A stretch of DNA of 64,000 nucleotides from Longitalea arenae. Lineage in GTDB: Bacteria; Bacteroidota; Bacteroidia; Chitinophagales; Chitinophagaceae. A program made the translations under genes and the position numbers. The notes beneath the pieces are model-generated. The model did no database searches, was not told where the DNA came from, and saw only the letters and a list, made by a program, of their open reading frames with translations. The stretch spans positions 186,001 through 250,000 of the forward strand of contig NZ_JAFFJX010000009.1 in the NCBI RefSeq assembly GCF_016924755.1, given 5' to 3'. Numbering within the stretch: the stretch's first letter is position 1; the number at the start of each line of letters is the position of its first letter. Positions 1 through 64,000 of the stretch are shown here, one piece after another.

Positions 1-348
1 GTCATCATCGGGGTTCAGACTGAACGTACTGCTGTCAACAATACTTTTAAACTGATTTCTCAATACAAAGGAATCGTTCAGGGAAAAACTGCCGGCAGCC
101 GCCTGTTTATATACCTCTATCATTACAGGTGTTTTCATGGTGCTTGCTGCATGAAAATAGGTTTGCTCATTGATGAGCAGCGTTTCTCCTGTGGAAAGGT
201 CTTTAAAAGCAACGGAGAATTTCCCGGGTTGCTCAGCCAGTTTGTCGTTGATCTGGTCTTTCAGTTTGTCTAATGTCATACGGTTTGAACAGGCACAAAT
301 AAGGAAAAGGCTACAAAACAAGATGTTTATTTTCGGATAAATGGTCAT
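1..348 (-). CDS. Class A beta-lactamase-like serine hydrolase lipoprotein (C-terminus beyond window)
   Basis: The reading frame is open from an ATG at 348 to the left window edge (116 codons), so only the N-terminus is present. Residues 1-20 form a lipoprotein signal ending in a lipobox-like LICAC with Cys at 18/20. The next part reads like the N-terminus of the class A beta-lactamase/serine hydrolase fold: KFSVAFKDLSTGE followed by FHAASTMKTPVMIEVY. STMK at 69-72 fits the SxxK motif, with Ser69 as presumed nucleophile and Lys72 as general base. SDN and KTG motifs would lie outside the window, so a true beta-lactamase cannot be told from a carboxypeptidase- or esterase-like relative. It is transcribed away from the regulator at 482. 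Confidence 0.8.
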   Translation of the reverse strand, partial: MTIYPKINILFCSLFLICACSNRMTLDKLKDQINDKLAEQPGKFSVAFKDLSTGETLLINEQTYFHAASTMKTPVMIEVYKQAAAGSFSLNDSFVLRNQFKSIVDSSTFSLNPDDD

Positions 349-481
349 AACGGTAGTTATACATCGAAGATAATAGAAATACAGTTAGCGGTGAACGCGT
401 TGTTCAAAACCGGCCACTTTCGGAAAAAAGCCTTATCTTGAAATAGGAGTGGTACCACCTATTATTCGAAAATTACGGCCA

Positions 482-877
482 ATGCTTCAAAATCAACTGC
501 TATTTCTGGTAGATGACGACATAGACGATCAGGAAATTTTCAAACTGGCTTTGGCAAAAGTGGATGGTGATCTTGAATTATTAACAGCTTCCGACGGTTA
601 TGAAGCGTTGAATACATTATTAGCGGCCGCTACCTTGCCTGATTATATCTTCGTTGACCTCAACATGCCCCGCATGAACGGATTACAGTTCCTTAAAGAA
701 ATAAAGCAACAGGATGGATTAAAAAATATTCCGGTGATCATTTATTCTACAAGCTCGCATCCGGGCGATATTGCCAAAACGAAAGAACTGGGGGCTGTTT
801 CATTTGTTACCAAACCTTCCCGCTTTGCAGAACTTTGCAATCTTTTGCAGTCGTTGATCAAATCGCAGCAGGTATAA
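482..877 (+). CDS. Single-domain response regulator (CheY/Rcp1-like receiver)
   Basis: A 131-residue stand-alone receiver domain with no output domain. The acidic pocket is VDDDIDDQE near residues 10-18, the phospho-acceptor is the Asp in FVDLNMPRMNG (about residue 59), the Ser/Thr switch lies in IIYSTSS, and the conserved Lys is in VTKPSRF (about 111). The long spacing after the acidic cluster and the IDDQE sequence resemble Rcp1-type receivers that work with bacteriophytochrome-like or multi-PAS kinases. An in-frame GTG at 449 would add 11 residues. I prefer ATG 482 because a TATCTTG sequence just upstream of 449 looks like a -7 box, which would make the GTG nearly leaderless. No kinase is adjacent; the one at 8201-10300 is a possible partner (inference only). 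Confidence 0.88.
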   Translation: MLQNQLLFLVDDDIDDQEIFKLALAKVDGDLELLTASDGYEALNTLLAAATLPDYIFVDLNMPRMNGLQFLKEIKQQDGLKNIPVIIYSTSSHPGDIAKTKELGAVSFVTKPSRFAELCNLLQSLIKSQQV

Positions 878-906
878 GCAATGGGCCGGGCGTTATGCTG
901 CAAAGA

Positions 907-1728
907 TCATAGTTGTTCAATGACTCTTTTAAAAACAGTGCTTAATTTTTGATCGGCCTTGGCCGCCACCGCAATGATCTCTTCAATTTTTACGGGTTGC
1001 AGGTTATCGGGGTCACACTCATCAGTTATAACACTGACGGCGGCACATGGCAGGCCAATCTGGTTGGCCACAATTACTTCCGGCACTGTGCTCATTCCTA
1101 CCATATCAGCACCGATCACTCTAAGAAAGCGGTATTCAGCTCTTGTTTCCAGGTTAGGTCCGGGTACAGCTACATAAACGCCTTGTTTAAGGGGCACCGA
1201 TAACTCCAGAGCCGTTTTAATGAAAAGTTTATTCAGGCGGATATCATAAGGCTGGCTCATATCCGGGAACCGGGGGCCTAATGCTGGTGCATGCATGCCG
1301 CGTAAAGGATTTTCCGGTTGCAGGTTGATATGATCCGTAAGCAAAACAAGGTCTCCCTTTTTATATTCCGCATTCATACCGCCGGCAGCATTGCTTAACA
1401 ACAAGCTGCTAACACCTAAATTTTTGAACACCCGTACCGGAAAAGTGATCTGTTGCATGGTGTAGCCTTCATAATAATGAAAACGCCCCTGCATGATCAA
1501 AATCTTTTTATCATTTACGTTGGCCAGGGAAAGTTTTCCTTTATGCGATTCAACAGTAGAGGTCGGAAAATGCGGGATCTCATTATAGGATATTTGCCGG
1601 ATCACTTCCACCCGGTCGATAAATGTTCCCAGCCCCGTTCCTAAAACAATGGCTGTGGTGGCGCCCGTAAATCCTTGCTCTGCTAAAAATCCAGCCGTTT
1701 CTGCTATTTTTTCAAGAATGTCGTTCAT
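907..1728 (-). CDS. punA: Purine nucleoside phosphorylase (trimeric, inosine/guanosine type)
   Basis: Cleaves purine (deoxy)nucleosides with phosphate to free base and (deoxy)ribose-1-phosphate in cytoplasmic purine salvage. The order of motifs matches the PNP/MTAP trimeric family: VLGTGLG (phosphate loop), ESHKGK, GRFHYYEGY, LLSNAAGGMN, the GMSTVPEVIVANQ segment that binds purine and ribose, and VITDECDP. Length (273 residues) is normal. The frame extends to a TTG at 1746, but ATG 1728 (MNDILEKIAET) is the natural family start. It is convergent with the receiver gene (30 bp between stops) and divergent from the sulfatase. The family assignment is firm; preference for hypoxanthine/guanine rather than adenine is inferred from the class. 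Confidence 0.93.
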   Translation of the reverse strand: MNDILEKIAETAGFLAEQGFTGATTAIVLGTGLGTFIDRVEVIRQISYNEIPHFPTSTVESHKGKLSLANVNDKKILIMQGRFHYYEGYTMQQITFPVRVFKNLGVSSLLLSNAAGGMNAEYKKGDLVLLTDHINLQPENPLRGMHAPALGPRFPDMSQPYDIRLNKLFIKTALELSVPLKQGVYVAVPGPNLETRAEYRFLRVIGADMVGMSTVPEVIVANQIGLPCAAVSVITDECDPDNLQPVKIEEIIAVAAKADQKLSTVFKRVIEQL

Positions 1729-1868
1729 CCCGCGATTTTTTTTCAAAATAAAGTATTCCGGCGGTTATTTTGAAGCATTTGGATACATTTATTGACTGTA
1801 ATGCAGAGATATGACAGCCTTCTTCGGCAGATTATTTGTATTCTTTACATATGATTGAATTGTAAAAT

Positions 1869-1883
1869 CCACTAATTTAGTGG
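1869..1883. promoter_or_regulatory. Palindrome upstream of the sulfatase gene
   Basis: CCACTAA-T-TTAGTGG is a perfect 7-bp inverted repeat with a 1-base centre, ending 25 bp before the sulfatase ATG at 1909. Position and symmetry suit an operator for a dimeric regulator or a short leader hairpin. No regulator gene is adjacent, so the binding protein is unknown. Confidence 0.4.
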
Positions 1884-1908
1884 GGTATACTTCACAAAAG
1901 CCAAGTAA

Positions 1909-3360
1909 ATGCCAATGCAGATCAGCAAACCATTCAGTACGATTGCCCTGATAAGTATTTTCGGATTGTTTCAACCTGGCCAGACTGCAGCCCAGCAGTT
2001 GAACCCTGCCCGGCCAAATATTATTTTTATTCTTGCTGATGATCTTGGTTACGGTGACCTTGGTTGTTATGGACAAAAGTTGATCCAGACACCTCATCTC
2101 GACGCCATGGCCAAACAGGGTATGCGGTTTACGCAGTTTTATGCAGGCACCTCCGTTTGTGCCCCATCACGTTCGTCCCTGCTTACTGGTCAGCATACGG
2201 GCCATACGCCCATTCGCGGCAATAAAGGAGTAGAACCCGAAGGGCAGTGGCCCCTTCCGGATTCTGCCATTACCATTGCCGAAGTAATGAAAAAGGCCGG
2301 TTATACCACCGGTGATTTTGGAAAGTGGGGGCTGGGGCCCGTAGGTTCTTCCGGTGACCCCGTAAAACAGGGCTTCGATCATTTTTATGGATATAACTGC
2401 CAGAGTAAAGCGCATAACTACTATCCCGATCATCTATGGGAAAACGATCAACGCATCGAATTTCCCGGGAACACAAGGGAGAAATTCACGGACTATTCAG
2501 CCGCTTTGATCCAGCAAAAGGCACTCGCATTTATCGATCAGCAAAAGAGCAAGCCATTCTTTTTATATCTGTCTTATACATTACCGCATGCTGCATTGCA
2601 GGTACCCGATGACAGCCTGTTTGAGAAATATAAAAAACTTTTTAATGAACAGCCGGTCGAGGTGAAGGCCTGGAATGGAAAAGGTTATGCCCCACAGGCG
2701 TATCCACGCGCTGCATACGCTGCAATGGTTAGCCGGCTGGATGTTTATGTGGGCGAGGTATTGCAAAAATTACGCGCGCTCGGCATTGATAAAAATACCC
2801 TGGTACTCTTTTCAAGTGATAACGGTCCGCATAAAGAAGGGGGAAATGATCCCGAATACTTCAACAGTAGCGGGCCATTGCGCGGCGTAAAAAGAGACCT
2901 GTATGAAGGCGGCATCCGGGAACCGATGATCGCCTGGTGGCCGGGAAAAATAAAGGCAGGCAGCACTTCTGATTTTACCGGCGCCTTTTGGGACCTGCTG
3001 CCCACTTTTGCCGATTTGGCAAAGCAACCGGAACCCCGCAACATCGACGGCATTTCAATAGTGCCGGTTTTACTGGGCCGGAAAAATGCACCAACACATC
3101 CCTGGTTATATTGGGAGTTTCATGAACAGGGCGGAAAGCAGGCCGTGCGTATGGGTAAATGGAAAGGCATTAAATTGAATGCTGCCAGCGCACCGGACGG
3201 ACCAATAGAATTATATGACCTGCAAACAGATGTTGGCGAGAAAAATAATATTGCCAGCAAACATCCCGATGTAGTAGAGGCCATCAGAAAGATCATGCAG
3301 CAACAGCATCGCGAAAGTGCCGATTTCCCTTTATTTACCAGAGCGGCAAAACAAGAATAG
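1909..3360 (+). CDS. Secreted sulfatase (arylsulfatase family, Cys-type)
   Basis: Hydrolyses sulfate esters, probably on glycans or phenols, after export. Residues 1-28 are a signal peptide. The N-terminal metal-site motif is FILADDLGYGDLG (Asp44-Asp45), and the sulfatase signature VCAPSRSSLLTGQ has Cys84, the residue converted to formylglycine. DNGPHKEGG supplies the later metal-binding Asp/Asn. The C-terminal subdomain runs through GKWKGIKL and LYDLQTDVGEKNNIA, typical of A-type arylsulfatases in Bacteroidota. At 483 residues it is full length. Only 15 bp separate it from the formylglycine-generating enzyme gene, so the two are very likely co-transcribed. ATG 1915 is an equally possible start. 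The substrate cannot be read from sequence. Confidence 0.95.
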   Translation: MPMQISKPFSTIALISIFGLFQPGQTAAQQLNPARPNIIFILADDLGYGDLGCYGQKLIQTPHLDAMAKQGMRFTQFYAGTSVCAPSRSSLLTGQHTGHTPIRGNKGVEPEGQWPLPDSAITIAEVMKKAGYTTGDFGKWGLGPVGSSGDPVKQGFDHFYGYNCQSKAHNYYPDHLWENDQRIEFPGNTREKFTDYSAALIQQKALAFIDQQKSKPFFLYLSYTLPHAALQVPDDSLFEKYKKLFNEQPVEVKAWNGKGYAPQAYPRAAYAAMVSRLDVYVGEVLQKLRALGIDKNTLVLFSSDNGPHKEGGNDPEYFNSSGPLRGVKRDLYEGGIREPMIAWWPGKIKAGSTSDFTGAFWDLLPTFADLAKQPEPRNIDGISIVPVLLGRKNAPTHPWLYWEFHEQGGKQAVRMGKWKGIKLNAASAPDGPIELYDLQTDVGEKNNIASKHPDVVEAIRKIMQQQHRESADFPLFTRAAKQE

Positions 3361-3375
3361 CAGTAAAAATAGTAC

Positions 3376-4524
3376 ATGAGCTTACCAGGAAATTACAAAA
3401 GAGTATTCAGTTGGTTTTGTGTTGTAGCAGTGGTTACAGCAAATACCGGTTGCCAGCAAACCAGTGGAACAACTGCCGTACAAAAAGATAGCCTGCCAGC
3501 AGAAGATACGGTGATGTCGTGTACAGCTAAGATCCCAGCCCGGTTTGCCGCTGGCACGCCAGCAGATTCAACTATAATGCCGAGTAAAAACGCTTCTTAC
3601 GAAGGCATGGTTAAAATTCCGGCTGGTGATTTCTTAATGGGTTCGGCTGACAAAGAAGGCAGGCCCGATGAATATCCGCAACATGCCGTTCATGTAGATG
3701 GCTTTTATATGGATGCTAATGAGGTGACCAATGCCATGTTTTTGGAATTTGTAAAAGCAACCGGCTATATTACTACGGCCGAACGAGCGCCCGACTGGAA
3801 TGAATTAAAAAAGCAATTGCCGCCTGGTACACCAAAACCCGCTGATAGTTTACTGGTAGCAGCTTCGCTGGTTTTTACCCCCTCATTGCAACCAGTACCG
3901 CTGCATGATGCTAGCCAATGGTGGCAATGGGTAAAAGGGGCCAACTGGAAACATCCGCAGGGACCCGGCAGCAGCATCAAAGGAAAAGAAAACTTTCCGG
4001 TAGTACATGTATCCTGGGACGATGCCATGGCTTATGCTAAATGGGCTGGTAAACGTTTGCCCACAGAAGCAGAGTGGGAGTGGGCTGCCAGGGCAGGGCT
4101 GGCCAATCAGCCTTTTACCTGGGGCAGTGAACCGGTAGAAAAAGGAAAGCCCAGGGCAAATATCTGGCAGGGGCATTTTCCCGACCGTAATACCGCGGCG
4201 GATGGGTTTACCGGCGTAGCTCCGGTACGATATTATGCTGCAAATGCGTATGGATTATATGATATGGCTGGAAATGTATGGGAATGGTGTTCAGATTGGT
4301 ACAGGTCGGATTATTATGGTCAGGCTGGAAGCAAATCGGCAAATCCTGCCGGACCAGCAGCCAGTTATGACCCTGAAGAGCCCAGTGTTCCCAAACGGGT
4401 GGTGCGCGGTGGTTCATTTTTATGCCATGCATCCTACTGTGCCAGCTACCGGGTATCGGCCCGCATGAAAACATCTCCCGATACTGGCCTTGAACATACC
4501 GGCTTCCGCTGTGTAAAAAATTAA
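3376..4524 (+). CDS. Formylglycine-generating enzyme (SUMF1/FGE family), exported lipoprotein
   Basis: Oxidises the Cys of the sulfatase CxPSR motif to formylglycine. The N-terminus is a lipoprotein signal (VVTANTGCQQ). The catalytic domain starts near residue 77 with MVKIPAGDFLMGSADKEGRPDE and continues through VHVDGFYMDANEVTNAMFLEF, PVVHVSWDDAMAYAKWAGKRLPTEAEWEWAARAG and AGNVWEWCSDWY. It ends in RVVRGGSFLCHASYCASYRVSARM. Cys350 and Cys355 match the copper-binding Cys pair of true FGE, which many SUMF1-fold proteins lack. That pair, and its place directly after a Cys-type sulfatase, support real FGE activity rather than a generic SUMF1-domain role. The extracytoplasmic location is unusual, since maturation is normally thought to precede folding. 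Confidence 0.92.
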   Translation: MSLPGNYKRVFSWFCVVAVVTANTGCQQTSGTTAVQKDSLPAEDTVMSCTAKIPARFAAGTPADSTIMPSKNASYEGMVKIPAGDFLMGSADKEGRPDEYPQHAVHVDGFYMDANEVTNAMFLEFVKATGYITTAERAPDWNELKKQLPPGTPKPADSLLVAASLVFTPSLQPVPLHDASQWWQWVKGANWKHPQGPGSSIKGKENFPVVHVSWDDAMAYAKWAGKRLPTEAEWEWAARAGLANQPFTWGSEPVEKGKPRANIWQGHFPDRNTAADGFTGVAPVRYYAANAYGLYDMAGNVWEWCSDWYRSDYYGQAGSKSANPAGPAASYDPEEPSVPKRVVRGGSFLCHASYCASYRVSARMKTSPDTGLEHTGFRCVKN

Positions 4525-4842
4525 TGGGTCGATTACTCTCATATTGTATGCCCTTCATTTAGTTTACCAAAGCACCTGCCTGTTGGTAAACGATAATGAT
4601 TGGGCGACTTGCAAATACCTCTGTTTTTTCCGCAATGAACTTTTACCCTGCGTATTGGTTTATATAGCCGTTATAGTATCCGCTATAATGGATGTGACTT
4701 TTCCTGCAACCGGTTCCTTTCAATTCCTTGTCAATTGCTTAGCTGATTTTAGAAAAAAATATATGAAGCTGGCGTCTTTTAAATTTTGCAAAATCGTTTT
4801 AGAAGTGTAACATTGTTACAAATTTACTGCTACTTACACTCT
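4525..4842. promoter_or_regulatory. Intergenic region with a LacI-type operator candidate (4806-4820)
   Basis: The gap between the FGE and GH92 genes has no convincing gene. At 4806-4820 lies TGTAAC-ATT-GTTACA, perfect 6-bp arms typical of LacI/GalR-family operators, 23 bp before the ATG at 4843. A TAAATTTTG sequence at about 4780-4788 is close to the Bacteroidota -7 box. Because the second gene of the downstream operon encodes a LacI-family protein, this is the expected site for autoregulation and substrate control. Confidence 0.5.
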
Positions 4843-7161
4843 ATGGATACAATTAAATTGACTGTGTACATGAGACTGATTATTTGCCTGACGATTGCTG
4901 TTTGTTGTATGAATTCCTACGCCCAGGTAGGGCAAAACGCCTTCGAACCTGTAGATTATGTGAATCCATTGATGGGTACAGATTCAAAACCCGGTCTTTC
5001 GAACGGAAATACATATCCGGCCATAGCCCTTCCCTGGGGCATGAATTTCTGGGTGCCGCAAACCAATACCATGGGTAATGGCTGGACCTACCAGTATGCT
5101 GCTGACAAGATCCGCGGATTCAAACAAACGCATCAGCCTTCTCCCTGGATCAATGATTATGGCCAGTTCAGCATTATGCCGGTGACCAGGAAAATGCATT
5201 TTGACCAGGACAAACGCGCCAGCTGGTTCTCACATAAAACAGAAAGATCCACGCCCTACTACTATAGCGTGTACCTGGCTGATCCTGATGTTACCACCGA
5301 AATAACGCCTACCGAACGTGCTGCACAATTGCGTTTTACATTTCCTGAATGCGACAGCTCATTCATTGTGGTAGATGCATTTGATAAAGGATCCTATATT
5401 AAAATTATTCCCGCCGAAAGAAAGATCATCGGCTATACATCTGCCAATAGCGGAGGCGTGCCCGCAAACTTCAAGAACTATTTTGTAGTGTATTTTGATA
5501 AAGCATTCACCATTGCTCATACCTGGCATAATAAAACACTGGCCAAAGATACACTGGAGCTTCAGGCCGATCATACCGGTGCTATCATAGGCTTTAAAAC
5601 GGCTAAAGGCGAAAAGGTGCACGTAAAAACAGCTTCTTCATTTATCAGTTTTGAGCAGGCTGAATTGAATGCACAGCGCGAACTCGGCAATGATTCTTTT
5701 GATAACACCTGTAAAAAAGCACGCCAGAGCTGGAATCGCGAATTAGGCCGCCTGGTAGCAGAAGGTGGCAGCCCAGAGCAATTGAAAACTTTTTATTCCT
5801 GTTTGTACCGGGTGCTCTTGTTCCCCCGCAAATTCTATGAATACAATAAAGCGAATGAAATAGTACATTATAGTCCGTATAACGGACAGGTATTACCGGG
5901 TTATATGTTTACCGACAATGGCTTCTGGGATACCTTCAGGGCAGTGTTTCCTTTCTTTACATTGATGTACCCAACCCTGAACAGCCAGATCATGCAGGGA
6001 CTGGTGAATACCTACAAAGAAAGCGGCTGGTTGCCCGAATGGGCCAGTCCGGGCCATCGGGATTGTATGATCGGTTCTAATTCTGCTTCGCTGATTGCAG
6101 ACTCATACATAAAAGGGATCCGTGGCTATGATGTTAATACATTGTACGAAGCGCTTCTAAAGAATTCAGAAAACGAAGGCCCGCTTACCTCCGTTGGCAG
6201 AAAAGGCGTTCAATTTTATAATGAGCTGGGTTATGTTCCCTATGATGTAAAGATCAATGAGAACGCCGCACGTACGCTGGAATATGCTTATGACGACTTC
6301 ACGATCAGCCAGCTGGCGAAAGCTTTGAACCGGCCGAAGGAAGAGATCGATCGCTTTGCGCGCCGAAGCATGAACTATCGCAATCTGTTCGATAGCTCAA
6401 CATTGCTGATGCGTGGGAAAAACAAAGATGGCCGCTTTCAATCGCCATTCAATCCATTTAAATGGGGCGATGCATTTACGGAAGGCAATAGCTGGCATTA
6501 TACCTGGAGCGTGTTTCATGACGTACAGGGTTTGGCGAAGCTTATGGGCGGCCGGAAAATGTTCGCTAAAATGCTCGACTCGGTATTTGCGCTGCCACCG
6601 GTATTTGATGAAAGTTATTATGGCGGTGTTATTCATGAAATACGTGAAATGCAGATCATGAATATGGGACAGTATGCCCATGGCAACCAACCCATTCAGC
6701 ATATGATCTATTTATACAATTATGCCGGCGAACCCTGGAAAACACAATACTGGATCCGGCAGGTAATGGATAAATTATATCATCCTTCGCCAGACGGCTA
6801 CTGCGGCGATGAAGACAATGGACAAACCTCGGCCTGGTATGTATTTTCCGCAATGGGTTTCTATCCTGTTTGCCCGGGTACAACGCAATATGTTTTTGGA
6901 ACTCCTTTGTTCCCCAAAATGACCCTCACCTTTGAGAATGGAAAGAAACTGGTGATCCAGGCGCCGGGAACTGCCAAGAACTCGTTTTACATCCATAATA
7001 TTTCATTGAACGGCATTGCGCATCCGAAGAACTGGATAGACCACGGTCAATTGCAAAAAGGCGGCACTTTGCAGTACGACATCAGGAAAGAACCATCATA
7101 CAACAGAGGAACAACACCCGCAGCATTTCCATTTTCAGTATCTCCGGCCCCGAACCGGTAA
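4843..7161 (+). CDS. GH92 alpha-mannosidase, exported
   Basis: Calcium-dependent exo-acting alpha-mannosidase family, usually alpha-1,2 and used on N-glycans or mannans. After a signal peptide (MRLIICLTIAVCCMNSYAQ) the protein opens with VDYVNPLMGTDS and GNTYPAIALPWGMNFW, the standard GH92 N-terminal beta-sandwich. The (alpha/alpha)6 domain carries YSCLYR, FWDTFRAVFP, EWASPGH, the EP-loop equivalent HGNQPIQHM near residue 613, and GYCGDEDNGQTSAWYVFSAMGFYP near 650. Length of about 770 residues is typical. The frame is open back to a TTG at 4786, but ATG 4843 or ATG 4870 gives a sensible signal peptide. The lacI gene follows after 12 bp. With the preceding sulfatase it suggests degradation of a sulfated, mannose-containing glycan (inference). 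Confidence 0.94.
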   Translation: MDTIKLTVYMRLIICLTIAVCCMNSYAQVGQNAFEPVDYVNPLMGTDSKPGLSNGNTYPAIALPWGMNFWVPQTNTMGNGWTYQYAADKIRGFKQTHQPSPWINDYGQFSIMPVTRKMHFDQDKRASWFSHKTERSTPYYYSVYLADPDVTTEITPTERAAQLRFTFPECDSSFIVVDAFDKGSYIKIIPAERKIIGYTSANSGGVPANFKNYFVVYFDKAFTIAHTWHNKTLAKDTLELQADHTGAIIGFKTAKGEKVHVKTASSFISFEQAELNAQRELGNDSFDNTCKKARQSWNRELGRLVAEGGSPEQLKTFYSCLYRVLLFPRKFYEYNKANEIVHYSPYNGQVLPGYMFTDNGFWDTFRAVFPFFTLMYPTLNSQIMQGLVNTYKESGWLPEWASPGHRDCMIGSNSASLIADSYIKGIRGYDVNTLYEALLKNSENEGPLTSVGRKGVQFYNELGYVPYDVKINENAARTLEYAYDDFTISQLAKALNRPKEEIDRFARRSMNYRNLFDSSTLLMRGKNKDGRFQSPFNPFKWGDAFTEGNSWHYTWSVFHDVQGLAKLMGGRKMFAKMLDSVFALPPVFDESYYGGVIHEIREMQIMNMGQYAHGNQPIQHMIYLYNYAGEPWKTQYWIRQVMDKLYHPSPDGYCGDEDNGQTSAWYVFSAMGFYPVCPGTTQYVFGTPLFPKMTLTFENGKKLVIQAPGTAKNSFYIHNISLNGIAHPKNWIDHGQLQKGGTLQYDIRKEPSYNRGTTPAAFPFSVSPAPNR

Positions 7162-7173
7162 GACATTAAGCGT

Positions 7174-8190
7174 ATGAAAAAAGTATCGATAAAAGATATT
7201 GCCCAAATGGCGGGCGTAGCCTCGTCGACCGTATCATTTGTATTGAACGGAAAAGCCCGCAAAATGCGCATCAGTGAAACAGTTGAAAAGCGCGTATTGG
7301 AAGTAGCCCGTACTGCCGGCTATTATCCCAATCAACTGGCCATAAGTTTGCGCACCGGTAAATCAAAAACCCTGGGCCTGATCGTAGAGAATATCGGCAA
7401 CATTTTTTTTGCCACATTAGCAAAAACGATTGAAGAAGAAGCTGAGCAATATGGATACCGGGTTGTGTATTGCAGTACAGAGAATAATGCATCGAAGGGG
7501 AAGGAATTGATCAGTATGCTTTCGCAACGGCAGGTAGATGGTTATTTGATAACGCCCGCTCCGCATATGGAAGAAGATATTCAGCAACTGGTTCAGCTGC
7601 AGCGGCCTGTTGTTTTGATCGACCGTTATTTGCCTGCGGTAGAAGCTTCCCATGTATTGGTGAACAACGCCGAAGCGGTAAACCAGGGGATGTCGCATTT
7701 GTTTGCCCAGGGGTACCGGGAAATAGGATTTGTTACAGTAGACCTCGATGTTATTCAGATAGAACAGCGGCTCGATGGATATATTGGCGCTCTTTCCCGC
7801 GAAGGCATCCGGCTGAATAAAGATATTATCCTGAAGATCCCTTATACCCATCAACGTGAAGATGCCATTGAACTTATTGCAAGCCTGTTAAAGAACAATC
7901 CCCAGTTGGATGCTTTGTTTTTTGCTACCAATTACCTTGGCATTTTAGGACTTGAGAGTATTAACCGCTTAAAGATGTCGATTCCTGATGATATAGCCGT
8001 TATAAGTTTTGATGACCACGATATTTTCAGGTTGTATCCCCCCGGCATAACAAGCATTCAGCAACCTGTTGAAGCCATTGCCAAAAAAGCGGTTGCGCTT
8101 TTGATGGACCAGTGCGAAAACACAGAAATTAAATTTGATAAGCGGGAGGTAGAGCTTACGGCAAAATTGATCGTGCGCGGGTCTACCTAA
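7174..8190 (+). CDS. LacI/GalR-family transcriptional regulator
   Basis: A 338-residue repressor with the canonical N-terminal HTH and hinge: VSIKDIAQMAGVASSTVSFVLNG (residues 4-26), then RVLEVARTAGYYPNQLA. A periplasmic-binding-protein-like sensor domain begins at KTLGLIVENIGNIFFATL and contains GYLITPAP, VVLIDRYLP, YREIGFVTVD, DALFFATNYLGILGLESIN, IAVISFDDHDIFRLYPPGITSIQQP. It lies 12 bp after the GH92 gene and so is co-transcribed with its likely target. The palindrome at 4806-4820 is the probable operator. The effector is probably a mannose-containing sugar (inference). Its stop is 10 bp from the convergent histidine kinase gene. Confidence 0.93.
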   Translation: MKKVSIKDIAQMAGVASSTVSFVLNGKARKMRISETVEKRVLEVARTAGYYPNQLAISLRTGKSKTLGLIVENIGNIFFATLAKTIEEEAEQYGYRVVYCSTENNASKGKELISMLSQRQVDGYLITPAPHMEEDIQQLVQLQRPVVLIDRYLPAVEASHVLVNNAEAVNQGMSHLFAQGYREIGFVTVDLDVIQIEQRLDGYIGALSREGIRLNKDIILKIPYTHQREDAIELIASLLKNNPQLDALFFATNYLGILGLESINRLKMSIPDDIAVISFDDHDIFRLYPPGITSIQQPVEAIAKKAVALLMDQCENTEIKFDKREVELTAKLIVRGST

Positions 8191-8200
8191 TGCAGTTTTT

Positions 8201-10300
8201 TTAATGATATACCGGTAAAATAACAGTAAATGTGGCGCCCTGGCCGATGGCACTTTGAGCCATAATAATTCCGTCGTGGTGGTCTACTATCTTTTTACAC
8301 AAAGCCAGTCCGATTCCCGTACCACTATAGGTCCTTTGGTTATTCAGTCTTTGAAAGATTATAAAGATCTGCTCGGCGTATTGTTGTTCAAATCCAATCC
8401 CATTATCTGCAAAAACGAGTTGAACATATTCATTATCCAAATGTAAAGCGGGATATTGCCGCACTTCCCTGGGCGTAAGTTGTTTGGCTGTGATCGATAT
8501 CACCGGTTTTTCCTCTGTGAATTTTAATGAATTACTGATCAGGTTGGCCATCAGCTGATGCAATTGTAAAGGAATGCCTTTAATCGTCGGCAGGTCGGTG
8601 GAAGTAATAACAGCCTGCTTTTGTTCGATCAATAGTTCGAAATCAGATAATACATCTTTCAGGACTTTATTCAGATCTGTGTTTATGAATTGCTCACCGG
8701 TTTTTGTAAGCCGCGAATAGTTCAATACATCATTAATGAGCCGCGACATCCGGTTGGCCGAAGAGTAAATTTTTTGAAAGTATTTTTCAGCCATCTCATT
8801 GCCCTGCAGATGATCTTTTGCCATATCGGCAAAGGTCTGGATCTTCCGTAATGGTTCCTGCAGGTCGTGGCTGGCGATATAGGCGAATTGTTCCAGTTCA
8901 TGATTCGATTTTTCGAGCGCTGAATTGGAGGTAAGCAATTCACTGGTTCTGGCGAGCACCATTCTTTCGAGGTCCTCTTTTGCTTTCTTTTGATCGGTAA
9001 TGTCCAGCACCGTACCGAGCATTTTTACCGGTGTATGCTTTTTATCATAAATGGTAGTTCCATTCACGCGGATCCATCGTTGTTGATTATTATCTGGTCT
9101 TATGATCCGGGCTTCGTAAGATATTTTTCCTGTTTGCAAAGCTGTTTCAAATGCCTGTTGTACCCGGGCCTGGTCAGCCGGATGCAGGATGTTCATAAAT
9201 TTTTGTTTGCCCCATTGCTCTTCTTTTGAATAGCCAAGGATCTTGCGGTGTTCTGTTGAGGTAGCCGTTAGGCCTGTTGCCAGGTCAAGTTCCCAGGTGC
9301 CCAGTTCAGCAATTTCTACTGCCAGGCGCAAGCGCTCTTCGCTTTCCCTGATTAGTTCTTCGTTTTCCCTGATCTGCCGTTCGGCTTTTTTCTGAGCGGT
9401 TATGTCGCGGGCGATCTTTGATGCGCCAGTAATGATGCCTTTGTTGTTCTTGATCGGTGAAATGCTTAATGAGATATTGAGCAATACTCCATCTTTGGTG
9501 ATACGTTTTGTTTCAAAATGATCGATCCGTTCCCCTTTTTCCAGGCGTTCCCTGATCTGAAATTCTTCATCCAATCTGTCGGGCGGAACAATTTTCGTGA
9601 TATGTTCGCCGATCATCTCTTCGGCGGTGTATCCAAAGATCCTTTCTGCGCTATTGTTCCAACTGGTAACAATGCCATCCAGCGTTTTACTGATGATGGC
9701 ATCATCAGAGGATTGAATGATGGCGGCGAAATGTCCATTTCTTTCTTCGATGAGCTTTCGGTCTGTTATATCAACCAGCGTATTTACGGCTCCTATCACT
9801 TTACCCGAATCATTGAATAGGGGTTTTGCACAGGGCATTATGATTCGCTTTTGGCCGTCGGGGCGTTCAACAATGATCTCTACATCAGTGACGTCCTTTC
9901 CTTCTTTTAAGGCGATGGCCAGAGGGCTTTGCTCCAATGGCATGGGCACACCTTCTGCTGTATAAATCTTCCAGGAACCGCACCAGCGGTCTTTACCAGC
10001 TTCCGGTTCGCGCCCCCAAAGTTCAACAGCAGCTTTATTGTAAGTTAGGATATAACCATTGGCATCGCAGGTATAGATGGCTGCCGGTAACCCATGTATG
10101 AGTTGTTGATACTTACTTTCGATCTCTCTTAGCGCATCGGAACTGGTAGAAGCGCCGGTTGTTGTAAGACCACTCATTCCTTCATCACGGTTATTAGCGT
10201 CGTTATCAGCATTGTTTTCGGGGGTAAGCCGGAAGGTGGGCGGGGTATCGCTACCGTTTTTATGCTTGCCTTCAAACTGAGGCATCTCTTTTGATTTCAT
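8201..10300 (-). CDS. Multi-PAS sensor histidine kinase (no predicted membrane segment)
   Basis: A 699-residue protein with no transmembrane segment. Three PAS units with PAC-type ends occupy about residues 61-180 (ending VDITDRK), 188-310 (IARDITAQKKAE) and 322-440 (VLDITDQKKA). A short coiled coil (ERMVLARTSELL) leads to the HisKA region with phospho-acceptor His478 in YIASHDLQEPLRKIQTF. The ATPase domain has the N box in LMANLISNSLKF (about 583-594), the G1 box ADNGIGF (631-637) and the G2 box GTGIGLALCKK (660-670). It resembles phytochrome-type kinases of Bacteroidota that work with stand-alone receivers. No receiver is adjacent; the one at 482-877 is a possible partner. The signal sensed is unknown. 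Confidence 0.93.
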   Translation of the reverse strand: MKSKEMPQFEGKHKNGSDTPPTFRLTPENNADNDANNRDEGMSGLTTTGASTSSDALREIESKYQQLIHGLPAAIYTCDANGYILTYNKAAVELWGREPEAGKDRWCGSWKIYTAEGVPMPLEQSPLAIALKEGKDVTDVEIIVERPDGQKRIIMPCAKPLFNDSGKVIGAVNTLVDITDRKLIEERNGHFAAIIQSSDDAIISKTLDGIVTSWNNSAERIFGYTAEEMIGEHITKIVPPDRLDEEFQIRERLEKGERIDHFETKRITKDGVLLNISLSISPIKNNKGIITGASKIARDITAQKKAERQIRENEELIRESEERLRLAVEIAELGTWELDLATGLTATSTEHRKILGYSKEEQWGKQKFMNILHPADQARVQQAFETALQTGKISYEARIIRPDNNQQRWIRVNGTTIYDKKHTPVKMLGTVLDITDQKKAKEDLERMVLARTSELLTSNSALEKSNHELEQFAYIASHDLQEPLRKIQTFADMAKDHLQGNEMAEKYFQKIYSSANRMSRLINDVLNYSRLTKTGEQFINTDLNKVLKDVLSDFELLIEQKQAVITSTDLPTIKGIPLQLHQLMANLISNSLKFTEEKPVISITAKQLTPREVRQYPALHLDNEYVQLVFADNGIGFEQQYAEQIFIIFQRLNNQRTYSGTGIGLALCKKIVDHHDGIIMAQSAIGQGATFTVILPVYH

Positions 10301-10610
10301 ATTGCTCGTGTACTTATATTACATGATTGTAAAAAGTTATGCCAACATGAACGCGCCTTTACAAAAGCCGCATAACCAGTTGTTTTATAATTAATTCGGT
10401 CATGCGGTTTAACTTCTACAGTTAGCAGGTAAAATGTGGATCAACATGAACGGCTAGCATGATAATAATCATTCACAGCATAAGTGACTGGCCGTTATCT
10501 TTGTGTACGGGCACTATCCGGTTCAGTTGATTTAAAAACCTTAAAGTCTTGGTATGAAGAACTGAATAATTTTTAATTGCATAAACAGAAATCACCTTAA
10601 TACGGGCAAT
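10301..10610. promoter_or_regulatory. Intergenic region with a -7 box (10496-10503) for the holin-like gene
   Basis: TATCTTTG at 10496-10503 matches the Bacteroidota sigma-A -7 consensus TAnnTTTG exactly and would start a transcript near 10510, giving an untranslated leader of about 100 bases before the ATG at 10611. The rest of the gap contains no gene I can support. Confidence 0.5.
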
Positions 10611-10976
10611 ATGAATGACACATTCGACAAAATTGAAGGGCTATCTGATCATGTAAAGGAGTATGTCAATACCCGGATTGAAATAGCCAAACTACGCATC
10701 GCTGAGAAAACTTCACTGGTAGTCGGTAACTTCATTGCTGTTGGTATAATAGCACTGTTATTTTTATTTGTTCTGTTATTTGGCAGTATCGCAGGCGCCT
10801 GGGCCCTGAGTGACTGGATCGGAAAACCATATGCGGGTTTTTTAATTGTAGCAGGAATTTATATGTTATTGGGTATTATTGTTTGGGTGGCAAGAGGGAA
10901 ATTAATTCGCTTTCCTGTTATGAATGCAATTATCCGGATGTTGCACAGGAAGGAAGACAATGAAGATAACAGTTAG
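10611..10976 (+). CDS. Phage holin family-like two-helix membrane protein
   Basis: A 121-residue protein with an amphipathic charged N-terminus (about residues 1-38), two hydrophobic segments (about 41-66 and 74-96) and a charged, basic then acidic tail. This matches the Phage_holin_3_6 superfamily (PF07332-type) layout that is common in chromosomes without any prophage. No endolysin or other phage gene is near, so it is more likely a chromosomal membrane or envelope-stress protein than an active holin. It stands alone, with its own promoter candidate upstream. Confidence 0.7.
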   Translation: MNDTFDKIEGLSDHVKEYVNTRIEIAKLRIAEKTSLVVGNFIAVGIIALLFLFVLLFGSIAGAWALSDWIGKPYAGFLIVAGIYMLLGIIVWVARGKLIRFPVMNAIIRMLHRKEDNEDNS

Positions 10977-11510
10977 GTCCCGCCCGCGCATCTAATAATA
11001 TTCAACATCTTCCCTTTTACAATCGCTTATCAATCTGATAAGCGAGCCTGCAATTTGTGTGTGCAATAGCAGCTTCTTTTTTTTCTTCCCATAATGCAAT
11101 AAGCTCTGAAACAAGGTACATGCTTCCGCTGATGAGCGGTTATATATGAAAGTGTAACGGATATTAATATTTGCTACAAATATTGTTGGATGATTTTTTT
11201 TGAAACCACTATTTTCTTTTTATTTTTAACCAGATTCCCCTGGTGAGATATTCCAAATGTTTTTCAAGCTCAAAGCCGGTATTCGGCCTGATTGTATTCA
11301 TATGGTTTGAATGCGCTGCCGTTTTCTGGTTATGGTGACCCTCCAACTGATACAGCTTTTTTGCAAAAATTAACATTGATGTAGGCAGATTATCAATAGC
11401 GCGCATGTTTTATATACATGCCCAATTCAGATAATCGTTACTTATAAGACTTAGATGCATAAAACGGCCTTCGCAAAGCGGGGGTCTCATTAACCATTAA
11501 ACACCTAGAA
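10977..11510. other. Intergenic region; hairpin at 11023-11045
   Basis: TCGCTTATCA-ATC-TGATAAGCGA (11023-11045) is a perfect 10-bp stem with a 3-base loop about 50 bp after the holin-like gene. It lacks a clear T run, so it may stabilise the mRNA 3' end rather than terminate by itself. A 65-codon frame on the minus strand (11209-11406) has no family features or clear start context and I do not call it a gene. Confidence 0.4.
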
Positions 11511-11774
11511 ATGAAAAAGATCAAGCTTATTTTAAATGCTATTGCCGTCACTGTTGCTATTGGTGGTGCTTTTGCCACTCATTACTACATGCACGACAAC
11601 CAGCCTCAATATATTCCCGCCTTTGAAGCCTTTACACCTGCAGGCGATTATGGTATAGATTACAATTGCGCTGATTCTCCTGGCGTGTGCACCTATTATC
11701 AACCAGACTCGGTTACCCGCCCGGGGGAATATTTACCTTACCGGCAGGGAAGGTATATTCCTTCCGGTAAATGA
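11511..11774 (+). CDS. Small exported Cys-pair protein (DUF6520-like), copy 1 of locus A
   Basis: An 87-residue protein with an N-terminal signal of the DUF6520 type (MKKIKLILNAIAVTVAIGGAFAT), probably cleaved after AFA. The mature part is short and aromatic-rich, with a motif shared with the protein at 13053-13313: GxYGIDxxC-x6-C-TxYxP, here Cys53 and Cys60. Only two cysteines are present, suggesting one disulfide. It precedes the MauE-like gene and its paralogue at 13053, all on the + strand and pointing towards the SusD gene. Its function is unknown. The pairing with a predicted redox membrane protein suggests the Cys pair is oxidised or reduced after export (inference). Confidence 0.75.
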   Translation: MKKIKLILNAIAVTVAIGGAFATHYYMHDNQPQYIPAFEAFTPAGDYGIDYNCADSPGVCTYYQPDSVTRPGEYLPYRQGRYIPSGK

Positions 11775-12469
11775 TACCCCAGCGGCAGCAGCGATCCCTT
11801 GTTATAGTTACCGGAAAAGAATCCGGGAAAACATATAGTCGGGAATACCCAGAAACCTGTATTGTTGCAAGCGAGCTATGTACCAGGTCAATGGAATGTT
11901 AAGTACCCTTCGTTCTATGGCAGTTCGTGCGGTAACAAACAGGTGTATTTTAATGTGATAATTCACAATGATTTTTTTATTAATTAAAAGTTATTATTCA
12001 AATGGCCGGTTTTTTGTGTAGGTAATGCGGCCGGGTTCAAATTGTTTTATTGTTACATTGCATTAGCTAAATATTTGCTCCGACCGGTACAGTAAAGCAA
12101 TGAGGATAACAGGTAGATGGTGACAATGTCAAATAGACAATAAAAAATTGTAATAAGTATAATTCGCTAAACCAGGACTGCAGTTGTGCAATAAATTTCA
12201 TGCAACAGGTAGAGAGCGGAATATTTTTTGCATAATTGGTACCATAAATTTTTAGTGAATTAAATAAACTAAAAATAACTGATATAAATCTTTGAACATA
12301 GTCTTTTAGTATATAACTTTAATTCTACCATCGCCCTCAATTCTACCAAATTTACCTTATCCCCCTTAATGCCTTATTCTAATCTACTATCTAACGTTTC
12401 GCAGGACCTGTGAATTTGGGATGCTTCCATTCGTCAATAACTGTTGCCCCCTTATAACCCTTTCATATT
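11775..12469. other. Long AT-rich intergenic region between peptide 1 and MauE
   Basis: Almost 700 bases with no supported gene. The first 180 bases can be read in one frame as a short stretch containing SYVPGQWN and SSCGNKQVYF, which might be the remains of another peptide gene, but no start codon or signal peptide is linked to it. The rest is AT-rich and probably holds the promoter of the MauE-like gene. Confidence 0.4.
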
Positions 12470-12901
12470 ATGAAAAGAAAGATTATTATTGAAATAATAT
12501 CTTCCTTATTGATATTGCTGTTTCTCTATGCAAGTGTAAGTAAATGGCTTGCTTTTAAATTGTTTATTGGCGAAATGAATAACCAGCCCTTCCCAAACTG
12601 GATGACTCCTTTATTGGTGTGGAGCATTCCCATCATCGAAGTACTCATTGCTATAGGGCTGATCTTTGAAAGAACCAGGGTGCCTTCGTTGTATGCATCT
12701 TTCTTCCTGATGTTGGCGTTTACCGTATATACCGTGGCAATATTGTTACATGCCTTCAAGTATATTCCTTGTTCCTGTGGGGGAGTCATCAGATCACTCA
12801 GCTGGCCTCAACATCTTTTCTTTAATCTTTTTTTTGTGGGAATTTCATTACTGGGTATCATCCTGAAAAAGCGGGATCCGGTAGTTGCAGTTAACATGTA
12901 A
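12470..12901 (+). CDS. MauE/DoxX-family redox-associated membrane protein (locus A)
   Basis: A 143-residue protein with four predicted transmembrane helices (about 6-22, 48-65, 73-94 and 112-132), like MauE (methylamine utilisation; PF07291) and DoxX-like proteins. Between helices 3 and 4 is YIPCSCGGVIRSLSWPQHLFFNL, with Cys101 and Cys103 in a CSCGG motif that its paralogue in locus B also keeps, together with the WxQHLxFNxFF segment. In methylamine dehydrogenase systems MauE is needed for disulfide formation in a partner. By analogy this protein may act on the Cys-pair peptides encoded on either side (inference). No methylamine dehydrogenase genes are present. Confidence 0.82.
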   Translation: MKRKIIIEIISSLLILLFLYASVSKWLAFKLFIGEMNNQPFPNWMTPLLVWSIPIIEVLIAIGLIFERTRVPSLYASFFLMLAFTVYTVAILLHAFKYIPCSCGGVIRSLSWPQHLFFNLFFVGISLLGIILKKRDPVVAVNM

Positions 12902-13052
12902 ATGGCACAGTTAAATACGAATAATTTTTTCCTGTTGATGCTGCGTCCACTTATTCCGGAGTAAGTGCGTCCAGAAATAACGGGTAAGGAGATGCCGAAA
13001 ACCTGAATAAAAGAGTAGGCAGAAAAATTAACCATTAGTAAAAGGAACAAGT

Positions 13053-13313
13053 ATGAACAAAATCAAGATGGCATTTATTGCTATCGCAATATTAGCTGCT
13101 GTTGGCGGCGCATTTGCAACAAGACCCTGTCTGTCCTGTGAGTACTCTCAGCAGTACATTTGGAACGGTAGCAGTTATACGCCCGTTGGTGAATATGGAA
13201 TAGATTTTGACTGCTGGGTTAGTTCCGGGATCTGCACTTTTTACAGACCGGAACCTGTGTTGAAACCGAATATGTATTCACCTTGCCACATGGGTGTTTA
13301 TGCGCCGCAGTAA
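13053..13313 (+). CDS. Small exported Cys-rich protein (DUF6520-like), copy 2 of locus A
   Basis: An 86-residue paralogue of the protein at 11511-11774. It has a signal peptide ending GGAFA, then RPCLSC (Cys26 and Cys29), a central GEYGIDFDC-x6-C-TFYRP (Cys54 and Cys61) and a final Cys78. The central motif is nearly identical to copy 1, while the extra CxxC and the fifth Cys are unique to this copy. It lies 150 bp after the MauE-like gene and is followed by a strong terminator at 13397-13429. The function is unknown. Confidence 0.78.
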   Translation: MNKIKMAFIAIAILAAVGGAFATRPCLSCEYSQQYIWNGSSYTPVGEYGIDFDCWVSSGICTFYRPEPVLKPNMYSPCHMGVYAPQ

Positions 13314-13396
13314 TGGATGACGAGAGCTCTGGTTTAATTGATAGGGCAGAGAAATTTGTTACACACGCCTGTCAGTTATAAAAACATTCCTATATG

Positions 13397-13429
13397 GCCG
13401 GCCATTTTCTAAATGGCTGGCTTTTTTTT
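13397..13429 (+). terminator. Rho-independent terminator between peptide 2 and susD (A)
   Basis: GCCGGCCATTT-TCT-AAATGGCTGGC followed by eight T: an 11-bp stem with one G-U pair. It ends the MauE/peptide transcript just before the convergent susD stop at 13434. Confidence 0.85.
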
Positions 13430-13433
13430 GATC

Positions 13434-14810
13434 TTACTCCCTGTCGTTTTGTTCATAATTACCTAATTGTAAGGCATCGGGCGGAAGAGGCAGGGCATAT
13501 AACCGGCTGTTCACCGGTAATACATATTCCTGGCCATTTATTCTTCGTTTGGGCGTAATCCCTGCATTTTCCAGGTTGAGCCGCCGGATATCTGTCCAGC
13601 GTACCCCACGGCAGGGCAGTTCTTTTCTTCGCTCCAAAAGAATAATATCCAGTGCCTCGCTTGCCGTGGAAGCTGTATAGGGAATGAATGTGCCGGTTTT
13701 CCACCTTTTCTGCAGCAGTATATTTAAGTCATCCATCGCTTCTGCTACATGGCCTGCCCTTGCCCGGCATTCTGCCCGCATGAGGTATATCTCATCGGTT
13801 GCCAAACCGGTAAAGGCGATCAGCGATCCACTATAATATCCTTTAAAATTGATCCTGCCGGCATTATTGACATAAAACATGGAACGCCTCAGATCGTTAG
13901 CTGAATAAGAACTGTAAAGGATTGAATCAACCATACAATCCCTTGTAGTGGAAGTGCTTTTTAGTACGTTCGTTTCAACAAACCTGCTTTGATAGATGGT
14001 TTCATCATTGGTGCGTTCGAAAAACCTGAGTGTAGCGGCATCCCTTGTATTATAATCAATAAGCTTATTGTACAGTCTCAAACTGCTATCAGCATAGGCG
14101 CCCGCTTTATCATACTGGCGCATGCTCAGATATACCCGGGCCAGTTGGGCCAGGGCCGCCGGTTTATTGGGCCGGTTACGATAATTTGTAACGTCAGGCG
14201 GCAAAAGCGTCTGTGCTTCCAGCAGGTCATTCAGCATTCGTGAATAGGTTTCCTCAACTGTTGATCGTTGTATTGACTCATCAACATTGGGCGTTAACTT
14301 CAACGGAATGCCCAGATCTGACTTTGCAGTTTCCGGGTTGTAGGGCAGGGCGAATACCTGGACCAGGTTATAAAACGCATAAGCCCTGATAAAAAGAGCG
14401 GCTCCTTTGATGGTATTCCTTTGTTGTTCGTTTCCTGGCATTTCAGGAATATCGTCCAGCGCATCAAGCACTACATTGGCATACAGTACCTGTTCATAGG
14501 GCGCATTCCAATCAGCCACCCGGCCTTCGTCCATGTAAATATCCGGGGCCCAGATATAAGCATTGCGTTCTTTCGTAGTGATCGATTGCCAGAGGGCAGG
14601 AAGCAGGTAAAGATTGTCTGACGATAATTCACCTAAAGTAGGGGTGACACCGAGAATGATCTCATTGTCCAGCAGCGTCTGGCAATCTTCAAGAGTAGTA
14701 GGTACAAAAAGATCAGAATCGGGCTTTTCATCCAGAAACTCTTTTTTATTGCAGCCCAGCAACCACAAACAAAGTACACATAGTTTCAGATAATGAATTC
14801 TTACTTTCAT
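13434..14810 (-). CDS. SusD/RagB-family outer-membrane lipoprotein (locus A)
   Basis: Surface-exposed nutrient-binding lid that works with the SusC-type pore encoded just upstream. The frame extends to a TTG at 14840, but ATG 14810 starts a proper lipoprotein signal (MKVRIHYLKLC...WLLGC, lipid Cys20). The N-terminal SusD part follows (KKEFLDEKPDSDLFVP, then DCQTLLDNE), with TPR-like helices around AALFIRAYAFYNLVQVFALPYNPETAKSDLGIPL. The C-terminal region ends in LLERRKELPCRGVRWTDIRRLN and YVLPVNSRLYALPLPPDAL, as in the SusD_RagB family. The 458 residues are typical. SusC begins its stop 19 bp upstream, so the two are co-transcribed. The substrate is unknown, and no glycosidase or peptidase gene is linked to this copy. 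Confidence 0.93.
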   Translation of the reverse strand: MKVRIHYLKLCVLCLWLLGCNKKEFLDEKPDSDLFVPTTLEDCQTLLDNEIILGVTPTLGELSSDNLYLLPALWQSITTKERNAYIWAPDIYMDEGRVADWNAPYEQVLYANVVLDALDDIPEMPGNEQQRNTIKGAALFIRAYAFYNLVQVFALPYNPETAKSDLGIPLKLTPNVDESIQRSTVEETYSRMLNDLLEAQTLLPPDVTNYRNRPNKPAALAQLARVYLSMRQYDKAGAYADSSLRLYNKLIDYNTRDAATLRFFERTNDETIYQSRFVETNVLKSTSTTRDCMVDSILYSSYSANDLRRSMFYVNNAGRINFKGYYSGSLIAFTGLATDEIYLMRAECRARAGHVAEAMDDLNILLQKRWKTGTFIPYTASTASEALDIILLERRKELPCRGVRWTDIRRLNLENAGITPKRRINGQEYVLPVNSRLYALPLPPDALQLGNYEQNDRE

Positions 14811-14829
14811 TGGAAAAGGAATTTGCTGG

Positions 14830-17800
14830 TTAAAAATCAATTTTTAAACCGGCTGCTATTGTTCTGGGATTGGGGAAAGCGTTAGAAATATAATCCGGAT
14901 CAATCCCTTTATCATTGGCTTTCCATAAAAGCCCCAGGTTATTGGCATACACGTATACCCTGAACTGGTGTACCGGCAACCACTTCATCTCGTTTTTATC
15001 GAGCTGGTAGCTTAGCTGAATATCCTGTAATCGTATATGGTCGCCTTTTTCAACCAAAACATCTGAATAGGTATAAAAATTACTTCGCTCAACAGCGGTA
15101 ACATAACGCAGGGAAGGAATATCGGTGAATGCTTCATCGCCCGGCTGCTGCCAACGCTTTTCAAAGTCCGAATGACCGGCTGAGCCCCCAGTGAACAGGG
15201 TATTATAGTTTATAGAGTTCCGCCTGAAATAATATCCCATTTTCCAGCTAATGGCAAAAGATAATTCGAATTGTTTGTAATTGAAATTGTTTCGCAGGCT
15301 GCCGAAATATGTGGGATTTGCAGGACCGCGGTAAATAAGCTCATCCAGATTCGTTGAATTTAAGATGACTCTATAATCTTTACTGATCTGTTTATCGTAG
15401 AAGCCCTGGGGATCACCGTTTTGAGGGTCCAGTCCCTTCCATTGTAAGCTGAATATGGAGTATAATGGTTTTCCTTCTATGGGGCTAATTAACCGGGGAT
15501 CACAATACAACCAGATCGCGCTTTGCTTTACCTTATAGCTGGTAACCTTGTCGGAGGTATAACTGAACAAAAGGGTACTTATCCATTTAAACTGCCTGGC
15601 ATTGATGTTTTTTGAGCGCAGGACGATATCTGCGCCTTTTCCCCTCATATCCGCTGTATTGCCCCTGAATTGCGTTACACCGGTGGTAGGGTCAAGCGGG
15701 CTATAGCCAATGAGATCAGTTCCTTTGCGAAGATAATATTCCAGGCTGCCTTCCAAAATGCCGTTTTTGGTGGCAAAGTCAACCCCGAAATTGACCATGT
15801 GATTCTTTTCCCAACGTAAAGAGGGATTGGGTGGATTAACGATCGTAGCCGGCAATGCACGGTATGCATTCAGCTGATCATAACGGGCAGTTGTGAAAGC
15901 CGATACTGTTTTATCAACATTCCCTTTGTAACCATTGGTGACCCGTAATTTCAGGAAGGGCAACCATCCTATACGGTAAAATGTCTCCTGGTTAATTTCC
16001 CAGCTGGCGCCTACTGACCAAAGTGGAATACCTTTCTGGTTTGTACTTACCCCAAAGAGATTCGATTCATCTTTTCGTACACTGGCAGACAAAATATACC
16101 GCCTTTGAAAAATATACTTTGCATTCATGTAGTACGATACGTACCGGTCTGCCATGGTTCTCTTGTGGTTCAGGAAGGGAATCTGCTGATAAACAAAGGG
16201 AGCATGATATAAAGGAAATTCCTTTTCATAATCTACCAGGTTATTGTTCGGCTGGTTCTTATTATAACCGTATAATCTAAGCGTTTCAACAAAGGATCGG
16301 TAACTTCTTACTTCCGAACCTGCCAGGGAGGTGACCTGGTGGTGTTTGCTATGGTTCCGGTTATACCAGCTGTAATTGAAATTTAACTGGGTCCTGATGT
16401 TATGTGCATCATAACGGATGGCGCCCTGGTCGAATATACCACCCAATGGCACACGCCTGTTTATAAGGCCTGAAGAATCAACTTCGGTAAACTGGTTGAT
16501 CAGGTTGCGGGTAAAATAGGTTTGCTGGCTTTTATAATCTTCCTGCTCAACAAATCCTTTGTTGTATTGATACAGTACCGTAGCATCGAGCCATTTAAAA
16601 AGGGTATATTTTATATCGGCATTGATCCGGTAATCGGTGGTTTTAGTTTTATTATCACTAAGCCTTAACTCGTCATAAGGTTTGTAATTCCAGTCAAGCA
16701 GAATTCCTTTACCCGCTGTGTCTTTAAAAGACTGCCTTATATTGGCAGGTACGGTCATGGCAAACCCATTGTCATCTACCAGATCGTAATATGGGTAAAT
16801 GAGATTTCCGAAACCGGTGTTGTTATTCCTGAGATTCGTTTCCGTATAAATAATTCCTGTATTGAACTCGAGTTTCTTTTTCAGCCAGGAAAAAGAATTG
16901 TTAGCGGTCAGGTTTATCCGGTCAAACTCATTGCGAACCAGGTTTTCGAGGTTCTTATCATAGCCCAGCGAAAAATAATAGTGATTATTTACACTGCCAC
17001 CGCTGGCGTTTACAGCGTATTGCTGGTTAACACCTCTGCGGTAAAAATATTTCTCAATATCTTTTCTTTGATCCTGACCTCTTAATTCATTTAATCTTGC
17101 AGCTGCTGTAGTGGGGGAGATCACCTTGTCTCTCTCCGCGATCAGTGTTTCTATCACAGGCGATAATGCCGGCCGGCCGAGATCCGATTCAGACAGATAG
17201 TAGTATTTATTGTCAAAGAGGAACTGCTCTACGTCTATATAATCTGAGGAGTTCATAATGGGCTGATAGTATAGGTCCGGCTTTTGGCTAACTGTAACAT
17301 TGCTGTTAAACGATAGCTTAAGCGACTGGTTATACTTACCCTTTTTGGTGGTTATGATAATTACACCGTTGCCTGAATAAGCGCCCCAGATCGAAGCCGC
17401 ATCAGCATCTTTCAATATCGTAATACTTTCTACATCATTGGGGTTAATGTTGTTGAAATCGCCATTGTAGGGAAAGTTGTCAACTACGATCAATGGGTTG
17501 GGATTGGCAAAAATGGTGGTTCTGCCGCGGATGGAGAGGTTCGACTGATTGGTATTTGTGTTTACGTTCTTATTAAATAACAGTCCACTGGTGATGCCTT
17601 CCAGGCGGTCGATGACATTCGTCGACACGCGGCGGTTCAACAATTCATTATCGATCTTGACAAAAGAACCGGCCGATTTGTCTTTTGAGATCTTCTGATA
17701 GCCGGTAGATACCACCTGTACTTTATTGAGTTCGCTGATATGTTGTTTGAGGCGAACATTCAATTCCGGTTCATCGCCCTGGCGCCAGCTTACTACTTCG

Positions 17801-18294
17801 GGCTCATAATTTACACTGGTAACAACGATATTAAGGTCAATTTCATTAATGCCGTTTAACCGGAATTCTCCGTTTTCATTGGTGCTGGTTTGCTGTTGAC
17901 TGCCCTTTATGGTAATGGTTGCTCCCGGAACCGGTTCTCCCTGTTCATTGATGATCTTGCCTTTGATATTTGTTAGTTTGGAGCCGGAAACTGTTTGTCT
18001 TCCTCTGGGGATCACTGTTATCATTTTATCAATGATAGTGTAAGTGCAGGTCTGGTACCGGAAATATTCATCAAGTAACTGCTCCACCGTACCATTGGTG
18101 ATATTGATGTTTACCGGCTTTAATTGCGATGAAATTGAGTTTGAATTGAAGATGGTGTAGCCTGCCTGCTTCTCTAATACTTTTCGAAGTTCGCCGATGG
18201 TTACATTCTTTTTGGAGAATGTGATTGTTTGTGCAAGTGTTGATACACTTAGCAACATACAAGCAATGATTAGAAAAGCAGTAAAGTATTTCAT
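14830..18294 (-). CDS. SusC/RagA-family TonB-dependent outer-membrane transporter (locus A)
   Basis: A 1154-residue outer-membrane pore fuelled by TonB. In order it has a signal peptide (about 1-21); an STN domain (TFSKKNVTIGELRKVLEKQAGY...), typical of transporters that signal to a FecR anti-sigma factor; a carboxypeptidase-like domain (IKGKIINEQGEPVPGATITIKG); a plug (VVSTGYQKISKDKSAGSF, LSIRGRTT, PLIVVDNFPYNGD, GVIIITTKKGK); and the barrel, ending RTIAAGLKIDF. The start is ATG 18294 because a strong GGAGGAGG lies 8 bases upstream, unusual for this phylum. The frame itself runs to a TTG at 18312. Its own promoter and leader lie at 18313-18503. FecR and the sigma factor upstream should control it. 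Confidence 0.95.
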   Translation of the reverse strand: MKYFTAFLIIACMLLSVSTLAQTITFSKKNVTIGELRKVLEKQAGYTIFNSNSISSQLKPVNINITNGTVEQLLDEYFRYQTCTYTIIDKMITVIPRGRQTVSGSKLTNIKGKIINEQGEPVPGATITIKGSQQQTSTNENGEFRLNGINEIDLNIVVTSVNYEPEVVSWRQGDEPELNVRLKQHISELNKVQVVSTGYQKISKDKSAGSFVKIDNELLNRRVSTNVIDRLEGITSGLLFNKNVNTNTNQSNLSIRGRTTIFANPNPLIVVDNFPYNGDFNNINPNDVESITILKDADAASIWGAYSGNGVIIITTKKGKYNQSLKLSFNSNVTVSQKPDLYYQPIMNSSDYIDVEQFLFDNKYYYLSESDLGRPALSPVIETLIAERDKVISPTTAAARLNELRGQDQRKDIEKYFYRRGVNQQYAVNASGGSVNNHYYFSLGYDKNLENLVRNEFDRINLTANNSFSWLKKKLEFNTGIIYTETNLRNNNTGFGNLIYPYYDLVDDNGFAMTVPANIRQSFKDTAGKGILLDWNYKPYDELRLSDNKTKTTDYRINADIKYTLFKWLDATVLYQYNKGFVEQEDYKSQQTYFTRNLINQFTEVDSSGLINRRVPLGGIFDQGAIRYDAHNIRTQLNFNYSWYNRNHSKHHQVTSLAGSEVRSYRSFVETLRLYGYNKNQPNNNLVDYEKEFPLYHAPFVYQQIPFLNHKRTMADRYVSYYMNAKYIFQRRYILSASVRKDESNLFGVSTNQKGIPLWSVGASWEINQETFYRIGWLPFLKLRVTNGYKGNVDKTVSAFTTARYDQLNAYRALPATIVNPPNPSLRWEKNHMVNFGVDFATKNGILEGSLEYYLRKGTDLIGYSPLDPTTGVTQFRGNTADMRGKGADIVLRSKNINARQFKWISTLLFSYTSDKVTSYKVKQSAIWLYCDPRLISPIEGKPLYSIFSLQWKGLDPQNGDPQGFYDKQISKDYRVILNSTNLDELIYRGPANPTYFGSLRNNFNYKQFELSFAISWKMGYYFRRNSINYNTLFTGGSAGHSDFEKRWQQPGDEAFTDIPSLRYVTAVERSNFYTYSDVLVEKGDHIRLQDIQLSYQLDKNEMKWLPVHQFRVYVYANNLGLLWKANDKGIDPDYISNAFPNPRTIAAGLKIDF

Positions 18295-18376
18295 AATCAG
18301 AACCTCCTCCAAATACGAATCCTAAGTATCACTATTACCCGCCCCCTGCAACCTTTATTTTGTGTAAAAATAAAAA

Positions 18377-18417
18377 TAGTCAACCGCAATCCCGCACAAG
18401 CGAAGAAAAGTTGACTA
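18377..18417 (-). promoter_or_regulatory. Inverted repeat in the susC (A) leader
   Basis: TAGTCAAC (18377-18384) and GTTGACTA (18410-18417) are perfect inverted 8-mers separated by 25 bases, within the predicted 190-base leader of the susC transcript. They may form a leader hairpin or a spaced operator. Confidence 0.35.
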
Positions 18418-18495
18418 AATTCAGCTTTTTCCAATAATAAGGGTATCCATGTGTAAAGTGGTAGATAAAATTACACTTTCGTATTGAAGAAAGAA

Positions 18496-18503
18496 CAAAT
18501 ATA
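18496..18503 (-). promoter_or_regulatory. -7 box for susC (A)
   Basis: On the minus strand this reads TATATTTG, an exact match to TAnnTTTG. Transcription would start near 18488 and give a leader of about 190 bases before the SusC start. It abuts the T run of the fecR terminator. A conventional TTTG -33 box is not obvious, so the ECF factor may recognise another site nearby. Confidence 0.5.
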
Positions 18504-18567
18504 AAAAAAATTAAGCCACCTCACTGCGAGCCATGAGCGTGAAAAGCTCATGGTCGCAGGGTAGCTT
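18503..18567 (-). terminator. Terminator after fecR (A)
   Basis: On the minus strand: AAGCTACC, CTGCGA, CCATGAGC, a 7-base loop, then GCTCATGG, TCGCAG and GGTGGCTT, followed by AA and eight T. The three stacked stem segments (8, 6 and 8 bp with small bulges) form a very stable hairpin. It separates the sigma-fecR transcript from susC. Confidence 0.8.
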
Positions 18568-18687
18568 TAAGCTCAACGCTGCTCATATCGTTCCATGGAA
18601 GAACAGCGTTAGATGTGGTTTAATGATTAACGGAGAACAATATCTTTACTGTTACCGGTAGGTGTTAGGGATTCAAACAGTTGATAA

Positions 18688-19983
18688 CTATGATGTTATT
18701 ATAATCGTTCTTTCTTTCCTGTTCAGCCGTGCCTTTATATTATTTTGTTCCAGCACTTTTATAACGTTTTCAATAGAGGCTGATTTAGGAAGGCTACCAT
18801 CAAACGAACCTTCGGGTATTTTGCCTCCTTCGTATTTAATATTTACGTCATACCAGCGGGCAATTTGGCGCATGGTAAATTCGATATCCGGACCGGCTAC
18901 CGGAATAAAGCCGCCCGTCCAGCCTATTACGTTTTGTGCATCTATCTTTTGAACCGAGATATTGCCTTCTTTCAGTTTTGCCTGTTCGCCCGGGCGAATG
19001 GTTTTAAAATTAGTTCCGGATGTAACCTTTACTTTACCCTCTACCAGCGTGGTTTTAATGGCCCCTTCGTCAGCATAAGCCATTACGTTAAAATGTGTTC
19101 CCAACACTTCCACTTCGTTCCTGTTGCCGGCAGGAGTATTTATTTTAACAATGAAAGGCGTTTTGGCGATTTTTTCACTCTGTTTAGCCTCTTCATTTAT
19201 TAAAGTTGGCTCTGGCTGGGGATTAACTTCAAAGTAAGCTTCGCCGGTGAGTTCGACAATTCGCTCATTCCCGGCGAAGGCTATAGGAAAACGCAATGAT
19301 GAAGCCGCATTTAACCACACTTTACTTCCGTCAGGTAAAGTGATCTTAAATTCACCCCCCCTTGGGGTAGTTACTGTGTTGTACAAATCCTGTTTAGGGA
19401 TTAAGTCGTCGGAATCCGGCTTCATGTTATATATCAACCGTCCATCAGTCTTGGTTATAAGCATCTGACCCTGATTGGTCAGTTGGCCATCCGCTGCACT
19501 ATTCAAGGCGATCTCCGATCCGTCTGCCAGCGTCAATATGGCTTTATTGCTGCCGGGAACGATCTGACCTTTGGTGTCAGTTTGTTTATTCTCGGTTTGT
19601 GCAGTGTCTTTAGTCGTCGACCGGCCTAAATAATACCAGGCGCCGCCGGAGAGCACCAGTACAATGGCTGCCGCTGCGGCGATCTTGCCAAAAGGTATTC
19701 TGAAAGATCTTTTTTCCGGATACAGATCTACCAGCTTGGCTCCTTCCAACTCCTCTTCGTCTATTTTTTGAAGCGTCTTTTTCCAGATAGCTTCACTGTC
19801 AGTGCTCGCATAGATCTTCAGCTTTTCCCGCAATACATTTTTATCTGTGATCTGCCGGAAAAACGAATCGTTATGCGCAGCTTCTGCCAGCCACTCATTT
19901 AGTTCCTGCTGTTCTTCCGCACTTAAGCTTTCCTCCAGGAACTTCTCTATCAGACTTGTGATTCTACTTACCTTTTCCTGCAT
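18688..19983 (-). CDS. FecR-family anti-sigma factor (locus A)
   Basis: Inner-membrane regulator that carries the signal from the SusC STN domain to its ECF sigma factor. Residues 1-90 are cytoplasmic and helical (ITSLIEKFLEESLSAEEQQELNEWL), about 100-120 form a transmembrane helix (IAAAAAIVLVLSGGAWYYLG), and the periplasmic FecR domain contains TPRGGEFKITLPDGSKVWLNAASSLRFP, ELTGEAYFEV and VLGTHFNVMAYADEGAIKTTLVEGKVKV. The C-terminal DUF4974-type domain reads FTMRQIARWYDVNIKYEGG and SFDGSLPKSASIENVIKVLEQNN. The 431 residues are normal for the family. It follows the sigma gene by about 145 bp and is closed off from susC by a strong terminator. Confidence 0.94.
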   Translation of the reverse strand: MQEKVSRITSLIEKFLEESLSAEEQQELNEWLAEAAHNDSFFRQITDKNVLREKLKIYASTDSEAIWKKTLQKIDEEELEGAKLVDLYPEKRSFRIPFGKIAAAAAIVLVLSGGAWYYLGRSTTKDTAQTENKQTDTKGQIVPGSNKAILTLADGSEIALNSAADGQLTNQGQMLITKTDGRLIYNMKPDSDDLIPKQDLYNTVTTPRGGEFKITLPDGSKVWLNAASSLRFPIAFAGNERIVELTGEAYFEVNPQPEPTLINEEAKQSEKIAKTPFIVKINTPAGNRNEVEVLGTHFNVMAYADEGAIKTTLVEGKVKVTSGTNFKTIRPGEQAKLKEGNISVQKIDAQNVIGWTGGFIPVAGPDIEFTMRQIARWYDVNIKYEGGKIPEGSFDGSLPKSASIENVIKVLEQNNIKARLNRKERTIIITS

Positions 19984-20127
19984 AACAATGGTATTTAAAT
20001 CTTTGAAAGTGGCCTAACTCACTTGGAAGGCGCATACCTCTCGGAGCCTTTAAAACCTTTCTTACTATATAAACAACCGTTGGATGTATTTGACAAAAAA
20101 AAATCGAAAAATAAATAAAGGTGATGG

Positions 20128-20775
20128 TTATTCAGCGCATATAGTAAAAACCCCCATGTTTTCATTCGGGCCTCCTTTTTTATGATTACATGCAATAGAA
20201 CCACTCAGGCAAAAACTAATAAATACGGCCACCAGTAATTTCTTTTTCAGTAACTGAATTGCCCGGCTTTTCTGGTTCAAAACATTTCTGGCTGTAATAT
20301 GAAGCTTTTCGGCTACCTCATCGGTACTGGCGTCTTCGAAATAGATCATTTTAAAGATGATCTTGCATTTCTGCGGCAGGGTCTCTATAAGCGGATAGAT
20401 CCTGTTCAATAGTTCGCCTTCTATCATGTCGGTTATAACATCCTGGTCGTCCTTATCTTTTTGCAAATAAGACAGTTCGTTCTGGGAGGCGGTTTTCCTT
20501 TGTATATGCCGAAGGTAATTGAGGCTGGCGTTGCGGGTGGTTACAAATAAGAACGCTTTTACGTGATCTTCGGTCTGAAAAACATCGCGACGTTGCCATA
20601 ATTTTGTAAACGCTTCAGATACAATATCTTCAGCTTGCTCCTTATCCTTTACCAGTTGCACAGCACAGGTAAAAAGCAGCTTGTTGTAGTTCTCGAAAAT
20701 TATTCGAAAGGCACTACTATTCCCTTGATTAAACGCTGTGAGCCAATCTTCCTTTTCCAAAAATTTCTTCTTCAT
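20128..20775 (-). CDS. ECF sigma-70 factor (locus A) with hydrophobic C-terminal tail
   Basis: RNA polymerase sigma factor of the FecI-like Bacteroidota class. Region 2 is present as AFRIIFENYNKLLFTCAVQLVKD...AEDIVSEAFTKLWQRRD, with KAFLFVTTRNASLNYLRH. Region 4 runs from LPQKCKIIFKMIYFEDASTDEVAEKLHITARNVLNQKSRAIQLLKKKL. It should direct transcription of locus A and be held by the FecR encoded next. The odd part is the tail after residue 178, VAVFISFCLSGSIACNHKK, which is hydrophobic and ends in a lipobox-like sequence. It could anchor the factor at the membrane, or a late frameshift could have extended the gene. Confidence 0.92.
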   Translation of the reverse strand: MKKKFLEKEDWLTAFNQGNSSAFRIIFENYNKLLFTCAVQLVKDKEQAEDIVSEAFTKLWQRRDVFQTEDHVKAFLFVTTRNASLNYLRHIQRKTASQNELSYLQKDKDDQDVITDMIEGELLNRIYPLIETLPQKCKIIFKMIYFEDASTDEVAEKLHITARNVLNQKSRAIQLLKKKLLVAVFISFCLSGSIACNHKKGGPNENMGVFTICAE

Positions 20776-21139
20776 CGGGTTTCAATTTATGATCATCTGT
20801 TATCGGGAACCAGCTATGGGCAAAACATCTTTATAAAACCCGGCAAACCGCCGAACTCTATAAAGATAAGGTTAGTGACTATCAATAAATTGCTGTGGTA
20901 CAGGAATTACTTTCCAGTTTCAAATCTTGGAGATTGTTGCTATAATCAGTGCGGTTGCGGAACCTGAAATCGCTTTATCTGCGCCTTGTAGCACAGAAAC
21001 AGCGGGATGCAAGTTTACAAAAATATATTATAAAATGGCTTAAGTGTTTTCTCTAATTGGCAATAAGTAGTTACCCCATTTTAAGAAGGCAAAAAAACGG
21101 TGGTCTTCGTTTGTCACTAAATAGTAAAACTTCCGGCGG
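20776..21139. other. Intergenic region upstream of the sigma factor (A)
   Basis: No gene seen. On the minus strand TATCTTTA around 20860, upstream of the sigma start, is one base off the TAnnTTTG -7 box and is the best promoter candidate for the sigma-fecR operon. Confidence 0.35.
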
Positions 21140-21949
21140 TCAGTAAATGGAAAGATAACGGCTGACCGATCTTTCGAAAATGGCCCGCGCGCCTTCGGTG
21201 ATGTTCATCCATTCAAAAGCGCCATACATGGCATCGAATGACAGGGGATGCACCCGCTCGTAAATAAACTCTATGTCTTTTTTAGGCAGTGGAATATGAT
21301 TGGGGTAACTGTACATAAAGGCCAGATGGCGGCGGCTGGGCGCAATGTAAATGCTGTCGCCAGTCAGCAAACAACCCGACCGGCCATGATCGGGCAAATG
21401 AAGGATGGTGCTGCCGGCAAAATGACCCCCTACGTGTACGATACTTATATTGTCCCATAAGGTTTTTACACTGCCCGACCATAATTCAATATAACCACCG
21501 GGATCTTTGATCCACTCTTTATCGCTTGCATGTAAATAAATAGGACAGTCAAAGGCGGTTGCCCAATCCTGCATCAAACTATAATAGTGCGGGTGTGAAA
21601 TGGCAATGGCGCTGATACCGCCCAGCGCCCGGATAAATGCAATGGTCTGATCGTCGATAAAAGGGAGGCAGTCCCATAGCACATTTCCTGCGGAAGACAA
21701 TACCAGGTGTGCTTTCTGGCCAATGGCAAAAGCCGGAGTTATTCTGAGGTCGTATAATGTAGACAGTAAGCGCGAAAAACGAATGCTGCTTTTGGCGGCC
21801 AGTTCGTTGTAACTGGTCCAAACCTGACCGGTAAAGCCCAGGTATTGCCGGTCATCGGCGCAGATATCGCAAACAGCAGGGACAATAGAAGTTCCGTAGC
21901 GCACACCACAGGTGTTGCAAATATTCTTTGCCGAAGGCGAAAGTATCAT
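21140..21949 (-). CDS. MBL-fold metallo-hydrolase-like protein with N-terminal zinc ribbon
   Basis: A 269-residue cytoplasmic protein. The N-terminus has two Cys pairs, CNTC (11-14) and CDIC (27-30), likely a zinc ribbon. A metallo-beta-lactamase fold follows with LWDCLPFID, ISHPHYYSLMQDW (119-127), IVHVGGHFAGST and LLTGDSIYI. The usual HxHxxDH motif reads HPHYYSL, so His119 and His121 remain but the Asp-His half is replaced; His172, His176 and Asp198 are present. Family members with this pattern are widespread but uncharacterised. Reduced or altered metal binding is expected (inference). It is read towards the sigma gene but separated by about 360 bp, so probably not part of locus A. Confidence 0.82.
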   Translation of the reverse strand: MILSPSAKNICNTCGVRYGTSIVPAVCDICADDRQYLGFTGQVWTSYNELAAKSSIRFSRLLSTLYDLRITPAFAIGQKAHLVLSSAGNVLWDCLPFIDDQTIAFIRALGGISAIAISHPHYYSLMQDWATAFDCPIYLHASDKEWIKDPGGYIELWSGSVKTLWDNISIVHVGGHFAGSTILHLPDHGRSGCLLTGDSIYIAPSRRHLAFMYSYPNHIPLPKKDIEFIYERVHPLSFDAMYGAFEWMNITEGARAIFERSVSRYLSIY

Positions 21950-22201
21950 AGAAAAGTATTAACGTAGATTTGCTGCTATAGAATTTCAGGCCCTTTGAAC
22001 CAACTGGCGCCAACTGCCGGTGCTGCTATCAGGGCCTCTGGTAATGCAAAGTTAATACCAGAAATTATTTACCAGCTTATACAGACAATATAGTATTGTT
22101 CAGTAAATAACATTTTTATAAGAGTATGCATGTGTTTTTACGTGGCGGTTAATGACGTTTTTTGCGTATATTTACAGTTCACCAAAGAAAAGGAGGTATT
22201 C
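21950..22201. promoter_or_regulatory. Promoter region for the short ORF/terminator unit
   Basis: TATATTTA at 22167-22174 is one base off the TAnnTTTG -7 box and lies 27 bp before the 15-codon ORF. The rest of the stretch holds the divergent promoter of the MBL-fold gene and no supported gene. Confidence 0.35.
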
Positions 22202-22249
22202 ATGAAATCTACAGATCATTCATGGACACTTTCGGTTGGTATCGCCTAG
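22202..22249 (+). CDS. Candidate 15-residue peptide ORF with strong ribosome binding site
   Basis: ATG at 22202 is preceded by AAAGGAGG at a 6-base spacing, one of the best Shine-Dalgarno matches in the window, and reads MKSTDHSWTLSVGIA before TAG. A hairpin (22277-22297) and a terminator (22299-22331) follow within 85 bases, so the whole transcript would be about 150 bases. It may be a leader peptide that controls the MOSC gene at 22377, a stand-alone micropeptide, or part of a small RNA. Coding is supported only by the ribosome binding site, so confidence is limited. Confidence 0.4.
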   Translation: MKSTDHSWTLSVGIA

Positions 22250-22276
22250 CCGGGGTATGTTCCATCAAAATATCTG

Positions 22277-22331
22277 TCCCGAACTAATGTGTCGGGAGAG
22301 CCATTCCACTACAAGCGGGATGGCTTTTTTT
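22277..22331 (+). terminator. Hairpin plus Rho-independent terminator after the 15-codon ORF
   Basis: TCCCGA (22277-22282) pairs with TCGGGA (22292-22297) around a 9-base loop. Immediately after, AGCCATTCC (22299-22307) pairs with GGGATGGCT (22317-22325), with one G-U pair, followed by seven T. The terminator ends 46 bp before the MOSC start, a geometry that allows either transcript ending or attenuation. Confidence 0.75.
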
Positions 22332-22376
22332 ATTTTAACGGCTGTCCCAATAACATTGATCTTGCTACCTTAGCGT

Positions 22377-23204
22377 ATGCTTACAGTCAGCGAATTATAC
22401 ATTTATCCCATCAAATCCCTGGGCGGCATTGCAGTGAACTCCGCCATACTCACCGATCGCGGTTTTGCATATGACAGAAGATGGATGCTGGTCGATGAAA
22501 ATGACCGCTTCCTGTCGCAACGGGAAGTAAGTAGCATGGCTTTGCTGAAGGTAGCGCTCAGCGGCGAAGGACTGCTCGTTAAAAATACAGCTGTTGCCAG
22601 TACCGAATACCTGGTGCCTTTTGAACCGGCTAATTCCGAAACCATAACGGTTACCGTGTGGAGCAACCACTGCCGGGCACAAAGAGTAAGTGAGGCTGCA
22701 GACGCCTGGTTCAGTGAACAGCTGGGCTTGCGGTGCAAGCTGGTATATATGACCGACAGTACCCGCCGCTATGTTGACGGCCGCTATGCCCGTAATAAAG
22801 AAATAACCAGTTTTTCAGATGCCTATCCATTACTGCTGATCGGCCAGGCTTCCCTCGACGATCTGAACAGCCGGTTGGAATCGCCCGTGCCGATGAACCG
22901 GTTCCGGCCAAACATTGTATTCACAGGGGGAACCCCTTTCCAGGAAGATTCAATGAAACATTTTGACATCAATGGCATCTCTTTCTTTGGGGTGAAGCCC
23001 TGTTCACGCTGCGTAATAACGACAATTGATCAACAAACCGCCGAAAAGGCCAAAGAACCGTTGAAAACGCTTGGTACCTACCGCGTGAAAAATAAAAAGA
23101 TCATTTTCGGACAAAATCTATTGTTCCAGGGATCCGGCAGTATAACCATAGGCGATACCGTTACCATTCATGAAAGCGGGCTTGTGGAATTGTTACCCGA
23201 CTGA
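22377..23204 (+). CDS. MOSC-domain protein (YcbX/mARC-like), molybdenum-cofactor dependent
   Basis: A 275-residue protein with an N-terminal MOSC beta-barrel domain (LYIYPIKSLGGIAVNSAILTDRGFAYDRRWMLVDE) and a C-terminal MOSC domain carrying SFSDAYPLLLIGQASLDDLNSRL, MNRFRPNIVFTGG, PFQED and KPCSRCVITTID. The Cys in PCSRCVITT corresponds to the conserved Mo-coordinating Cys of mARC/YcbX proteins, which reduce N-hydroxylated compounds and similar substrates. The ferredoxin domain found at the C-terminus of E. coli YcbX is absent, so an external electron donor would be needed. No molybdopterin genes are near. Confidence 0.92.
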   Translation: MLTVSELYIYPIKSLGGIAVNSAILTDRGFAYDRRWMLVDENDRFLSQREVSSMALLKVALSGEGLLVKNTAVASTEYLVPFEPANSETITVTVWSNHCRAQRVSEAADAWFSEQLGLRCKLVYMTDSTRRYVDGRYARNKEITSFSDAYPLLLIGQASLDDLNSRLESPVPMNRFRPNIVFTGGTPFQEDSMKHFDINGISFFGVKPCSRCVITTIDQQTAEKAKEPLKTLGTYRVKNKKIIFGQNLLFQGSGSITIGDTVTIHESGLVELLPD

Positions 23205-23349
23205 TGGTTGCCCATTGTTAGATCTTGTTGGTACGACTGAGGAAATTCGTCAACACATGGGGTGCAGCGAAGCGGATCACCTGCCTTAAAACCGGTGGTC
23301 TGTTTTTTTTACTATGTAAGTCCCTCATAACTTACTAAATGCACCGCTC

Positions 23350-23559
23350 ATGAAAATCAAAGGAACTACTCAACTCATTGAATTACCGGCTTTGGAAGAA
23401 TCTCCCGCGTTGAGGCTGGTTTATAAGAACGAAGAAGTTATTCAAGAAGAGGAAAAGACTGTTTCCAAAACAAAGGCTCCGAATAAACTGTATGTAAAAG
23501 AGCCGCTTCCGCTTTTTAATGATTATAAGTTCAAGGCAAAGGACCATGATCCTTTGTAA
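23350..23559 (+). CDS. Small hypothetical protein
   Basis: A 69-residue, charged, soluble-looking protein with no signal peptide or membrane segment: an N-terminal part with LIELPALEES and a Glu-rich centre, then a Lys-rich tail ending KFKAKDHDPL. ATG 23350 is a plausible start and the codons look like those of neighbouring genes, but no domain is recognised. It stands alone between the MOSC gene and the palindromic element. Confidence 0.5.
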   Translation: MKIKGTTQLIELPALEESPALRLVYKNEEVIQEEEKTVSKTKAPNKLYVKEPLPLFNDYKFKAKDHDPL

Positions 23560-23610
23560 TCTCCAGTGTATTTAATGCTTTAGAGTTTTCATACCTGTTG
23601 ATTCATCCCG

Positions 23611-23820
23611 GGTAACCCCTGGATCGCATCTGCTTCGGGTTTAGTTCACCCATATCTAATTCGTATCGGATACATCTTTCGTGGATCTGCCGTACATATC
23701 CCGTTCCTTTATAGGAACGGGTTATATACGAGACATGTACGGGATATGTACGGAACATATACGAAATATGGGCGAATCTGACACGACCCAAAGGCGATCC
23801 AGGGGTAGGCCTGGGGTAAA
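23611..23820. repeat. Nested palindromic element (MITE/REP-like, about 200 bp)
   Basis: Three nested inverted repeats are centred on 23711. The outer 13-mer ACCCCTGGATCGC (23615-23627) pairs perfectly with 23794-23806. The middle 14-mer CCGTACATATCCCG (23690-23703) pairs perfectly with 23740-23753. The inner hairpin CCCGTTCC-TTTATA-GGAACGGG is at 23700-23721. Imperfect matches between the arms (CCCATAT and TTCGTAT on both sides) extend the pairing. The middle and inner stems share 23700-23703 and so are alternative folds. No transposase is encoded. The layout suggests a non-autonomous mobile element or a large structured RNA/DNA element. Confidence 0.6.
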
Positions 23821-23902
23821 CAAAAGGCAATAAGGGTAATAGTGAGGCCTGTGTTGATGTAATATGAGATGAGCGATAGTGTTTAGTTTACATATTTGAA
23901 GT

Positions 23903-24973
23903 TTATTGGATCGGACAGGCGCTTTTGCTGTTTATGCGTGGTTTACACGCATTACCCGATTCCTGGTCATAAGTACTTTGGTCCCACACGAAACCAAGTT
24001 CTGAACTACCGGTGGTATAAGAATACCGGTTTTGACCGATAGGCGCATCGTGGGCGGCGCCGGCCCGCACTTTATAACCATCGCCACTGCGGCCAGCCAG
24101 GTTTATTGAAAGGGTAACCGTAAAGGCATCATAATTCCTGAAATTAATACTGCCACGATACCATAGGCCCAGGCTGATGTCGTATTCATTTTGCGTTATT
24201 TCGGTACCTACCTGAAATGAGTTATGTTTTGCCTGCGTGTATACAATTCCGGCTACACTGTACGACCAGCTTTGTTCAGGATTGGTATACGTGTACATGA
24301 TATTGCCCGTCCAGCGAATGGGCAGCTGGCTGCGAAATGAATCGGCTGAATTGGTGAGCGACTCATCGGGGCGGTTAATATGGTGTGCACTGCCTCCCAG
24401 CAATAGGCGATTATTGTCATTCCAGTTATAATTGAAGAAAAGGCCGGCGGAAAAATCAGGATACCATTTACCACTGTTCACGGCTTTGTCGGCCGCAGAT
24501 ACGCTGCCTGGAATGATTCCATCAGCATCCAACTGATCGGCAAACACCAGCTTGCTGTAGTCGAGCCGCCGCTGCACAAAGCCAAATTGCAAGCCGCCGC
24601 TCGCAAACCAGCGCGGAACATCGCCATTTTCGGCAGGGGACAAAGTGCCTGAACAAATGGTGTAGGCATAAGACCCGTAAATACCGGTCTTTTTTAAATA
24701 GCCTTCGTTAGAGTGAGTGCCCAACAGGCCAAAACCGCCATGCAGGGATGGCAGGAATTTATCAACAGATACAGCACTGTAAGAGATCTCGGATGGAATG
24801 TTCCACCATTGGCGGCGGTAAATGGCGCTGAACCGCAGATCGTAATCACCTGCACCCGTGGCCGCCGGATTGAGGTAGACTGGTGACAAGAACGGCTGCG
24901 AAAATACCGGGTCCTGGGCCTGCGCCGGGCGAATGATAAACAGCGTCATAATGGTGGCTAGTAAATATTTCAT
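23903..24973 (-). CDS. PorP/SprF-family outer-membrane protein (type IX secretion associated)
   Basis: A 356-residue outer-membrane beta-barrel. The signal peptide ends PAQA, and the mature protein begins QDPVFSQPFLSPVYLNPAATGAGDYDLRFSAIYRRQW, the family hallmark. It continues with VDKFLPSLHGGFGLLG and GTEITQNEYDISLGLWYRG. PorP/SprF proteins assist export or surface attachment of large adhesins by the type IX secretion system. It lies 51 bp downstream of the PKD-repeat gene on the same strand, the usual adhesin-then-PorP order, so it probably serves that protein. The remaining T9SS core genes are not in the window. Confidence 0.93.
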   Translation of the reverse strand: MKYLLATIMTLFIIRPAQAQDPVFSQPFLSPVYLNPAATGAGDYDLRFSAIYRRQWWNIPSEISYSAVSVDKFLPSLHGGFGLLGTHSNEGYLKKTGIYGSYAYTICSGTLSPAENGDVPRWFASGGLQFGFVQRRLDYSKLVFADQLDADGIIPGSVSAADKAVNSGKWYPDFSAGLFFNYNWNDNNRLLLGGSAHHINRPDESLTNSADSFRSQLPIRWTGNIMYTYTNPEQSWSYSVAGIVYTQAKHNSFQVGTEITQNEYDISLGLWYRGSINFRNYDAFTVTLSINLAGRSGDGYKVRAGAAHDAPIGQNRYSYTTGSSELGFVWDQSTYDQESGNACKPRINSKSACPIQ

Positions 24974-25024
24974 ACAACTGAATAACTATTACTTATTATC
25001 TATGTAACTATATCAACTCCTCAA

Positions 25025-28000
25025 CTACTTAACAACAGTAATAAACCCCGCCTTCACCGCCTTATTGCTTCCGGGAAACTGCATGCCCTTCCACTCCGTG
25101 CCATTTATATACCTTGCTTCTATCTGCCAGCCATAGGTGTCCTGCTGCACAGGTTGGCCATTATAACGTCCGTCCCAGGGTTCGTTGGGCGATCCATTGC
25201 CATCGAGCCGGGTAGTTTCAAACACTTTTTGTCCCCAGGTATTGAAAATGCGTAAGCGGTATTGCGATAAACCTTTACCCATGGGCAGGAACTGCCGTAA
25301 TGCGTGGTTGCTGCAGCCCGGACAAATGGCGTTGGGTATGTATAAATAGCCAGGTACATGCAGAATACGAACGTTCACCGTATCGTACCCGCTGCAGCCG
25401 GTGCCGAAATCGTGTACATATAACTGTACTTTATATGCGCCGGTATCGCCATATTGATAGGATATTTTCTGCCCCGATAATTGCTGCCGCGTTTTATCGC
25501 CCATATCCCAGGTATACACTTTATTGGCATTGGTGGCCACTGTATCCCAGAAGCTGAATGTATAATCGGGTTGATGCAATACATTGGCCGGTGACAATGC
25601 AATGGCAGGCCCTGGCAACGGCTGGATGCTGACTGAGCCGGCCGCAGTAGTATCGCCACAACCAGCGGCATTTTCGGGCAGTACCCGGATCTGGTACACC
25701 GTTGGGACCGTAGCGGCTACCGGCGCCTGGAAGCGGTAACTGAAAGGATTGTTCATGCCCTGCAGATCGTTATTGACAAACCATTTCAGCTGCACTGCAT
25801 CGGTTCCTGTATAACTCAGGTGGGCCTTGAATGAGAAAGTTGTATCATGGTTACAGGTGCTGTTGCTGGCCGGGGTACCCAGCACCAGCGGTGTATTGAA
25901 CACTTCAAAAGAATAGATGGTGCTGTCGGCACACTCCTCGGTTGTATGCACTACCAGTTTTACCCAGTACTTTCCTGGTTTCCTATATACATGAGCGGCG
26001 GAAGTACCGGAGGCCTGGAAGGTATAAGGCGCCTGCGCACTGTCGTAAAATGTCCAGGCTGTTTTAATAGCATGGGCAGCGCCTGTGGCGCTCGTTTGCA
26101 ATGTGTAGGGGATGCAGGCTTTACCGGCCCGTATGCTTATCTGTGGTTTTATTTTGTCTGTGATAACCACCTGCTGCGAGGCGGTATCTGTACAGACCAT
26201 ACCGGCGTTGTTTGTCTTTTTAGCTACCTGTTGAATGGTATAGTTGCTTGCCGAAGCGTAGACATGTGAGCCATTGGCAGTGGATGAGGTCTGACCATCG
26301 CCCCAGAGCCATTCATAAGCTGTGGCTTCCTGCCCAGTATTCACGGTAACCACATTGTTACCCGTGCACACAAGCGGATTGGTGAGGTAGAAACCTGCCA
26401 TGGGTGGCGCATGAACGGTAACCTTGCGATAGATAACAGTATCAGAACACTCATTTTGCAGTCTGATGCTTACGGTAAATATTCCCTTGCGCCGGTACGT
26501 ATAACTTACAACGTTCTGTGCGTTGGGGGTGGTAATTTTTGCGGAATTATCACCGAAGTCCCAGGTAAGCGTTGATGCGCCAATACTGCTATTGTTGAAT
26601 GTAACAACATGTGGGGCGCATCCTTCCAACTGGTTGCCATTGATAGTGACGTGTGCCGCTATGGAGTTAGGGAGCACCAGCATACTGATGCGCTGTGTAT
26701 CGCGCCTGCATTGGTTTTCGGCAATCAACCGGATCTCATAGGTGCTAATCGTGCCTGTATGATATACATGCACAAATGAGTTGTTGGTGCTCGTGGTATC
26801 TTTAAATCCATCGCCAAAATCCCAGTAGTAGGCAAAATTATTTCCCGCCGATCTGTTGGTAATAGTAACATCGAAAGGCGAGCAGCCTTTGGTGGTATCA
26901 ACAGTGAACCTTGCTTTGGCATTGGCATACACCAATACGCTATCGCGGTGGTAAGAAGTATCACAGCCGTTGAACGCCTTCAGCGTGATGTAATAGGTGG
27001 TATCCCTGAAATCAGGACTGGGATTATAGGTAACGGCTGCAGGTGAAACCTGGTTACCGGTAATGCCATTGCCAAAGTTCCAGAAGAACTGAATGCCGTT
27101 CAACTGACTGGAGGTATTGATAAAATTGACTGTCACCGGCCCGCAGGCTTTTGACTGGTCTTTGGTAAAACCGGCTGTTACTCCGGCAACAGTATGAAAT
27201 GTCAATTCCATGCTGTCGGGCTTACAGCCATGTACACTTGTTGCAACCAGTTTAATGACCACCGTTTCTCCCGCTGCGGTTATGGGATAGCCGGGGAAGG
27301 CGCTATTGGCGCCTGAGCTGATGAGGGTACCGTTGGCATACCAGTTATATAACCCATTGCCTTGCGGAAAAGCCATTGTTTGTATTACAGCATCCAGGTT
27401 CACCGGTGCACATTGGGTGGTACCGGTAGCGGTGAACTGTGCTTTGGCATCGGGGTTTACGATCACCTGCACACTGCTGGTGTCGGCACAACCATTGGCG
27501 AGTGCGCCCGCGAGGTAATAAGTGGTGGAAGCACCGGGATTGACCTCTACCGTATCAGGCGCTATATACCCTAGTGAGGTGGCTGGCCACCAGGTATAAG
27601 TGTCAGCCCCACCAGCTGCCAGGCGGGTACTGTTGCCAATACAAATAGTTGAAGCGGCAGTGGTGAGGGTAATTAGCGGCCGGCGTTTTATGGTGATATA
27701 AACTGAGTCTTCTGTAGCGCAGCTGGCGCCAATGGAAGCAGTTAACTTATAACCATAGGTGGTATCGTTGCCCGTACCGGTATAATCCAGCTGCAACACG
27801 GGGTTGGCAATAGCCGGATCGCTGAGGCCCGTTGCAGGCGACCACCGGTAAATAACGCCATTTACGCCAGGTGCACCAAGGGTAATAGCTGCCCGGCCGC
27901 AAATGGCGGTATCACGCCCTGCATCGGCAACCGGCTTCGGCGTTACGGTAACGGCTGTGTTTAACAATACGCTGGTATTGCAGGCGCTGTCAATCACTTT

Positions 28001-30118
28001 CAGCTGAATTGCATGAAGGCCGGTATGGGTATATTGGATCGTACCAGGGTGCTGCAGATCTGAATGGGCAGGTGTACCGTCGGTGAAGGTCCACTGATAA
28101 CCAAGCGGTCCCTGTGAATAACAGGTGCTTGCGGTTGCAGAAGGAACAAGGCCGTTTGTTATGCAGATAGCACCAATGGGATCAATGGCTGCCTGCGGTA
28201 ACCCGCTTACATAAAAGGTATCCTGTTTAAATGATTCCTGGCAGGCAGATCTTGCCGCCACAGCGCTTACTGTAAGCCGGATAATATACCTGCCTGGTAC
28301 ATTGAACCGGATCTCAGGGGAAGGGGTGGCTTCTGTTGCCCCCTGTAAGAACTGCCAGGCAGGCGACTGGTTCGATCCGCAATGCAATGGATCATCATAA
28401 GTTACTTCCCATTTATACTCATCGCCCTGGCAGCCGTTCACAGGAGAGGTATTCGTGAACAGGGCGCTGCCCGGACCGCAACTGCTTTTGCGGCTCATCG
28501 CGAATTGAGCATTGGGCGGATTGCGCACACAGATCAGTTTTACTGTACTGTCGAGCCCGCATTTATCATTGAAAACATAGAGCTTGACCGTGTATGTACC
28601 GGTGGTATTAAAATTAATATCAATCGAATTGGAACCGGCGGTCCATAAAAAACCATTCAGGGAGCTGCCGTTCAAGGCGCCCAGGTTGCCGGAAGTGATC
28701 GTATAGCCGGTAGCAGGGGAGATGGTCCAAACCTGCTTGCCCGAATTGGTGCAGGTAGAACTGGAACCACCCGTGGGGGTGATCACTGATCCATAGGCGG
28801 AAGTGCTGATGATGGAAACATTTGTGTTGGTACAAACCGTTTCGGAAGGAGATCCGCCGATGCTTGCACGTGGTTTTCCCGATACATAGATCGGTACAAC
28901 TGATGGACTTGTGGTACCGCATGGATTCTCGATGGTCAGGTAAGCACCAAATGCATTATTGAAAGTGTTGTTACCGCTGCTGCTGGAAAAGGAACAGGAG
29001 CCCTGGGCAAAGAAATGCGCTGCAATAGCAGGAGGTGGATGCACAAAGACCTGCGGATCTGACCCATCATTGATCAGGAAGGTGTATTGCGTTCCGGGTG
29101 GATTGGCCGAAATATTATTGATCGCAAAACGCAGGGAGTCGGAAGCACAGATATCTGTATTGCCAAGACTCGACAGGCCACCTGCAGGTGTAGAGCCGAG
29201 GAAGACAATGTATTTCTTTATGCCTATACAGCCATGTGCACCTGATACCCGTACGGTCATGCTGCTGCTGCCTAAAGGGAAAGAATGTCGTATGATAGTG
29301 CCCGCCGGCCAACTGCTGAAAGAGGTATCGGGCGTACCATCGCCCCATGAAATGGCATAGCTGGTATTGATAGGAGTAGTGCCTGACTGGTTAATGAAGC
29401 TAAAGGTGTAGGATGCAATATTGGAGCAGCGCCTGAAAGTAGCCACGCCGTTAAAACTGCCAAAACTAACAGCGGCATCTGCATTTCCTATGGATGCGTC
29501 GGGTACATTTTTGATGGTAACCTGCTGGGTGGTTGAATCTTTGCAACCAAACTGGTTGGTAACAACCTGCTTTACGGTATAGGTGCTGGTACCGGGCATG
29601 CCTACAGCCTGCAGGAATTGATGGGCAGGATTGGGTAAAGTGCTGGTAGCGCCGTCGCCAAAAGTCCAGAAGTAAGATAAACCGCTACCGGTAGCATGAT
29701 CGCTGAATTGGATATCGATATTACCACATACATTATTGGGCGAGAAACTAAAACCGGCGGCCGGCTTTTCGTTCGAAACATGTATCACTATGAACATGGA
29801 GTCGGCCATAAAGCCGGCTCTGATAAGTTGTTTGGTTGTATAGTAACCAGCCGCAGGATAGTTCACCGTAACGGGACCAATGCCGGCAGCGGTTGACATA
29901 TTGCCGCCGGTAAATGCCCAGGTGATCAGCAGGGAGCCTTGCGCAGCACTCAGGTATCGCACGGAATTGCCTTCACATACCCGTACTGTGTCGCCATGAT
30001 TTACAATTTTACCATTGGCCCTGATGCCGGCTGTCACCTGGGTGAATGCCGTGGAGGCATGAAAGAGCGATAATAACAGCAATACAAAAAAGGCAGACAG
30101 CTTACAGGCCTGGTGCAT
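25025..30118 (-). CDS. Giant PKD-repeat surface adhesin with gliding-type (CHU_C) C-terminal sorting domain
   Basis: A 1697-residue secreted protein. It has a signal peptide (about 1-27), then many Ig-like/PKD modules recognisable by WxFGDG-type motifs: YFWTFGDGATS, AISWGDGTPD, FFWNFGNGITG, YYWDFGDGFKD, LTWDFGDNSA, YEWLWGDGQTS and YTWDMGDKTR. It ends with a CHU_C/type B sorting domain from about 1586: YLYIPNAICPGCSN, YRLRIFNTWGQKVFETT, EPWDGRYNGQPVQQDTYGWQIEA, KAGFITVVK. Such proteins are exported through T9SS and act in adhesion or gliding, as SprB does. The following porP/sprF gene supports this. The ligand is unknown. Cysteines are frequent among the modules, suggesting extracellular disulfides. 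Confidence 0.93.
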   Translation of the reverse strand: MHQACKLSAFFVLLLLSLFHASTAFTQVTAGIRANGKIVNHGDTVRVCEGNSVRYLSAAQGSLLITWAFTGGNMSTAAGIGPVTVNYPAAGYYTTKQLIRAGFMADSMFIVIHVSNEKPAAGFSFSPNNVCGNIDIQFSDHATGSGLSYFWTFGDGATSTLPNPAHQFLQAVGMPGTSTYTVKQVVTNQFGCKDSTTQQVTIKNVPDASIGNADAAVSFGSFNGVATFRRCSNIASYTFSFINQSGTTPINTSYAISWGDGTPDTSFSSWPAGTIIRHSFPLGSSSMTVRVSGAHGCIGIKKYIVFLGSTPAGGLSSLGNTDICASDSLRFAINNISANPPGTQYTFLINDGSDPQVFVHPPPAIAAHFFAQGSCSFSSSSGNNTFNNAFGAYLTIENPCGTTSPSVVPIYVSGKPRASIGGSPSETVCTNTNVSIISTSAYGSVITPTGGSSSTCTNSGKQVWTISPATGYTITSGNLGALNGSSLNGFLWTAGSNSIDINFNTTGTYTVKLYVFNDKCGLDSTVKLICVRNPPNAQFAMSRKSSCGPGSALFTNTSPVNGCQGDEYKWEVTYDDPLHCGSNQSPAWQFLQGATEATPSPEIRFNVPGRYIIRLTVSAVAARSACQESFKQDTFYVSGLPQAAIDPIGAICITNGLVPSATASTCYSQGPLGYQWTFTDGTPAHSDLQHPGTIQYTHTGLHAIQLKVIDSACNTSVLLNTAVTVTPKPVADAGRDTAICGRAAITLGAPGVNGVIYRWSPATGLSDPAIANPVLQLDYTGTGNDTTYGYKLTASIGASCATEDSVYITIKRRPLITLTTAASTICIGNSTRLAAGGADTYTWWPATSLGYIAPDTVEVNPGASTTYYLAGALANGCADTSSVQVIVNPDAKAQFTATGTTQCAPVNLDAVIQTMAFPQGNGLYNWYANGTLISSGANSAFPGYPITAAGETVVIKLVATSVHGCKPDSMELTFHTVAGVTAGFTKDQSKACGPVTVNFINTSSQLNGIQFFWNFGNGITGNQVSPAAVTYNPSPDFRDTTYYITLKAFNGCDTSYHRDSVLVYANAKARFTVDTTKGCSPFDVTITNRSAGNNFAYYWDFGDGFKDTTSTNNSFVHVYHTGTISTYEIRLIAENQCRRDTQRISMLVLPNSIAAHVTINGNQLEGCAPHVVTFNNSSIGASTLTWDFGDNSAKITTPNAQNVVSYTYRRKGIFTVSIRLQNECSDTVIYRKVTVHAPPMAGFYLTNPLVCTGNNVVTVNTGQEATAYEWLWGDGQTSSTANGSHVYASASNYTIQQVAKKTNNAGMVCTDTASQQVVITDKIKPQISIRAGKACIPYTLQTSATGAAHAIKTAWTFYDSAQAPYTFQASGTSAAHVYRKPGKYWVKLVVHTTEECADSTIYSFEVFNTPLVLGTPASNSTCNHDTTFSFKAHLSYTGTDAVQLKWFVNNDLQGMNNPFSYRFQAPVAATVPTVYQIRVLPENAAGCGDTTAAGSVSIQPLPGPAIALSPANVLHQPDYTFSFWDTVATNANKVYTWDMGDKTRQQLSGQKISYQYGDTGAYKVQLYVHDFGTGCSGYDTVNVRILHVPGYLYIPNAICPGCSNHALRQFLPMGKGLSQYRLRIFNTWGQKVFETTRLDGNGSPNEPWDGRYNGQPVQQDTYGWQIEARYINGTEWKGMQFPGSNKAVKAGFITVVK

Positions 30119-30576
30119 ACATTCTGGTTAGGGGTTACAGGATCGGGAACGGCTTACGGTGCTTCATAAAGGATATAGCGGACCTGTACGATCCTGACAT
30201 TGCCCGCTGCAATCAGCTATGGGAACCATCTTTGGACCGGGAAATAAATGCCTGCGAAAAGCCGTGCTTTCCTTTGACGCTTTTTGCGTATTCAGCGAAA
30301 GAGGGCTGCCTATCGGTTTCTTAATTCTTGTGGAGAAGAGGTAGTTAAAGAGGGCGCTAAGATAGGGAAAGTTGATGAGTTGGCAAGTTGATGACAGACT
30401 GGTTAAAGTGACCCATAAAGTTGATTCGGTTGGTAAAGCGTTGGAACCAGCACCAGGTAAGTATAATGACCAGTATGAAATGACGAAACGTTAATGAAAT
30501 CTTAAACAGAAAGGCACCTAAAAACAGCTGCAACGGGCATTAAAAGCCAAATGTCTTATGCCTTCAAATTAAACTC
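30119..30576. other. Intergenic promoter region between the PKD gene and the LVIVD lipoproteins
   Basis: About 460 bases between two divergent transcription units. It should hold both promoters, but no exact TAnnTTTG box or clear palindrome was seen, and no gene is supported. Confidence 0.35.
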
Positions 30577-31110
30577 ATGAGACGACCATTACTAATTGCT
30601 TCGGGCATAGGGCTATGCCTTTGCCTGTACGGTTGCACGCCCAATGATCTGCCTGACTCACCTGCGGATACCGCCTATGTGCCAGTGTATATGTCTGCTG
30701 CCGAAAAGAATAATATTTCGCTATCTACCGCACGAATAACCGAAAGATCCGGTAAGATATATGCTTATGGAAATTATATTTTTCAGAACGACCAGAACAA
30801 AGGCATTCATATCATTGATAATGCTGACCGGCTGCATCCCCGGAAGATCGGTTTCCTGAACATTCCCTACAATACTGAATTCGCGGTAAAAGGCCATTAT
30901 ATCTATGCCAACAATGTAAACGACCTGGTAGTGATCGATATCCGGGACATGAACAATCCTTCTGTAGTGAAAAGACTGGAGGATGCTTTCCCTTATGTGA
31001 ATCAGCAGTATCCCCTGGAAGCAGGTTATTTTGAATGTCCTGATCCTGCAAAAGGCATCGTGGTCGCCTGGGAAGTACAAACCGGTAAAACCTTTAACTG
31101 CAGACGTTAA
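30577..31110 (+). CDS. LVIVD-repeat-type lipoprotein
   Basis: A 177-residue exported protein with lipid Cys20 (CLCLYGC) and a beta-propeller-like repeat pattern: GKIYAYGNYIFQNDQNKGIHIIDNADRLHPRKIGFLNIP, then AVKGHYIYANNVNDLVVIDIRDMNNPSVVKRL. Segments with VxDIRDxxNP are the LVIVD repeat (PF08309). At this length it has only two or three blades, so it may pair with another protein such as the next gene product. It starts an apparent three-gene operon (11 bp, then a 1-base overlap). The function is unknown. Confidence 0.82.
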   Translation: MRRPLLIASGIGLCLCLYGCTPNDLPDSPADTAYVPVYMSAAEKNNISLSTARITERSGKIYAYGNYIFQNDQNKGIHIIDNADRLHPRKIGFLNIPYNTEFAVKGHYIYANNVNDLVVIDIRDMNNPSVVKRLEDAFPYVNQQYPLEAGYFECPDPAKGIVVAWEVQTGKTFNCRR

Positions 31111-31121
31111 AAAATTTCGGT

Positions 31122-31862
31122 ATGAAGCAATTGTTATCTTTTGTACTGCTATCAGTAGTGCTGCTGGCAGTTGTTCAATGCAATAAAGCTACGAGTTCAG
31201 GAAAGTTCACTGGCAGCGGAGGCTCCACAGCCAGGTTTGCCATCAGTGGCGATCATCTGTATACAGTTGATAAATCAAATCTGAAAGTGTTCAGTATAGC
31301 GGATGCTGCTGATCCGGTGTTGAAAAACACAGTACCGGTAGGTTTTGAAATAGAGACCATTTATCCCTTTAAAGACAAGCTATTCATTGGTTCAACCAGC
31401 GTAGTGCATATATTCTCAGTAGATGATCCTGAAAACCCACAGAAATTGAGCACCGCTATATCTCCGGAGGTGATCCGCCGCTGCGATCCTGTTGTTGCCA
31501 AAGATACCGTTGCCTATGCGACCCTGCGCACCAATGGTGTTTGCGGCGGTGCGCAAAGTATTCTGGCCGCTTATGATATTAAGGATCTTACCAAGCCTGT
31601 TCAGAAGGCAAGTTACCCGGTATCTGAACCTTACGGCCTTGGTTATGCCGATACTGCATTATATGTGTGCAACCGGGATGGTTTGTATGTATTTAATATC
31701 AGCAGCGCTTTCAGTCCGCAGTTGACTAAAAAGATCAGTGATGGCTGGTACCTCGATGTTATACCATACTATAATACCCTTATCTGCCAGGTGCAGGATG
31801 GGATGAATTTGTTTGATATCTCCAACCGTATGGAGCCTGGCCTCATTACAAAAATCAAATAA
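31122..31862 (+). CDS. LVIVD-repeat beta-propeller lipoprotein
   Basis: A 246-residue lipoprotein (lipid Cys20 in AVVQC) with about four LVIVD-like blades: GDHLYTVDKSNLKVFSIADAADPVL, KDKLFIGSTSVVHIFSVDDPENPQKLS, ILAAYDIKDLTKPVQKASYP and ALYVCNRDGLYVFNISSAFSPQLTKKI, then LICQVQDGMNLFDISNRMEPGLI. It belongs to the same family as the 177-residue protein encoded just before. Its stop overlaps the start of the next gene by one base, so translation is probably coupled. Confidence 0.87.
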   Translation: MKQLLSFVLLSVVLLAVVQCNKATSSGKFTGSGGSTARFAISGDHLYTVDKSNLKVFSIADAADPVLKNTVPVGFEIETIYPFKDKLFIGSTSVVHIFSVDDPENPQKLSTAISPEVIRRCDPVVAKDTVAYATLRTNGVCGGAQSILAAYDIKDLTKPVQKASYPVSEPYGLGYADTALYVCNRDGLYVFNISSAFSPQLTKKISDGWYLDVIPYYNTLICQVQDGMNLFDISNRMEPGLITKIK

Positions 31863-32560
31863 TGGTCCGTTTTTATTTGCAGTGCCTCTTGCTGCTGCTG
31901 GTAGCAGGAAGGGGCAGCGCTCAACCGATGAGCTACCGGGGCCTGAGCGCCGATACGGGTACCATTTACCTGCGGCACAATCCGCTGGGGTGGGCTGATC
32001 TGTTAGACAACAATGTTAATTTGGGCGCAGAATACCGGTTGAACAAAAACTGGTCGGCTACCATGGATGCCGGCTTTATTTTCTATTCACAATATTTTTC
32101 AAAAACCAGGCAGGCCACCGGTTGGCTGTTTCGACCAGGCATAAGACTATACCCTGGTAAATACAAAAGCTTTTTTATCGACCTGCAATTGCACTACAAA
32201 GAGGTGACCTATCATGTCAAAGACTGGATCGAGCGGGATGTAGTGCAGGGTGTGGCTTCCTATGAAGAGCTGACCAGGTTCCGCTATAAAAAAACGGTAA
32301 CGGGCGCACATCTGATGATTGGCGGAAGGAAATATCTAACCAGTAACCGCCGCTTTTTAACGGAATTATATTTTGGGCTGGGTTTACATTTTAAAGAGGA
32401 GGGGCCATACCACCAGCCTGCCAATAGCCGGTATGACCGCGCCATGCGTATGATGCCGCAAAGCATCAATTTAAATGAGGTGAATGCGAACAATGCGCCG
32501 CGCAAATGGATATTGCTGGCCGTACCCTGGGGGCTGCGGATCATTTACCGCTTGCGCTGA
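31862..32560 (+). CDS. Exported outer-membrane barrel-like protein of unknown function
   Basis: A 232-residue protein with a signal peptide (MVRFYLQCLLLLLVAGRGSAQ). The mature sequence alternates short hydrophobic strands with polar turns (LGAEYRLNKNWSATMDAGFIFYSQYF, GWLFRPGIRLYPGK, FFIDLQLHYKEVTYHV, ELYFGLGLHFKEEGPYH, LLAVPWGLRIIYRLR), the pattern of a small 8-strand outer-membrane barrel like DUF3575 proteins. The last residues, ending in an aromatic/basic strand, fit an outer-membrane insertion signal. It is coupled to the LVIVD lipoprotein gene by a TAATG overlap, so the propellers may dock on this barrel (inference). Confidence 0.72.
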   Translation: MVRFYLQCLLLLLVAGRGSAQPMSYRGLSADTGTIYLRHNPLGWADLLDNNVNLGAEYRLNKNWSATMDAGFIFYSQYFSKTRQATGWLFRPGIRLYPGKYKSFFIDLQLHYKEVTYHVKDWIERDVVQGVASYEELTRFRYKKTVTGAHLMIGGRKYLTSNRRFLTELYFGLGLHFKEEGPYHQPANSRYDRAMRMMPQSINLNEVNANNAPRKWILLAVPWGLRIIYRLR

Positions 32561-32564
32561 ACGC

Positions 32565-35123
32565 TTATACTTCTTTTCGCAAGACTTCCAGGGGTGGTTT
32601 GTTCAGGATGCTGCGGCTGTTCAGCAGGCCAATGATCACCGTTAACAAGGCAATGGCGGCAAACAGCACAAAAATCGGAAGCACATGCGGCGTAAAGGGC
32701 GCTTTGAAACTATATGTTGCCAATGCCCAGCTGGCTGCCATTGATAATGATATTCCGGTAGCAGCAGCCAGGGCGCCCAAGAAGAAATATTCGAGCGCTG
32801 TGATAAACAATATCTGTTTGCGGCTGGCGCCCAGTGTTCGTAAGAGAATGCTTTCCTGAATGCGTTGAAATTTACTGATCAGCACCGAAGCAATGAGCAC
32901 GATCAAACCGGTAATAATGCTGAAGCCTGCCATAAAACGGATCACAAAACCGATCTTATCCAGCACTTCATCCAGAACGGTGAGTATCAGGTTCAGGTCA
33001 ATGACCGAAACGTTCGGATATTTTTTTACAATGGCCTGCTGAAAGCGGGCTGATACTTCCGGTGACGGCACCCGCGTCACCAGCACATGGAACTGAGGTG
33101 CTTCTTCAAGCACACCCGTAGGGAACACGACCCTGAAATTGGTTTGCACCCGTTGCCAGTCAACCTGCCGGAGGCTACCCACGACGGTAGGGATCAGGGT
33201 GCCCTGCACGTTGAATATGATATGATCGCCAACGTTCACATGGATGCGTTTGGCATACCTGTCTTCCATGGAAATATAGATCACATCGTCTTCCCCGGTC
33301 ACCGGGCCGTATAATTTACCGGCGGTAAGTTTTTCAGAGCTGGTAAGGGTATCGCGGTAGGTTACGCGGAATTCCCACTCATATGCTTCCGTACGATAGC
33401 CTGAGCCGGAATCTTCTTTTACCTGCGCGGCAGTCTGGTGATTGATCTCTTCTACCCGCATGGTAACAATGGGAACCTGCTGCATAACGGGCAGTTTATA
33501 TTGTTTGGCCAGGGTGGCCACACTGTCTTTCTGGTTGTTCTGAATATCGAATAAAACCATGTTCGGCTGGTTGCCGCTGCCCGATAAGGTTACCCGGCTG
33601 ATCAAAATATCCTGGATAAAGTACAAGGTGCCAATAAATGCAGCGCCCAAACCGATGGTCACAATGAGAATAAGGGTTTGATTGTTGGGGCGGTATAAAT
33701 TGGCAAAACCCTGCCGCCAGAGATAATTCCAGGAAGCGGGGAAGAAGCGGCGCACGAGCCAGCGCAGGGTCAGCGCAACAAGCGATAACAAGAGGAAGGC
33801 AACGAGAATGCTGCCGGTAAATATGATCGCCTGCCGCCAGTTGTGGATCTGCCACCAGGTAAAGCCGGCAACAAAAAAGAGGATAGCCGCGTACACCAGC
33901 CATTTGAGCGGATCCCGGAACCTAATATTTTCAACCGACAGGCGCAACGTATACAAGGGAGAAATATTCCGCACATTTACCAGTGGCAACAGCGCAAACA
34001 ATAAAGAGATCACTACGCCTGAGATGATACCCTGGCCTATAGCCTTCCAGCTGATGGTGGTAGTTACCTGCACCGGCAGGAAATCTTTCAATACGGCCGG
34101 TAGCTGTTGCTGAATGGCGATACCCAACAAGGCTCCCAGCAGAGAACCGATGAGCCCGATAGTAACGATCTGTATTAAATAGATCAGGAATGCCTGTGAT
34201 GAGTTCACGCCCAGGCATCGAAGGATAGCAATGGACGCGATCTTTTCGCGCATATAAATGTGAATGGCGCTTGCGACGCCAATACAGCCCAGTAACAAAG
34301 CGATAAAGCTAATAAGCGTCAAAAACTGGTTAAAGTCTTCAAACGCGCGGCCGGTATTTCTTTTTCTTTCTTCAACGGTGTCGTAGTCGAGCCCCTCTTT
34401 CTCTAAACGGGGTTCAATATCCGAAATAACCGATGCAATGGCATCGGGATTGGCATATTTGTAATAGTAGGTGGTTGCAATACGGCTGCCTTTTTGAATA
34501 AGTCCGGTAGAGTCGAGGTATTTCAGCGGAATATAAACAGGGGGCGCTACGGTGGTGGAAAGGCCGGTTCGGCCCGGTGCTTTGGTGATAACGCCGGCAA
34601 TGGCAAAGCTGACATCGCCAATTTGAATAGAATCGCCCACCTGCGCATTGTACTGCAGCATTAAGGTTTTATCAACAAGGGCCTGCCGCGCTTTGCGGAA
34701 TGACCGGGCAGCGCGCACCGGCGTGGTTTCTATAGAACCATAATAAGGGTAATCGCCTTCAAGCGCCCGCACCTGCACCAGCCTGGTGCCATCGTTTTTG
34801 GTAAAATAGATCATGGAGGCGAAGGTGCGTTCAACGGAACGCTGATCGCCGAGGGAGTCGAGCAGGGGCCTAATGCGGGAACTTACTCTTTTGTTGCTTT
34901 CAACGACCAGGTCGGCGCCCACGAGGGTCTTTGCCTGTGAGTCGATGTCGCTGCGCACATTATCGCCCAGGGAAAAAATAGCTACGAGGGCGGCAATGCC
35001 GAGAACGATGGATGAAATAAATAAGAACAGGCGGGAGCGGTTACGCCGGCTGTCGCGCCAGGCCATTTTCAATAACCAGCCAAAACGAAGTCTTCTTTTG
35101 TATTTGAATCTCATTAAATCCAT
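32565..35123 (-). CDS. ABC transporter permease, FtsX/YbbP-like
   Basis: About 852 residues. The start is ATG 35123 (MDLMRFKYKRR); the frame runs on to a TTG at 35222, but that would translate a low-complexity leader. The protein has an N-terminal transmembrane helix (LFLFISSIVLGIAALVAIFSLG), a MacB-like extracytoplasmic domain with KTLVGADLVVESNKR, and a first FtsX core (FLTLISFIALLLGCIGVASAIHIYMREKIASIAILRCLG). A central membrane region and second extracytoplasmic domain follow, then a second FtsX core (FSIITGLIVLIASVLISKFQRIQESILLRTLGASRKQILF). This duplicated layout is that of YbbP. The ATPase partner is the next gene upstream. E. coli YbbAP is linked to envelope lipid and hydrophobic-compound handling; the substrate here is unknown. 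Confidence 0.9.
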   Translation of the reverse strand: MDLMRFKYKRRLRFGWLLKMAWRDSRRNRSRLFLFISSIVLGIAALVAIFSLGDNVRSDIDSQAKTLVGADLVVESNKRVSSRIRPLLDSLGDQRSVERTFASMIYFTKNDGTRLVQVRALEGDYPYYGSIETTPVRAARSFRKARQALVDKTLMLQYNAQVGDSIQIGDVSFAIAGVITKAPGRTGLSTTVAPPVYIPLKYLDSTGLIQKGSRIATTYYYKYANPDAIASVISDIEPRLEKEGLDYDTVEERKRNTGRAFEDFNQFLTLISFIALLLGCIGVASAIHIYMREKIASIAILRCLGVNSSQAFLIYLIQIVTIGLIGSLLGALLGIAIQQQLPAVLKDFLPVQVTTTISWKAIGQGIISGVVISLLFALLPLVNVRNISPLYTLRLSVENIRFRDPLKWLVYAAILFFVAGFTWWQIHNWRQAIIFTGSILVAFLLLSLVALTLRWLVRRFFPASWNYLWRQGFANLYRPNNQTLILIVTIGLGAAFIGTLYFIQDILISRVTLSGSGNQPNMVLFDIQNNQKDSVATLAKQYKLPVMQQVPIVTMRVEEINHQTAAQVKEDSGSGYRTEAYEWEFRVTYRDTLTSSEKLTAGKLYGPVTGEDDVIYISMEDRYAKRIHVNVGDHIIFNVQGTLIPTVVGSLRQVDWQRVQTNFRVVFPTGVLEEAPQFHVLVTRVPSPEVSARFQQAIVKKYPNVSVIDLNLILTVLDEVLDKIGFVIRFMAGFSIITGLIVLIASVLISKFQRIQESILLRTLGASRKQILFITALEYFFLGALAAATGISLSMAASWALATYSFKAPFTPHVLPIFVLFAAIALLTVIIGLLNSRSILNKPPLEVLRKEV

Positions 35124-35229
35124 CCGGTATGTATTTCTGATTTCTTGATTTTGAGATTTTGAGATTGCAATTATCCGGAAATGTTTTCCAATCGAAATAT
35201 CCCGAAGTCTCAAAATCAGCAATCGTCCA

Positions 35230-35910
35230 TTAGTTCAGTTCATCCGCTACGAGATGCCCGCCTTTGATCTTTATAATTCGTTTTGTTTGTGATGCCAGTT
35301 CCAGGTTATGGGTAACAATGATCAATGTTGTGCCAGCTTCCTGGTTCAGGTCGAACAGGAGTTTGATCACTTTGTCACTGGTTTCCACATCGAGGTTGCC
35401 GGTTGGTTCGTCGGCAAATAAGATGCGCGGTTTATTGGCAAATGCCCGGGCCAGTGATACCCGCTGCTGTTCACCGCCTGATAGTTGGGCAGGGTAATGA
35501 TGTATGCGGTTTTGCAGGCCTACTTTTTCCAGCAGGCCGATCGACCGGGCACGCACATGTTTTTCGCCCCGCAACTCCAGCGGCACCATCACATTTTCGA
35601 GTGCAGTAAGGGTGGGCAATAACTGGAAATTCTGAAAAATAAAACCTACGTAGCGGTTGCGCACCTGTGCCCGCTCGTCTTCGCTCAATTGATCGAGCCG
35701 GATATTGTTCAGTTCCACGGAACCTTTACTGGCCCGGTCAAGTCCCGCGCAGAGGCCCAGCAGCGTAGTTTTACCACTGCCTGAGGGGCCCACAATGGAA
35801 ACGGTTGAACCGGCTTCCACCGCAAAATTCACATCATTCAATACCGTCAGGGTTTGACCGGCGCCCTGGTACGTTTTACTTACGTTCTTTACGTTCAGAA
35901 TTGTTTCCAT
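35230..35910 (-). CDS. ABC transporter ATP-binding protein, LolD/YbbA/MacB type
   Basis: A 226-residue ATPase with Walker A GPSGSGKTTL (41-50), a Q-loop in FIFQNFQLLPTLTALENV, signature LSGGEQQRVSLARA, Walker B RILFADEPTGNLD, and a switch His in IIVTHN. The FADEPTGNLD and LPTLTALENV sequences are typical of the MacB/LolD subgroup, which drives mechanotransmission permeases such as the YbbP-like protein encoded downstream. Transcribed divergently from the GDSL esterase gene, as ybbA is from tesA in E. coli. Confidence 0.93.
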   Translation of the reverse strand: METILNVKNVSKTYQGAGQTLTVLNDVNFAVEAGSTVSIVGPSGSGKTTLLGLCAGLDRASKGSVELNNIRLDQLSEDERAQVRNRYVGFIFQNFQLLPTLTALENVMVPLELRGEKHVRARSIGLLEKVGLQNRIHHYPAQLSGGEQQRVSLARAFANKPRILFADEPTGNLDVETSDKVIKLLFDLNQEAGTTLIIVTHNLELASQTKRIIKIKGGHLVADELN

Positions 35911-36216
35911 ATGCTTAAAAGCTGGTGGCTAATGGTAATAGCTGGTGGGGATCTTTATTCAAAACCCACTCGCCACCTGCCATTTACTACCCGCAGTTTT
36001 AAACTTTTAATTACAGTTATGTAGTAATAAAGTTGCTTAATTTAATGTTATTTTGAGTGTAAACCCGATGAAGGGTCGCACAGGCAGGAATAGCGGAAAA
36101 AACAGGAATAGTTCTTTCTAATCTACCTTGTAAGATCGGTTTAAATGGAACAAAATCCTGAAAATCCGGCAGGTGATTTGAGTAAAATAAATGGGCAATT
36201 CTTAAAGGAGGTACAG

Positions 36217-36930
36217 ATGAAACAGTTTAGCAGTAATTTTTATATGGGTGGAAGGTATCTGGCTGCCAGCCTGCTGATATGGATACTGGCAGCCGCTTGC
36301 GGAAATAATGAGGAGAAAGCAAATGAGGCAACAAAACAGAAACGTGAGCAGGTGAAGACGACAACTGGAAATGAAAAAACAAAGACAATCGTATTTTACG
36401 GCAACAGCCTTACCGCTGGTTACGGTGTAGACCCATCGTCGGAAGCATTCCCCGCTCTGGTGCAGGAAAAAATAGACAGCCTGCAATTGCCTTACAAGGT
36501 GGTTAATGCAGGCGTAAGCGGGGAAACCACTGCAGGCGGTAAGGGCCGCATTGATTGGATATTGCGGCAACAGGTTGATGTGTTTGTTTTGGAGCTGGGA
36601 GGGAATGACGGTTTGCGCGGTATTCCGATCGCAGAAACTTCCCGTAACCTGCAAGCGATTATTGACCGTGTACGGGAGAAATATCCCGATGCCAAAATAG
36701 TGCTGGCCGGTATGCAGGTGCCGCCGAATATGGGGCGCCAGTATGCGAACGCTTTTCGTGGAACATTTGAACAGTTGGCAACTAAAAATAACCTCGTACT
36801 TATTCCCTTCCTGCTTGAACATGTAGGCGGCATTGCATCGCTGAACCAGCCCGACGGCATTCATCCTAACCCGGAGGGGCACAGAATCGTGGCTGAAAAC
36901 GTTTGGAAGGTGTTGCAGCAATTGCTTTAG
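36217..36930 (+). CDS. GDSL/SGNH esterase lipoprotein, TesA-like (arylesterase/lysophospholipase)
   Basis: A 237-residue lipoprotein hydrolase. ATG 36217 is preceded by AAAGGAGG at a good spacing and starts a lipoprotein signal ending ILAAACGNN; an ATG at 36145 in the same frame would put 24 odd residues in front. SGNH blocks are clear: FYGNSLTAGYG (nucleophile Ser), NAGVSGETTAGG (Gly), LELGGNDGLRG (Asn) and QPDGIHPNPEGH (Asp-His). Spacing and the block I and III sequences match TesA/arylesterases, which act on acyl esters or lysophospholipids in the periplasm. It is divergent from the ybbA-like gene, a neighbourhood also found in Proteobacteria. A hairpin at 37001-37025 follows. Confidence 0.92.
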   Translation: MKQFSSNFYMGGRYLAASLLIWILAAACGNNEEKANEATKQKREQVKTTTGNEKTKTIVFYGNSLTAGYGVDPSSEAFPALVQEKIDSLQLPYKVVNAGVSGETTAGGKGRIDWILRQQVDVFVLELGGNDGLRGIPIAETSRNLQAIIDRVREKYPDAKIVLAGMQVPPNMGRQYANAFRGTFEQLATKNNLVLIPFLLEHVGGIASLNQPDGIHPNPEGHRIVAENVWKVLQQLL

Positions 36931-37000
36931 ATCTTTCGGTAAATAAGAGCTGGCCTTGAGCCCTTATAAAGCAATACGCCTGACATTAAAATATAACTGG

Positions 37001-37034
37001 CAGGACGGTCGCTTTGACCGTCCTGTTGCTTTTG
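37001..37034 (+). terminator. Terminator after the GDSL esterase gene
   Basis: CAGGACGGTC-GCTTT-GACCGTCCTG is a perfect 10-bp stem with a 5-base loop, followed by TTGCTTTT. It lies about 70 bp after the stop at 36930. The T run is interrupted, so efficiency may be moderate. Confidence 0.7.
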
Positions 37035-37269
37035 GTACCTGCGGGCCGAAAACCGGTGACCGGGAATCAATAAATACCTACCTTTGCGGCGCAATGCGAT
37101 AGTCTTCATTCGCACTCTTTCCTGAAGAGACTTTTAACAAAAGCGCATCACCCTGCTGAATCACTTCTAACTGTCTGAAAAGCAGGGCGTATGACTTCAT
37201 AAATAGAATTTATCCCGCCATAAATAGAAATGATGTAATGCTGTTTATACTTTTTAGTATAGATTGTTG

Positions 37270-37277
37270 TACCTTTG
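37270..37277 (+). promoter_or_regulatory. -7 box of the suf operon promoter
   Basis: TACCTTTG matches TAnnTTTG exactly and lies 42 bp before the sufB ATG at 37320, predicting a start near 37284. It is the only good promoter seen ahead of the seven-gene operon. The Rrf2-type regulator at the operon's 3' end would probably bind near here. Confidence 0.65.
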
Positions 37278-37319
37278 TGCTCCAAATTCGAAAACAGGTC
37301 AATTCAAAAGTATTTTGAT

Positions 37320-38765
37320 ATGAACAATGAGCTTAGTGCAATTGAAAAAACGGTTCTTAGTGATTACAAATATGGTTTTGTAACAGAAATAGAAGCGGAT
37401 GAAGCGCCTCCCGGATTGAATGAAGACACTATCCGTTTTATTTCGGCCAAAAAGAATGAACCGGAGTGGATGTTGGAATGGCGGTTAAAAGCTTATAACC
37501 ACTGGCTTAAGATGCAGGAACCTTCCTGGGCTAATATTAAGTATGATGCCATTAATTACCAGGATATTAAATATTATTCGGCTCCCAAACAGAAGAAAAA
37601 GGTAAACAGCCTCGACGAGATCGATCCCGAGCTGCGCAAAACATTTGAAAAGCTGGGCATTTCCCTCGATGAGCAAAAACGCCTTTCCGGCGTAGCCATT
37701 GATGCGGTTATCGACAGCGTATCTATTGGCACCACTTTCAAGGAGCAACTGGCTGAGCTGGGCATCATCTTCTGTTCCATCAGCGAAGCCATCCAGGAAC
37801 ATCCCGAGCTGGTAAAAAAATATATAGGATCTGTAGTACCTATTACCGATAACTATTTTTCGGCCCTGAATTCAGCCGTTTTCAGCGATGGTTCTTTCTG
37901 CTATATTCCCAAAGGCGTTCGTTGCCCGATGGAATTATCAACTTACTTCCGTATCAATGCAGAAGGTACAGGCCAGTTCGAGCGTACGCTGCTGATTGCC
38001 GACGAAGGCAGTTATGTGAGCTACCTGGAAGGATGTACAGCGCCCATTCGCGATGAAAACCAGCTGCATGCTGCGGTGGTTGAGCTGATCGCCATGGAAA
38101 ATGCCGAGATCAAATATTCAACTGTTCAAAACTGGTATCCCGGTGATAAGGACGGCGTAGGTGGTATTTACAATTTTGTGACCAAACGCGGTATTTGCCA
38201 GGGCGCCCATTCTAAAATATCCTGGACGCAGGTAGAAACCGGTTCATCTATTACCTGGAAATATCCCAGCGTGATCCTGAAAGGTGATCATTCAGTAGGT
38301 GAGTTTTATTCTGTAGCCGTGACCAATAATCACCAACAGGCCGATACCGGTACCAAAATGATGCACCTGGGCAAAAATACCCGCAGCCGCATCGTATCGA
38401 AAGGTATCTCTGCCGGCGTAAGTAACAACAGTTACCGCGGACTGGTGCATGTTGGTAAAAATGCAGCCAATGCCCGTAACTTTTCCCAGTGCGACTCTTT
38501 ATTGTTAGGCGATAAATGCGGCGCTCATACTTTCCCTTATATAGAAGTAAAGAACAATACAGCGGTAGTGGAACATGAAGCTACCACTTCTAAAATTGGT
38601 GAAGACCAGATCTTCTACTGCAACCAGCGGGGTATTGATACCGAAACTGCCGTTGCCCTCATCATTAATGGCTTTGCCAAGGAAGTGATGAACCAGTTAC
38701 CTATGGAGTTTGCGGTTGAAGCCCAGAAATTGCTTGCGATCAGCCTTGAAGGAAGCGTAGGTTAA
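37320..38765 (+). CDS. sufB: Fe-S cluster assembly scaffold protein SufB
   Basis: Scaffold on which the SUF system builds Fe-S clusters, as a SufBC2D complex in the cytoplasm. 481 residues. Family segments are [33 protein letters not shown] at the N-terminus, then [77 protein letters not shown] and [33 protein letters not shown] beta-helix sequences, with [15 protein letters not shown] near the C-terminus. The upstream frame is open to 37275, but ATG 37320 is the family start. First gene of the operon. Confidence 0.97.
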
Positions 38766-38823
38766 TCAACCGGCAACACCAACAATCAACTTTAACGATC
38801 AAGATCAAATTATAAAAACGACT

Positions 38824-39582
38824 ATGTTATCAATTAAAAATCTGCATGCAAATATTGACGATAAGAAAATTTTGAAAGGTATTAACCTCGAAATTAAACC
38901 AGGTGAAGTGCATGCTATTATGGGACCGAATGGATCTGGTAAAAGCACCCTGGCGTCGGTATTGGCCGGCCGGGAAGATTATGAAGTAACAGAAGGTACG
39001 GTTGAGTTTGCCGGTAAAGATCTGCTGGACCTCTCTCCGGAAGAAAGAGCCGGCGAAGGTTTATTCCTTGCATTTCAATACCCTGTTGAAATACCAGGTT
39101 TAAGCACCACCAATTTTATAAAAACAGCGGTGAACGAAGTACGTAAGTACCGTGGCGAAGAGCCTTTGGATGCAGTAGCGTTCCTGAAACTCATGAAAGA
39201 GAAAATGGCGATGGTGAACATCGATCAGTCGCTGTTAAGCCGTTCCCTGAACGAAGGCTTTTCGGGCGGTGAAAAGAAAAGGAATGAAGTATTCCAGATG
39301 GCCATGCTGCAACCCAAACTGGCTATTCTCGATGAAACCGATTCGGGTCTGGATATCGATGCCATTCGTATTGTGGCCAATGGTGTGAACAAATTACGCA
39401 GTAAGGATAACGCGGTACTGGTTGTTACGCACTATCAGCGCCTGCTGGATTATATCGTTCCTGATTTTGTGCATGTATTGTACAATGGACGAATTGTGAA
39501 ATCTGGTCCGAAAGAACTGGCGTTTGAGCTGGAAGAAAAGGGCTATGATTTTATTAAAAACGAGTTTAAGGTAGAAGCTTAA
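38824..39582 (+). CDS. sufC: Fe-S cluster assembly ATPase SufC
   Basis: ABC-type ATPase of the SufBCD complex; its ATP-driven dimerisation reshapes SufB-SufD for cluster formation. 252 residues: Walker A GPNGSGKSTL (34-43), Q-loop region FLAFQYPVEIPGLS, signature SGGEKKRNEVFQM, Walker B LAILDETDSGLDIDA, and switch His in VVTHYQRLLDYI. The YPVEIPG and GGEKKRNE sequences are specific to SufC among ABC ATPases. It follows sufB by 58 bp and precedes sufD by 32 bp. Confidence 0.97.
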   Translation: MLSIKNLHANIDDKKILKGINLEIKPGEVHAIMGPNGSGKSTLASVLAGREDYEVTEGTVEFAGKDLLDLSPEERAGEGLFLAFQYPVEIPGLSTTNFIKTAVNEVRKYRGEEPLDAVAFLKLMKEKMAMVNIDQSLLSRSLNEGFSGGEKKRNEVFQMAMLQPKLAILDETDSGLDIDAIRIVANGVNKLRSKDNAVLVVTHYQRLLDYIVPDFVHVLYNGRIVKSGPKELAFELEEKGYDFIKNEFKVEA

Positions 39583-39614
39583 GTGAAAAAGGATCAGTTA
39601 CAAACGATATAACA

Positions 39615-40919
39615 ATGAACAATCTGGAATATATAAAAGAACGCTATAATCAGCTCCCTTCTATAAACGACCTGAATGGTTTGGGCGTTATTCGCCAAAA
39701 AGCATTTGAGGCGCTGAATAAAATGGGTATTCCCACCACCCGGCACGAGGAGTGGAAGTATACCCGTATCGGCAGTTTCTTCAATAAAGAATATCAATAC
39801 CAGGCTAACCAGTCAACAGTAAGCGCCAATGAGCTTTCAGCCGTTCGCTTGCCCGGTTATGAGCAGGCCAATGAAATGGTCTACATCAATGGCCGCTATT
39901 CGCCTGAGTTGTCGGTGATCCGTTCGAAAGGACTGACCATACAGCCTTTGCAGGAAGCTGCCAGGAACGAGTACAAGGATATTGTTTCGAAGCACCTGGG
40001 CCACAGCAGTAATTACCTGAAAGACGGTATTATGGCGCTGAGTACCGCCTTTGTGCAGGATGGTGTGTTTGTACACGTGAAGAAGGGGCAGATCATTGAG
40101 CATCCTATTTACATTTATAATATTACCGACGCGCGTCAGGCCAATGTACTGGCACAACCCCGTACGCTGGTTTATGTAGGGGAGAACGCACAGGTGAAGT
40201 TCGTAGAGACCTTCAACACCCTGGGCACCCAGGAAAGCTTTACCAACCGCGTGATCGAGATCGTGGTAGAGAAAGATGCTATCACTGAGTATTACAAGAT
40301 CCAAACCGACGCTTCGCATGCCAGCCAGGTAGCTACTACCCATATACAACAGATCGGTAAAAGCTATACGCATACAGTAACGGTGTCATTGAATGCCGGA
40401 CTGGTTCGTAACAACCTGAACATTGTGCTCGACGAGCAGTATTGCGAAGCACATTTATACGGAATTTATTTACAACAGGGCCAAAGCCATATCGATAATC
40501 ATACGGTGGTTGATCATGCCAAACCCCATTGCGAAAGCAATGAGCTGTATAAAGGCATGTTGGATGATCAAAGCACGGGCGTATTCAACGGAAAGATCTT
40601 TGTACGGCAGGATGCACAGAAGACCAATGCTTATCAGAGCAATAAGAACATCTTGCTGGCTGAAGGTGCGAGTGTAAACACAAAACCGCAGCTGGAGATC
40701 TTCGCTGATGACGTAAAATGTTCGCATGGTTGTACGATTGGCCGGCTGGACGATGAAAGTTTATTCTACCTGCGCTCAAGAGGTATTTCAGAAAGCACTG
40801 CCCGTTCATTATTGTTACACGGTTTTGCAGTGGATATTCTGGAACAGATTAAACTGGCTCCCATCCGGGAATATGTTGACAAACTGATTTCAGAACGCTT
40901 GGAATTTGATTTAGCATGA
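39615..40919 (+). CDS. sufD: Fe-S cluster assembly protein SufD
   Basis: Paralogue and partner of SufB in the SufBC2D scaffold, needed for iron entry. 434 residues. The N-terminal helical part reads RHEEWKYTRIGSFF, and the right-handed beta-helix core includes VYINGRYSPELS, NYLKDGIMALSTAFVQDGVFVHVKKG, RTLVYVGENAQVKFVETF and ANNLNIVLDEQYCEAHLYGIYLQQGQSH-type sequence. The C-terminus has DDVKCSHGCTIGRLDDESLFYLRSRGISESTARSLLLHGFA, the conserved SufD end with its Cys-His-Gly-Cys. The last codons overlap the sufS start by four bases (ATGA), implying translational coupling. Confidence 0.96.
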   Translation: MNNLEYIKERYNQLPSINDLNGLGVIRQKAFEALNKMGIPTTRHEEWKYTRIGSFFNKEYQYQANQSTVSANELSAVRLPGYEQANEMVYINGRYSPELSVIRSKGLTIQPLQEAARNEYKDIVSKHLGHSSNYLKDGIMALSTAFVQDGVFVHVKKGQIIEHPIYIYNITDARQANVLAQPRTLVYVGENAQVKFVETFNTLGTQESFTNRVIEIVVEKDAITEYYKIQTDASHASQVATTHIQQIGKSYTHTVTVSLNAGLVRNNLNIVLDEQYCEAHLYGIYLQQGQSHIDNHTVVDHAKPHCESNELYKGMLDDQSTGVFNGKIFVRQDAQKTNAYQSNKNILLAEGASVNTKPQLEIFADDVKCSHGCTIGRLDDESLFYLRSRGISESTARSLLLHGFAVDILEQIKLAPIREYVDKLISERLEFDLA

Positions 40920-42157
40920 TACAGAGCAACACCATAACAAAGGAACTGGATGTATATGCCATCCGGCAACAGTTCCCGGCGCTAAACCGGCAGGTGAAGG
41001 GTCAGCCACTGGTATATTTTGATAATGCCGCGACTACACAAAAGCCGCAGGTGGTGATTGATGCACTGGTTGATTATTATACGAATTATAACGCGAATGT
41101 GCACCGGGGCATACATACATTGGCCGAAGAAGCAACTGCTGCTTTTGAAGCCAGCCGGGATGCCGCGCGGCAGTTCATTAATGCTGCTTCAAGGGAAGAG
41201 ATCATTTTTACCCGTGGTACTACAGAAGGCATTAACCTGGTAGCTTTTACGTGGGGACGTAAAAATATCAAGGCCGGTGATGAGATCATTATCACTGAAA
41301 TGGAGCACCACTCCAATATCGTTCCCTGGCAGTTATTATGTGAAGAGAAAGGCGCTACTTTAAGGGTAATACCGCAGCTGAACGGCGAATTGCTGCTGGA
41401 TGAATATAAAAAACTACTGAGCTCAAGAACGAAACTGGTTTCTGTGGTGCATGTATCCAATGCACTGGGAACCGTGAACCCGGTAGAAGAAATTATCAAA
41501 CTGGCACACCAGGCCGGCGCATTGGTAATGATCGATGGCGCCCAGAGCTCTGTTCACCTTGATATTGACGTGCAGGCGATGGATTGTGATTTCTTTGCAT
41601 TCTCATCCCATAAGGTCTATGGCCCTACCGGTATCGGCGTATTATATGGCAAGAAGCATATACTGGAAGCCATGCCGCCGTTTCAGGGTGGGGGTGAAAT
41701 GATCAAGGAAGTGTCCATGTTAAAAACCACCTTCAATGATCTGCCCTATAAATTTGAAGCCGGTACCCCGAATATTGGGGATGCGGTGGTCTTGAAAGCG
41801 GCCCTGGATTATGTGAGTAAGGTAGGCAAGGAAAAGATCCGCAACCACGAGAAAGAATTACTGGCCTATGCAACCGAGCAGGTACAACAGATACCGGGCA
41901 TTCGCATCATCGGAAGCGCTGCTGAAAAAGTAAGCGTGCTTTCTTTTGTGATCGACAAAGTACATCCGCAGGATATTGGCATCTTGTTGGATAACCGCGG
42001 GATTGCGGTAAGAACCGGTCACCATTGTGCGCAACCATTGATGTTTTGCTTTGGCATTCCCGGTACCATCAGGGCTTCCTTTGCTATGTATAATACTAAA
42101 GAAGAAGTTGACAAACTGATCGTTGGATTGCAGAAGGCTTTAAAAATGTTATTATAA
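40916..42157 (+). CDS. sufS: Cysteine desulfurase SufS (group II)
   Basis: PLP enzyme that removes sulfur from cysteine and passes it as a persulfide to SufE. 413 residues. PLP site: EHHSNIVPWQ (stacking His), Asp207 in IDGAQSS, and Lys233 in FAFSSHKVYGPTGIGVLYG forms the Schiff base. Catalytic Cys371 lies in VRTGHHCAQPLM, the group II (SufS/CsdA) consensus RxGHHCA, which distinguishes it from IscS. It is coupled to sufD by a four-base overlap and followed after 2 bp by sufE, its activator. Confidence 0.97.
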   Translation: MIQSNTITKELDVYAIRQQFPALNRQVKGQPLVYFDNAATTQKPQVVIDALVDYYTNYNANVHRGIHTLAEEATAAFEASRDAARQFINAASREEIIFTRGTTEGINLVAFTWGRKNIKAGDEIIITEMEHHSNIVPWQLLCEEKGATLRVIPQLNGELLLDEYKKLLSSRTKLVSVVHVSNALGTVNPVEEIIKLAHQAGALVMIDGAQSSVHLDIDVQAMDCDFFAFSSHKVYGPTGIGVLYGKKHILEAMPPFQGGGEMIKEVSMLKTTFNDLPYKFEAGTPNIGDAVVLKAALDYVSKVGKEKIRNHEKELLAYATEQVQQIPGIRIIGSAAEKVSVLSFVIDKVHPQDIGILLDNRGIAVRTGHHCAQPLMFCFGIPGTIRASFAMYNTKEEVDKLIVGLQKALKMLL

Positions 42158-42159
42158 CA

Positions 42160-42633
42160 ATGAGCGATCAAAAGACCATCCAGGAAATAGAGAACGAAAT
42201 AGTGGAAGAGTTTTCCCTGTTCGATTCATGGGATGATAAATACGAATATATTATCGACCTGGGTAAGAAGCTGCCTGTATTGGAAGATAAGCACAAACTC
42301 GATGAGAATAAGGTGCGCGGATGCCAGAGCACCGTATGGCTGGTAGCTGATTATATCGATGGCAAAGTACATTTCAAAGCCGATAGTGATGCCGTGATCG
42401 TGAAGGGATTGATCAGCATGCTGATCAGGGTACTGTCGGGCCATACACCTGATGAGATCATTCAGGCGAGCCTGGGATTTATTCAAAAGATCGGTATGAC
42501 GACCCACCTTGCGCAAACCCGGTCAAACGGGCTGCTGGCCATGGTTAAGCAGATGAAAAATTTTGCGCTGGCTTATAAAATCAAAAACACGATGTCGCAT
42601 GGAGAACGAAGTGCTGAAACAAAAAGTAATTGA
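42160..42633 (+). CDS. sufE: Sulfur acceptor protein SufE
   Basis: Accepts persulfide sulfur from SufS and delivers it to SufB. 157 residues. The family pattern is intact: FSLFDSWDDKYEYIIDLGKKLP, then DENKVRGCQSTVWLVADYIDGKVHFKADSDAVIVKGLISMLIRVLSGHTPDEI. Cys55 in KVRGCQS is the acceptor Cys. The C-terminal helix ends TRSNGLLAMVKQMKNFAL. Its 3' end overlaps the sufT-like start by 35 bases in another frame, an unusually long overlap within the operon. Confidence 0.96.
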   Translation: MSDQKTIQEIENEIVEEFSLFDSWDDKYEYIIDLGKKLPVLEDKHKLDENKVRGCQSTVWLVADYIDGKVHFKADSDAVIVKGLISMLIRVLSGHTPDEIIQASLGFIQKIGMTTHLAQTRSNGLLAMVKQMKNFALAYKIKNTMSHGERSAETKSN

Positions 42634-42910
42634 GGTATTGCAAACCATTTTCGATCCCGAATTACCGGTAAGTATTTGGGAACTGGGTTTGATCTATGAA
42701 ATAAATATACTGCCGATCAACAATGTTCAGATCGTAATGACCTTAACGGCGCCTGGTTGCCCCGCAGCCCAGTCCTTACCGGTTGAAGTAGATCAAAAAG
42801 TGCGCGCGATAGAAGGCGTGAATGATGTGCATGTTGCCGTAACCTGGACACCAGCCTGGGATAAGAGCATGATGTCTGAAGCGGCTCAATTAGAATTGGG
42901 ATTTATGTAG
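42599..42910 (+). CDS. sufT: SufT-like MIP18/DUF59 Fe-S maturation factor
   Basis: A 103-residue protein of the MIP18/DUF59 family, an auxiliary factor for Fe-S protein maturation. Hallmarks are IFDPELPVSIWELGLIYEI (the DPE motif) and MTLTAPGCPAAQSLP, where the Cys-Pro is conserved, then VTWTPAWDKSMMSEAA. ATG 42599 (MENEVLKQK) lies inside the end of sufE; an upstream in-frame ATG at 42563 would overlap even more. Its place in a suf operon identifies the role. Experiments on SufT in Staphylococcus and mycobacteria support maturation under high demand. Confidence 0.92.
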   Translation: MENEVLKQKVIEVLQTIFDPELPVSIWELGLIYEINILPINNVQIVMTLTAPGCPAAQSLPVEVDQKVRAIEGVNDVHVAVTWTPAWDKSMMSEAAQLELGFM

Positions 42911-42945
42911 GCGGTAGTAAGTAGCTGGTTTTAAATAAAAATTAC

Positions 42946-43449
42946 ATGAAAATAACTGCACAGGAAGAATACGGTTTGCGTATATTAATACGACTTGCAG
43001 CCTGCAAGGATACGAATGGCATGAGCATTCCGCAGTTAAGTGAAGCGGAAGGGCTTACGGGCACATATGTTGCCAAGTTGACGCGTATATTACGAATGAA
43101 AGGTTTTATAAACAGTACTCCGGGATATAAGGGCGGCTATGTTCTGGCCAAACCCGCGAAAGAAATTGTGATCAATGATGCCTTAAAGGCATTGGGCGGT
43201 CCCATGTTCAATAACACGTTTTGTGGATCGCATGCCGGCACCATGAAGTTATGTACCAACTCAGTGGATTGTTCGGCCCGTTCGTTGTGGCAGATGATCC
43301 AGTATACCCTGGATCAGTTACTTGATAAAGTGACCCTGCATGACCTTGTGAATTCAGAGAAAGAATCTACCAAAATATTATACCAGATGCTGCAGCCCGA
43401 CCCGGCATTAAAGCGCAGCATCATGAGCATTATTGCACCGGAAGAATAA
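42946..43449 (+). CDS. Rrf2-family Fe-S regulator (IscR-like, probable suf regulator)
   Basis: A 167-residue winged-helix transcription factor of the Rrf2 family. N-terminal HTH: KITAQEEYGLRILIRLAACKD, SIPQLSEAEGLTGTYVAKLTRILRMKGFINSTPGYKGGYVLAKP. A three-cysteine cluster region has Cys93, Cys103 and Cys109 (C-x9-C-x5-C, with LWQMI after it), matching the [2Fe-2S] ligand positions of IscR-type members, though the spacing differs from C-x5-C-x5-C. As the last gene of the suf operon it probably senses cluster status and represses or activates the operon (inference). A strong two-way terminator follows at 43472-43508. Confidence 0.93.
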   Translation: MKITAQEEYGLRILIRLAACKDTNGMSIPQLSEAEGLTGTYVAKLTRILRMKGFINSTPGYKGGYVLAKPAKEIVINDALKALGGPMFNNTFCGSHAGTMKLCTNSVDCSARSLWQMIQYTLDQLLDKVTLHDLVNSEKESTKILYQMLQPDPALKRSIMSIIAPEE

Positions 43450-43471
43450 GGATCGGTGCATGAACTTATTA

Positions 43472-43508
43472 AACAGGAAAGCCCCGACAGCGTCGGGGCT
43501 TTCCTGTT
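43472..43508. terminator. Bidirectional terminator between the suf operon and the repeat lipoprotein gene
   Basis: A perfect 17-bp stem with a 3-base AGC loop (left arm 43472-43488, right arm 43492-43508; core GCCCCGAC/GTCGGGGC flanked by AAA and TTT). It sits between the rrf2 stop (43449) and the convergent gene ending at 43540, so it can end transcripts from both sides. Confidence 0.9.
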
Positions 43509-43539
43509 ATTAATCCTTCACTTTTATGACTGTTTTTTG

Positions 43540-45375
43540 TTAACCGCGGGGCCTGGGGCTGAAACGGCCGGGACCAAGCTCGCCTTTTTCTTTGGCCGGA
43601 CCATTCGGTTTTACAGGCTGGTTCTTTGATTCTGCTTCTTTCTTGTCTTGCTCTTCCTGCTCTTTCTGCTCTTTGCCGGCGCCCTCTTTTTCTTCCTTGT
43701 CTTTTTGTTCCTTAGCCAGGCGTTCTTTTTCGGCGCGTTCTTTATCTTCTTTTTCCTTTTGCTCTTTAGCGATGCGTTCTTTTTCTGCCCGCTCCCTGTC
43801 TTCTTTCTCTTTTAGCTCTTTGGCGATACGGTCTTTTTCTTCTTTCTCTTTATGCTCTTTCTCGGCGCGCTCTTTATCTTCTTTATCCTTTTGTTCTTTA
43901 GCGATGCGTTCTTTTTCTGCCCGCTCCCTGTCTTCTTTTTCTTTTTGTTCTTTGGCTATACGGTCTTTTTCTTCTTTCTCTTTATGCTCTTTTTCGGCGC
44001 GTTCTTTATCTTCTTTATCCTTTTGTTCTTTAGCGATGCGGTCTTTTTCTGCCCGCTCCCTGTCTTCTTTTTCTTTTTGTTCTTTGGCTATACGGTCTTT
44101 TTCTTCTTTCTCTTTATGCTCTTTCTCAGCCCGCTCTTTATCTTCCTTATCCTTTTGCTCTTTGGCGATGCGGTCTTTTTCTTCTTTGTCTTTCTTTTCT
44201 TTCTCAGCACGCTCTTTATCTTCTTTATCCTTTTGTTCTTTGGCTATACGGTCTTTTTCTTCTTTGTCTTTCTTTTCTTTTTCAGCGCGCTCTTTATCTT
44301 CCCTGTCTTTTTGTTCTTTGGCAATACGGTCTTTTTCCTCCTTGTCTTTCTTTTCTTTCTCAGCACGCTCTTTATCTTCTTTATCCTTTTGTTCTTTAGC
44401 GATGCGGTCTTTGTCTTCTTTGTCCTTCTTTTCTTTCTCGGCGCGCTCTTTATCTTCCTTGTCCTTTTGTTCTTTGGCGATGCGGTCTTTTTCCTCTTTG
44501 TCCTTCTTTTCTTTCTCAGCACGCTCTTTATCTTCTTTATCCTTTTGTTCTTTGGCTATACGGTCTTTTTCCTCTTTGTCCTTCTTTTCTTTCTCTGTGC
44601 GCTCTTTATCTTCCTTGTCCTTTTGTTCTTTGGCTATACGGTCTTTTTCCTCTTTGTCCTTCTTTTCTTTCTCCGCGCGCTCCTTATCTTCCCTGTCTTT
44701 TTGTTCTTTGGCTATACGGTCTTTTTCCTCTTTGTCCTTCTTTTCTTTTTCCACGCGCTCTTTATCTTCCTTGTCCTTTTGTTCTTTTGCTATACGGTCT
44801 TTTTCATTTTTCTCTTTCTGCTCTTTTTCCAAGCGCTCTTTTACTTCGCGGTCTTTGGGATTGAAGCGGCCGCCGGGACCAAAGCCACCTCCTTTGACGA
44901 CACTGTCTTTTTTACCGAAGATACCTCCCGGACCATAACCCTTTTTTTCTTTCTCGAGGCGTTCCCGCACCAGACGTTCTCTCTCTTCTCTGGCTAAACG
45001 CTCTCTTTCCAGCCGCTCCCTTTCCAAACGTTCTTTTTCCAAACGTTCCTTTTCCAGCCGCTCCCTTTCTAGACGTTCTCTTTCCAAACGTTCTCTTTCT
45101 TCACGCTCTTTAATACTAACAGGTCTATTAGGCCTTGTCGTGTTATAATTATTTTGTGTGTTGTTGTTAACGATCACTACCTGTTGTTGTTGAACAGGGG
45201 GTTGTTCTTTTACTACCACCACTTTCTCAATGACCCGGGGAGGTTCTTTAACAACAATGACTCTTGCTGGCGGTGGTGCGGTACTATAAACCGTTGTGTG
45301 GGTAGCGTGGCAGGCAGCTAGTAAAATTACTATTCCACTATAGGAACATGCCGATACGATTTGCTGGTAATTCAT
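43540..45375 (-). CDS. Repetitive charged (Lys/Glu-rich) surface or periplasmic lipoprotein
   Basis: About 611 residues from ATG 45375, which gives a lipoprotein signal MNYQQIVSACSYSGIVILLAACHA (lipid Cys22); the frame also continues to an ATG at 45426. After a Pro/Val/Gln-rich spacer and an Arg/Glu coiled-coil tract (RERLEKERLEKERL), two Gly-rich linkers (GYGPGGIFGKK and GFGPGGRFNPKD) lead into a long run of repeats, residues 193-576. It starts with nine 26-residue units (DRIAKEQKDKEDKERAEKEK type), then alternating 18- and 26-residue units. The tail is Pro/Gly-rich (GPGRFSPRPRG). It should be a long helical rod or coiled coil anchored by a lipid. No enzyme domain is present and the function is unknown. 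Confidence 0.75.
   Translation of the reverse strand: MNYQQIVSACSYSGIVILLAACHATHTTVYSTAPPPARVIVVKEPPRVIEKVVVVKEQPPVQQQQVVIVNNNTQNNYNTTRPNRPVSIKEREERERLERERLERERLEKERLEKERLERERLERERLAREERERLVRERLEKEKKGYGPGGIFGKKDSVVKGGGFGPGGRFNPKDREVKERLEKEQKEKNEKDRIAKEQKDKEDKERVEKEKKDKEEKDRIAKEQKDREDKERAEKEKKDKEEKDRIAKEQKDKEDKERTEKEKKDKEEKDRIAKEQKDKEDKERAEKEKKDKEEKDRIAKEQKDKEDKERAEKEKKDKEDKDRIAKEQKDKEDKERAEKEKKDKEEKDRIAKEQKDREDKERAEKEKKDKEEKDRIAKEQKDKEDKERAEKEKKDKEEKDRIAKEQKDKEDKERAEKEHKEKEEKDRIAKEQKEKEDRERAEKDRIAKEQKDKEDKERAEKEHKEKEEKDRIAKEQKEKEDRERAEKERIAKEQKDKEDKERAEKEHKEKEEKDRIAKELKEKEDRERAEKERIAKEQKEKEDKERAEKERLAKEQKDKEEKEGAGKEQKEQEEQDKKEAESKNQPVKPNGPAKEKGELGPGRFSPRPRG
43648..44799 (-). repeat. 78/54-bp tandem repeat array inside the lipoprotein gene
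   Basis: Reading on the minus strand: nine consecutive 78-bp (26-codon) units, then units of 54, 78, 54, 78, 54, 54 and 78 bp, sixteen in all. Unit consensus starts DRIAKEQK; units differ by single substitutions (EDK/EEK, A/T/V at one site, KKDK/HKEK). The alternation gives a higher-order period of 132 bp near the C-terminal end. Array length should vary between strains by recombination or slippage (inference). Confidence 0.9.
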
Positions 45376-45923
45376 GGGGTTACAGTTTTTAAGGTAAACT
45401 TCCTCTTGTGCATCAATAGGTTGCATAGCAGCAGGAGAAGCTTATCATAATAACGTTCATTATGCTTTTTTGGTATATAAAAAGATTATAATTCATTAAT
45501 AATGTGGATAATATGCTGCCAGGAACGGCGCTCTGTTGCCATGAAGGTTGGCGTTATTTATACACTTGTGTGCCGATGACCAATTAATCCCGGCCGTTTG
45601 ATTTACAACAATAATTCGCCTGAAATATCATATAACCGCTTTGCGGTATTGCTTATTAATTTTTTTTAATGTAGCTTAGGCACGAAAACCTAACAGTTCC
45701 GTATATCCCCGGTTTACTTTGCTTTAAAGTCTCATTGGTTTCCCAGCTCTGACAGTAAGTACATATCGTTTAAAAAGAACACGGTTAAGGATCCTGATGC
45801 CTTGCATCAGCACAAGGTATTTCATCTGTATCCCTCATACATTATGGTAATAGACGATCGATGTTTACAATATCGAAGGGAAATGCTTTGTATTATTTTC
45901 TTTAACCTTTAAAACATGCGCTT
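45376..45923. other. Intergenic region upstream of the C1A peptidase operon
   Basis: About 550 bases between divergent genes. No supported gene. A TACTTTG sequence near 45717 is a -7-like element with a one-base spacer instead of two, and another AT-rich candidate lies at about 45880-45900. The promoter of the peptidase operon cannot be fixed. Confidence 0.35.
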
Positions 45924-47036
45924 ATGAACAAGTCAGAAGAACTGAATGCGCTCCGAAGCACCCTGCTTCAAAATGACAGCAGCTGGAATGCCGGCACAAA
46001 CATGATTTTCGAACTTTCGACAGAAGAACAAATCAAACGGCTGGGTTATACGCCTGGTCCGGGTGAACCCAGCCTTAGCGAGCAGGAAGCCTTAGCACAG
46101 GCCAATTTGCTCAATTTCAATGTACGCAGAAGCGCTTATGGCAATGAGTTTGGTGCACCGGCTGCATTCGATTGGCGCAATAAGGGCGGACTGAACTTTG
46201 TAACTTCTGTAAAAGACCAGGGCAGTTGTGGTTCCTGTGTGGCATTTGGTACGATTGCATCAGTGGAAAGCAGGATCAAGATCCTGAAAAATAATCCGGC
46301 TTATGCCGTCGACCATTCCGAAGCTCATTTGTTCTATTGCCTGGCAAGGGCGGAAAGCCGGAATTGCAGTAATGGCTGGTGGCCCGAGCGAGCCCTTGAA
46401 AATTACAAAACCACCGGTGTTACCGATGAAGCCTGCTATCCATATGTAGCCGGTGATCAGAACTGCACAGGCCGTTGTGCCGATTGGCAGAACCGCGTAA
46501 CCAAAGTGCAGACCTATTCTAATAAAACAGATATTGCTTCCATCAAAGAGTGGTTATCGACCAATGGTCCAATGATCGCCTGCTTCTCGGTGTACTCCGA
46601 TTTCTTCGCCTATAATAATGGAATTTATCGCAAATCGGCCAACGCCCAATTCCGCGGCGGCCACTGCGTATGTTGTGTAGGGTACAACGATGCGCAACAG
46701 TTCTGGATCTGTAAGAACAGCTGGGGCGCTGGCTGGGGCGAAAGCGGTTATTTCCGTATTGGTTATGGCGAGTGTGGTATCGATAGCGCCATGCAGGGTG
46801 TTGATGCCATTGTTGATACAGCCTGGTTGAGTAATATCAGCGTAAAAGGTTTGTGGAACAATAAATCTGACCGCAACGCATATGCATACCTGGGTAACGA
46901 AGGCTGGAAAAGGATCACCAACAGTAATGATGTTAATTTCTACATGATGTTAAATGACCTGGCTACTGCTAAATCAGCCGGACGCAATGTAACAGCCCAT
47001 GTAGAGAACGGGATCATCACTGAGGTGTATGCTTAA
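45924..47036 (+). CDS. Papain-family (C1A) cysteine peptidase with C-terminal accessory domain
   Basis: A 370-residue protein with no signal peptide. Residues 1-78 are a possible prodomain (LSTEEQIKRLGYTPGPGEPSL). The catalytic domain has Gln99 (oxyanion hole) and Cys105 in VKDQGSCGSCVAFGTIASVESR, His247 in FRGGHCVCCVGYND and Asn265 in FWICKNSWGAGWGESGYFRIGYG; the Trp usual after the catalytic Cys is Val here. The C-terminal 65 residues (VKGLWNNKSDRNAYAYL...GWKRI...IITEVYA) form a separate domain also found alone in the next gene product. The peptidase, domain protein and I42 inhibitor genes are packed in one operon. Cytoplasmic location is suggested by the lack of a signal, but a non-classical export route is not excluded. 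Confidence 0.92.
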   Translation: MNKSEELNALRSTLLQNDSSWNAGTNMIFELSTEEQIKRLGYTPGPGEPSLSEQEALAQANLLNFNVRRSAYGNEFGAPAAFDWRNKGGLNFVTSVKDQGSCGSCVAFGTIASVESRIKILKNNPAYAVDHSEAHLFYCLARAESRNCSNGWWPERALENYKTTGVTDEACYPYVAGDQNCTGRCADWQNRVTKVQTYSNKTDIASIKEWLSTNGPMIACFSVYSDFFAYNNGIYRKSANAQFRGGHCVCCVGYNDAQQFWICKNSWGAGWGESGYFRIGYGECGIDSAMQGVDAIVDTAWLSNISVKGLWNNKSDRNAYAYLGNEGWKRITNSNDVNFYMMLNDLATAKSAGRNVTAHVENGIITEVYA

Positions 47037-47095
47037 TGCGATCTTATAGCTCAGTGTTCTTTAAAGGAACCATTATTCACAAAAAAAATTATAAC

Positions 47096-47524
47096 ATGTC
47101 CAAAAAGAATATACCAACTGATATGCCGTCTGCATCAGCCATGTCAGCAGCATCCACAGCAAGCGAAAGCTTTGCACCCGAAGCGCAGCCCCTCTTGCCT
47201 TCAAAAACGGAGAATGGTAAAACGGGTGGTTCGCTTTTAGCTACCCCATTTGACGCTATTAAGGAGTTGGAGAAGGGACAGGCCGAGGAAGGATTTGGCG
47301 CCGGCGTGTGGCATTCCAATAAGAAGGTAGTGGGTTTATGGACCATTGCCCAAACCCGCAATGCATGGGTGAATTTAACCGACCTGGGTTGGAAGAAGTT
47401 CTATAGCGGATCAGATTCTTCCATAGTGGCATTTAACATCATTGCCGGCAGTGCTTTGGAAAAGCAAACCCTGGTAAATGTGTTGATCGAGAACGACCAG
47501 ATCATTGAAATATATGCCTGGTAA
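47096..47524 (+). CDS. Stand-alone copy of the peptidase's C-terminal domain
   Basis: A 142-residue protein whose last 65-70 residues (VVGLWTIAQTRNAWVNLTDLGWKKF...NVLIENDQIIEIYAW) align with the C-terminus of the peptidase encoded 60 bp upstream (VKGLWNNKSDRNAYAYLGNEGWKRI...AHVENGIITEVYA). Shared positions are GLW, RNA, LGWKxx and ENxxIxExYA. Residues 1-75 are low-complexity (Ala/Ser/Pro, then Lys/Glu) and look unfolded. No signal peptide. ATG 47096 is chosen; an upstream in-frame start at 47036 would overlap the peptidase stop. Possible roles are scaffold, competitor or substrate of the peptidase (inference). Confidence 0.78.
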   Translation: MSKKNIPTDMPSASAMSAASTASESFAPEAQPLLPSKTENGKTGGSLLATPFDAIKELEKGQAEEGFGAGVWHSNKKVVGLWTIAQTRNAWVNLTDLGWKKFYSGSDSSIVAFNIIAGSALEKQTLVNVLIENDQIIEIYAW

Positions 47525-47564
47525 AATGGCTTGCTAATACCAATACTACTTTGACAGGCTTTAT

Positions 47565-47990
47565 ATGAAGGTGCAGTATATTTATAGAGACTGTATGCTG
47601 AAACCGGCTATATGGCCGGTCAAAGTAGTACTTATACTCTTTCTTTTAGTTAGTTCCTTAAATATGCATTATATGCAGGAGTATCAATTGAGTGAAGCTG
47701 ATAATGGAAAAAAATTACAGCTCAAAATGGATGACCATGTAGTGATAAAGCTCCCCGCCAGTCCGGGTACAGGCTATAACTGGGAAGTACAGCCCAACAG
47801 CCATTTTAGTGTATCACATCAATATAAGACCCAGGCCGATGCAGGTATAGGATCGGGCGGCGTGGATATTTTTAAGCTGAACCCCCAGGCGCGGGTGCAA
47901 AATGGTTCCATACGATTTTTATATCGCCGGGCCTGGGAAGATGCGTCAAAGGCAGGTAAACAATTTGGTTTCAGCTACCAGATCCAGTAG
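47565..47990 (+). CDS. Chagasin-like (I42 family) cysteine peptidase inhibitor, membrane-anchored or exported
   Basis: A 141-residue protein with an N-terminal hydrophobic segment (about 18-33), a signal peptide or anchor. The rest has the three loops that chagasin uses to block papain-type enzymes: SPGTGYNW (66-73, the NPTTGY loop), GIGSGGVDIF (94-103, the GxGG loop) and RRAWEDASKAGK (121-132, the RPW loop). Strands between them (HVVIKLPAS, GSIRFLY, FGFSYQI) fit the Ig-like fold. An ATG at 47595 is an alternative start. It lies 40 bp after the domain protein gene, in the same operon as the C1A peptidase, making that peptidase the obvious target. It may protect the cell if the enzyme acts outside. 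Confidence 0.85.
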   Translation: MKVQYIYRDCMLKPAIWPVKVVLILFLLVSSLNMHYMQEYQLSEADNGKKLQLKMDDHVVIKLPASPGTGYNWEVQPNSHFSVSHQYKTQADAGIGSGGVDIFKLNPQARVQNGSIRFLYRRAWEDASKAGKQFGFSYQIQ

Positions 47991-48045
47991 AAAGCTTGAA
48001 ACCAGGTTTGAAGAGCCACCAAGGGCCAATTATGACAGCAGTAAG

Positions 48046-48486
48046 CTATCGTTTTAAAACGATCTTGTAACTCTTGTAGTCAACGGTAGCGCTGGCATAG
48101 CGGGGTTCGTGCAGGACCATGGAATGATCAGTCAGCATAACGATATTATATTTAAAGCCCTGCACATTTACTTTGAGATTCTTCTCCGAATAGGTATAGC
48201 TGGCAGTATCGTAGGTGCCGTTAATGAAAGAATATAGTTTGCCATCCGTTCTGAAGTCCATATACTCACCGGTTTTTCCCTCATACTTATTAGGAACCGC
48301 TGCGGCCGTTGACGTGTATGTGGTGTCAAGGATCTGAACAAGACTCCACTTGTTCATTAGTTTTTCGGTCAGGCCTTTTTCTTCTTCTTTTTTGCAGGCG
48401 GCAGTACAGACAATTAATAATGCCATAGAGGCAAAGGCAGTTAACGGGCTGTGTCCGTTAAGCCGGTTTGGTACGAAATAAAACAT
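48046..48486 (-). CDS. Lipocalin-like lipoprotein
   Basis: A 146-residue lipoprotein: signal ending LIVCTAACKK, then a small beta-rich domain starting NKWSLVQILDTTY and containing EYMDFRTDGKLYSFINGTYDTASYTY and DHSMVLHEPRY, the pattern of short Bacteroidota lipocalin-like proteins. The frame runs to TTG 48498, and ATG 48486 is chosen. It is convergent with the inhibitor gene (55 bp between stops), so not in its operon. A ligand is not evident. Confidence 0.72.
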   Translation of the reverse strand: MFYFVPNRLNGHSPLTAFASMALLIVCTAACKKEEEKGLTEKLMNKWSLVQILDTTYTSTAAAVPNKYEGKTGEYMDFRTDGKLYSFINGTYDTASYTYSEKNLKVNVQGFKYNIVMLTDHSMVLHEPRYASATVDYKSYKIVLKR

Positions 48487-48887
48487 GACAATAACCAAGG
48501 TTTAATTAGTAAAATGAGGCCGTTCTTAAGCGATGCCAGAACGCTGTGGAGGTTTTGAGTGGGGGACCTGGTTTTTCATGAATGAAGGCCTTATAAAAAT
48601 AAGAAAAAGATGGGTTATAAATCAATAAGATGGGAATCTTTTCCTAACGGACGTCACTATTTACAAAAAAATCGGTTAAAAAAATTACATTATACAAGAG
48701 GTGTGAGCGGTAACAAATTTGTGTGTATTCAAAAATACCTGTAAATTCAATGACAGACCGGAATTAGCACTGCACCCCGTAACCCGGTAAGTATTGATTC
48801 AGCATTTATCTTTTAAATAAGATCTGCCAGTTAAGGATATTGATTTGTCAGCCGCTCGTATTGGATTACCATTAAATATTGGTGACT
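48487..48887. other. Intergenic region, no gene seen
   Basis: About 400 AT-rich bases between two divergent genes, presumably holding both promoters. I see no exact -7 box, no hairpin with a T run and no supported reading frame. Confidence 0.35.
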
Positions 48888-49253
48888 ATGGCCAAATCGC
48901 CAAAAAAGAAGGGCAATGGAAAGAAAAGGAAGGGAACGAAGGAAAGTCCCGTTAAACTATATGCAGTTTCAAACAGGGTATTCACCCAAAACCCCGAAGC
49001 GCTTTTAAAACAATTACTGAAGCCAGACCGCATCCTTCCGCGGCTGGTACTTTATAAAGAGGATCTTATTTACTTGTTCGGCATGGATGCTGTTGAAGCC
49101 AGCCGGCTTATCACCCAAATCAGGAAGAAAGAAAATACCGTGAACGGGCGTTGGGTTTTCATAAAGGAATTGAGCAGATACACAGGCGTTCTGGAAGAAC
49201 GGGTATATGTATACCTGTTAAGTTTAACGGTGAAAGAACGCATTTTATCATAA
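48888..49253 (+). CDS. Hypothetical basic protein
   Basis: A 121-residue protein with a Lys-rich N-terminus (SPKKKGNGKKRKG) followed by a folded-looking helical part: NPEALLKQLLKPDRILPRLVLYKEDLIYLFGMDAVEASRLITQIRKKEN and FIKELSRYTGVLEERVYVYLLSLTV. The two halves resemble a pair of small helix-turn-helix units seen in helix-turn-helix-domain proteins of Bacteroidota, but no specific family is recognised. ATG 48888 is chosen over a TTG nine bases upstream. DNA or RNA binding is a guess from charge and helix layout. Confidence 0.55.
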   Translation: MAKSPKKKGNGKKRKGTKESPVKLYAVSNRVFTQNPEALLKQLLKPDRILPRLVLYKEDLIYLFGMDAVEASRLITQIRKKENTVNGRWVFIKELSRYTGVLEERVYVYLLSLTVKERILS

Positions 49254-49268
49254 AGAAATACGATTGTT

Positions 49269-49487
49269 ATGCGAAAATCAAGAATGAAAAGGATCAAGAC
49301 CTATGGTTACAAGAAGAAAAGAGTGATTGTACCGCGGGCAAAAAAAAGGAAAAAGAAGTGGTGCTCAGATAAGGAGTTTTATGCAGATTTTACACCGCGC
49401 CATGTTATCAAAAGGCATGAAGGGCGCAAGGTGAGAAGAGCAAACAGGACTGCCAGCAAGCCGTCAACTTTGCGGGTAGTGAAATAA
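49269..49487 (+). CDS. Small very basic hypothetical protein
   Basis: A 72-residue frame 15 bp after the preceding gene, with about one Lys/Arg in two or three residues (MRKSRMKRIKTYGYKKKRV...RAKKRKKKW). Spacing suggests co-transcription, and a terminator follows at 49511-49546. Low-complexity basic composition may also arise by chance in A-rich DNA, so the call is tentative. If real, nucleic-acid binding is likely. Confidence 0.4.
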   Translation: MRKSRMKRIKTYGYKKKRVIVPRAKKRKKKWCSDKEFYADFTPRHVIKRHEGRKVRRANRTASKPSTLRVVK

Positions 49488-49510
49488 TAGTGTTTTGTTT
49501 TACCATGAAA

Positions 49511-49546
49511 GGGGCCGTTCCACAGCAGGTGGGATGGCTTTTTTTT
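49511..49546 (+). terminator. Rho-independent terminator
   Basis: GGCCGTTCC (49513-49521) pairs with GGGATGGCT (49531-49539) through two or three G-U pairs, with a 9-base loop and a run of eight T. It closes the two small basic genes. The right arm is identical to that of the terminator at 22299-22331. Confidence 0.65.
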
Positions 49547-49963
49547 ATGGTGCGATGACATTTTTTGCAGGCATGAATTTTATAACAGATAAAAAGATAT
49601 GCAGATCCTGACGGAGCATTTAATGAGTAGAGAAAACTAATCCGGAACACTTATTAGAAAGAATAATGTTTTTTTGTAACTTAATAGCCAGGGTGATCGA
49701 AGGAATGTGGAAATTCTCGTTTTCTGCCGCCATTGGCTGAAAAGTTTTTTCACCTTAAATTCGTGCCGAATGGATATCTGTTATCTATCATAACCTATCC
49801 GCCTTATTCTCACACGCAAGTTATCATTAACCTAAGACCATCTGCTGCCTGAATGCGCAGTTTTAACAATGGATGTGAAGCATCTCATTGCAATTGATTG
49901 TTTTGTCTTTCAGTAAATTATATTAATTGTTCAATTGAACTATGAATGCCGCAGGAGTAATCA
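49547..49963. promoter_or_regulatory. Upstream region of locus B with a perfect palindrome (49929-49940)
   Basis: No gene seen. GTTCAATTGAAC at 49929-49940 is a perfect 12-bp palindrome ending 23 bp before the sigma-factor ATG and is a candidate operator. AGGAG at 49952-49956 is a fair ribosome binding site for that gene. Confidence 0.45.
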
Positions 49964-50560
49964 ATGAAATCTAGCCAGTTTACTGAGATTCAAATTATTG
50001 ACGGCTTGAAAAACAACGACAGCCGGGTATTCGATCACTTGTTTAACGAATACTATACCCAACTGCAATACTTCGCGGAGCGCCTGGTTAGTAACCGGGA
50101 AGAAGCGCAGGACATAGTCATTACCGTCTTTCGTAAATTCTGGAGCATTAAAGACAATTTTCAAACGATCAATAATATAAAAGCCTTTTTTTATATAACC
50201 GTGCGCAACCAGTGTTTGGATTTTTTGCGTTACAGGCAACGGTTGAATGAAGTAAAAAAGGAATATGAATCACACCTGCTCACCGCAGATGAATTAAAAC
50301 AGTCGGAGCATCTGATCATTGAAACCGACCTCATTAACAAGATCTATAAAGAGGTGCAGAAGCTTCCCAACCGCTGCCGTGAAATTTTCATTCTCACCTA
50401 CTTCAAGGGACTTAAAACAAAGGAAATAGCATCGGCGCTGCAGATCTCAGAAAGTGCAGTAACTACCCAAAGATCATTGGCCATCAAATACTTAAAGCAT
50501 GCTTTTTCTCAGGAAGGCTATGTATTCTTTTGCCTGGTACTGGCCGGTATGGACGTATAA
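49964..50560 (+). CDS. ECF sigma-70 factor 1 (locus B)
   Basis: A 198-residue FecI-like sigma factor. Region 2: DHLFNEYYTQLQYFAERLVSNREEAQDIVITVFRKFWSIKDN, with KAFFYITVRNQCLDFLRYRQR. Region 4: LPNRCREIFILTYFKGLKTKEIASALQISESAVTTQRSLAIKYLKHAF. It precedes fecR by 150 bp on the same strand and probably forms the classic sigma/anti-sigma pair with it. Its C-terminus (YVFFCLVLAGMDV) is short and hydrophobic but lacks the long tail seen in locus A. Confidence 0.93.
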   Translation: MKSSQFTEIQIIDGLKNNDSRVFDHLFNEYYTQLQYFAERLVSNREEAQDIVITVFRKFWSIKDNFQTINNIKAFFYITVRNQCLDFLRYRQRLNEVKKEYESHLLTADELKQSEHLIIETDLINKIYKEVQKLPNRCREIFILTYFKGLKTKEIASALQISESAVTTQRSLAIKYLKHAFSQEGYVFFCLVLAGMDV

Positions 50561-50710
50561 GGGATCTCAAAAAAAAATATTTTATATTTTTTTGGACAAA
50601 CTGCCGCTGCCATCCGTTTCTATTATATAACGGTTACCAAATTGTTATTTCTTTTCGGTTAAGGCAGGGCAAACAAACTTAATCAGATCACATTTTTAAA
50701 AGCGTTATGA

Positions 50711-51931
50711 ATGGCTGAAGAATCCTTTCATCTTTCCAATGAGTTGTTCGAAGTAGGAAACCTTATTTTAAAGTACAACCAGGGGGAGATCACCGAAGAA
50801 GAAAAAACAATACTGGATAATTGGATCAATGCCTCGGAAGGTAATCAACAGCTCTTTGCAACCTTAACGAACAATGACGCATTACAGGCAAAGCTGAACC
50901 AGCTTCATGAAATAGAAGGGACCAGGGAAGCAGCAAAGGATCGCGTAAAAGAAATGCTTTTCCCCGGCGCTTTAGTAACACCTATAAAACGCGCCGCTTA
51001 CAGCAGCTGGAAAACAGTGGCCGCTGCAGTTGTTGTTACAGCTGTTGTAGGTACCGGCGCCTGGTTTTTATTAAATAAAGAGAAACCGCAACAGATGGCA
51101 GTGGTTCAACCAACTGCGCATGCAAGCCAACAGGATATAGCGCCCGGGAGTTACAAAGCCCAGCTGATCCTGGATGATGGATCGGCCATTGTGCTGGATA
51201 GCGCCAATGCCGGTAAACTGGCGCAGCAGGGAAATATGCAGGTGGTGAGCAGGGATGGACAACTGGTTTATCAGCAGGGGACAGCATCAGAAAAAAAAGT
51301 TCTTTACAATACATTAAAGACAGCCCGGGGACAAATGTATCCGGTAAAGCTATCTGATGGTAGCGCTGTTTGGCTCAACTCTTCCTCTTCAATCCGTTTT
51401 CCTGTCGCATTTATTGAACAGGAAAGAAGAGTTGAAATTACTGGTGAAGCATATTTTGAAATTGCGCATAACGACCGCAAACCGTTTACGGTTAGGGTGA
51501 ACGGTGTGGATGTGCAGGTGGTAGGAACGGTGTTTAATATCAATTCATATGCCGATGAAAGCTCCCTGAGAACGACCTTGCTAAAAGGAGCGGTGAAAGT
51601 GAAGCAGGGTGATCAGCAGGTGTTGATAAAGCCGGGCGAGCAGGCGGAGGTAAAAGAGGAGAAGATAAGTGTGAAGAAAGCCGATGTTGAGCATGAAGTT
51701 GCCTGGAAACATGGCATCTTCGATTTCAAGAACGATAACCTGTCTACGATCATGCGGCAGATCTCGAGATGGTATGATATTGATGTGGTTTATGAAGGAA
51801 CCGTTCCTGATAAGAGAATAAGTGGCGGTATTTACAGAAATTCCAATTTGTCGGAAGTATTGAAGATCCTTGAAGGATTGAATGTAAAATTTGAAATCTC
51901 TGGTAAGAAGTTGGTTATAAAAGGAAAATAA
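50711..51931 (+). CDS. FecR-family anti-sigma factor (locus B)
   Basis: A 406-residue membrane anti-sigma factor, paralogous to the locus A protein. Cytoplasmic N-terminus with KYNQGEITEEEKTILDNWINASEGNQQLFATL; transmembrane helix at about 98-118 (VAAAVVVTAVVGTGAWFLL); periplasmic FecR domain with TARGQMYPVKLSDGSAVWLNSSSSIRFPVAF, EITGEAYFEIAH, VVGTVFNINSYADESSLRTTLLKGAVKV; C-terminal DUF4974-type part LSTIMRQISRWYDIDVVYEGT and SEVLKILEGLNVKFE. ATG 50711 is used; an out-of-frame ATG four bases upstream stops after three codons. It is followed after 37 bp by a second sigma gene. Confidence 0.95.
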   Translation: MAEESFHLSNELFEVGNLILKYNQGEITEEEKTILDNWINASEGNQQLFATLTNNDALQAKLNQLHEIEGTREAAKDRVKEMLFPGALVTPIKRAAYSSWKTVAAAVVVTAVVGTGAWFLLNKEKPQQMAVVQPTAHASQQDIAPGSYKAQLILDDGSAIVLDSANAGKLAQQGNMQVVSRDGQLVYQQGTASEKKVLYNTLKTARGQMYPVKLSDGSAVWLNSSSSIRFPVAFIEQERRVEITGEAYFEIAHNDRKPFTVRVNGVDVQVVGTVFNINSYADESSLRTTLLKGAVKVKQGDQQVLIKPGEQAEVKEEKISVKKADVEHEVAWKHGIFDFKNDNLSTIMRQISRWYDIDVVYEGTVPDKRISGGIYRNSNLSEVLKILEGLNVKFEISGKKLVIKGK

Positions 51932-51968
51932 CGGTAAAGAACTAATACCAAATATTAACGATTGTAGC

Positions 51969-52535
51969 ATGAACCGGCGTTGTAAATACGAAACTGTAGC
52001 ATACAAAACGTTAAAAACGCCAATTAATGAAAGGTTATTTAGTGACCTTTATACACATTACTGGTACAAAGTTTTTCGCCATTCGTATGAATATACAGGT
52101 TCGAAGCAGGAAGCGGAGGATATGGCGCAGGAAGTGTTTCTGAAGTTGTGGCAGAATTTCGACCGGATCAACGGTCAGCTGACGAATGTAGAAGGATACC
52201 TTTTTATAATGACCAGGAATAGCTGTCATAACCATTATAAAAAAGAGATAAGGAAATTGCCCTGGTATAAAAGTTATTGCCAGACGCAGGCAGAAGCGTA
52301 TACGCATGATGATATAGTTGCCAAAGAAATTAAACGCATTGCGATAAAAGCGGTTCAACAGTTACCGGAAAAACAAAGAAAGGTCTATATATACAGGGAT
52401 CTGGGATTGGGCAGAAAAGAAATTGCAACCATTTTGAGAGTGTCTGTAAACACCATTGATGCGAACATCACTATAGCCATGAAGAAGGTGCAACAATATG
52501 TAAGCCGCGAACTGAACTTATCAACGGCGGCATAA
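51969..52535 (+). CDS. ECF sigma-70 factor 2 (locus B)
   Basis: A 188-residue sigma factor distinct from the one at 49964. Region 2: YTHYWYKVFRHSYEYTGSKQEAEDMAQEVFLKLWQNFDRI, GYLFIMTRNSCHNHYKKEIRKLPW. Region 4: LPEKQRKVYIYRDLGLGRKEIATILRVSVNTIDANITIAMKKVQQYV. Having two ECF factors around one FecR is unusual. This one lies nearer the TlpA and SusC genes and may be the one that drives them, or may be a second client of the same FecR (inference). Confidence 0.92.
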   Translation: MNRRCKYETVAYKTLKTPINERLFSDLYTHYWYKVFRHSYEYTGSKQEAEDMAQEVFLKLWQNFDRINGQLTNVEGYLFIMTRNSCHNHYKKEIRKLPWYKSYCQTQAEAYTHDDIVAKEIKRIAIKAVQQLPEKQRKVYIYRDLGLGRKEIATILRVSVNTIDANITIAMKKVQQYVSRELNLSTAA

Positions 52536-52807
52536 AAAACCTTATCTGTAAAGCCTGGAGGCTGTTTCTATAAAAGATGAAAGACCGTGCTGCCGGAAAT
52601 AATTGCGTAGAAGTATTTGGATAACGCTTTATGTAATGATGACGGCAGCACCGTTTTTTTGGATAAAAGTCGGATATGACCGGGCAGCATATAGTGCAAC
52701 TGCAGGTCGTATCGTAAGCTGTATAAGACCACGAAAGGCAAAAGGAAGGTTGTAATTGGCCCGAAGCGTTATGACCATGTACTTTAACTGTTAAAAACCG
52801 CTACGAT
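52536..52807. other. Intergenic region between sigma 2 and the TlpA-like gene
   Basis: About 270 bases with no supported gene. Likely contains the ECF-dependent promoter for the TlpA-susCD genes, but the motif is not known. Confidence 0.3.
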
Positions 52808-54202
52808 ATGAAAGGAACAAGGCAATTACTAGGCCTGTGTTTGGTTATTGGTATGACCATAGTTGGTAATAACCTTGCATTTACCCAGGGCGCTACCATG
52901 GCCCGGGCTACTCCCAATTACATTCCTTCCCGAAATACTGCTGCACCTGTTCACAATGAAATCAGGGCCCTAAGCATAGGAGATAAGGTTCCTGATATAG
53001 AATTTACGCTGATAAATTATCCCACCACCAAAGCCAGCTTATCAGATTTTGCCGGGAAACTGGTTATCCTTGACTTCTGGGCAACCTGGTGCACAGGCTG
53101 TTTACATGCCTTTCCTAAAATGGATTCCTTACAAAAAGAATTTGACGGCAGGATACAGGTGATACTGATCAACAAAAAGAATACAGGTGACGATTATAAT
53201 AAAGTTGAACGTTTTTATGAAAAGTGGAAAGCAAAGCATAAAGGTTTTGTTTTGCCTTCCGCTGTTATGGACACGGTGGCCGGCATTTTATTTTCTCATA
53301 CCCTAATACCTCATTATGTCATCATAGGCCCTGATGGAAAAGTAAAAGCCATCACGTCGTCTGACCAGATAAATAAAGAAAGTATAACAAAGCTGCTCAA
53401 TAATGATGGCAAACAGCTGATCCCTAAAAAAGATCTTGACGCCAATAAGCCTTTGTTCGCATCAAATGATCTTCCCATCAATGAAAATGTAGCATACTCT
53501 GTACTATTAAAAGGCTGGTATTCCGGACTGGGTAGTGGAGCTCAGTTCAGGTATGTTGATAATGTAGTCAGGGGAAGGGCTTTTTATAATACGGAAATAG
53601 CTTCTATTTATAAATTCATTGCTGCACATATCGATTCGAATATTAGTTTTAAAAGAATGGTGTATAAGGTAAAGGAGCCATCATTGTTAAAATGGGCGGC
53701 AAAAACAGCCGCACCGGATGAATGGCTAAGCAATAACCTGTACACGTATGATTTTATAGTTCCGGCACAGAAAGCCTATGACCTCTATCCGTTGATGTTG
53801 GCAAACCTGAATGCCCATTCAGATTATAAGGGCTACTTCGAAAAGAAAAAAGTAAAATGCCTTGCCCTGGTTAAAATTGGTGATGCTGAAAGAATCAAGA
53901 CAAAGGGCGGTGCTTATATCAATAAAACCGTTGATGGCAATGTTAAGGTACTTAACAATATCCCGGTGTCGTTTCTTGTAAAACTGCTGAATGATGATGT
54001 GAAAGCTATCAGCCTGCCGGTGATCAATGAAACAAGGATTGAACACCCGGTAGATCTAAAACTGAGGTTTGATTTCACCGATTTGAGCGTTTTCCGCCAG
54101 GAATTAAACAGTCAGGGCCTTGATCTGATAGAAGTGAAAAGAGAACTTAACATGTTTATTATAGAAGATAAAAACCTTAGATCCAATAGTACCACTAAAT
54201 AG
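52808..54202 (+). CDS. TlpA-like thioredoxin-fold protein with large C-terminal domain (locus B)
   Basis: A 464-residue exported protein. Signal peptide (about 1-27), then a thioredoxin/AhpC-TSA-like domain at about 57-210: VPDIEFTLINYPTTKASLSDFAGKLVILDFWATWCTGCLHAFPKMDSL, with active-site Cys95 and Cys98 in WCTGC, and PHYVIIGPDGKVKAITS. The CTGC active site differs from the usual CGPC/CxPC of TlpA. The C-terminal 250 residues have no motif I recognise, but TlpA fusions of this kind are common next to SusC/SusD in this phylum. It precedes susC by 170 bp and is a likely disulfide-reducing partner of locus B. The Cys-pair peptide at 59418 may be its client (inference). Confidence 0.85.
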   Translation: MKGTRQLLGLCLVIGMTIVGNNLAFTQGATMARATPNYIPSRNTAAPVHNEIRALSIGDKVPDIEFTLINYPTTKASLSDFAGKLVILDFWATWCTGCLHAFPKMDSLQKEFDGRIQVILINKKNTGDDYNKVERFYEKWKAKHKGFVLPSAVMDTVAGILFSHTLIPHYVIIGPDGKVKAITSSDQINKESITKLLNNDGKQLIPKKDLDANKPLFASNDLPINENVAYSVLLKGWYSGLGSGAQFRYVDNVVRGRAFYNTEIASIYKFIAAHIDSNISFKRMVYKVKEPSLLKWAAKTAAPDEWLSNNLYTYDFIVPAQKAYDLYPLMLANLNAHSDYKGYFEKKKVKCLALVKIGDAERIKTKGGAYINKTVDGNVKVLNNIPVSFLVKLLNDDVKAISLPVINETRIEHPVDLKLRFDFTDLSVFRQELNSQGLDLIEVKRELNMFIIEDKNLRSNSTTK

Positions 54203-54299
54203 CATACTGAAGATTTCAACTAAGATAATGCTATGACCAAAAACTAACCAGAACCAAGTCCAGTAACGGTTGACTCTTGCCACCGATAGGCACAAAAAA

Positions 54300-54321
54300 C
54301 ACGCCGGAGGCACCCGGCGTG
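54300..54321 (+). promoter_or_regulatory. Hairpin in the susC (B) leader
   Basis: CACGCCGG-AGGCAC-CCGGCGTG, a perfect 8-bp GC-rich stem about 100 bases after the TlpA stop and 52 bases before the susC start. No T run follows, so it may set mRNA stability or act as a partial attenuator that separates tlpA from susC expression. Confidence 0.5.
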
Positions 54322-54372
54322 CAGGTTAACCATAATGAGCGTATCAATTTAATTAACCGTAAAAGCAAAATT

Positions 54373-57300
54373 ATGCAAGATTTTGATCTTGGCAATGGTT
54401 CTGCTATGGCAGTACTTAACCCAAAGCTATTGTTGATTACCAGGAAATTGAAAAAATGCTTGTGGATTATGAAGACGGCTTTTCTGATCATATTAGTAAG
54501 TTGTTTACAAGTGACGGCCAATGGACTTGCCCAGGAGAAGATCACGCTTTCTGTAAATAATGCATCCCTTGAACAGGTGTTGAAAAGCATCAGAACCCAA
54601 ACCGGTTACATTTTTATTTACGAAACCGAAACAGTGAAGGATAAAAAAGTTACCCTCCATGTTTCAAATGCAAGCCTTAAGGAAACCCTTGATAAGTGCT
54701 TTCAGCATCTTGCCATTTCATATGTTATAGCAGGGAAAAACGTGGTCATTAATGCGAAGAATAAAACGACTGCAACAGTCACTGAGGGAGATGGTAATAG
54801 CCGGCCTCCTTTTATTGATGTCAGGGGAACCGTAGTTAACGAAAAAAAGGAGCCAGTAGCAGGCGTAACAGTTACAGTGAAAGGCACGCAAAAAAATACC
54901 CTTACCGACAGCCAGGGGGAATTCTCCTTATCAACAGTTGAAAATAATGCGGTCCTCGTGTTCACCCATATTAGCATGGAGACCTTTGAGATAAGTGTTA
55001 GCGGCAAGACTGAACTTGCGATCAGCCTGAAGACGAAGATCAGGGAACTGAGTGATGTTACTGTTACCGTAAACACCGGCTATCAGCAATTACCAAAGGA
55101 AAGGGCAACAGGATCATTCGATGTGATCGATAATAAGACATTCAATCAACAGGTAAGCACCAATATCCTGGGCAGGTTAGAAGCTATTTCGAACGGCTTA
55201 ACGGTTGACAGGGTCACTAATCCCTCAGGCAGATTGATGGTAAGAGGGTTAAGTACCATCCTAGGCCCTAAAGACCCTTTGATCATTGTAGATAATTTCC
55301 CGTACGAAGGCGATATCAATAATATTAACCCGAATGATGTAGAAAATATTACGGTGCTTAAAGATGCTGCAGCTTCATCGATCTGGGGATCCAGGGCAGG
55401 GAACGGGGTTATTGTTATAACCACCAAGAAAAGCAAGCTTAATCAACGCTTATCGATCGAGTTCAATTCCAACCTGACTGTTACCGATCAACCAGACCTT
55501 TCTTACATCAAGCAGATCTCGTCGGCTGACTTCATTGATGCCGAACTCTTCCTGTTTCAAAACAGGTATCGGTTTTCAGACACCAGTGGCGTGTCGCGGC
55601 CGCTGTTCTCCCCGGTATATGAAATTCTTTTTCAAAGAAGGCGGGGGACGATCTCGGCCGCTGATTCCGCTACGCAGATCGACGCTTTGCGGAATATAGA
55701 TATAAGGAATGATTTTGACAGGTATCTGTACCGTAAGGCGGTAAATCAGCAATATTCAATAAACATGAAGGGCGGGTCTAATAATTATTCCTGGTTCCTG
55801 TCTTCAGGTTTCGATCATAATATCGATCAGTTGAATGCCAAATACGATCGTATCAACCTGCGCTTTCAAAACATGTTCTCACCCGTGAAGGGTTTACAGA
55901 TCCAGGCGGGTATTTATTATACCCAGACGGATAGCAAAAACGGCAGGCCGGGTTACGGCAACATCACTTCCCTGAATACAGGATTTATACCACCCTATAC
56001 GCAGCTTGCTGATGAGTATGGAACGCCGTTAAGGATCTATAAGGATTACAGAACCCCCTATATTGATACCGCGGGCGCTGGCAAATTGCTAGACTGGACC
56101 TATACACCGTTGGATGATTACCGGCATAACATCATTACTTCGAAAGGAAGCGATGCTTTGATCAACCTGAGCGCCAATTATGAAATAATCCCGGGGCTTT
56201 CTGCTTTGGTACAATACCAATATGAAAAACAGCAGATCAACAGCAGGAACCTGTATGATGAATACAGTTATACGGCAAGGAATATGGTCAACAGGTATTC
56301 ACAGATCGATGCCAGCGGTAAAGTTACCTATATCGTTCCTAAGGGTGGAATACTGGATCTGAGTTCATCGGTTTTGCAGTCAAGCAACGTAAGAGCCCAG
56401 TTGAATTATACAAAAAACTGGAATAAACATGCGTTTGCCGGCATACTCGGTGCGGAGTTAAGGGAATTGAACACAACAGAAAGCAGGAACAGATTATACG
56501 GATATAATGATAACACGTTGACATTCGGCATGGTCGATTACACTCGCACCTATCCCGAGTATATTTCAAAGAACAGTTCTTTTATTCAACAAAATGATGG
56601 TTTGCTAGATAAAACAAACCGGTTTGTTTCTGTATTCAGCAATATTGCGTATACCTATTTGTCAAAGTATACTATCTCTGCCAGTGTCAGGCGGGATGGT
56701 TCCAACTTGTATGGTGCAAACATCAATGATAAATGGAAACCCTTGTGGTCAGTGGGCGGTAGCTGGGATCTTTCAAGGGAATCCTTTTACAAGAGTAAAT
56801 TGTTACCATACCTGAAAGCCAGGGTAACCTATGGGTTCAGTGGTAATGCAGATCCGTCAAAAGTCGCATTAACGACCATTCAATATTTATTCAACAGCCA
56901 GTTTACGTTAACGCCGGTTTCAACGATCAATAATTTCGATAACCCCGAATTAAAATGGGAAACGGTACGGATGACAAACATGGGCCTCGATTTTGGTACT
57001 CTCAATAACCGGGTGTCAGGCAGCCTGGATTACTATATGAAAAAAGGCACGGATCTTTTTGCCTTTACGCCTGTCGATTATACAAGTGTGTCTGTACCCC
57101 AGCTTGTTAGAAATGTGGCCGAGATCAGTGGTAAAGGATTTGATCTTAAGATCAACAGCAAAAATATTGACGGCGTATTCAAATGGGCCTCTACATTGAA
57201 CCTGAGTTACTACAGCGACAAAGTAAACAAGTATTACCAGTCTTCGTACCTGGGGAAAAATTTTATTACAAGCGATTTGCGGGTATCGGCTGTTGAGGGG

Positions 57301-57939
57301 AACTCGGTTTATTCGATCTATTCCTACAGATGGGCCGGCTTGGATTCATTAACTGGAGACCCCAGGGGATATCTTAACAAGCAGGTGAGCAAAGATTATA
57401 ATAAACTGGTTAATGATTCTTTACAGAACCTGGTGCACCATGGCCCTGCATTGCCCCGGGTATTCGGTTCTTTGATCAATACATTTTCCTGGAAGCAATT
57501 GTCATTGTCGGTCGCACTGATGTATAAATTCAACTATTATTTCAGGAAACCAACCATTAATTATAACCAGTTATATTCGAGCTGGGTTGGCCATGCAGAT
57601 ATCAGCAACAGGTGGCGGTCGCCTGGCGACGAGCAGTTTACCAATGTGCCGAGTATGATCTATCCGGGCAGTACATCCAGGGACGAATTTTATGCAGGAT
57701 CAGAAGCCAACGTGGTAAAAGGTGATCATATTCGATTGCAATACATTACGCTCAATTATTTTCTGGATAATCTCAGTAAAAAGCAGGGAATATTTAAAGG
57801 TTTGCAGGTGTATCTGAACGTAAATAACCTGGGCGTTATCTGGCGGGCCAACAAATTGAATATAGATCCTGAGTATTATTCACAATATGCGATGCCTCCT
57901 GCAAAAAGTTTCTCCGTGGGGGTAAGAACCAATCTCTAA
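54373..57939 (+). CDS. SusC/RagA-family TonB-dependent outer-membrane transporter (locus B)
   Basis: About 1188 residues. The start is ATG 54373; the frame is open further upstream, and ATG 54469 (MKTAFLIILVSC) would give just the signal peptide. Layout: signal (LVSCLQVTANGLAQ), STN domain (KITLSVNNASLEQVLKSIRTQTGYIF), carboxypeptidase-like domain (VRGTVVNEKKEPVAGVTVTVKG-like), plug (TGYQQLPKERATGSFDV, LMVRGLSTI, PLIIVDNFPYEGDINNINPNDVENITVLKDAAASSIWGSRAGNG) and barrel ending SFSVGVRTNL. It is clearly paralogous to the locus A SusC, sharing DNFPYxGDxNNINPNDVExIT. The STN domain implies signalling to the FecR at 50711. Confidence 0.95.
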   Translation: MQDFDLGNGSAMAVLNPKLLLITRKLKKCLWIMKTAFLIILVSCLQVTANGLAQEKITLSVNNASLEQVLKSIRTQTGYIFIYETETVKDKKVTLHVSNASLKETLDKCFQHLAISYVIAGKNVVINAKNKTTATVTEGDGNSRPPFIDVRGTVVNEKKEPVAGVTVTVKGTQKNTLTDSQGEFSLSTVENNAVLVFTHISMETFEISVSGKTELAISLKTKIRELSDVTVTVNTGYQQLPKERATGSFDVIDNKTFNQQVSTNILGRLEAISNGLTVDRVTNPSGRLMVRGLSTILGPKDPLIIVDNFPYEGDINNINPNDVENITVLKDAAASSIWGSRAGNGVIVITTKKSKLNQRLSIEFNSNLTVTDQPDLSYIKQISSADFIDAELFLFQNRYRFSDTSGVSRPLFSPVYEILFQRRRGTISAADSATQIDALRNIDIRNDFDRYLYRKAVNQQYSINMKGGSNNYSWFLSSGFDHNIDQLNAKYDRINLRFQNMFSPVKGLQIQAGIYYTQTDSKNGRPGYGNITSLNTGFIPPYTQLADEYGTPLRIYKDYRTPYIDTAGAGKLLDWTYTPLDDYRHNIITSKGSDALINLSANYEIIPGLSALVQYQYEKQQINSRNLYDEYSYTARNMVNRYSQIDASGKVTYIVPKGGILDLSSSVLQSSNVRAQLNYTKNWNKHAFAGILGAELRELNTTESRNRLYGYNDNTLTFGMVDYTRTYPEYISKNSSFIQQNDGLLDKTNRFVSVFSNIAYTYLSKYTISASVRRDGSNLYGANINDKWKPLWSVGGSWDLSRESFYKSKLLPYLKARVTYGFSGNADPSKVALTTIQYLFNSQFTLTPVSTINNFDNPELKWETVRMTNMGLDFGTLNNRVSGSLDYYMKKGTDLFAFTPVDYTSVSVPQLVRNVAEISGKGFDLKINSKNIDGVFKWASTLNLSYYSDKVNKYYQSSYLGKNFITSDLRVSAVEGNSVYSIYSYRWAGLDSLTGDPRGYLNKQVSKDYNKLVNDSLQNLVHHGPALPRVFGSLINTFSWKQLSLSVALMYKFNYYFRKPTINYNQLYSSWVGHADISNRWRSPGDEQFTNVPSMIYPGSTSRDEFYAGSEANVVKGDHIRLQYITLNYFLDNLSKKQGIFKGLQVYLNVNNLGVIWRANKLNIDPEYYSQYAMPPAKSFSVGVRTNL

Positions 57940-57955
57940 CTGTAAATGCAGCACA

Positions 57956-59344
57956 ATGAAAAAAAGTACATATACATATAGCAGCTACGCCACTTTGCTT
58001 GTAGTTATTTTGTTTCACTTCAGCAGCTGCCAGAAATACCTGGATAAGAAGCCCGATAAGAAACTGTCGGTTATCAGTTCCGTTGCAGACCTGCAGTCCC
58101 TGATGGATAATCAGTCGATCCATTATTTAAGCGAACAGTCTTCTGATGAAATAAGCGCCGATAATTATTACCTCACCGATGAAAGATGGTCGAGCATGAG
58201 CAATGAGCGGAACAGAAGGATGTATAACTGGCAGCCCGATTTCCTGTTTGCTTCAGGCAATGGAAATGAATGGGGAAGGGCATATAATTCCATCTATTAT
58301 GCCAACACAGTCATTGAGAATATAAAAAATGTAACCGATCAGGCAGATCCCGAACAGATCAATGATGTTAAGGGACAGGCGCTTTTTGTGCGCGCCAAAC
58401 AGCATTTTCATGTGGCTGTTTTGTGGGCCAATGCATATGATCCCAACACAGCAGCTACTGAGCTGGGAATTCCGCTGAGATTGGGTACCGACTTCAATGA
58501 GCCATCTACGAGAAGCAGCCTCGAATCGAATTTCGACCAGATCATCACCGACCTCAAAGAAGCTGCTGATCTGTTGCCTAAAGTGTCTATGCATGTAATG
58601 CGGCCATCAAAGCCGGCTGCATATGGAATGCTGGCGAGGGTATACCTTTATATGCAACAGTACGAAAATGCGAGACGCTATGCCGATTCATGCCTGCAAA
58701 TAAAAAGTCAATTATTGGATTACAATACGGTAAATGCAGCTTCTGTTACTCCGTTTGCACCTTTAGGATTTAACGTTGAAATAATTTGGGAAAATGCTGC
58801 TTACCGCGATGTGCCGGTATCCGGATTAACCCGCGGCACCATTGATACAATATTATATCAATCATATGATCAGAACGATCTCAGAAAAAGCATATTCTTC
58901 AGAGCCGGTTCCATTGGCCAGGTGTTTAAAGGTAATTATGATGAGGTATTGGGCAGCAGCTTATTTAGTGGTATTGCAACAGATGAAGTGTATTTAATGC
59001 GGGCGGAAGCTTATGCGAGGACCAATAATAAAGACTCGGCTTTAAAAGATCTGAATACCCTGATGGCAAAAAGATGGAAAAACACGGCCATTTTCAATCC
59101 TGTTACTGCTGCCGATGCGAATGAAGCTTTAAATAAGATCTTAATCGAGAGAAGAAAAGAGCTGCTATTTAGAAACCTCAGATGGATGGATATAAAAAGA
59201 CTGAATGCGACAGGCGCAAATATTACCTTGAAAAGGGTCATTAACGGACAAACTTATTTATTACCGCCTAATGATTTCAGATATGCGCTGCCAATACCTG
59301 AGGATATTATAAATGTAACCCAAATGCCACAAAACCCAAGATAG
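57956..59344 (+). CDS. SusD/RagB-family outer-membrane lipoprotein (locus B)
   Basis: A 462-residue lipoprotein partner of the SusC encoded 16 bp upstream. Lipid Cys25 in HFSSCQKYL; N-terminal SusD part LDKKPDKKLSVISSVADLQSLMDNQ; TPR-like helices around GQALFVRAKQHFHVAVLWANAYDPNTAATELGIPLRL; and a C-terminal region ILIERRKELLFRNLRWMDIKRLN, TYLLPPNDFRYALPIPEDI. The end closely matches that of the locus A SusD (LERRKEL, YxLPxNxxxYALPxP), supporting locus duplication. A strong terminator lies 23 bp after the stop. Confidence 0.94.
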   Translation: MKKSTYTYSSYATLLVVILFHFSSCQKYLDKKPDKKLSVISSVADLQSLMDNQSIHYLSEQSSDEISADNYYLTDERWSSMSNERNRRMYNWQPDFLFASGNGNEWGRAYNSIYYANTVIENIKNVTDQADPEQINDVKGQALFVRAKQHFHVAVLWANAYDPNTAATELGIPLRLGTDFNEPSTRSSLESNFDQIITDLKEAADLLPKVSMHVMRPSKPAAYGMLARVYLYMQQYENARRYADSCLQIKSQLLDYNTVNAASVTPFAPLGFNVEIIWENAAYRDVPVSGLTRGTIDTILYQSYDQNDLRKSIFFRAGSIGQVFKGNYDEVLGSSLFSGIATDEVYLMRAEAYARTNNKDSALKDLNTLMAKRWKNTAIFNPVTAADANEALNKILIERRKELLFRNLRWMDIKRLNATGANITLKRVINGQTYLLPPNDFRYALPIPEDIINVTQMPQNPR

Positions 59345-59367
59345 TTATTCATCCCTGCCTTTAAACA

Positions 59368-59405
59368 GAAAGGTCATTTCAACAGAAATGACCTTTCGTG
59401 CTTTT
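59368..59405. terminator. Terminator between susD (B) and the Cys-pair peptide gene
   Basis: GAAAGGTCATTT-CAACAG-AAATGACCTTTC is a perfect 12-bp stem, followed by GTGCTTTTA. It lies between the convergent susD (stop 59344) and peptide gene (stop 59418), matching the location of the terminator at 13397-13429 in locus A. Confidence 0.8.
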
Positions 59406-59417
59406 ATGGTTCAGCGA

Positions 59418-59714
59418 TTATTCTACTGATCTTTTTTGAGCAGACAGATCCATGATCTCGGCAGCTGATTTTCCTGCAAGGAAATTTTGCAATTGTGCAG
59501 GAGTATTAACTTCATCAGGAACAGAAATAACACAAGGAGCATTGCCTAAAGAAGAGCAACCTGAAGGTGTTCCGTTTAAAGTGTATTTGGTATAATCAGT
59601 GATGTGAGATTCAGTGGTTCCATCAAATCTCCATTGTTGGTTTAATTTAGTAGTAAAAGCAACAGAAGAGATTGCAATACCAACTGCTAATACGCTGAAA
59701 AAATACTTTTTCAT
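59418..59714 (-). CDS. Small exported Cys-pair protein (DUF6520-like), locus B
   Basis: A 98-residue protein with a signal peptide MKKYFFSVLAVGIAISSVAFTT and one cysteine pair, Cys53 and Cys61 (GCSSLGNAPCVISVP), at almost the same position as the pair in the two locus A peptides (53/60 and 54/61). The mature N-terminus is Thr/Tyr-rich; the C-terminal 30 residues (NTPAQLQNFLAGKSAAEIMDLSAQK) look helical and are absent from the locus A proteins. It lies downstream of the MauE-like gene on the minus strand and converges on susD. Relationship to the locus A peptides is by layout and Cys position; sequence identity outside the motif is low. Confidence 0.65.
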   Translation of the reverse strand: MKKYFFSVLAVGIAISSVAFTTKLNQQWRFDGTTESHITDYTKYTLNGTPSGCSSLGNAPCVISVPDEVNTPAQLQNFLAGKSAAEIMDLSAQKRSVE

Positions 59715-59914
59715 AAAATAAAATTTTTGATGGTTTAAATGCCTACTCTTTTTGATAAGGTTTTTCGGCTTTCACCTTCTGCTACCCATAAGGGTAAATG
59801 TACTGTACATGTTGTTTTATAAACGGCACAACATGAGCCGTTACCGAACTTATTTGCAACTAAGTCAGTAGTTTGTACGTACAATATTTTAACAGGTTTA
59901 GTTTAATCTTTTTG
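59715..59914. promoter_or_regulatory. Gap between MauE (B) and peptide with hairpin and palindrome
   Basis: CATGTTGT (59808-59815) pairs with ACAACATG (59828-59835) as an 8-bp hairpin, and TTGTACGTACAA (59873-59884) is a perfect 12-bp palindrome. Both lie upstream of the peptide gene (minus strand) and could control its expression separately from mauE. Confidence 0.4.
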
Positions 59915-60397
59915 TTATACCGATGCTGATATTTTCCGGTGCATCCTGATACCTGCAAGTGACAGCAGGATAAAAAATACATTAAAAATGAGATGCTGCG
60001 ACCAGGTTAATTCGGATATTACGCCACCGCAACTACAGGGAAGATTGGGAACGAACACCATCATATATATAATGTAAGCGGTAAATGCTGACATTAATAA
60101 AGCAGAAACTATTAACCCGGATCTTTTTGTTTGTGGCAAAAATAAGAGAACAGCAGTTATATATTCAATGGTTACGATTGTCCAGCTTATTTCAGCAGCA
60201 AGGTTTGCAAAGGCCGGATTTGTTTTCAGTACATTGATGGTTGGCCTGAAATCAATTGTTTTATTTAAAGCCGTATACAAAAACAATAATATAAACAAGG
60301 CCGCTATCACTTCTACTATCGCTTTCCTATTGTTCGCTACCATCCTGGCAATAACATTCATTCCCGGCCTATTGCCGCTTACTATTGCATTCTTCAT
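59915..60397 (-). CDS. MauE/DoxX-family redox-associated membrane protein (locus B)
   Basis: A membrane protein of about 160 residues (start ATG 60397; ATG 60361 and ATG 60343 are alternatives, the last best matching the locus A homologue). Four predicted helices, and the same motif as the protein at 12470-12901: LPCSCGGVISELTWSQHLIFNVFFILLSLAGI, with Cys121 and Cys123. N-terminal helix VEVIAALFILLFLYTALNKTIDF parallels IEIISSLLILLFLYASVSKWLAF in locus A. It is read towards the Cys-pair peptide 200 bp downstream. The shared CSCGGVI and WxQHLxFNxFF positions make the two proteins clear relatives. Confidence 0.8.
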   Translation of the reverse strand: MKNAIVSGNRPGMNVIARMVANNRKAIVEVIAALFILLFLYTALNKTIDFRPTINVLKTNPAFANLAAEISWTIVTIEYITAVLLFLPQTKRSGLIVSALLMSAFTAYIIYMMVFVPNLPCSCGGVISELTWSQHLIFNVFFILLSLAGIRMHRKISASV

Positions 60398-61053
60398 ATC
60401 AATAAGGTTTATGTGCCGGAATATTATATGTTCCAGGCAAACTATTACTATGCTCAATAGTTCAATTCGGATTTTACGTTTGGAGTTTTACCCGTTCAGG
60501 TTGGCATTACTGCCTGTGATCTTTGGTGTGCGTAGGGTAGGAGCGCAAAATAAATGCTGTTTTGTCTGCTTACTGCAGGGTGCCTTAATTAGACAAAAAA
60601 GGCAGCACAGCAAGCCACTGTTAAAAACCTTCTATAATAGATCAAGAAAGGCCGTCGTTGGTTTGTATATTCTCCTGATGATGATTTTCCTGGTTCTTAT
60701 TCTTTGCGTTTGTTTTTTCGCTCTGAGCAATTAACTGTATGCAATTTACACCGCATTATTTCCGCTGTTTGCATTTTTTTTATACAAAATCACACCTTCA
60801 TTTATTCTGTTTGCACAGATCGTGCAAATAAGCACGCAGGGTTGATCTCTTTGCCGGGGTGGATGGTTAGATAAGCGGGAAGATGCATAAACTGCTTTTT
60901 GAAGATTCATAATGATAAGGTTAATGGTTAATGATATGCCTACGCTCTCTACAGGTTTTCGGCCCTCCGTGTTATACAAATTTAATTTACACAATTCATG
61001 ATCTTGCTTTTTCGCATCGCTTTACTTAAACACGTGAGTATCCGCGTTTGCGT
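60398..61053. other. Intergenic region, no firm gene
   Basis: About 650 bases. A minus-strand frame of 54 codons from ATG 60910 reads NLQKAVYASSRLS...CVLICTICANRINEG and includes Cys residues, but it lacks a signal peptide and a good start context, so it is not called. No T-run hairpin or exact -7 box is evident. Confidence 0.3.
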
Positions 61054-61193
61054 CAATCGGCAATTCGCAAATGGCAATCGGCAATTGACAATCGGCAATC
61101 GGCAATTCGCAATTTGCAATTGGCAATCGGCAATTGGCAATCGACAATTGACAATCGGCAATTCGCAATTTGCAATTGGCAATTTGCAATTGA
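61054..61193. repeat. 7-bp tandem repeat array (20 units)
   Basis: Twenty consecutive heptamers of consensus CAATYGG, with variants CAATTCG, CAATTGA and CAATTTG, run without indels. Because 7 is not a multiple of 3 all frames read through it, which creates false reading frames on both strands. It ends 12 bp before the AraC-type gene's stop codon. Such arrays are prone to slippage. Confidence 0.92.
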
Positions 61194-61205
61194 CGGTTCG
61201 CACTT

Positions 61206-61583
61206 TTAACAGGCTTCTTTGTAAATCACTGGTACATGCTGGTTACGCCACTGCCCGGGCGTAATGCCATACACATCTTTAAACGCCCTTACAAAAGAGC
61301 TTTGTGAACTGTACCCGCATTTTGCCGTTATCTCCTGCATGGTTAATTCATCCTGCTGCAGTAACAATGCTGCGGCTTCCAGCCGCTTCCTGATCTCGTA
61401 TTCTTTAATGCTGGTTCCGTACAACTGGCGGAATCCCCGGTGAAGCAAATTGATGCCAATTTGAGAATGTGTTTTGTGGATCAGTGCTGAGATCGTCTTA
61501 ATTTCCAGTGGATGTTGATCGATGTAGTCTTTAATGGAGTGAATGGCCTCAAGGAATGTTCTCCTCAAACGTTTCTGGTTCAT
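61206..61583 (-). CDS. Stand-alone AraC/XylS-type helix-turn-helix regulator
   Basis: A 125-residue protein consisting almost only of the AraC DNA-binding domain: TISALIHKTHSQIGINLLHRGFRQLYGTSIKEYEIRKRLEAAALLLQQDELTMQEITAKCGYSSQSSFVRAFKDVYGITPGQWR. Both HTH units are intact (AKCGYSSQSSFVRAFK is the second). A ligand-binding domain is absent, so it is either constitutively active or regulated by its own level. No target is apparent nearby. Confidence 0.9.
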   Translation of the reverse strand: MNQKRLRRTFLEAIHSIKDYIDQHPLEIKTISALIHKTHSQIGINLLHRGFRQLYGTSIKEYEIRKRLEAAALLLQQDELTMQEITAKCGYSSQSSFVRAFKDVYGITPGQWRNQHVPVIYKEAC

Positions 61584-61885
61584 AAGATAGTTTTAAGATA
61601 AAGGTTTATTTTATTGCATATTGTACATGAATGCATTTGATCCGATCACTATACCTGTAAATACCAACGAAAACTATATTAATAAGGTCGGACAGAAAAC
61701 TGCGGGAGGAATCGCTACAAATCAAATGTAGTTTTTTTTATCCTAACGGTAAAGGTCAATTTTAAAATAAAATGGTAAATCAAAAACGGGTAACGCTGGT
61801 ATACTTCACCGGTATACTTAATTTTTTCATTTTCAATCGACTGCTCTAAACCGCCCGTTGCAGGCCGGTACTAAAAAGCGATGGT
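61584..61885. other. Intergenic region, nothing seen
   Basis: About 300 bases upstream of the AraC-type gene. No supported gene, terminator or repeat was found. Confidence 0.3.
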
Positions 61886-62080
61886 TCAATACTGCAGCGC
61901 CACTTTTACTTTCTTTTTTCTTGCGCCGGATGGCCTTGCGGCCTGTTCATTTGCGCTGCAAACGGCTTCATCGGCGGTAGTGGACGAACAGATGCCTTTT
62001 ACCAGTTTATTTACCTGCGCCGTGGTAAATACCCCTTTCTTTTTTCTAAAGCGTACAATGAAGATCTCAATCTCTTTCAT
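61886..62080 (-). CDS. Small hypothetical basic protein
   Basis: A 64-residue frame: MKEIEIFIVRFRKKKGVFTTAQVNKLVKGICSST, then an Ala-rich part with two Cys and a basic tail. Composition and start (ATG 62080) look plausible, and the N-terminus could form a beta-alpha unit, but no domain is recognised and no partner gene is adjacent. It is divergent from the XRE-S24 gene. Confidence 0.4.
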   Translation of the reverse strand: MKEIEIFIVRFRKKKGVFTTAQVNKLVKGICSSTTADEAVCSANEQAARPSGARKKKVKVALQY

Positions 62081-62210
62081 AATGGCATGTTTAAGTTAAT
62101 TGCTGTTAATTATGATCAATAAATGCTCCTTTCCAATAGTAAATATGGAAATATGTATAAATTCGTAATTGAAGTGAAAATAATGGAAATCAGGTAAATA
62201 ATGCACTTCG

Positions 62211-62257
62211 CCCAGGCTTTTTATGTAAAACCTGGGTGTTTATTGACTGTAGTCAAT
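62211..62257. promoter_or_regulatory. Two palindromes upstream of the XRE-S24 gene
   Basis: CCCAGG...CCTGGG (62211-62236) is an imperfect 26-base palindrome with an internal TTTTA/TAAAA match. ATTGACT-GT-AGTCAAT (62242-62257) is a perfect 7+2+7 palindrome. Both lie within 80 bases of the start at 62291, as expected for autoregulatory operators of a dimeric XRE repressor. Confidence 0.5.
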
Positions 62258-62290
62258 TAAAAAGTGGAAACCTTTGAAATCAGTACTCAA

Positions 62291-62950
62291 ATGGACTATC
62301 AAATCGGACAAAGACTAAAAGCGTTCAGAATAAGATCAAACATTAAGATGCCCGCCATAGCTGCCGCTACCGGTATTGCAAAGGAGACCTTGTACAAGTG
62401 GGAAAAGGGTACCCGGCCCAGCAACCTGAATGATTATTTTACCCTGAAGCAGTACCTCGACCGAATGGAAAATCAGCTGGAAGCCGAACGCTTAGACATG
62501 GAAGACCAGCATCCTGCTACTTTACGCCTTCCATTCAGCCGGCATAAACTGGCTGTTCCCCAAACTGACGGTAAAGCGGCAGCTGGTACAGTTACCGTGC
62601 ATAATAATGAGCCTGAGTTAATTGTAGACCGAATAACGGCGCCTTTCCTGGGAGCGGTGGAAGGAGTGATTGAAGTAACCGGCGAAAGCATGGAACCTAC
62701 TTTCAGCAATGGTTCGCGAATCGTGATCGCGCGCCTGCAGGATCAGCGCCGGCTTTATTGGGGCCTGTACTATTATGTTATTGATACAAACTGGCAGGGA
62801 ATTGTGCGCCGTGTATACCCGGGAGACACAGAAAACAGTATTCAACTGGTGGCCGATAATCCTAACCAGGCCCGTTTTCCGCCCATTCAGCTTCAATGGG
62901 AACAGGTGGAAGCGGTTTTTAAAGTCATGGCAAGAATATTAAGATTCTAA
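62291..62950 (+). CDS. XRE-family repressor with S24/LexA-type C-terminal domain
   Basis: A 219-residue, phage-repressor-like protein. N-terminal HTH: IGQRLKAFRIRSNIKMPAIAAATGIAKETLYKWEKGTRPS. C-terminal S24 domain: GVIEVTGESMEPTFSNGSRIVIARL, with Ser133 as the presumed nucleophile. The general-base Lys expected in the LexA VKRL motif is replaced here by Arg in GIVRRVYPGD (Arg173/174), so RecA-stimulated self-cleavage may be lost or altered. A GTG start at 62264 would add nine residues and overlap the palindrome at 62242-62257; ATG 62291 fits better. Its HTH is paralogous to that of the protein at 63580. Confidence 0.88.
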   Translation: MDYQIGQRLKAFRIRSNIKMPAIAAATGIAKETLYKWEKGTRPSNLNDYFTLKQYLDRMENQLEAERLDMEDQHPATLRLPFSRHKLAVPQTDGKAAAGTVTVHNNEPELIVDRITAPFLGAVEGVIEVTGESMEPTFSNGSRIVIARLQDQRRLYWGLYYYVIDTNWQGIVRRVYPGDTENSIQLVADNPNQARFPPIQLQWEQVEAVFKVMARILRF

Positions 62951-63274
62951 TAAAACCAATTTTACCACAGCTATTCCATTCCTTTTTAACTCCTTAGCAA
63001 ATATGCTGTAATTTTTTTCGCATCCCTTTAGTACATCAAGTATGCTAACTTGTTTTAATTAGTGAAAATAATTCCCACAGGTTTATTTTTTACCATTTTG
63101 CTCTATGGTAAAGTGTAAACGCGTGCTTACTTATTACAATAATAGGTAATAAGAGTAAAAACAGGTTCAATGAAAATTGAACCTGTTTTGTTTAACTTGA
63201 TCAGGTGCAGGAACGATTGTCATAATAGCGTACGAATTGATGAACTCTTGCTATTGATTGATTATTAAATCGTT
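62951..63274. terminator. Intergenic region with a bidirectional terminator (63158-63189)
   Basis: AAAACAGGTTCAAT-GAAA-ATTGAACCTGTTTT is a perfect 14-bp stem with a GAAA tetraloop and T/A runs at both ends (63158-63189). It separates the XRE-S24 gene from the small HTH gene, which converge here. The remainder is AT-rich and shows no gene. Confidence 0.85.
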
Positions 63275-63481
63275 CTAATTTTTTTCTGTTTCAAGTATCT
63301 CTTCATCCGGTAATCCGGTTACCTCCCGGATTATTTGTAATGCAGCGGCTTTGGTGAGATTGTCACTGTTTTTCTGAATATACCTGGCTATCGTAAACTC
63401 CGTACAGCCAAGTACATCCATTAATCGGCGGCGAGTAACCGGATTATTGATTGCCTTTAATGCTTTTTGGCTGAGTTTCAT
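63275..63481 (-). CDS. Small HTH-like protein, divergent from the XRE regulator
   Basis: A 68-residue protein: MKLSQKALKAINNPVTRRRLMDVLGCTEFTIARYIQKNSDNLTKAAALQIIREVTGLPDEEIL. The central helices (RRRLMDVLGCTEFTIARYIQ) look like an HTH that would bind DNA, and the size is that of Cro-type proteins. It starts at 63481, 98 bp from the divergent XRE start at 63580, and a -7 box for it (TACCTTTG on the minus strand, 63515-63522) overlaps the promoter of that gene. The Cro-like role is inferred from size and layout. Confidence 0.72.
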   Translation of the reverse strand: MKLSQKALKAINNPVTRRRLMDVLGCTEFTIARYIQKNSDNLTKAAALQIIREVTGLPDEEILETEKN

Positions 63482-63579
63482 TATTTATTAATTTGATACA
63501 GTAAATTTGCTTTACAAAGGTAGTGGAAAAATTTCCAATACCGGTATCCAAAAGTGTAATCGTCTTACTTAATTGATTA
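63482..63579. promoter_or_regulatory. Divergent overlapping promoters with palindromic operators
   Basis: Plus strand: TAAATTTG at 63502-63509 (exact TAnnTTTG) for the XRE gene at 63580. Minus strand: TACCTTTG (63515-63522) for the small HTH gene. The two -7 boxes point at each other 5 bp apart, so both promoters cannot be used at once. TGGAAA-AA-TTTCCA (63524-63537) and the perfect palindrome ATACCGGTAT (63538-63547) lie alongside as operator candidates. No standard -33 box was recognised at the usual spacing. Confidence 0.6.
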
Positions 63580-64000
63580 ATGTCAATGGAAATTGGTAAC
63601 AGGTTAAAAGCGTTCCGTGAAAAGACGAAAGTCAAAATGCCAGCGATTGCTGCTGCTACCGGCATCTCTAAGGAAAATTTGTACAAATGGGAAAAGGGTA
63701 CAAAGCCAAGTGATGTCGGGCTTTACAATAAATTGAATGACTACCTCGATAAAATGGAAAGCAGTTTTAACCATGTTATGGAGGATGGCAGGCTAAACGG
63801 CTCCAAAAAAAGCAGTCCTGGTCCCAGATCACTCCTCACCGGTATCTTCATTGCTGAAGACGAAGAAGCATTGGTGCTTACTGATGAACTGGGTGTTCCC
63901 GGAAACATTATTACCTTAAACGACAAACCGGTGCTTATTGCCCGGCGGAACGATTCATCCATTATCGGCTCTGTTGATGGGTTGATACAGGTGAACGGCG
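63580..64000 (+). CDS. XRE-family regulator (C-terminus beyond window)
   Basis: A partial gene, open from ATG 63580 (or 63586) to the right edge (140 codons). The N-terminal HTH reads IGNRLKAFREKTKVKMPAIAAATGISKENLYKWEKGTKPS, nearly identical to that of the protein at 62291 (differing mainly in REKTKV versus RIRSNI). The following part, RSLLTGIFIAEDEEALVLTDELG...LNDKPVLIARRND, does not match an S24 domain within the available sequence, and any such domain would be further on. It is the probable CI-like partner of the divergent 68-residue protein. Confidence 0.82.
   Translation, partial: MSMEIGNRLKAFREKTKVKMPAIAAATGISKENLYKWEKGTKPSDVGLYNKLNDYLDKMESSFNHVMEDGRLNGSKKSSPGPRSLLTGIFIAEDEEALVLTDELGVPGNIITLNDKPVLIARRNDSSIIGSVDGLIQVNG

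Follow-up and report, generated by a model that had tools for sequence, protein, structure and literature searches.

The window analysed here, a stretch of 64,000 nucleotides of DNA from Longitalea arenae, carries three open reading frames on the forward strand at 45924-47990, which encode a C1A papain-family peptidase, a partner protein and an I42 inhibitor in this order (Table 1). The placement of the three genes on one strand, first proposed in a sequence-only reading of this DNA, is confirmed from the open reading frames. Of the gaps that the same reading gave as 60 and 40 bp, the one between partner and inhibitor is indeed 40 bp, while the one between peptidase and partner measures 59 bp. 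An alternative, longer partner frame would start at 47036, but the start conserved among relatives is the one at 47096, and the I42 frame at its full length occupies 47565-47990 (+). PF00112 and PF09394 each match once in the genome, both times in the trio genes. Among 14 named genomes used as controls for the family searches, PF09394 is found in one (Methanosarcina acetivorans) and PF00112 in three, M. acetivorans among them. Promoter-like sites number 7 against 5.6 expected (sd 2.5) and terminator-like sites 6 against 3.1 expected (sd 1.5); neither count enters the interpretation.

Table 1. Features of the peptidase, partner and inhibitor locus (window coordinates)
Feature	Position	Strand	Basis
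C1A papain-family peptidase, 370 aa	45924-47036	+	PF00112 E 2.8e-48; hydropathy scan
N-terminal pro-region, residues 1-77	45924-46154	+	weak Propeptide_C1 match; pN/pS 0.12
Catalytic domain, residues 79-290	46158-46793	+	PF00112 match across residues 79-290
Gln99	46218-46220	+	invariance in 11 sequences
Cys105	46236-46238	+	invariance in 11 sequences
His247	46662-46664	+	invariance in 11 sequences
Asn265	46716-46718	+	invariance in 11 sequences
Peptidase C-terminal domain, residues 298-370	46815-47033	+	alignment to partner domain, shuffle test, tree
Partner protein, 142 aa	47096-47524	+	ATG 47096; pLDDT profile; start common to relatives
Partner ordered domain, residues 70-142	47303-47521	+	modelled strands and helix; structural matches
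Hydrophobic stretch before inhibitor core	47565-47672	+	pN/pS 0.68-0.71; frame open in 8/8 congeners
I42 chagasin-type inhibitor core, 105 aa	47673-47990	+	PF09394 E 1.7e-13; PDB sequence matches; alignment
Inhibitor loop SPGTGY	47760-47777	+	alignment to chagasin
Inhibitor loop GSGG	47850-47861	+	alignment to chagasin
Inhibitor loop RRAW	47925-47936	+	alignment to chagasin

The peptidase matches PF00112 with 165.4 bits against a curated cut-off of 20.7. Gln99, Cys105, His247 and Asn265 are invariant across 11 aligned peptidases, the window's own among them, and this invariance together with the family match bears out the earlier call of a papain-family peptidase with these four residues. Judged by sequence, the solved structures closest to it belong to the dipeptidyl peptidase 1 and cathepsin L types, with dipeptidyl peptidase 1 as the best match in the PDB (E 2.3e-36). 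The pro-region of 77 residues is conserved (pN/pS 0.12) and gives a Propeptide_C1 match at residues 17-40 that is weaker than the cut-off (E 0.012); the peptidase is probably made as a zymogen. A pro-region common to all paired peptidases was also considered, but is unsupported beyond the trio type (best E 0.013). The structure model of the full peptidase is poor (pLDDT 51.8) and was left unused.

The partner had been described as repeating the C-terminal domain of the peptidase, and the alignment agrees: the two domains score 71 with BLOSUM62, against a mean of -19.6 (sd 11.2) and a highest score of 21 in 1000 shuffles (z 8.1), a result by which the domains are homologous at the sequence level. 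In the structure model of the partner, pLDDT lies below 50 at residues 11-47 and 56-67, and block means reach 86-96 from residue 71; the tail up to about residue 67 is probably disordered. The ordered domain is modelled as what we take to be an OB fold, presumably of the AB5 B-subunit type. OB folds are common, and with this domain neither a Foldseek search at E<=0.001 gave a match nor a profile search of PDB sequences up to E 10 an AB5 B subunit. In AB5 the catalytic chain is separate from the B chain and the chains carry signal peptides, whereas in the window type one copy of the B-type domain is fused to the protease; a reading of the partner N-terminus revealed no hydrophobic stretch. Five of seven records match the domain, each exactly twice, and it likewise occurs exactly twice in the L. 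arenae genome; it is thus not a general tag, and a role as a general secretion tag is rejected. In a tree of 22 domain copies, those of the peptidases and those of the partners form separate clades (support 98/97). The two copies therefore go back to a single duplication, after which the set was inherited together, although some long branches meet in this tree and leave its finer branching order unsure.

A partner with such a tail could itself be the substrate, with the flexible tail being cut by the domain-bound peptidase and the inhibitor timing the cut. This proposal agrees with a tail of low model confidence next to an ordered domain and with the fact that each of the 11 trio loci has the partner beside the peptidase, but the tail alignment, inspected by eye, contains no conserved cleavage motif, and paired peptidases that lack a partner are left unexplained. 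A maturation cassette of this kind is considered quite unlikely.

The third protein matches PF09394 with 51 bits (curated cut-off 27.2), and its frame aligns to solved chains of chagasin (E 3.1e-6) and of 'inhibitor of cysteine peptidase' (E 5.5e-8), in keeping with the chagasin-like protein with all three inhibitory loops that had been read from the sequence. The loops SPGTGY, GSGG and RRAW align to chagasin, the first and third being variants of the I42 consensus motifs, which are NPTTG, GxGG and RPW (PMC5014320, in excerpt). The sequence-only reading further set a peptidase devoid of a signal peptide against an inhibitor with a membrane or export segment. In line with the former, a 10-residue hydropathy scan reveals no hydrophobic start of the window peptidase. 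For the latter, the signs diverge as to whether the segment is translated at all: pN/pS amounts to 0.68-0.71 in the 20-24 codons before MQEYQ compared to 0.10-0.11 in the inhibitor core, and the hydrophobic stretch before the core evolves almost neutrally, yet its frame is open in all eight congeners. These ratios derive from five of six and seven of eight sequences, as one genome (L023/L130) was left out for a 9-nt gap in the leader, which is the sole gap in this stretch across the congeners; the stretch remains hydrophobic. In another congener (L131), no start codon lies more than 9 codons upstream of MQEYQ.

The trio is complete in all 11 loci that were found to have a full-length peptidase, the window counted. 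In each of these, one domain copy is fused to the peptidase and the partner follows directly, with the I42 gene coming next, on the same strand except in L026 and L027, where it faces the other two. The 11 loci comprise eight full-length members of nine relatives from the contig scan, the window, the genus genome L009 and a Deinococcus aetherius plasmid, with duplicates removed; L006, L007, L008 and L010 represent the same genomes as L020-L023, each of which was counted once, while L028 (27% identity) and a Streptomyces canus protein without the C-terminal domain were left out. The loci are spread over Chitinophagaceae, Actinomycetota and Deinococcota, thus three named phyla, and one unplaced MAG, and among named organisms the peptidase has its closest relatives in Longitalea luteola and Niastella species (Chitinophagaceae). 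Co-occurrence in related genomes, on which the earlier reading had let its case depend, is therefore found in every such locus, and supports its proposal that the inhibitor belongs with the neighbouring peptidase. The three-part form is nevertheless rare: the partner profile matches one of 298 genomes sampled from the order, which is the L. arenae genome itself, and two of 396 genomes of the Actinomycetota sample, namely the search centre and a weak match (G1056, E 6.3e-4) that was dropped since its frame, judged by eye, is not a gene of the trio type.

Two further readings of the trio were considered and found no support. Viral contigs contain seven C1A relatives at 24-33% identity, all without an I42 profile match and without the partner, and in 16 phage records the C1 matches are all partial and under 60% identity; a phage origin is not supported by these matches. 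Among these contigs, L072-L077 encode a C1A protein (31-33% identity) amid genes that look phage-structural by eye, with no I42 profile match. In PHROGs, the C1A protein matches a peptidase family (E 1.1e-14), and the search with partner and inhibitor returned nothing of note. Nor is membership in a known defence system supported by the PADLOC anti-phage models, of which no family matches any of the three trio proteins at E<=1.

Within the genus, the full-length peptidase is present in six and the inhibitor in eight of 10 genomes, the own genome included. Six genomes have both, two (G004 and G008) the inhibitor alone, two neither, and none the peptidase alone. In G008, what remains matches the peptidase only across its first 38 residues and the partner across 36, and G004 has no match to either protein; the neighbouring genes are the same. 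Lone inhibitors in the absence of lone peptidases are expected if prior loss of the inhibitor is harmful, although there are only two such cases, and each of the two genomes has other C1-like genes (30-32% identity) that the lone inhibitor could serve.

Pairs of C1 and I42 genes extend beyond the trio. I42 matches are found in 44 of 395 genomes of the Bacteroidota sample, 33 of which also have a C1 match, and the two lie within 2 kb of each other in 22 of the 44 genomes and at 23 of 49 I42 loci; in all 23 of these pairs the I42 gene is downstream of C1 and shares its strand. As a single family (f18) accounts for 19 of the 22 paired genomes and three further families for the rest, this pairing represents few lineages. 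In the Actinomycetota sample, I42 is present in 76 of 396 genomes and a C1 match in 17 of these 76, and the two are within 2 kb in only two of the 76, one being the search centre. The distance count covers all Bacteroidota I42 and C1 places and, for Actinomycetota, the I42 places of the 17 C1-bearing genomes; a lectin-type pair at L119, whose I42 gene was found with a custom profile only, is outside the 23 of 49. The earlier reading knew of no described bacterial module of these three parts; the three-part form is rare, but C1-I42 neighbours are more widespread than was supposed.

These counts also bear on the idea that, like Cip1 of Pseudomonas syringae, the inhibitor is directed at papain-like enzymes of foreign origin, its place beside a peptidase being incidental. 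Cip1 is an inhibitor of tomato proteases, and C1A is missing from most Pseudomonas genomes (PMC5014320, in excerpt); furthermore, 74 of the 76 Actinomycetota I42 genomes have no C1 within 2 kb, and two of the 10 genus genomes keep I42 without the trio peptidase. Set against this are the uniform downstream, same-strand position of I42 in the Bacteroidota pairs and the completeness of the trio across phyla, and an incidental neighbourhood is regarded as very unlikely.

The paired peptidases differ in the domains they carry. Most of those in f18 are short, about 270 residues, with neither a lectin nor an OB domain, and among the annotated C1A-I42 pairs that also occur on plasmids of Streptomyces canus and Priestia megaterium, the latter has no added domain. 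The L110 peptidase contains a region resembling CV39L lectin (E 5.1e-14) and that of L119 is similar by sequence; DUF346 scores above its cut-off in the L111 and L114 peptidases and under it in L112, which additionally has a weak fungal-lectin match. L110, L111, L112 and L119 are from f18 genomes, while L114 is from the Actinomycetota sample and its inhibitor falls slightly under the Pfam cut-off (26.3 versus 27.2 bits). On the S. canus plasmid, some 750 residues precede a C1A domain at the C-terminus of a 1023-aa protein, the I42 gene is next, and the second downstream gene resembles part of the N-terminal region (24% identity, E 4.7e-6, pairwise). The sequences suggest a common plan of protease, joined domain, free domain copy and inhibitor, which is clear in the trio and weaker in S. 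canus. Large uncharacterised proteins adjoin the C1A-I42 pair at L113:3874-6394 and L030:2763-7232; one region of the 675-aa protein in L113 recurs in the next gene (E 3.9e-27, pairwise), and the protein is weakly similar to the S. canus N-terminal region (E 8e-4, pairwise). In the Actinomycetota loci L080, L093, L095 and L102, I42 matches are doubled within one frame and are found in frames of about 1900 aa as well, and the genomes have no C1 match.

Where the proteins act was approached with the same hydropathy scan, a simple 10-residue window allowing GTG and TTG starts and not a signal-peptide predictor, applied to 37 loci, 21 of them from f18. Among the trio inhibitors, those of Paraflavitalea, L025, L026, L027 and D. 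aetherius lack a hydrophobic leader. A hydrophobic stretch precedes the inhibitor in all 17 f18 loci with a short peptidase (10-residue maxima 1.62-3.12), and in L110 and L119 only if a TTG start is used; L111 and L112 have none. The paired f18 peptidases are mostly without such a stretch, the exceptions being L045 (2.19) and L055 (1.95), in which the high values stem from an Ala-rich stretch ahead of the catalytic domain; the L109 peptidase has a Sec-like N-terminus (3.18). A plainly cytosolic inhibitor, initially considered, was withdrawn once the scan showed these leaders in paired f18 inhibitors. If a leaderless protease does go together with an inhibitor in the envelope, this would suit protection from an incoming protease; if the inhibitor is cytosolic, shielding the cytosol of the producer itself would be the fitting role.

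The trio might alternatively serve regulated proteolysis inside the cell, with the peptidase acting in the producer's cytosol during stress or cell death, I42 as its brake and the partner as a scaffold. The lack of a hydrophobic N-terminus on the peptidase and the leaderless trio inhibitors named above are in line with this, as is the D. aetherius plasmid (L029:6904-11035), on which a caspase-family gene comes after the trio and another such gene lies beyond it, with one hypothetical gene in between. However, caspase-family neighbours are found in this one locus only, the short-peptidase f18 inhibitors of the scan uniformly have a hydrophobic stretch, and neither the lectin-like repeats on other paired peptidases nor the patchy distribution is readily accommodated; intracellular proteolysis is held to be unlikely.

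An effector/immunity-like module, with a C1A effector, OB-fold domains and a dedicated I42 inhibitor, is the explanation we favour, at roughly even chances of being correct. The peptidase would lack a Sec signal and probably be produced as a zymogen; binding or assembly would be the role of the OB-fold domain at its C-terminus, and the partner would supply a free copy of the domain and may join the peptidase in a complex, such that the two OB proteins would assemble. Based on established I42-C1A biology, the I42 protein is expected to block the neighbouring peptidase, and as a dedicated inhibitor would shield the producer or its kin. By analogy with the action on nematodes of Marasmius oreades agglutinin (MOA), a fungal lectin-protease and the closest working parallel, the peptidase, once set free by lysis or a non-Sec route, would act on the cells of a bacterivore or a rival. 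The pairing, the patchy spread, the lectin-like repeats and the lone inhibitors argue for an effector with immunity. Counted against it are the pairing in only 2 of 76 Actinomycetota genomes, the few lineages, the absence of an added domain in the short f18 peptidases and the P. megaterium pair, and an OB domain of a common fold that lacks a Foldseek match at E<=0.001. In addition, three of the four Bacteroidota lectin-type loci with Pfam or PDB scans, as well as L119, are from f18, with L114 as the sole other and its inhibitor under the cut-off; the congeners with lone inhibitors have other C1-like genes, and the whole-peptidase model is poor.

To our knowledge, the staphopain-staphostatin system has no partner with a shared domain. 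It resembles the window pair in joining a bacterial cysteine protease to its own specific inhibitor, and differs in its families (C47 and I57) and in that its proteases are secreted (PMC7863939, in excerpt). The inhibitor itself is akin to the chagasin/ICP I42 proteins, such as Trypanosoma cruzi chagasin and Cip1, in PF09394, the three loops and the sequence matches, although the window I42 adjoins its likely target peptidase whereas Cip1 is secreted against plant proteases (PMC5014320, in excerpt). MOA, which belongs to the cytoplasmic class of fungal defence lectins (PMC8408931 and PMC13324453, in excerpt), shares with the window type a papain-like protease joined to a binding domain, and its nematotoxicity requires both glycan binding and protease activity (PMC8408931, in excerpt). 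In MOA a beta-trefoil lectin precedes a calcium-dependent protease, while in the window type the protease comes first, the OB fold is a putative glycan binder and an inhibitor gene is present. Polymorphic toxins with papain-like domains likewise have a gene that is likely protective beside the one with the protease domain, and the C-terminal C1A domain of S. canus is placed as in those systems; in contrast, no Pfam trafficking domain was found on the three window proteins. The 2012 survey of polymorphic toxins lists Tox-PL families, and the word 'chagasin' is absent from 300,000 of its 357,715 characters (PMC3482391, in that portion).

Bacterial chagasins have long had an open role, and the trio offers a natural pair across phyla with an obvious target enzyme, carried by named strains such as Longitalea luteola and Niastella caeni. 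That the target is endogenous is not a new idea: a 2009 paper views chagasins as the natural inhibitors of prokaryotic C1 proteases, crediting a 2002 paper with the suggestion that their targets are own or host proteases, and states that inhibition by a bacterial chagasin had by then been verified only on a eukaryotic and not on a bacterial cysteine protease (PMC2784779, in excerpt). In 2016, when Cip1 was added, the role of bacterial chagasins was stated to be not yet elucidated (PMC5014320, in excerpt). No description of a bacterial C1A-I42 gene pair was found in searches of the open-access PMC literature, subscription journals being outside this scope. The trio may show a repeated design of protease, joined domain and free copy, more weakly so in Streptomyces canus. 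It is conceivable, if doubtful, that bacteria have a class of leaderless papain-type proteases with an interchangeable binding domain (OB or lectin repeats) and chagasin as the immunity protein; equally tentatively, such proteases would sometimes be accompanied by a free domain copy and act on bacterivores or rivals. If true, this would explain bacterial chagasins as proteins that began, or were kept, as immunity proteins.

The surroundings of the trio contain several further features. A 628-aa protein consisting of KEQKDKEDKERAEKE-type repeats adjoins it at 43540-45426 (-), and the long plus-strand frames opposite look like repeat artefacts. In L020 this place is taken by a relative of 543 aa, and L124 and L131 have matches on the flank of the inhibitor. 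Further upstream lie a SufB/D-type protein (37275-38765, +) and an Rrf2-type regulator (42946-43449, +), and the genes between 38765 and 42946 look, from their size only, like the remainder of a SUF cluster. Downstream, 49964-51931 (+) encodes an ECF sigma factor and, after it, a FecR-type protein. Two matches to the DUF805b cis-regulatory RNA, each exceeding the gathering score, are located at 12985-13021 (+) and 59740-59778 (-).
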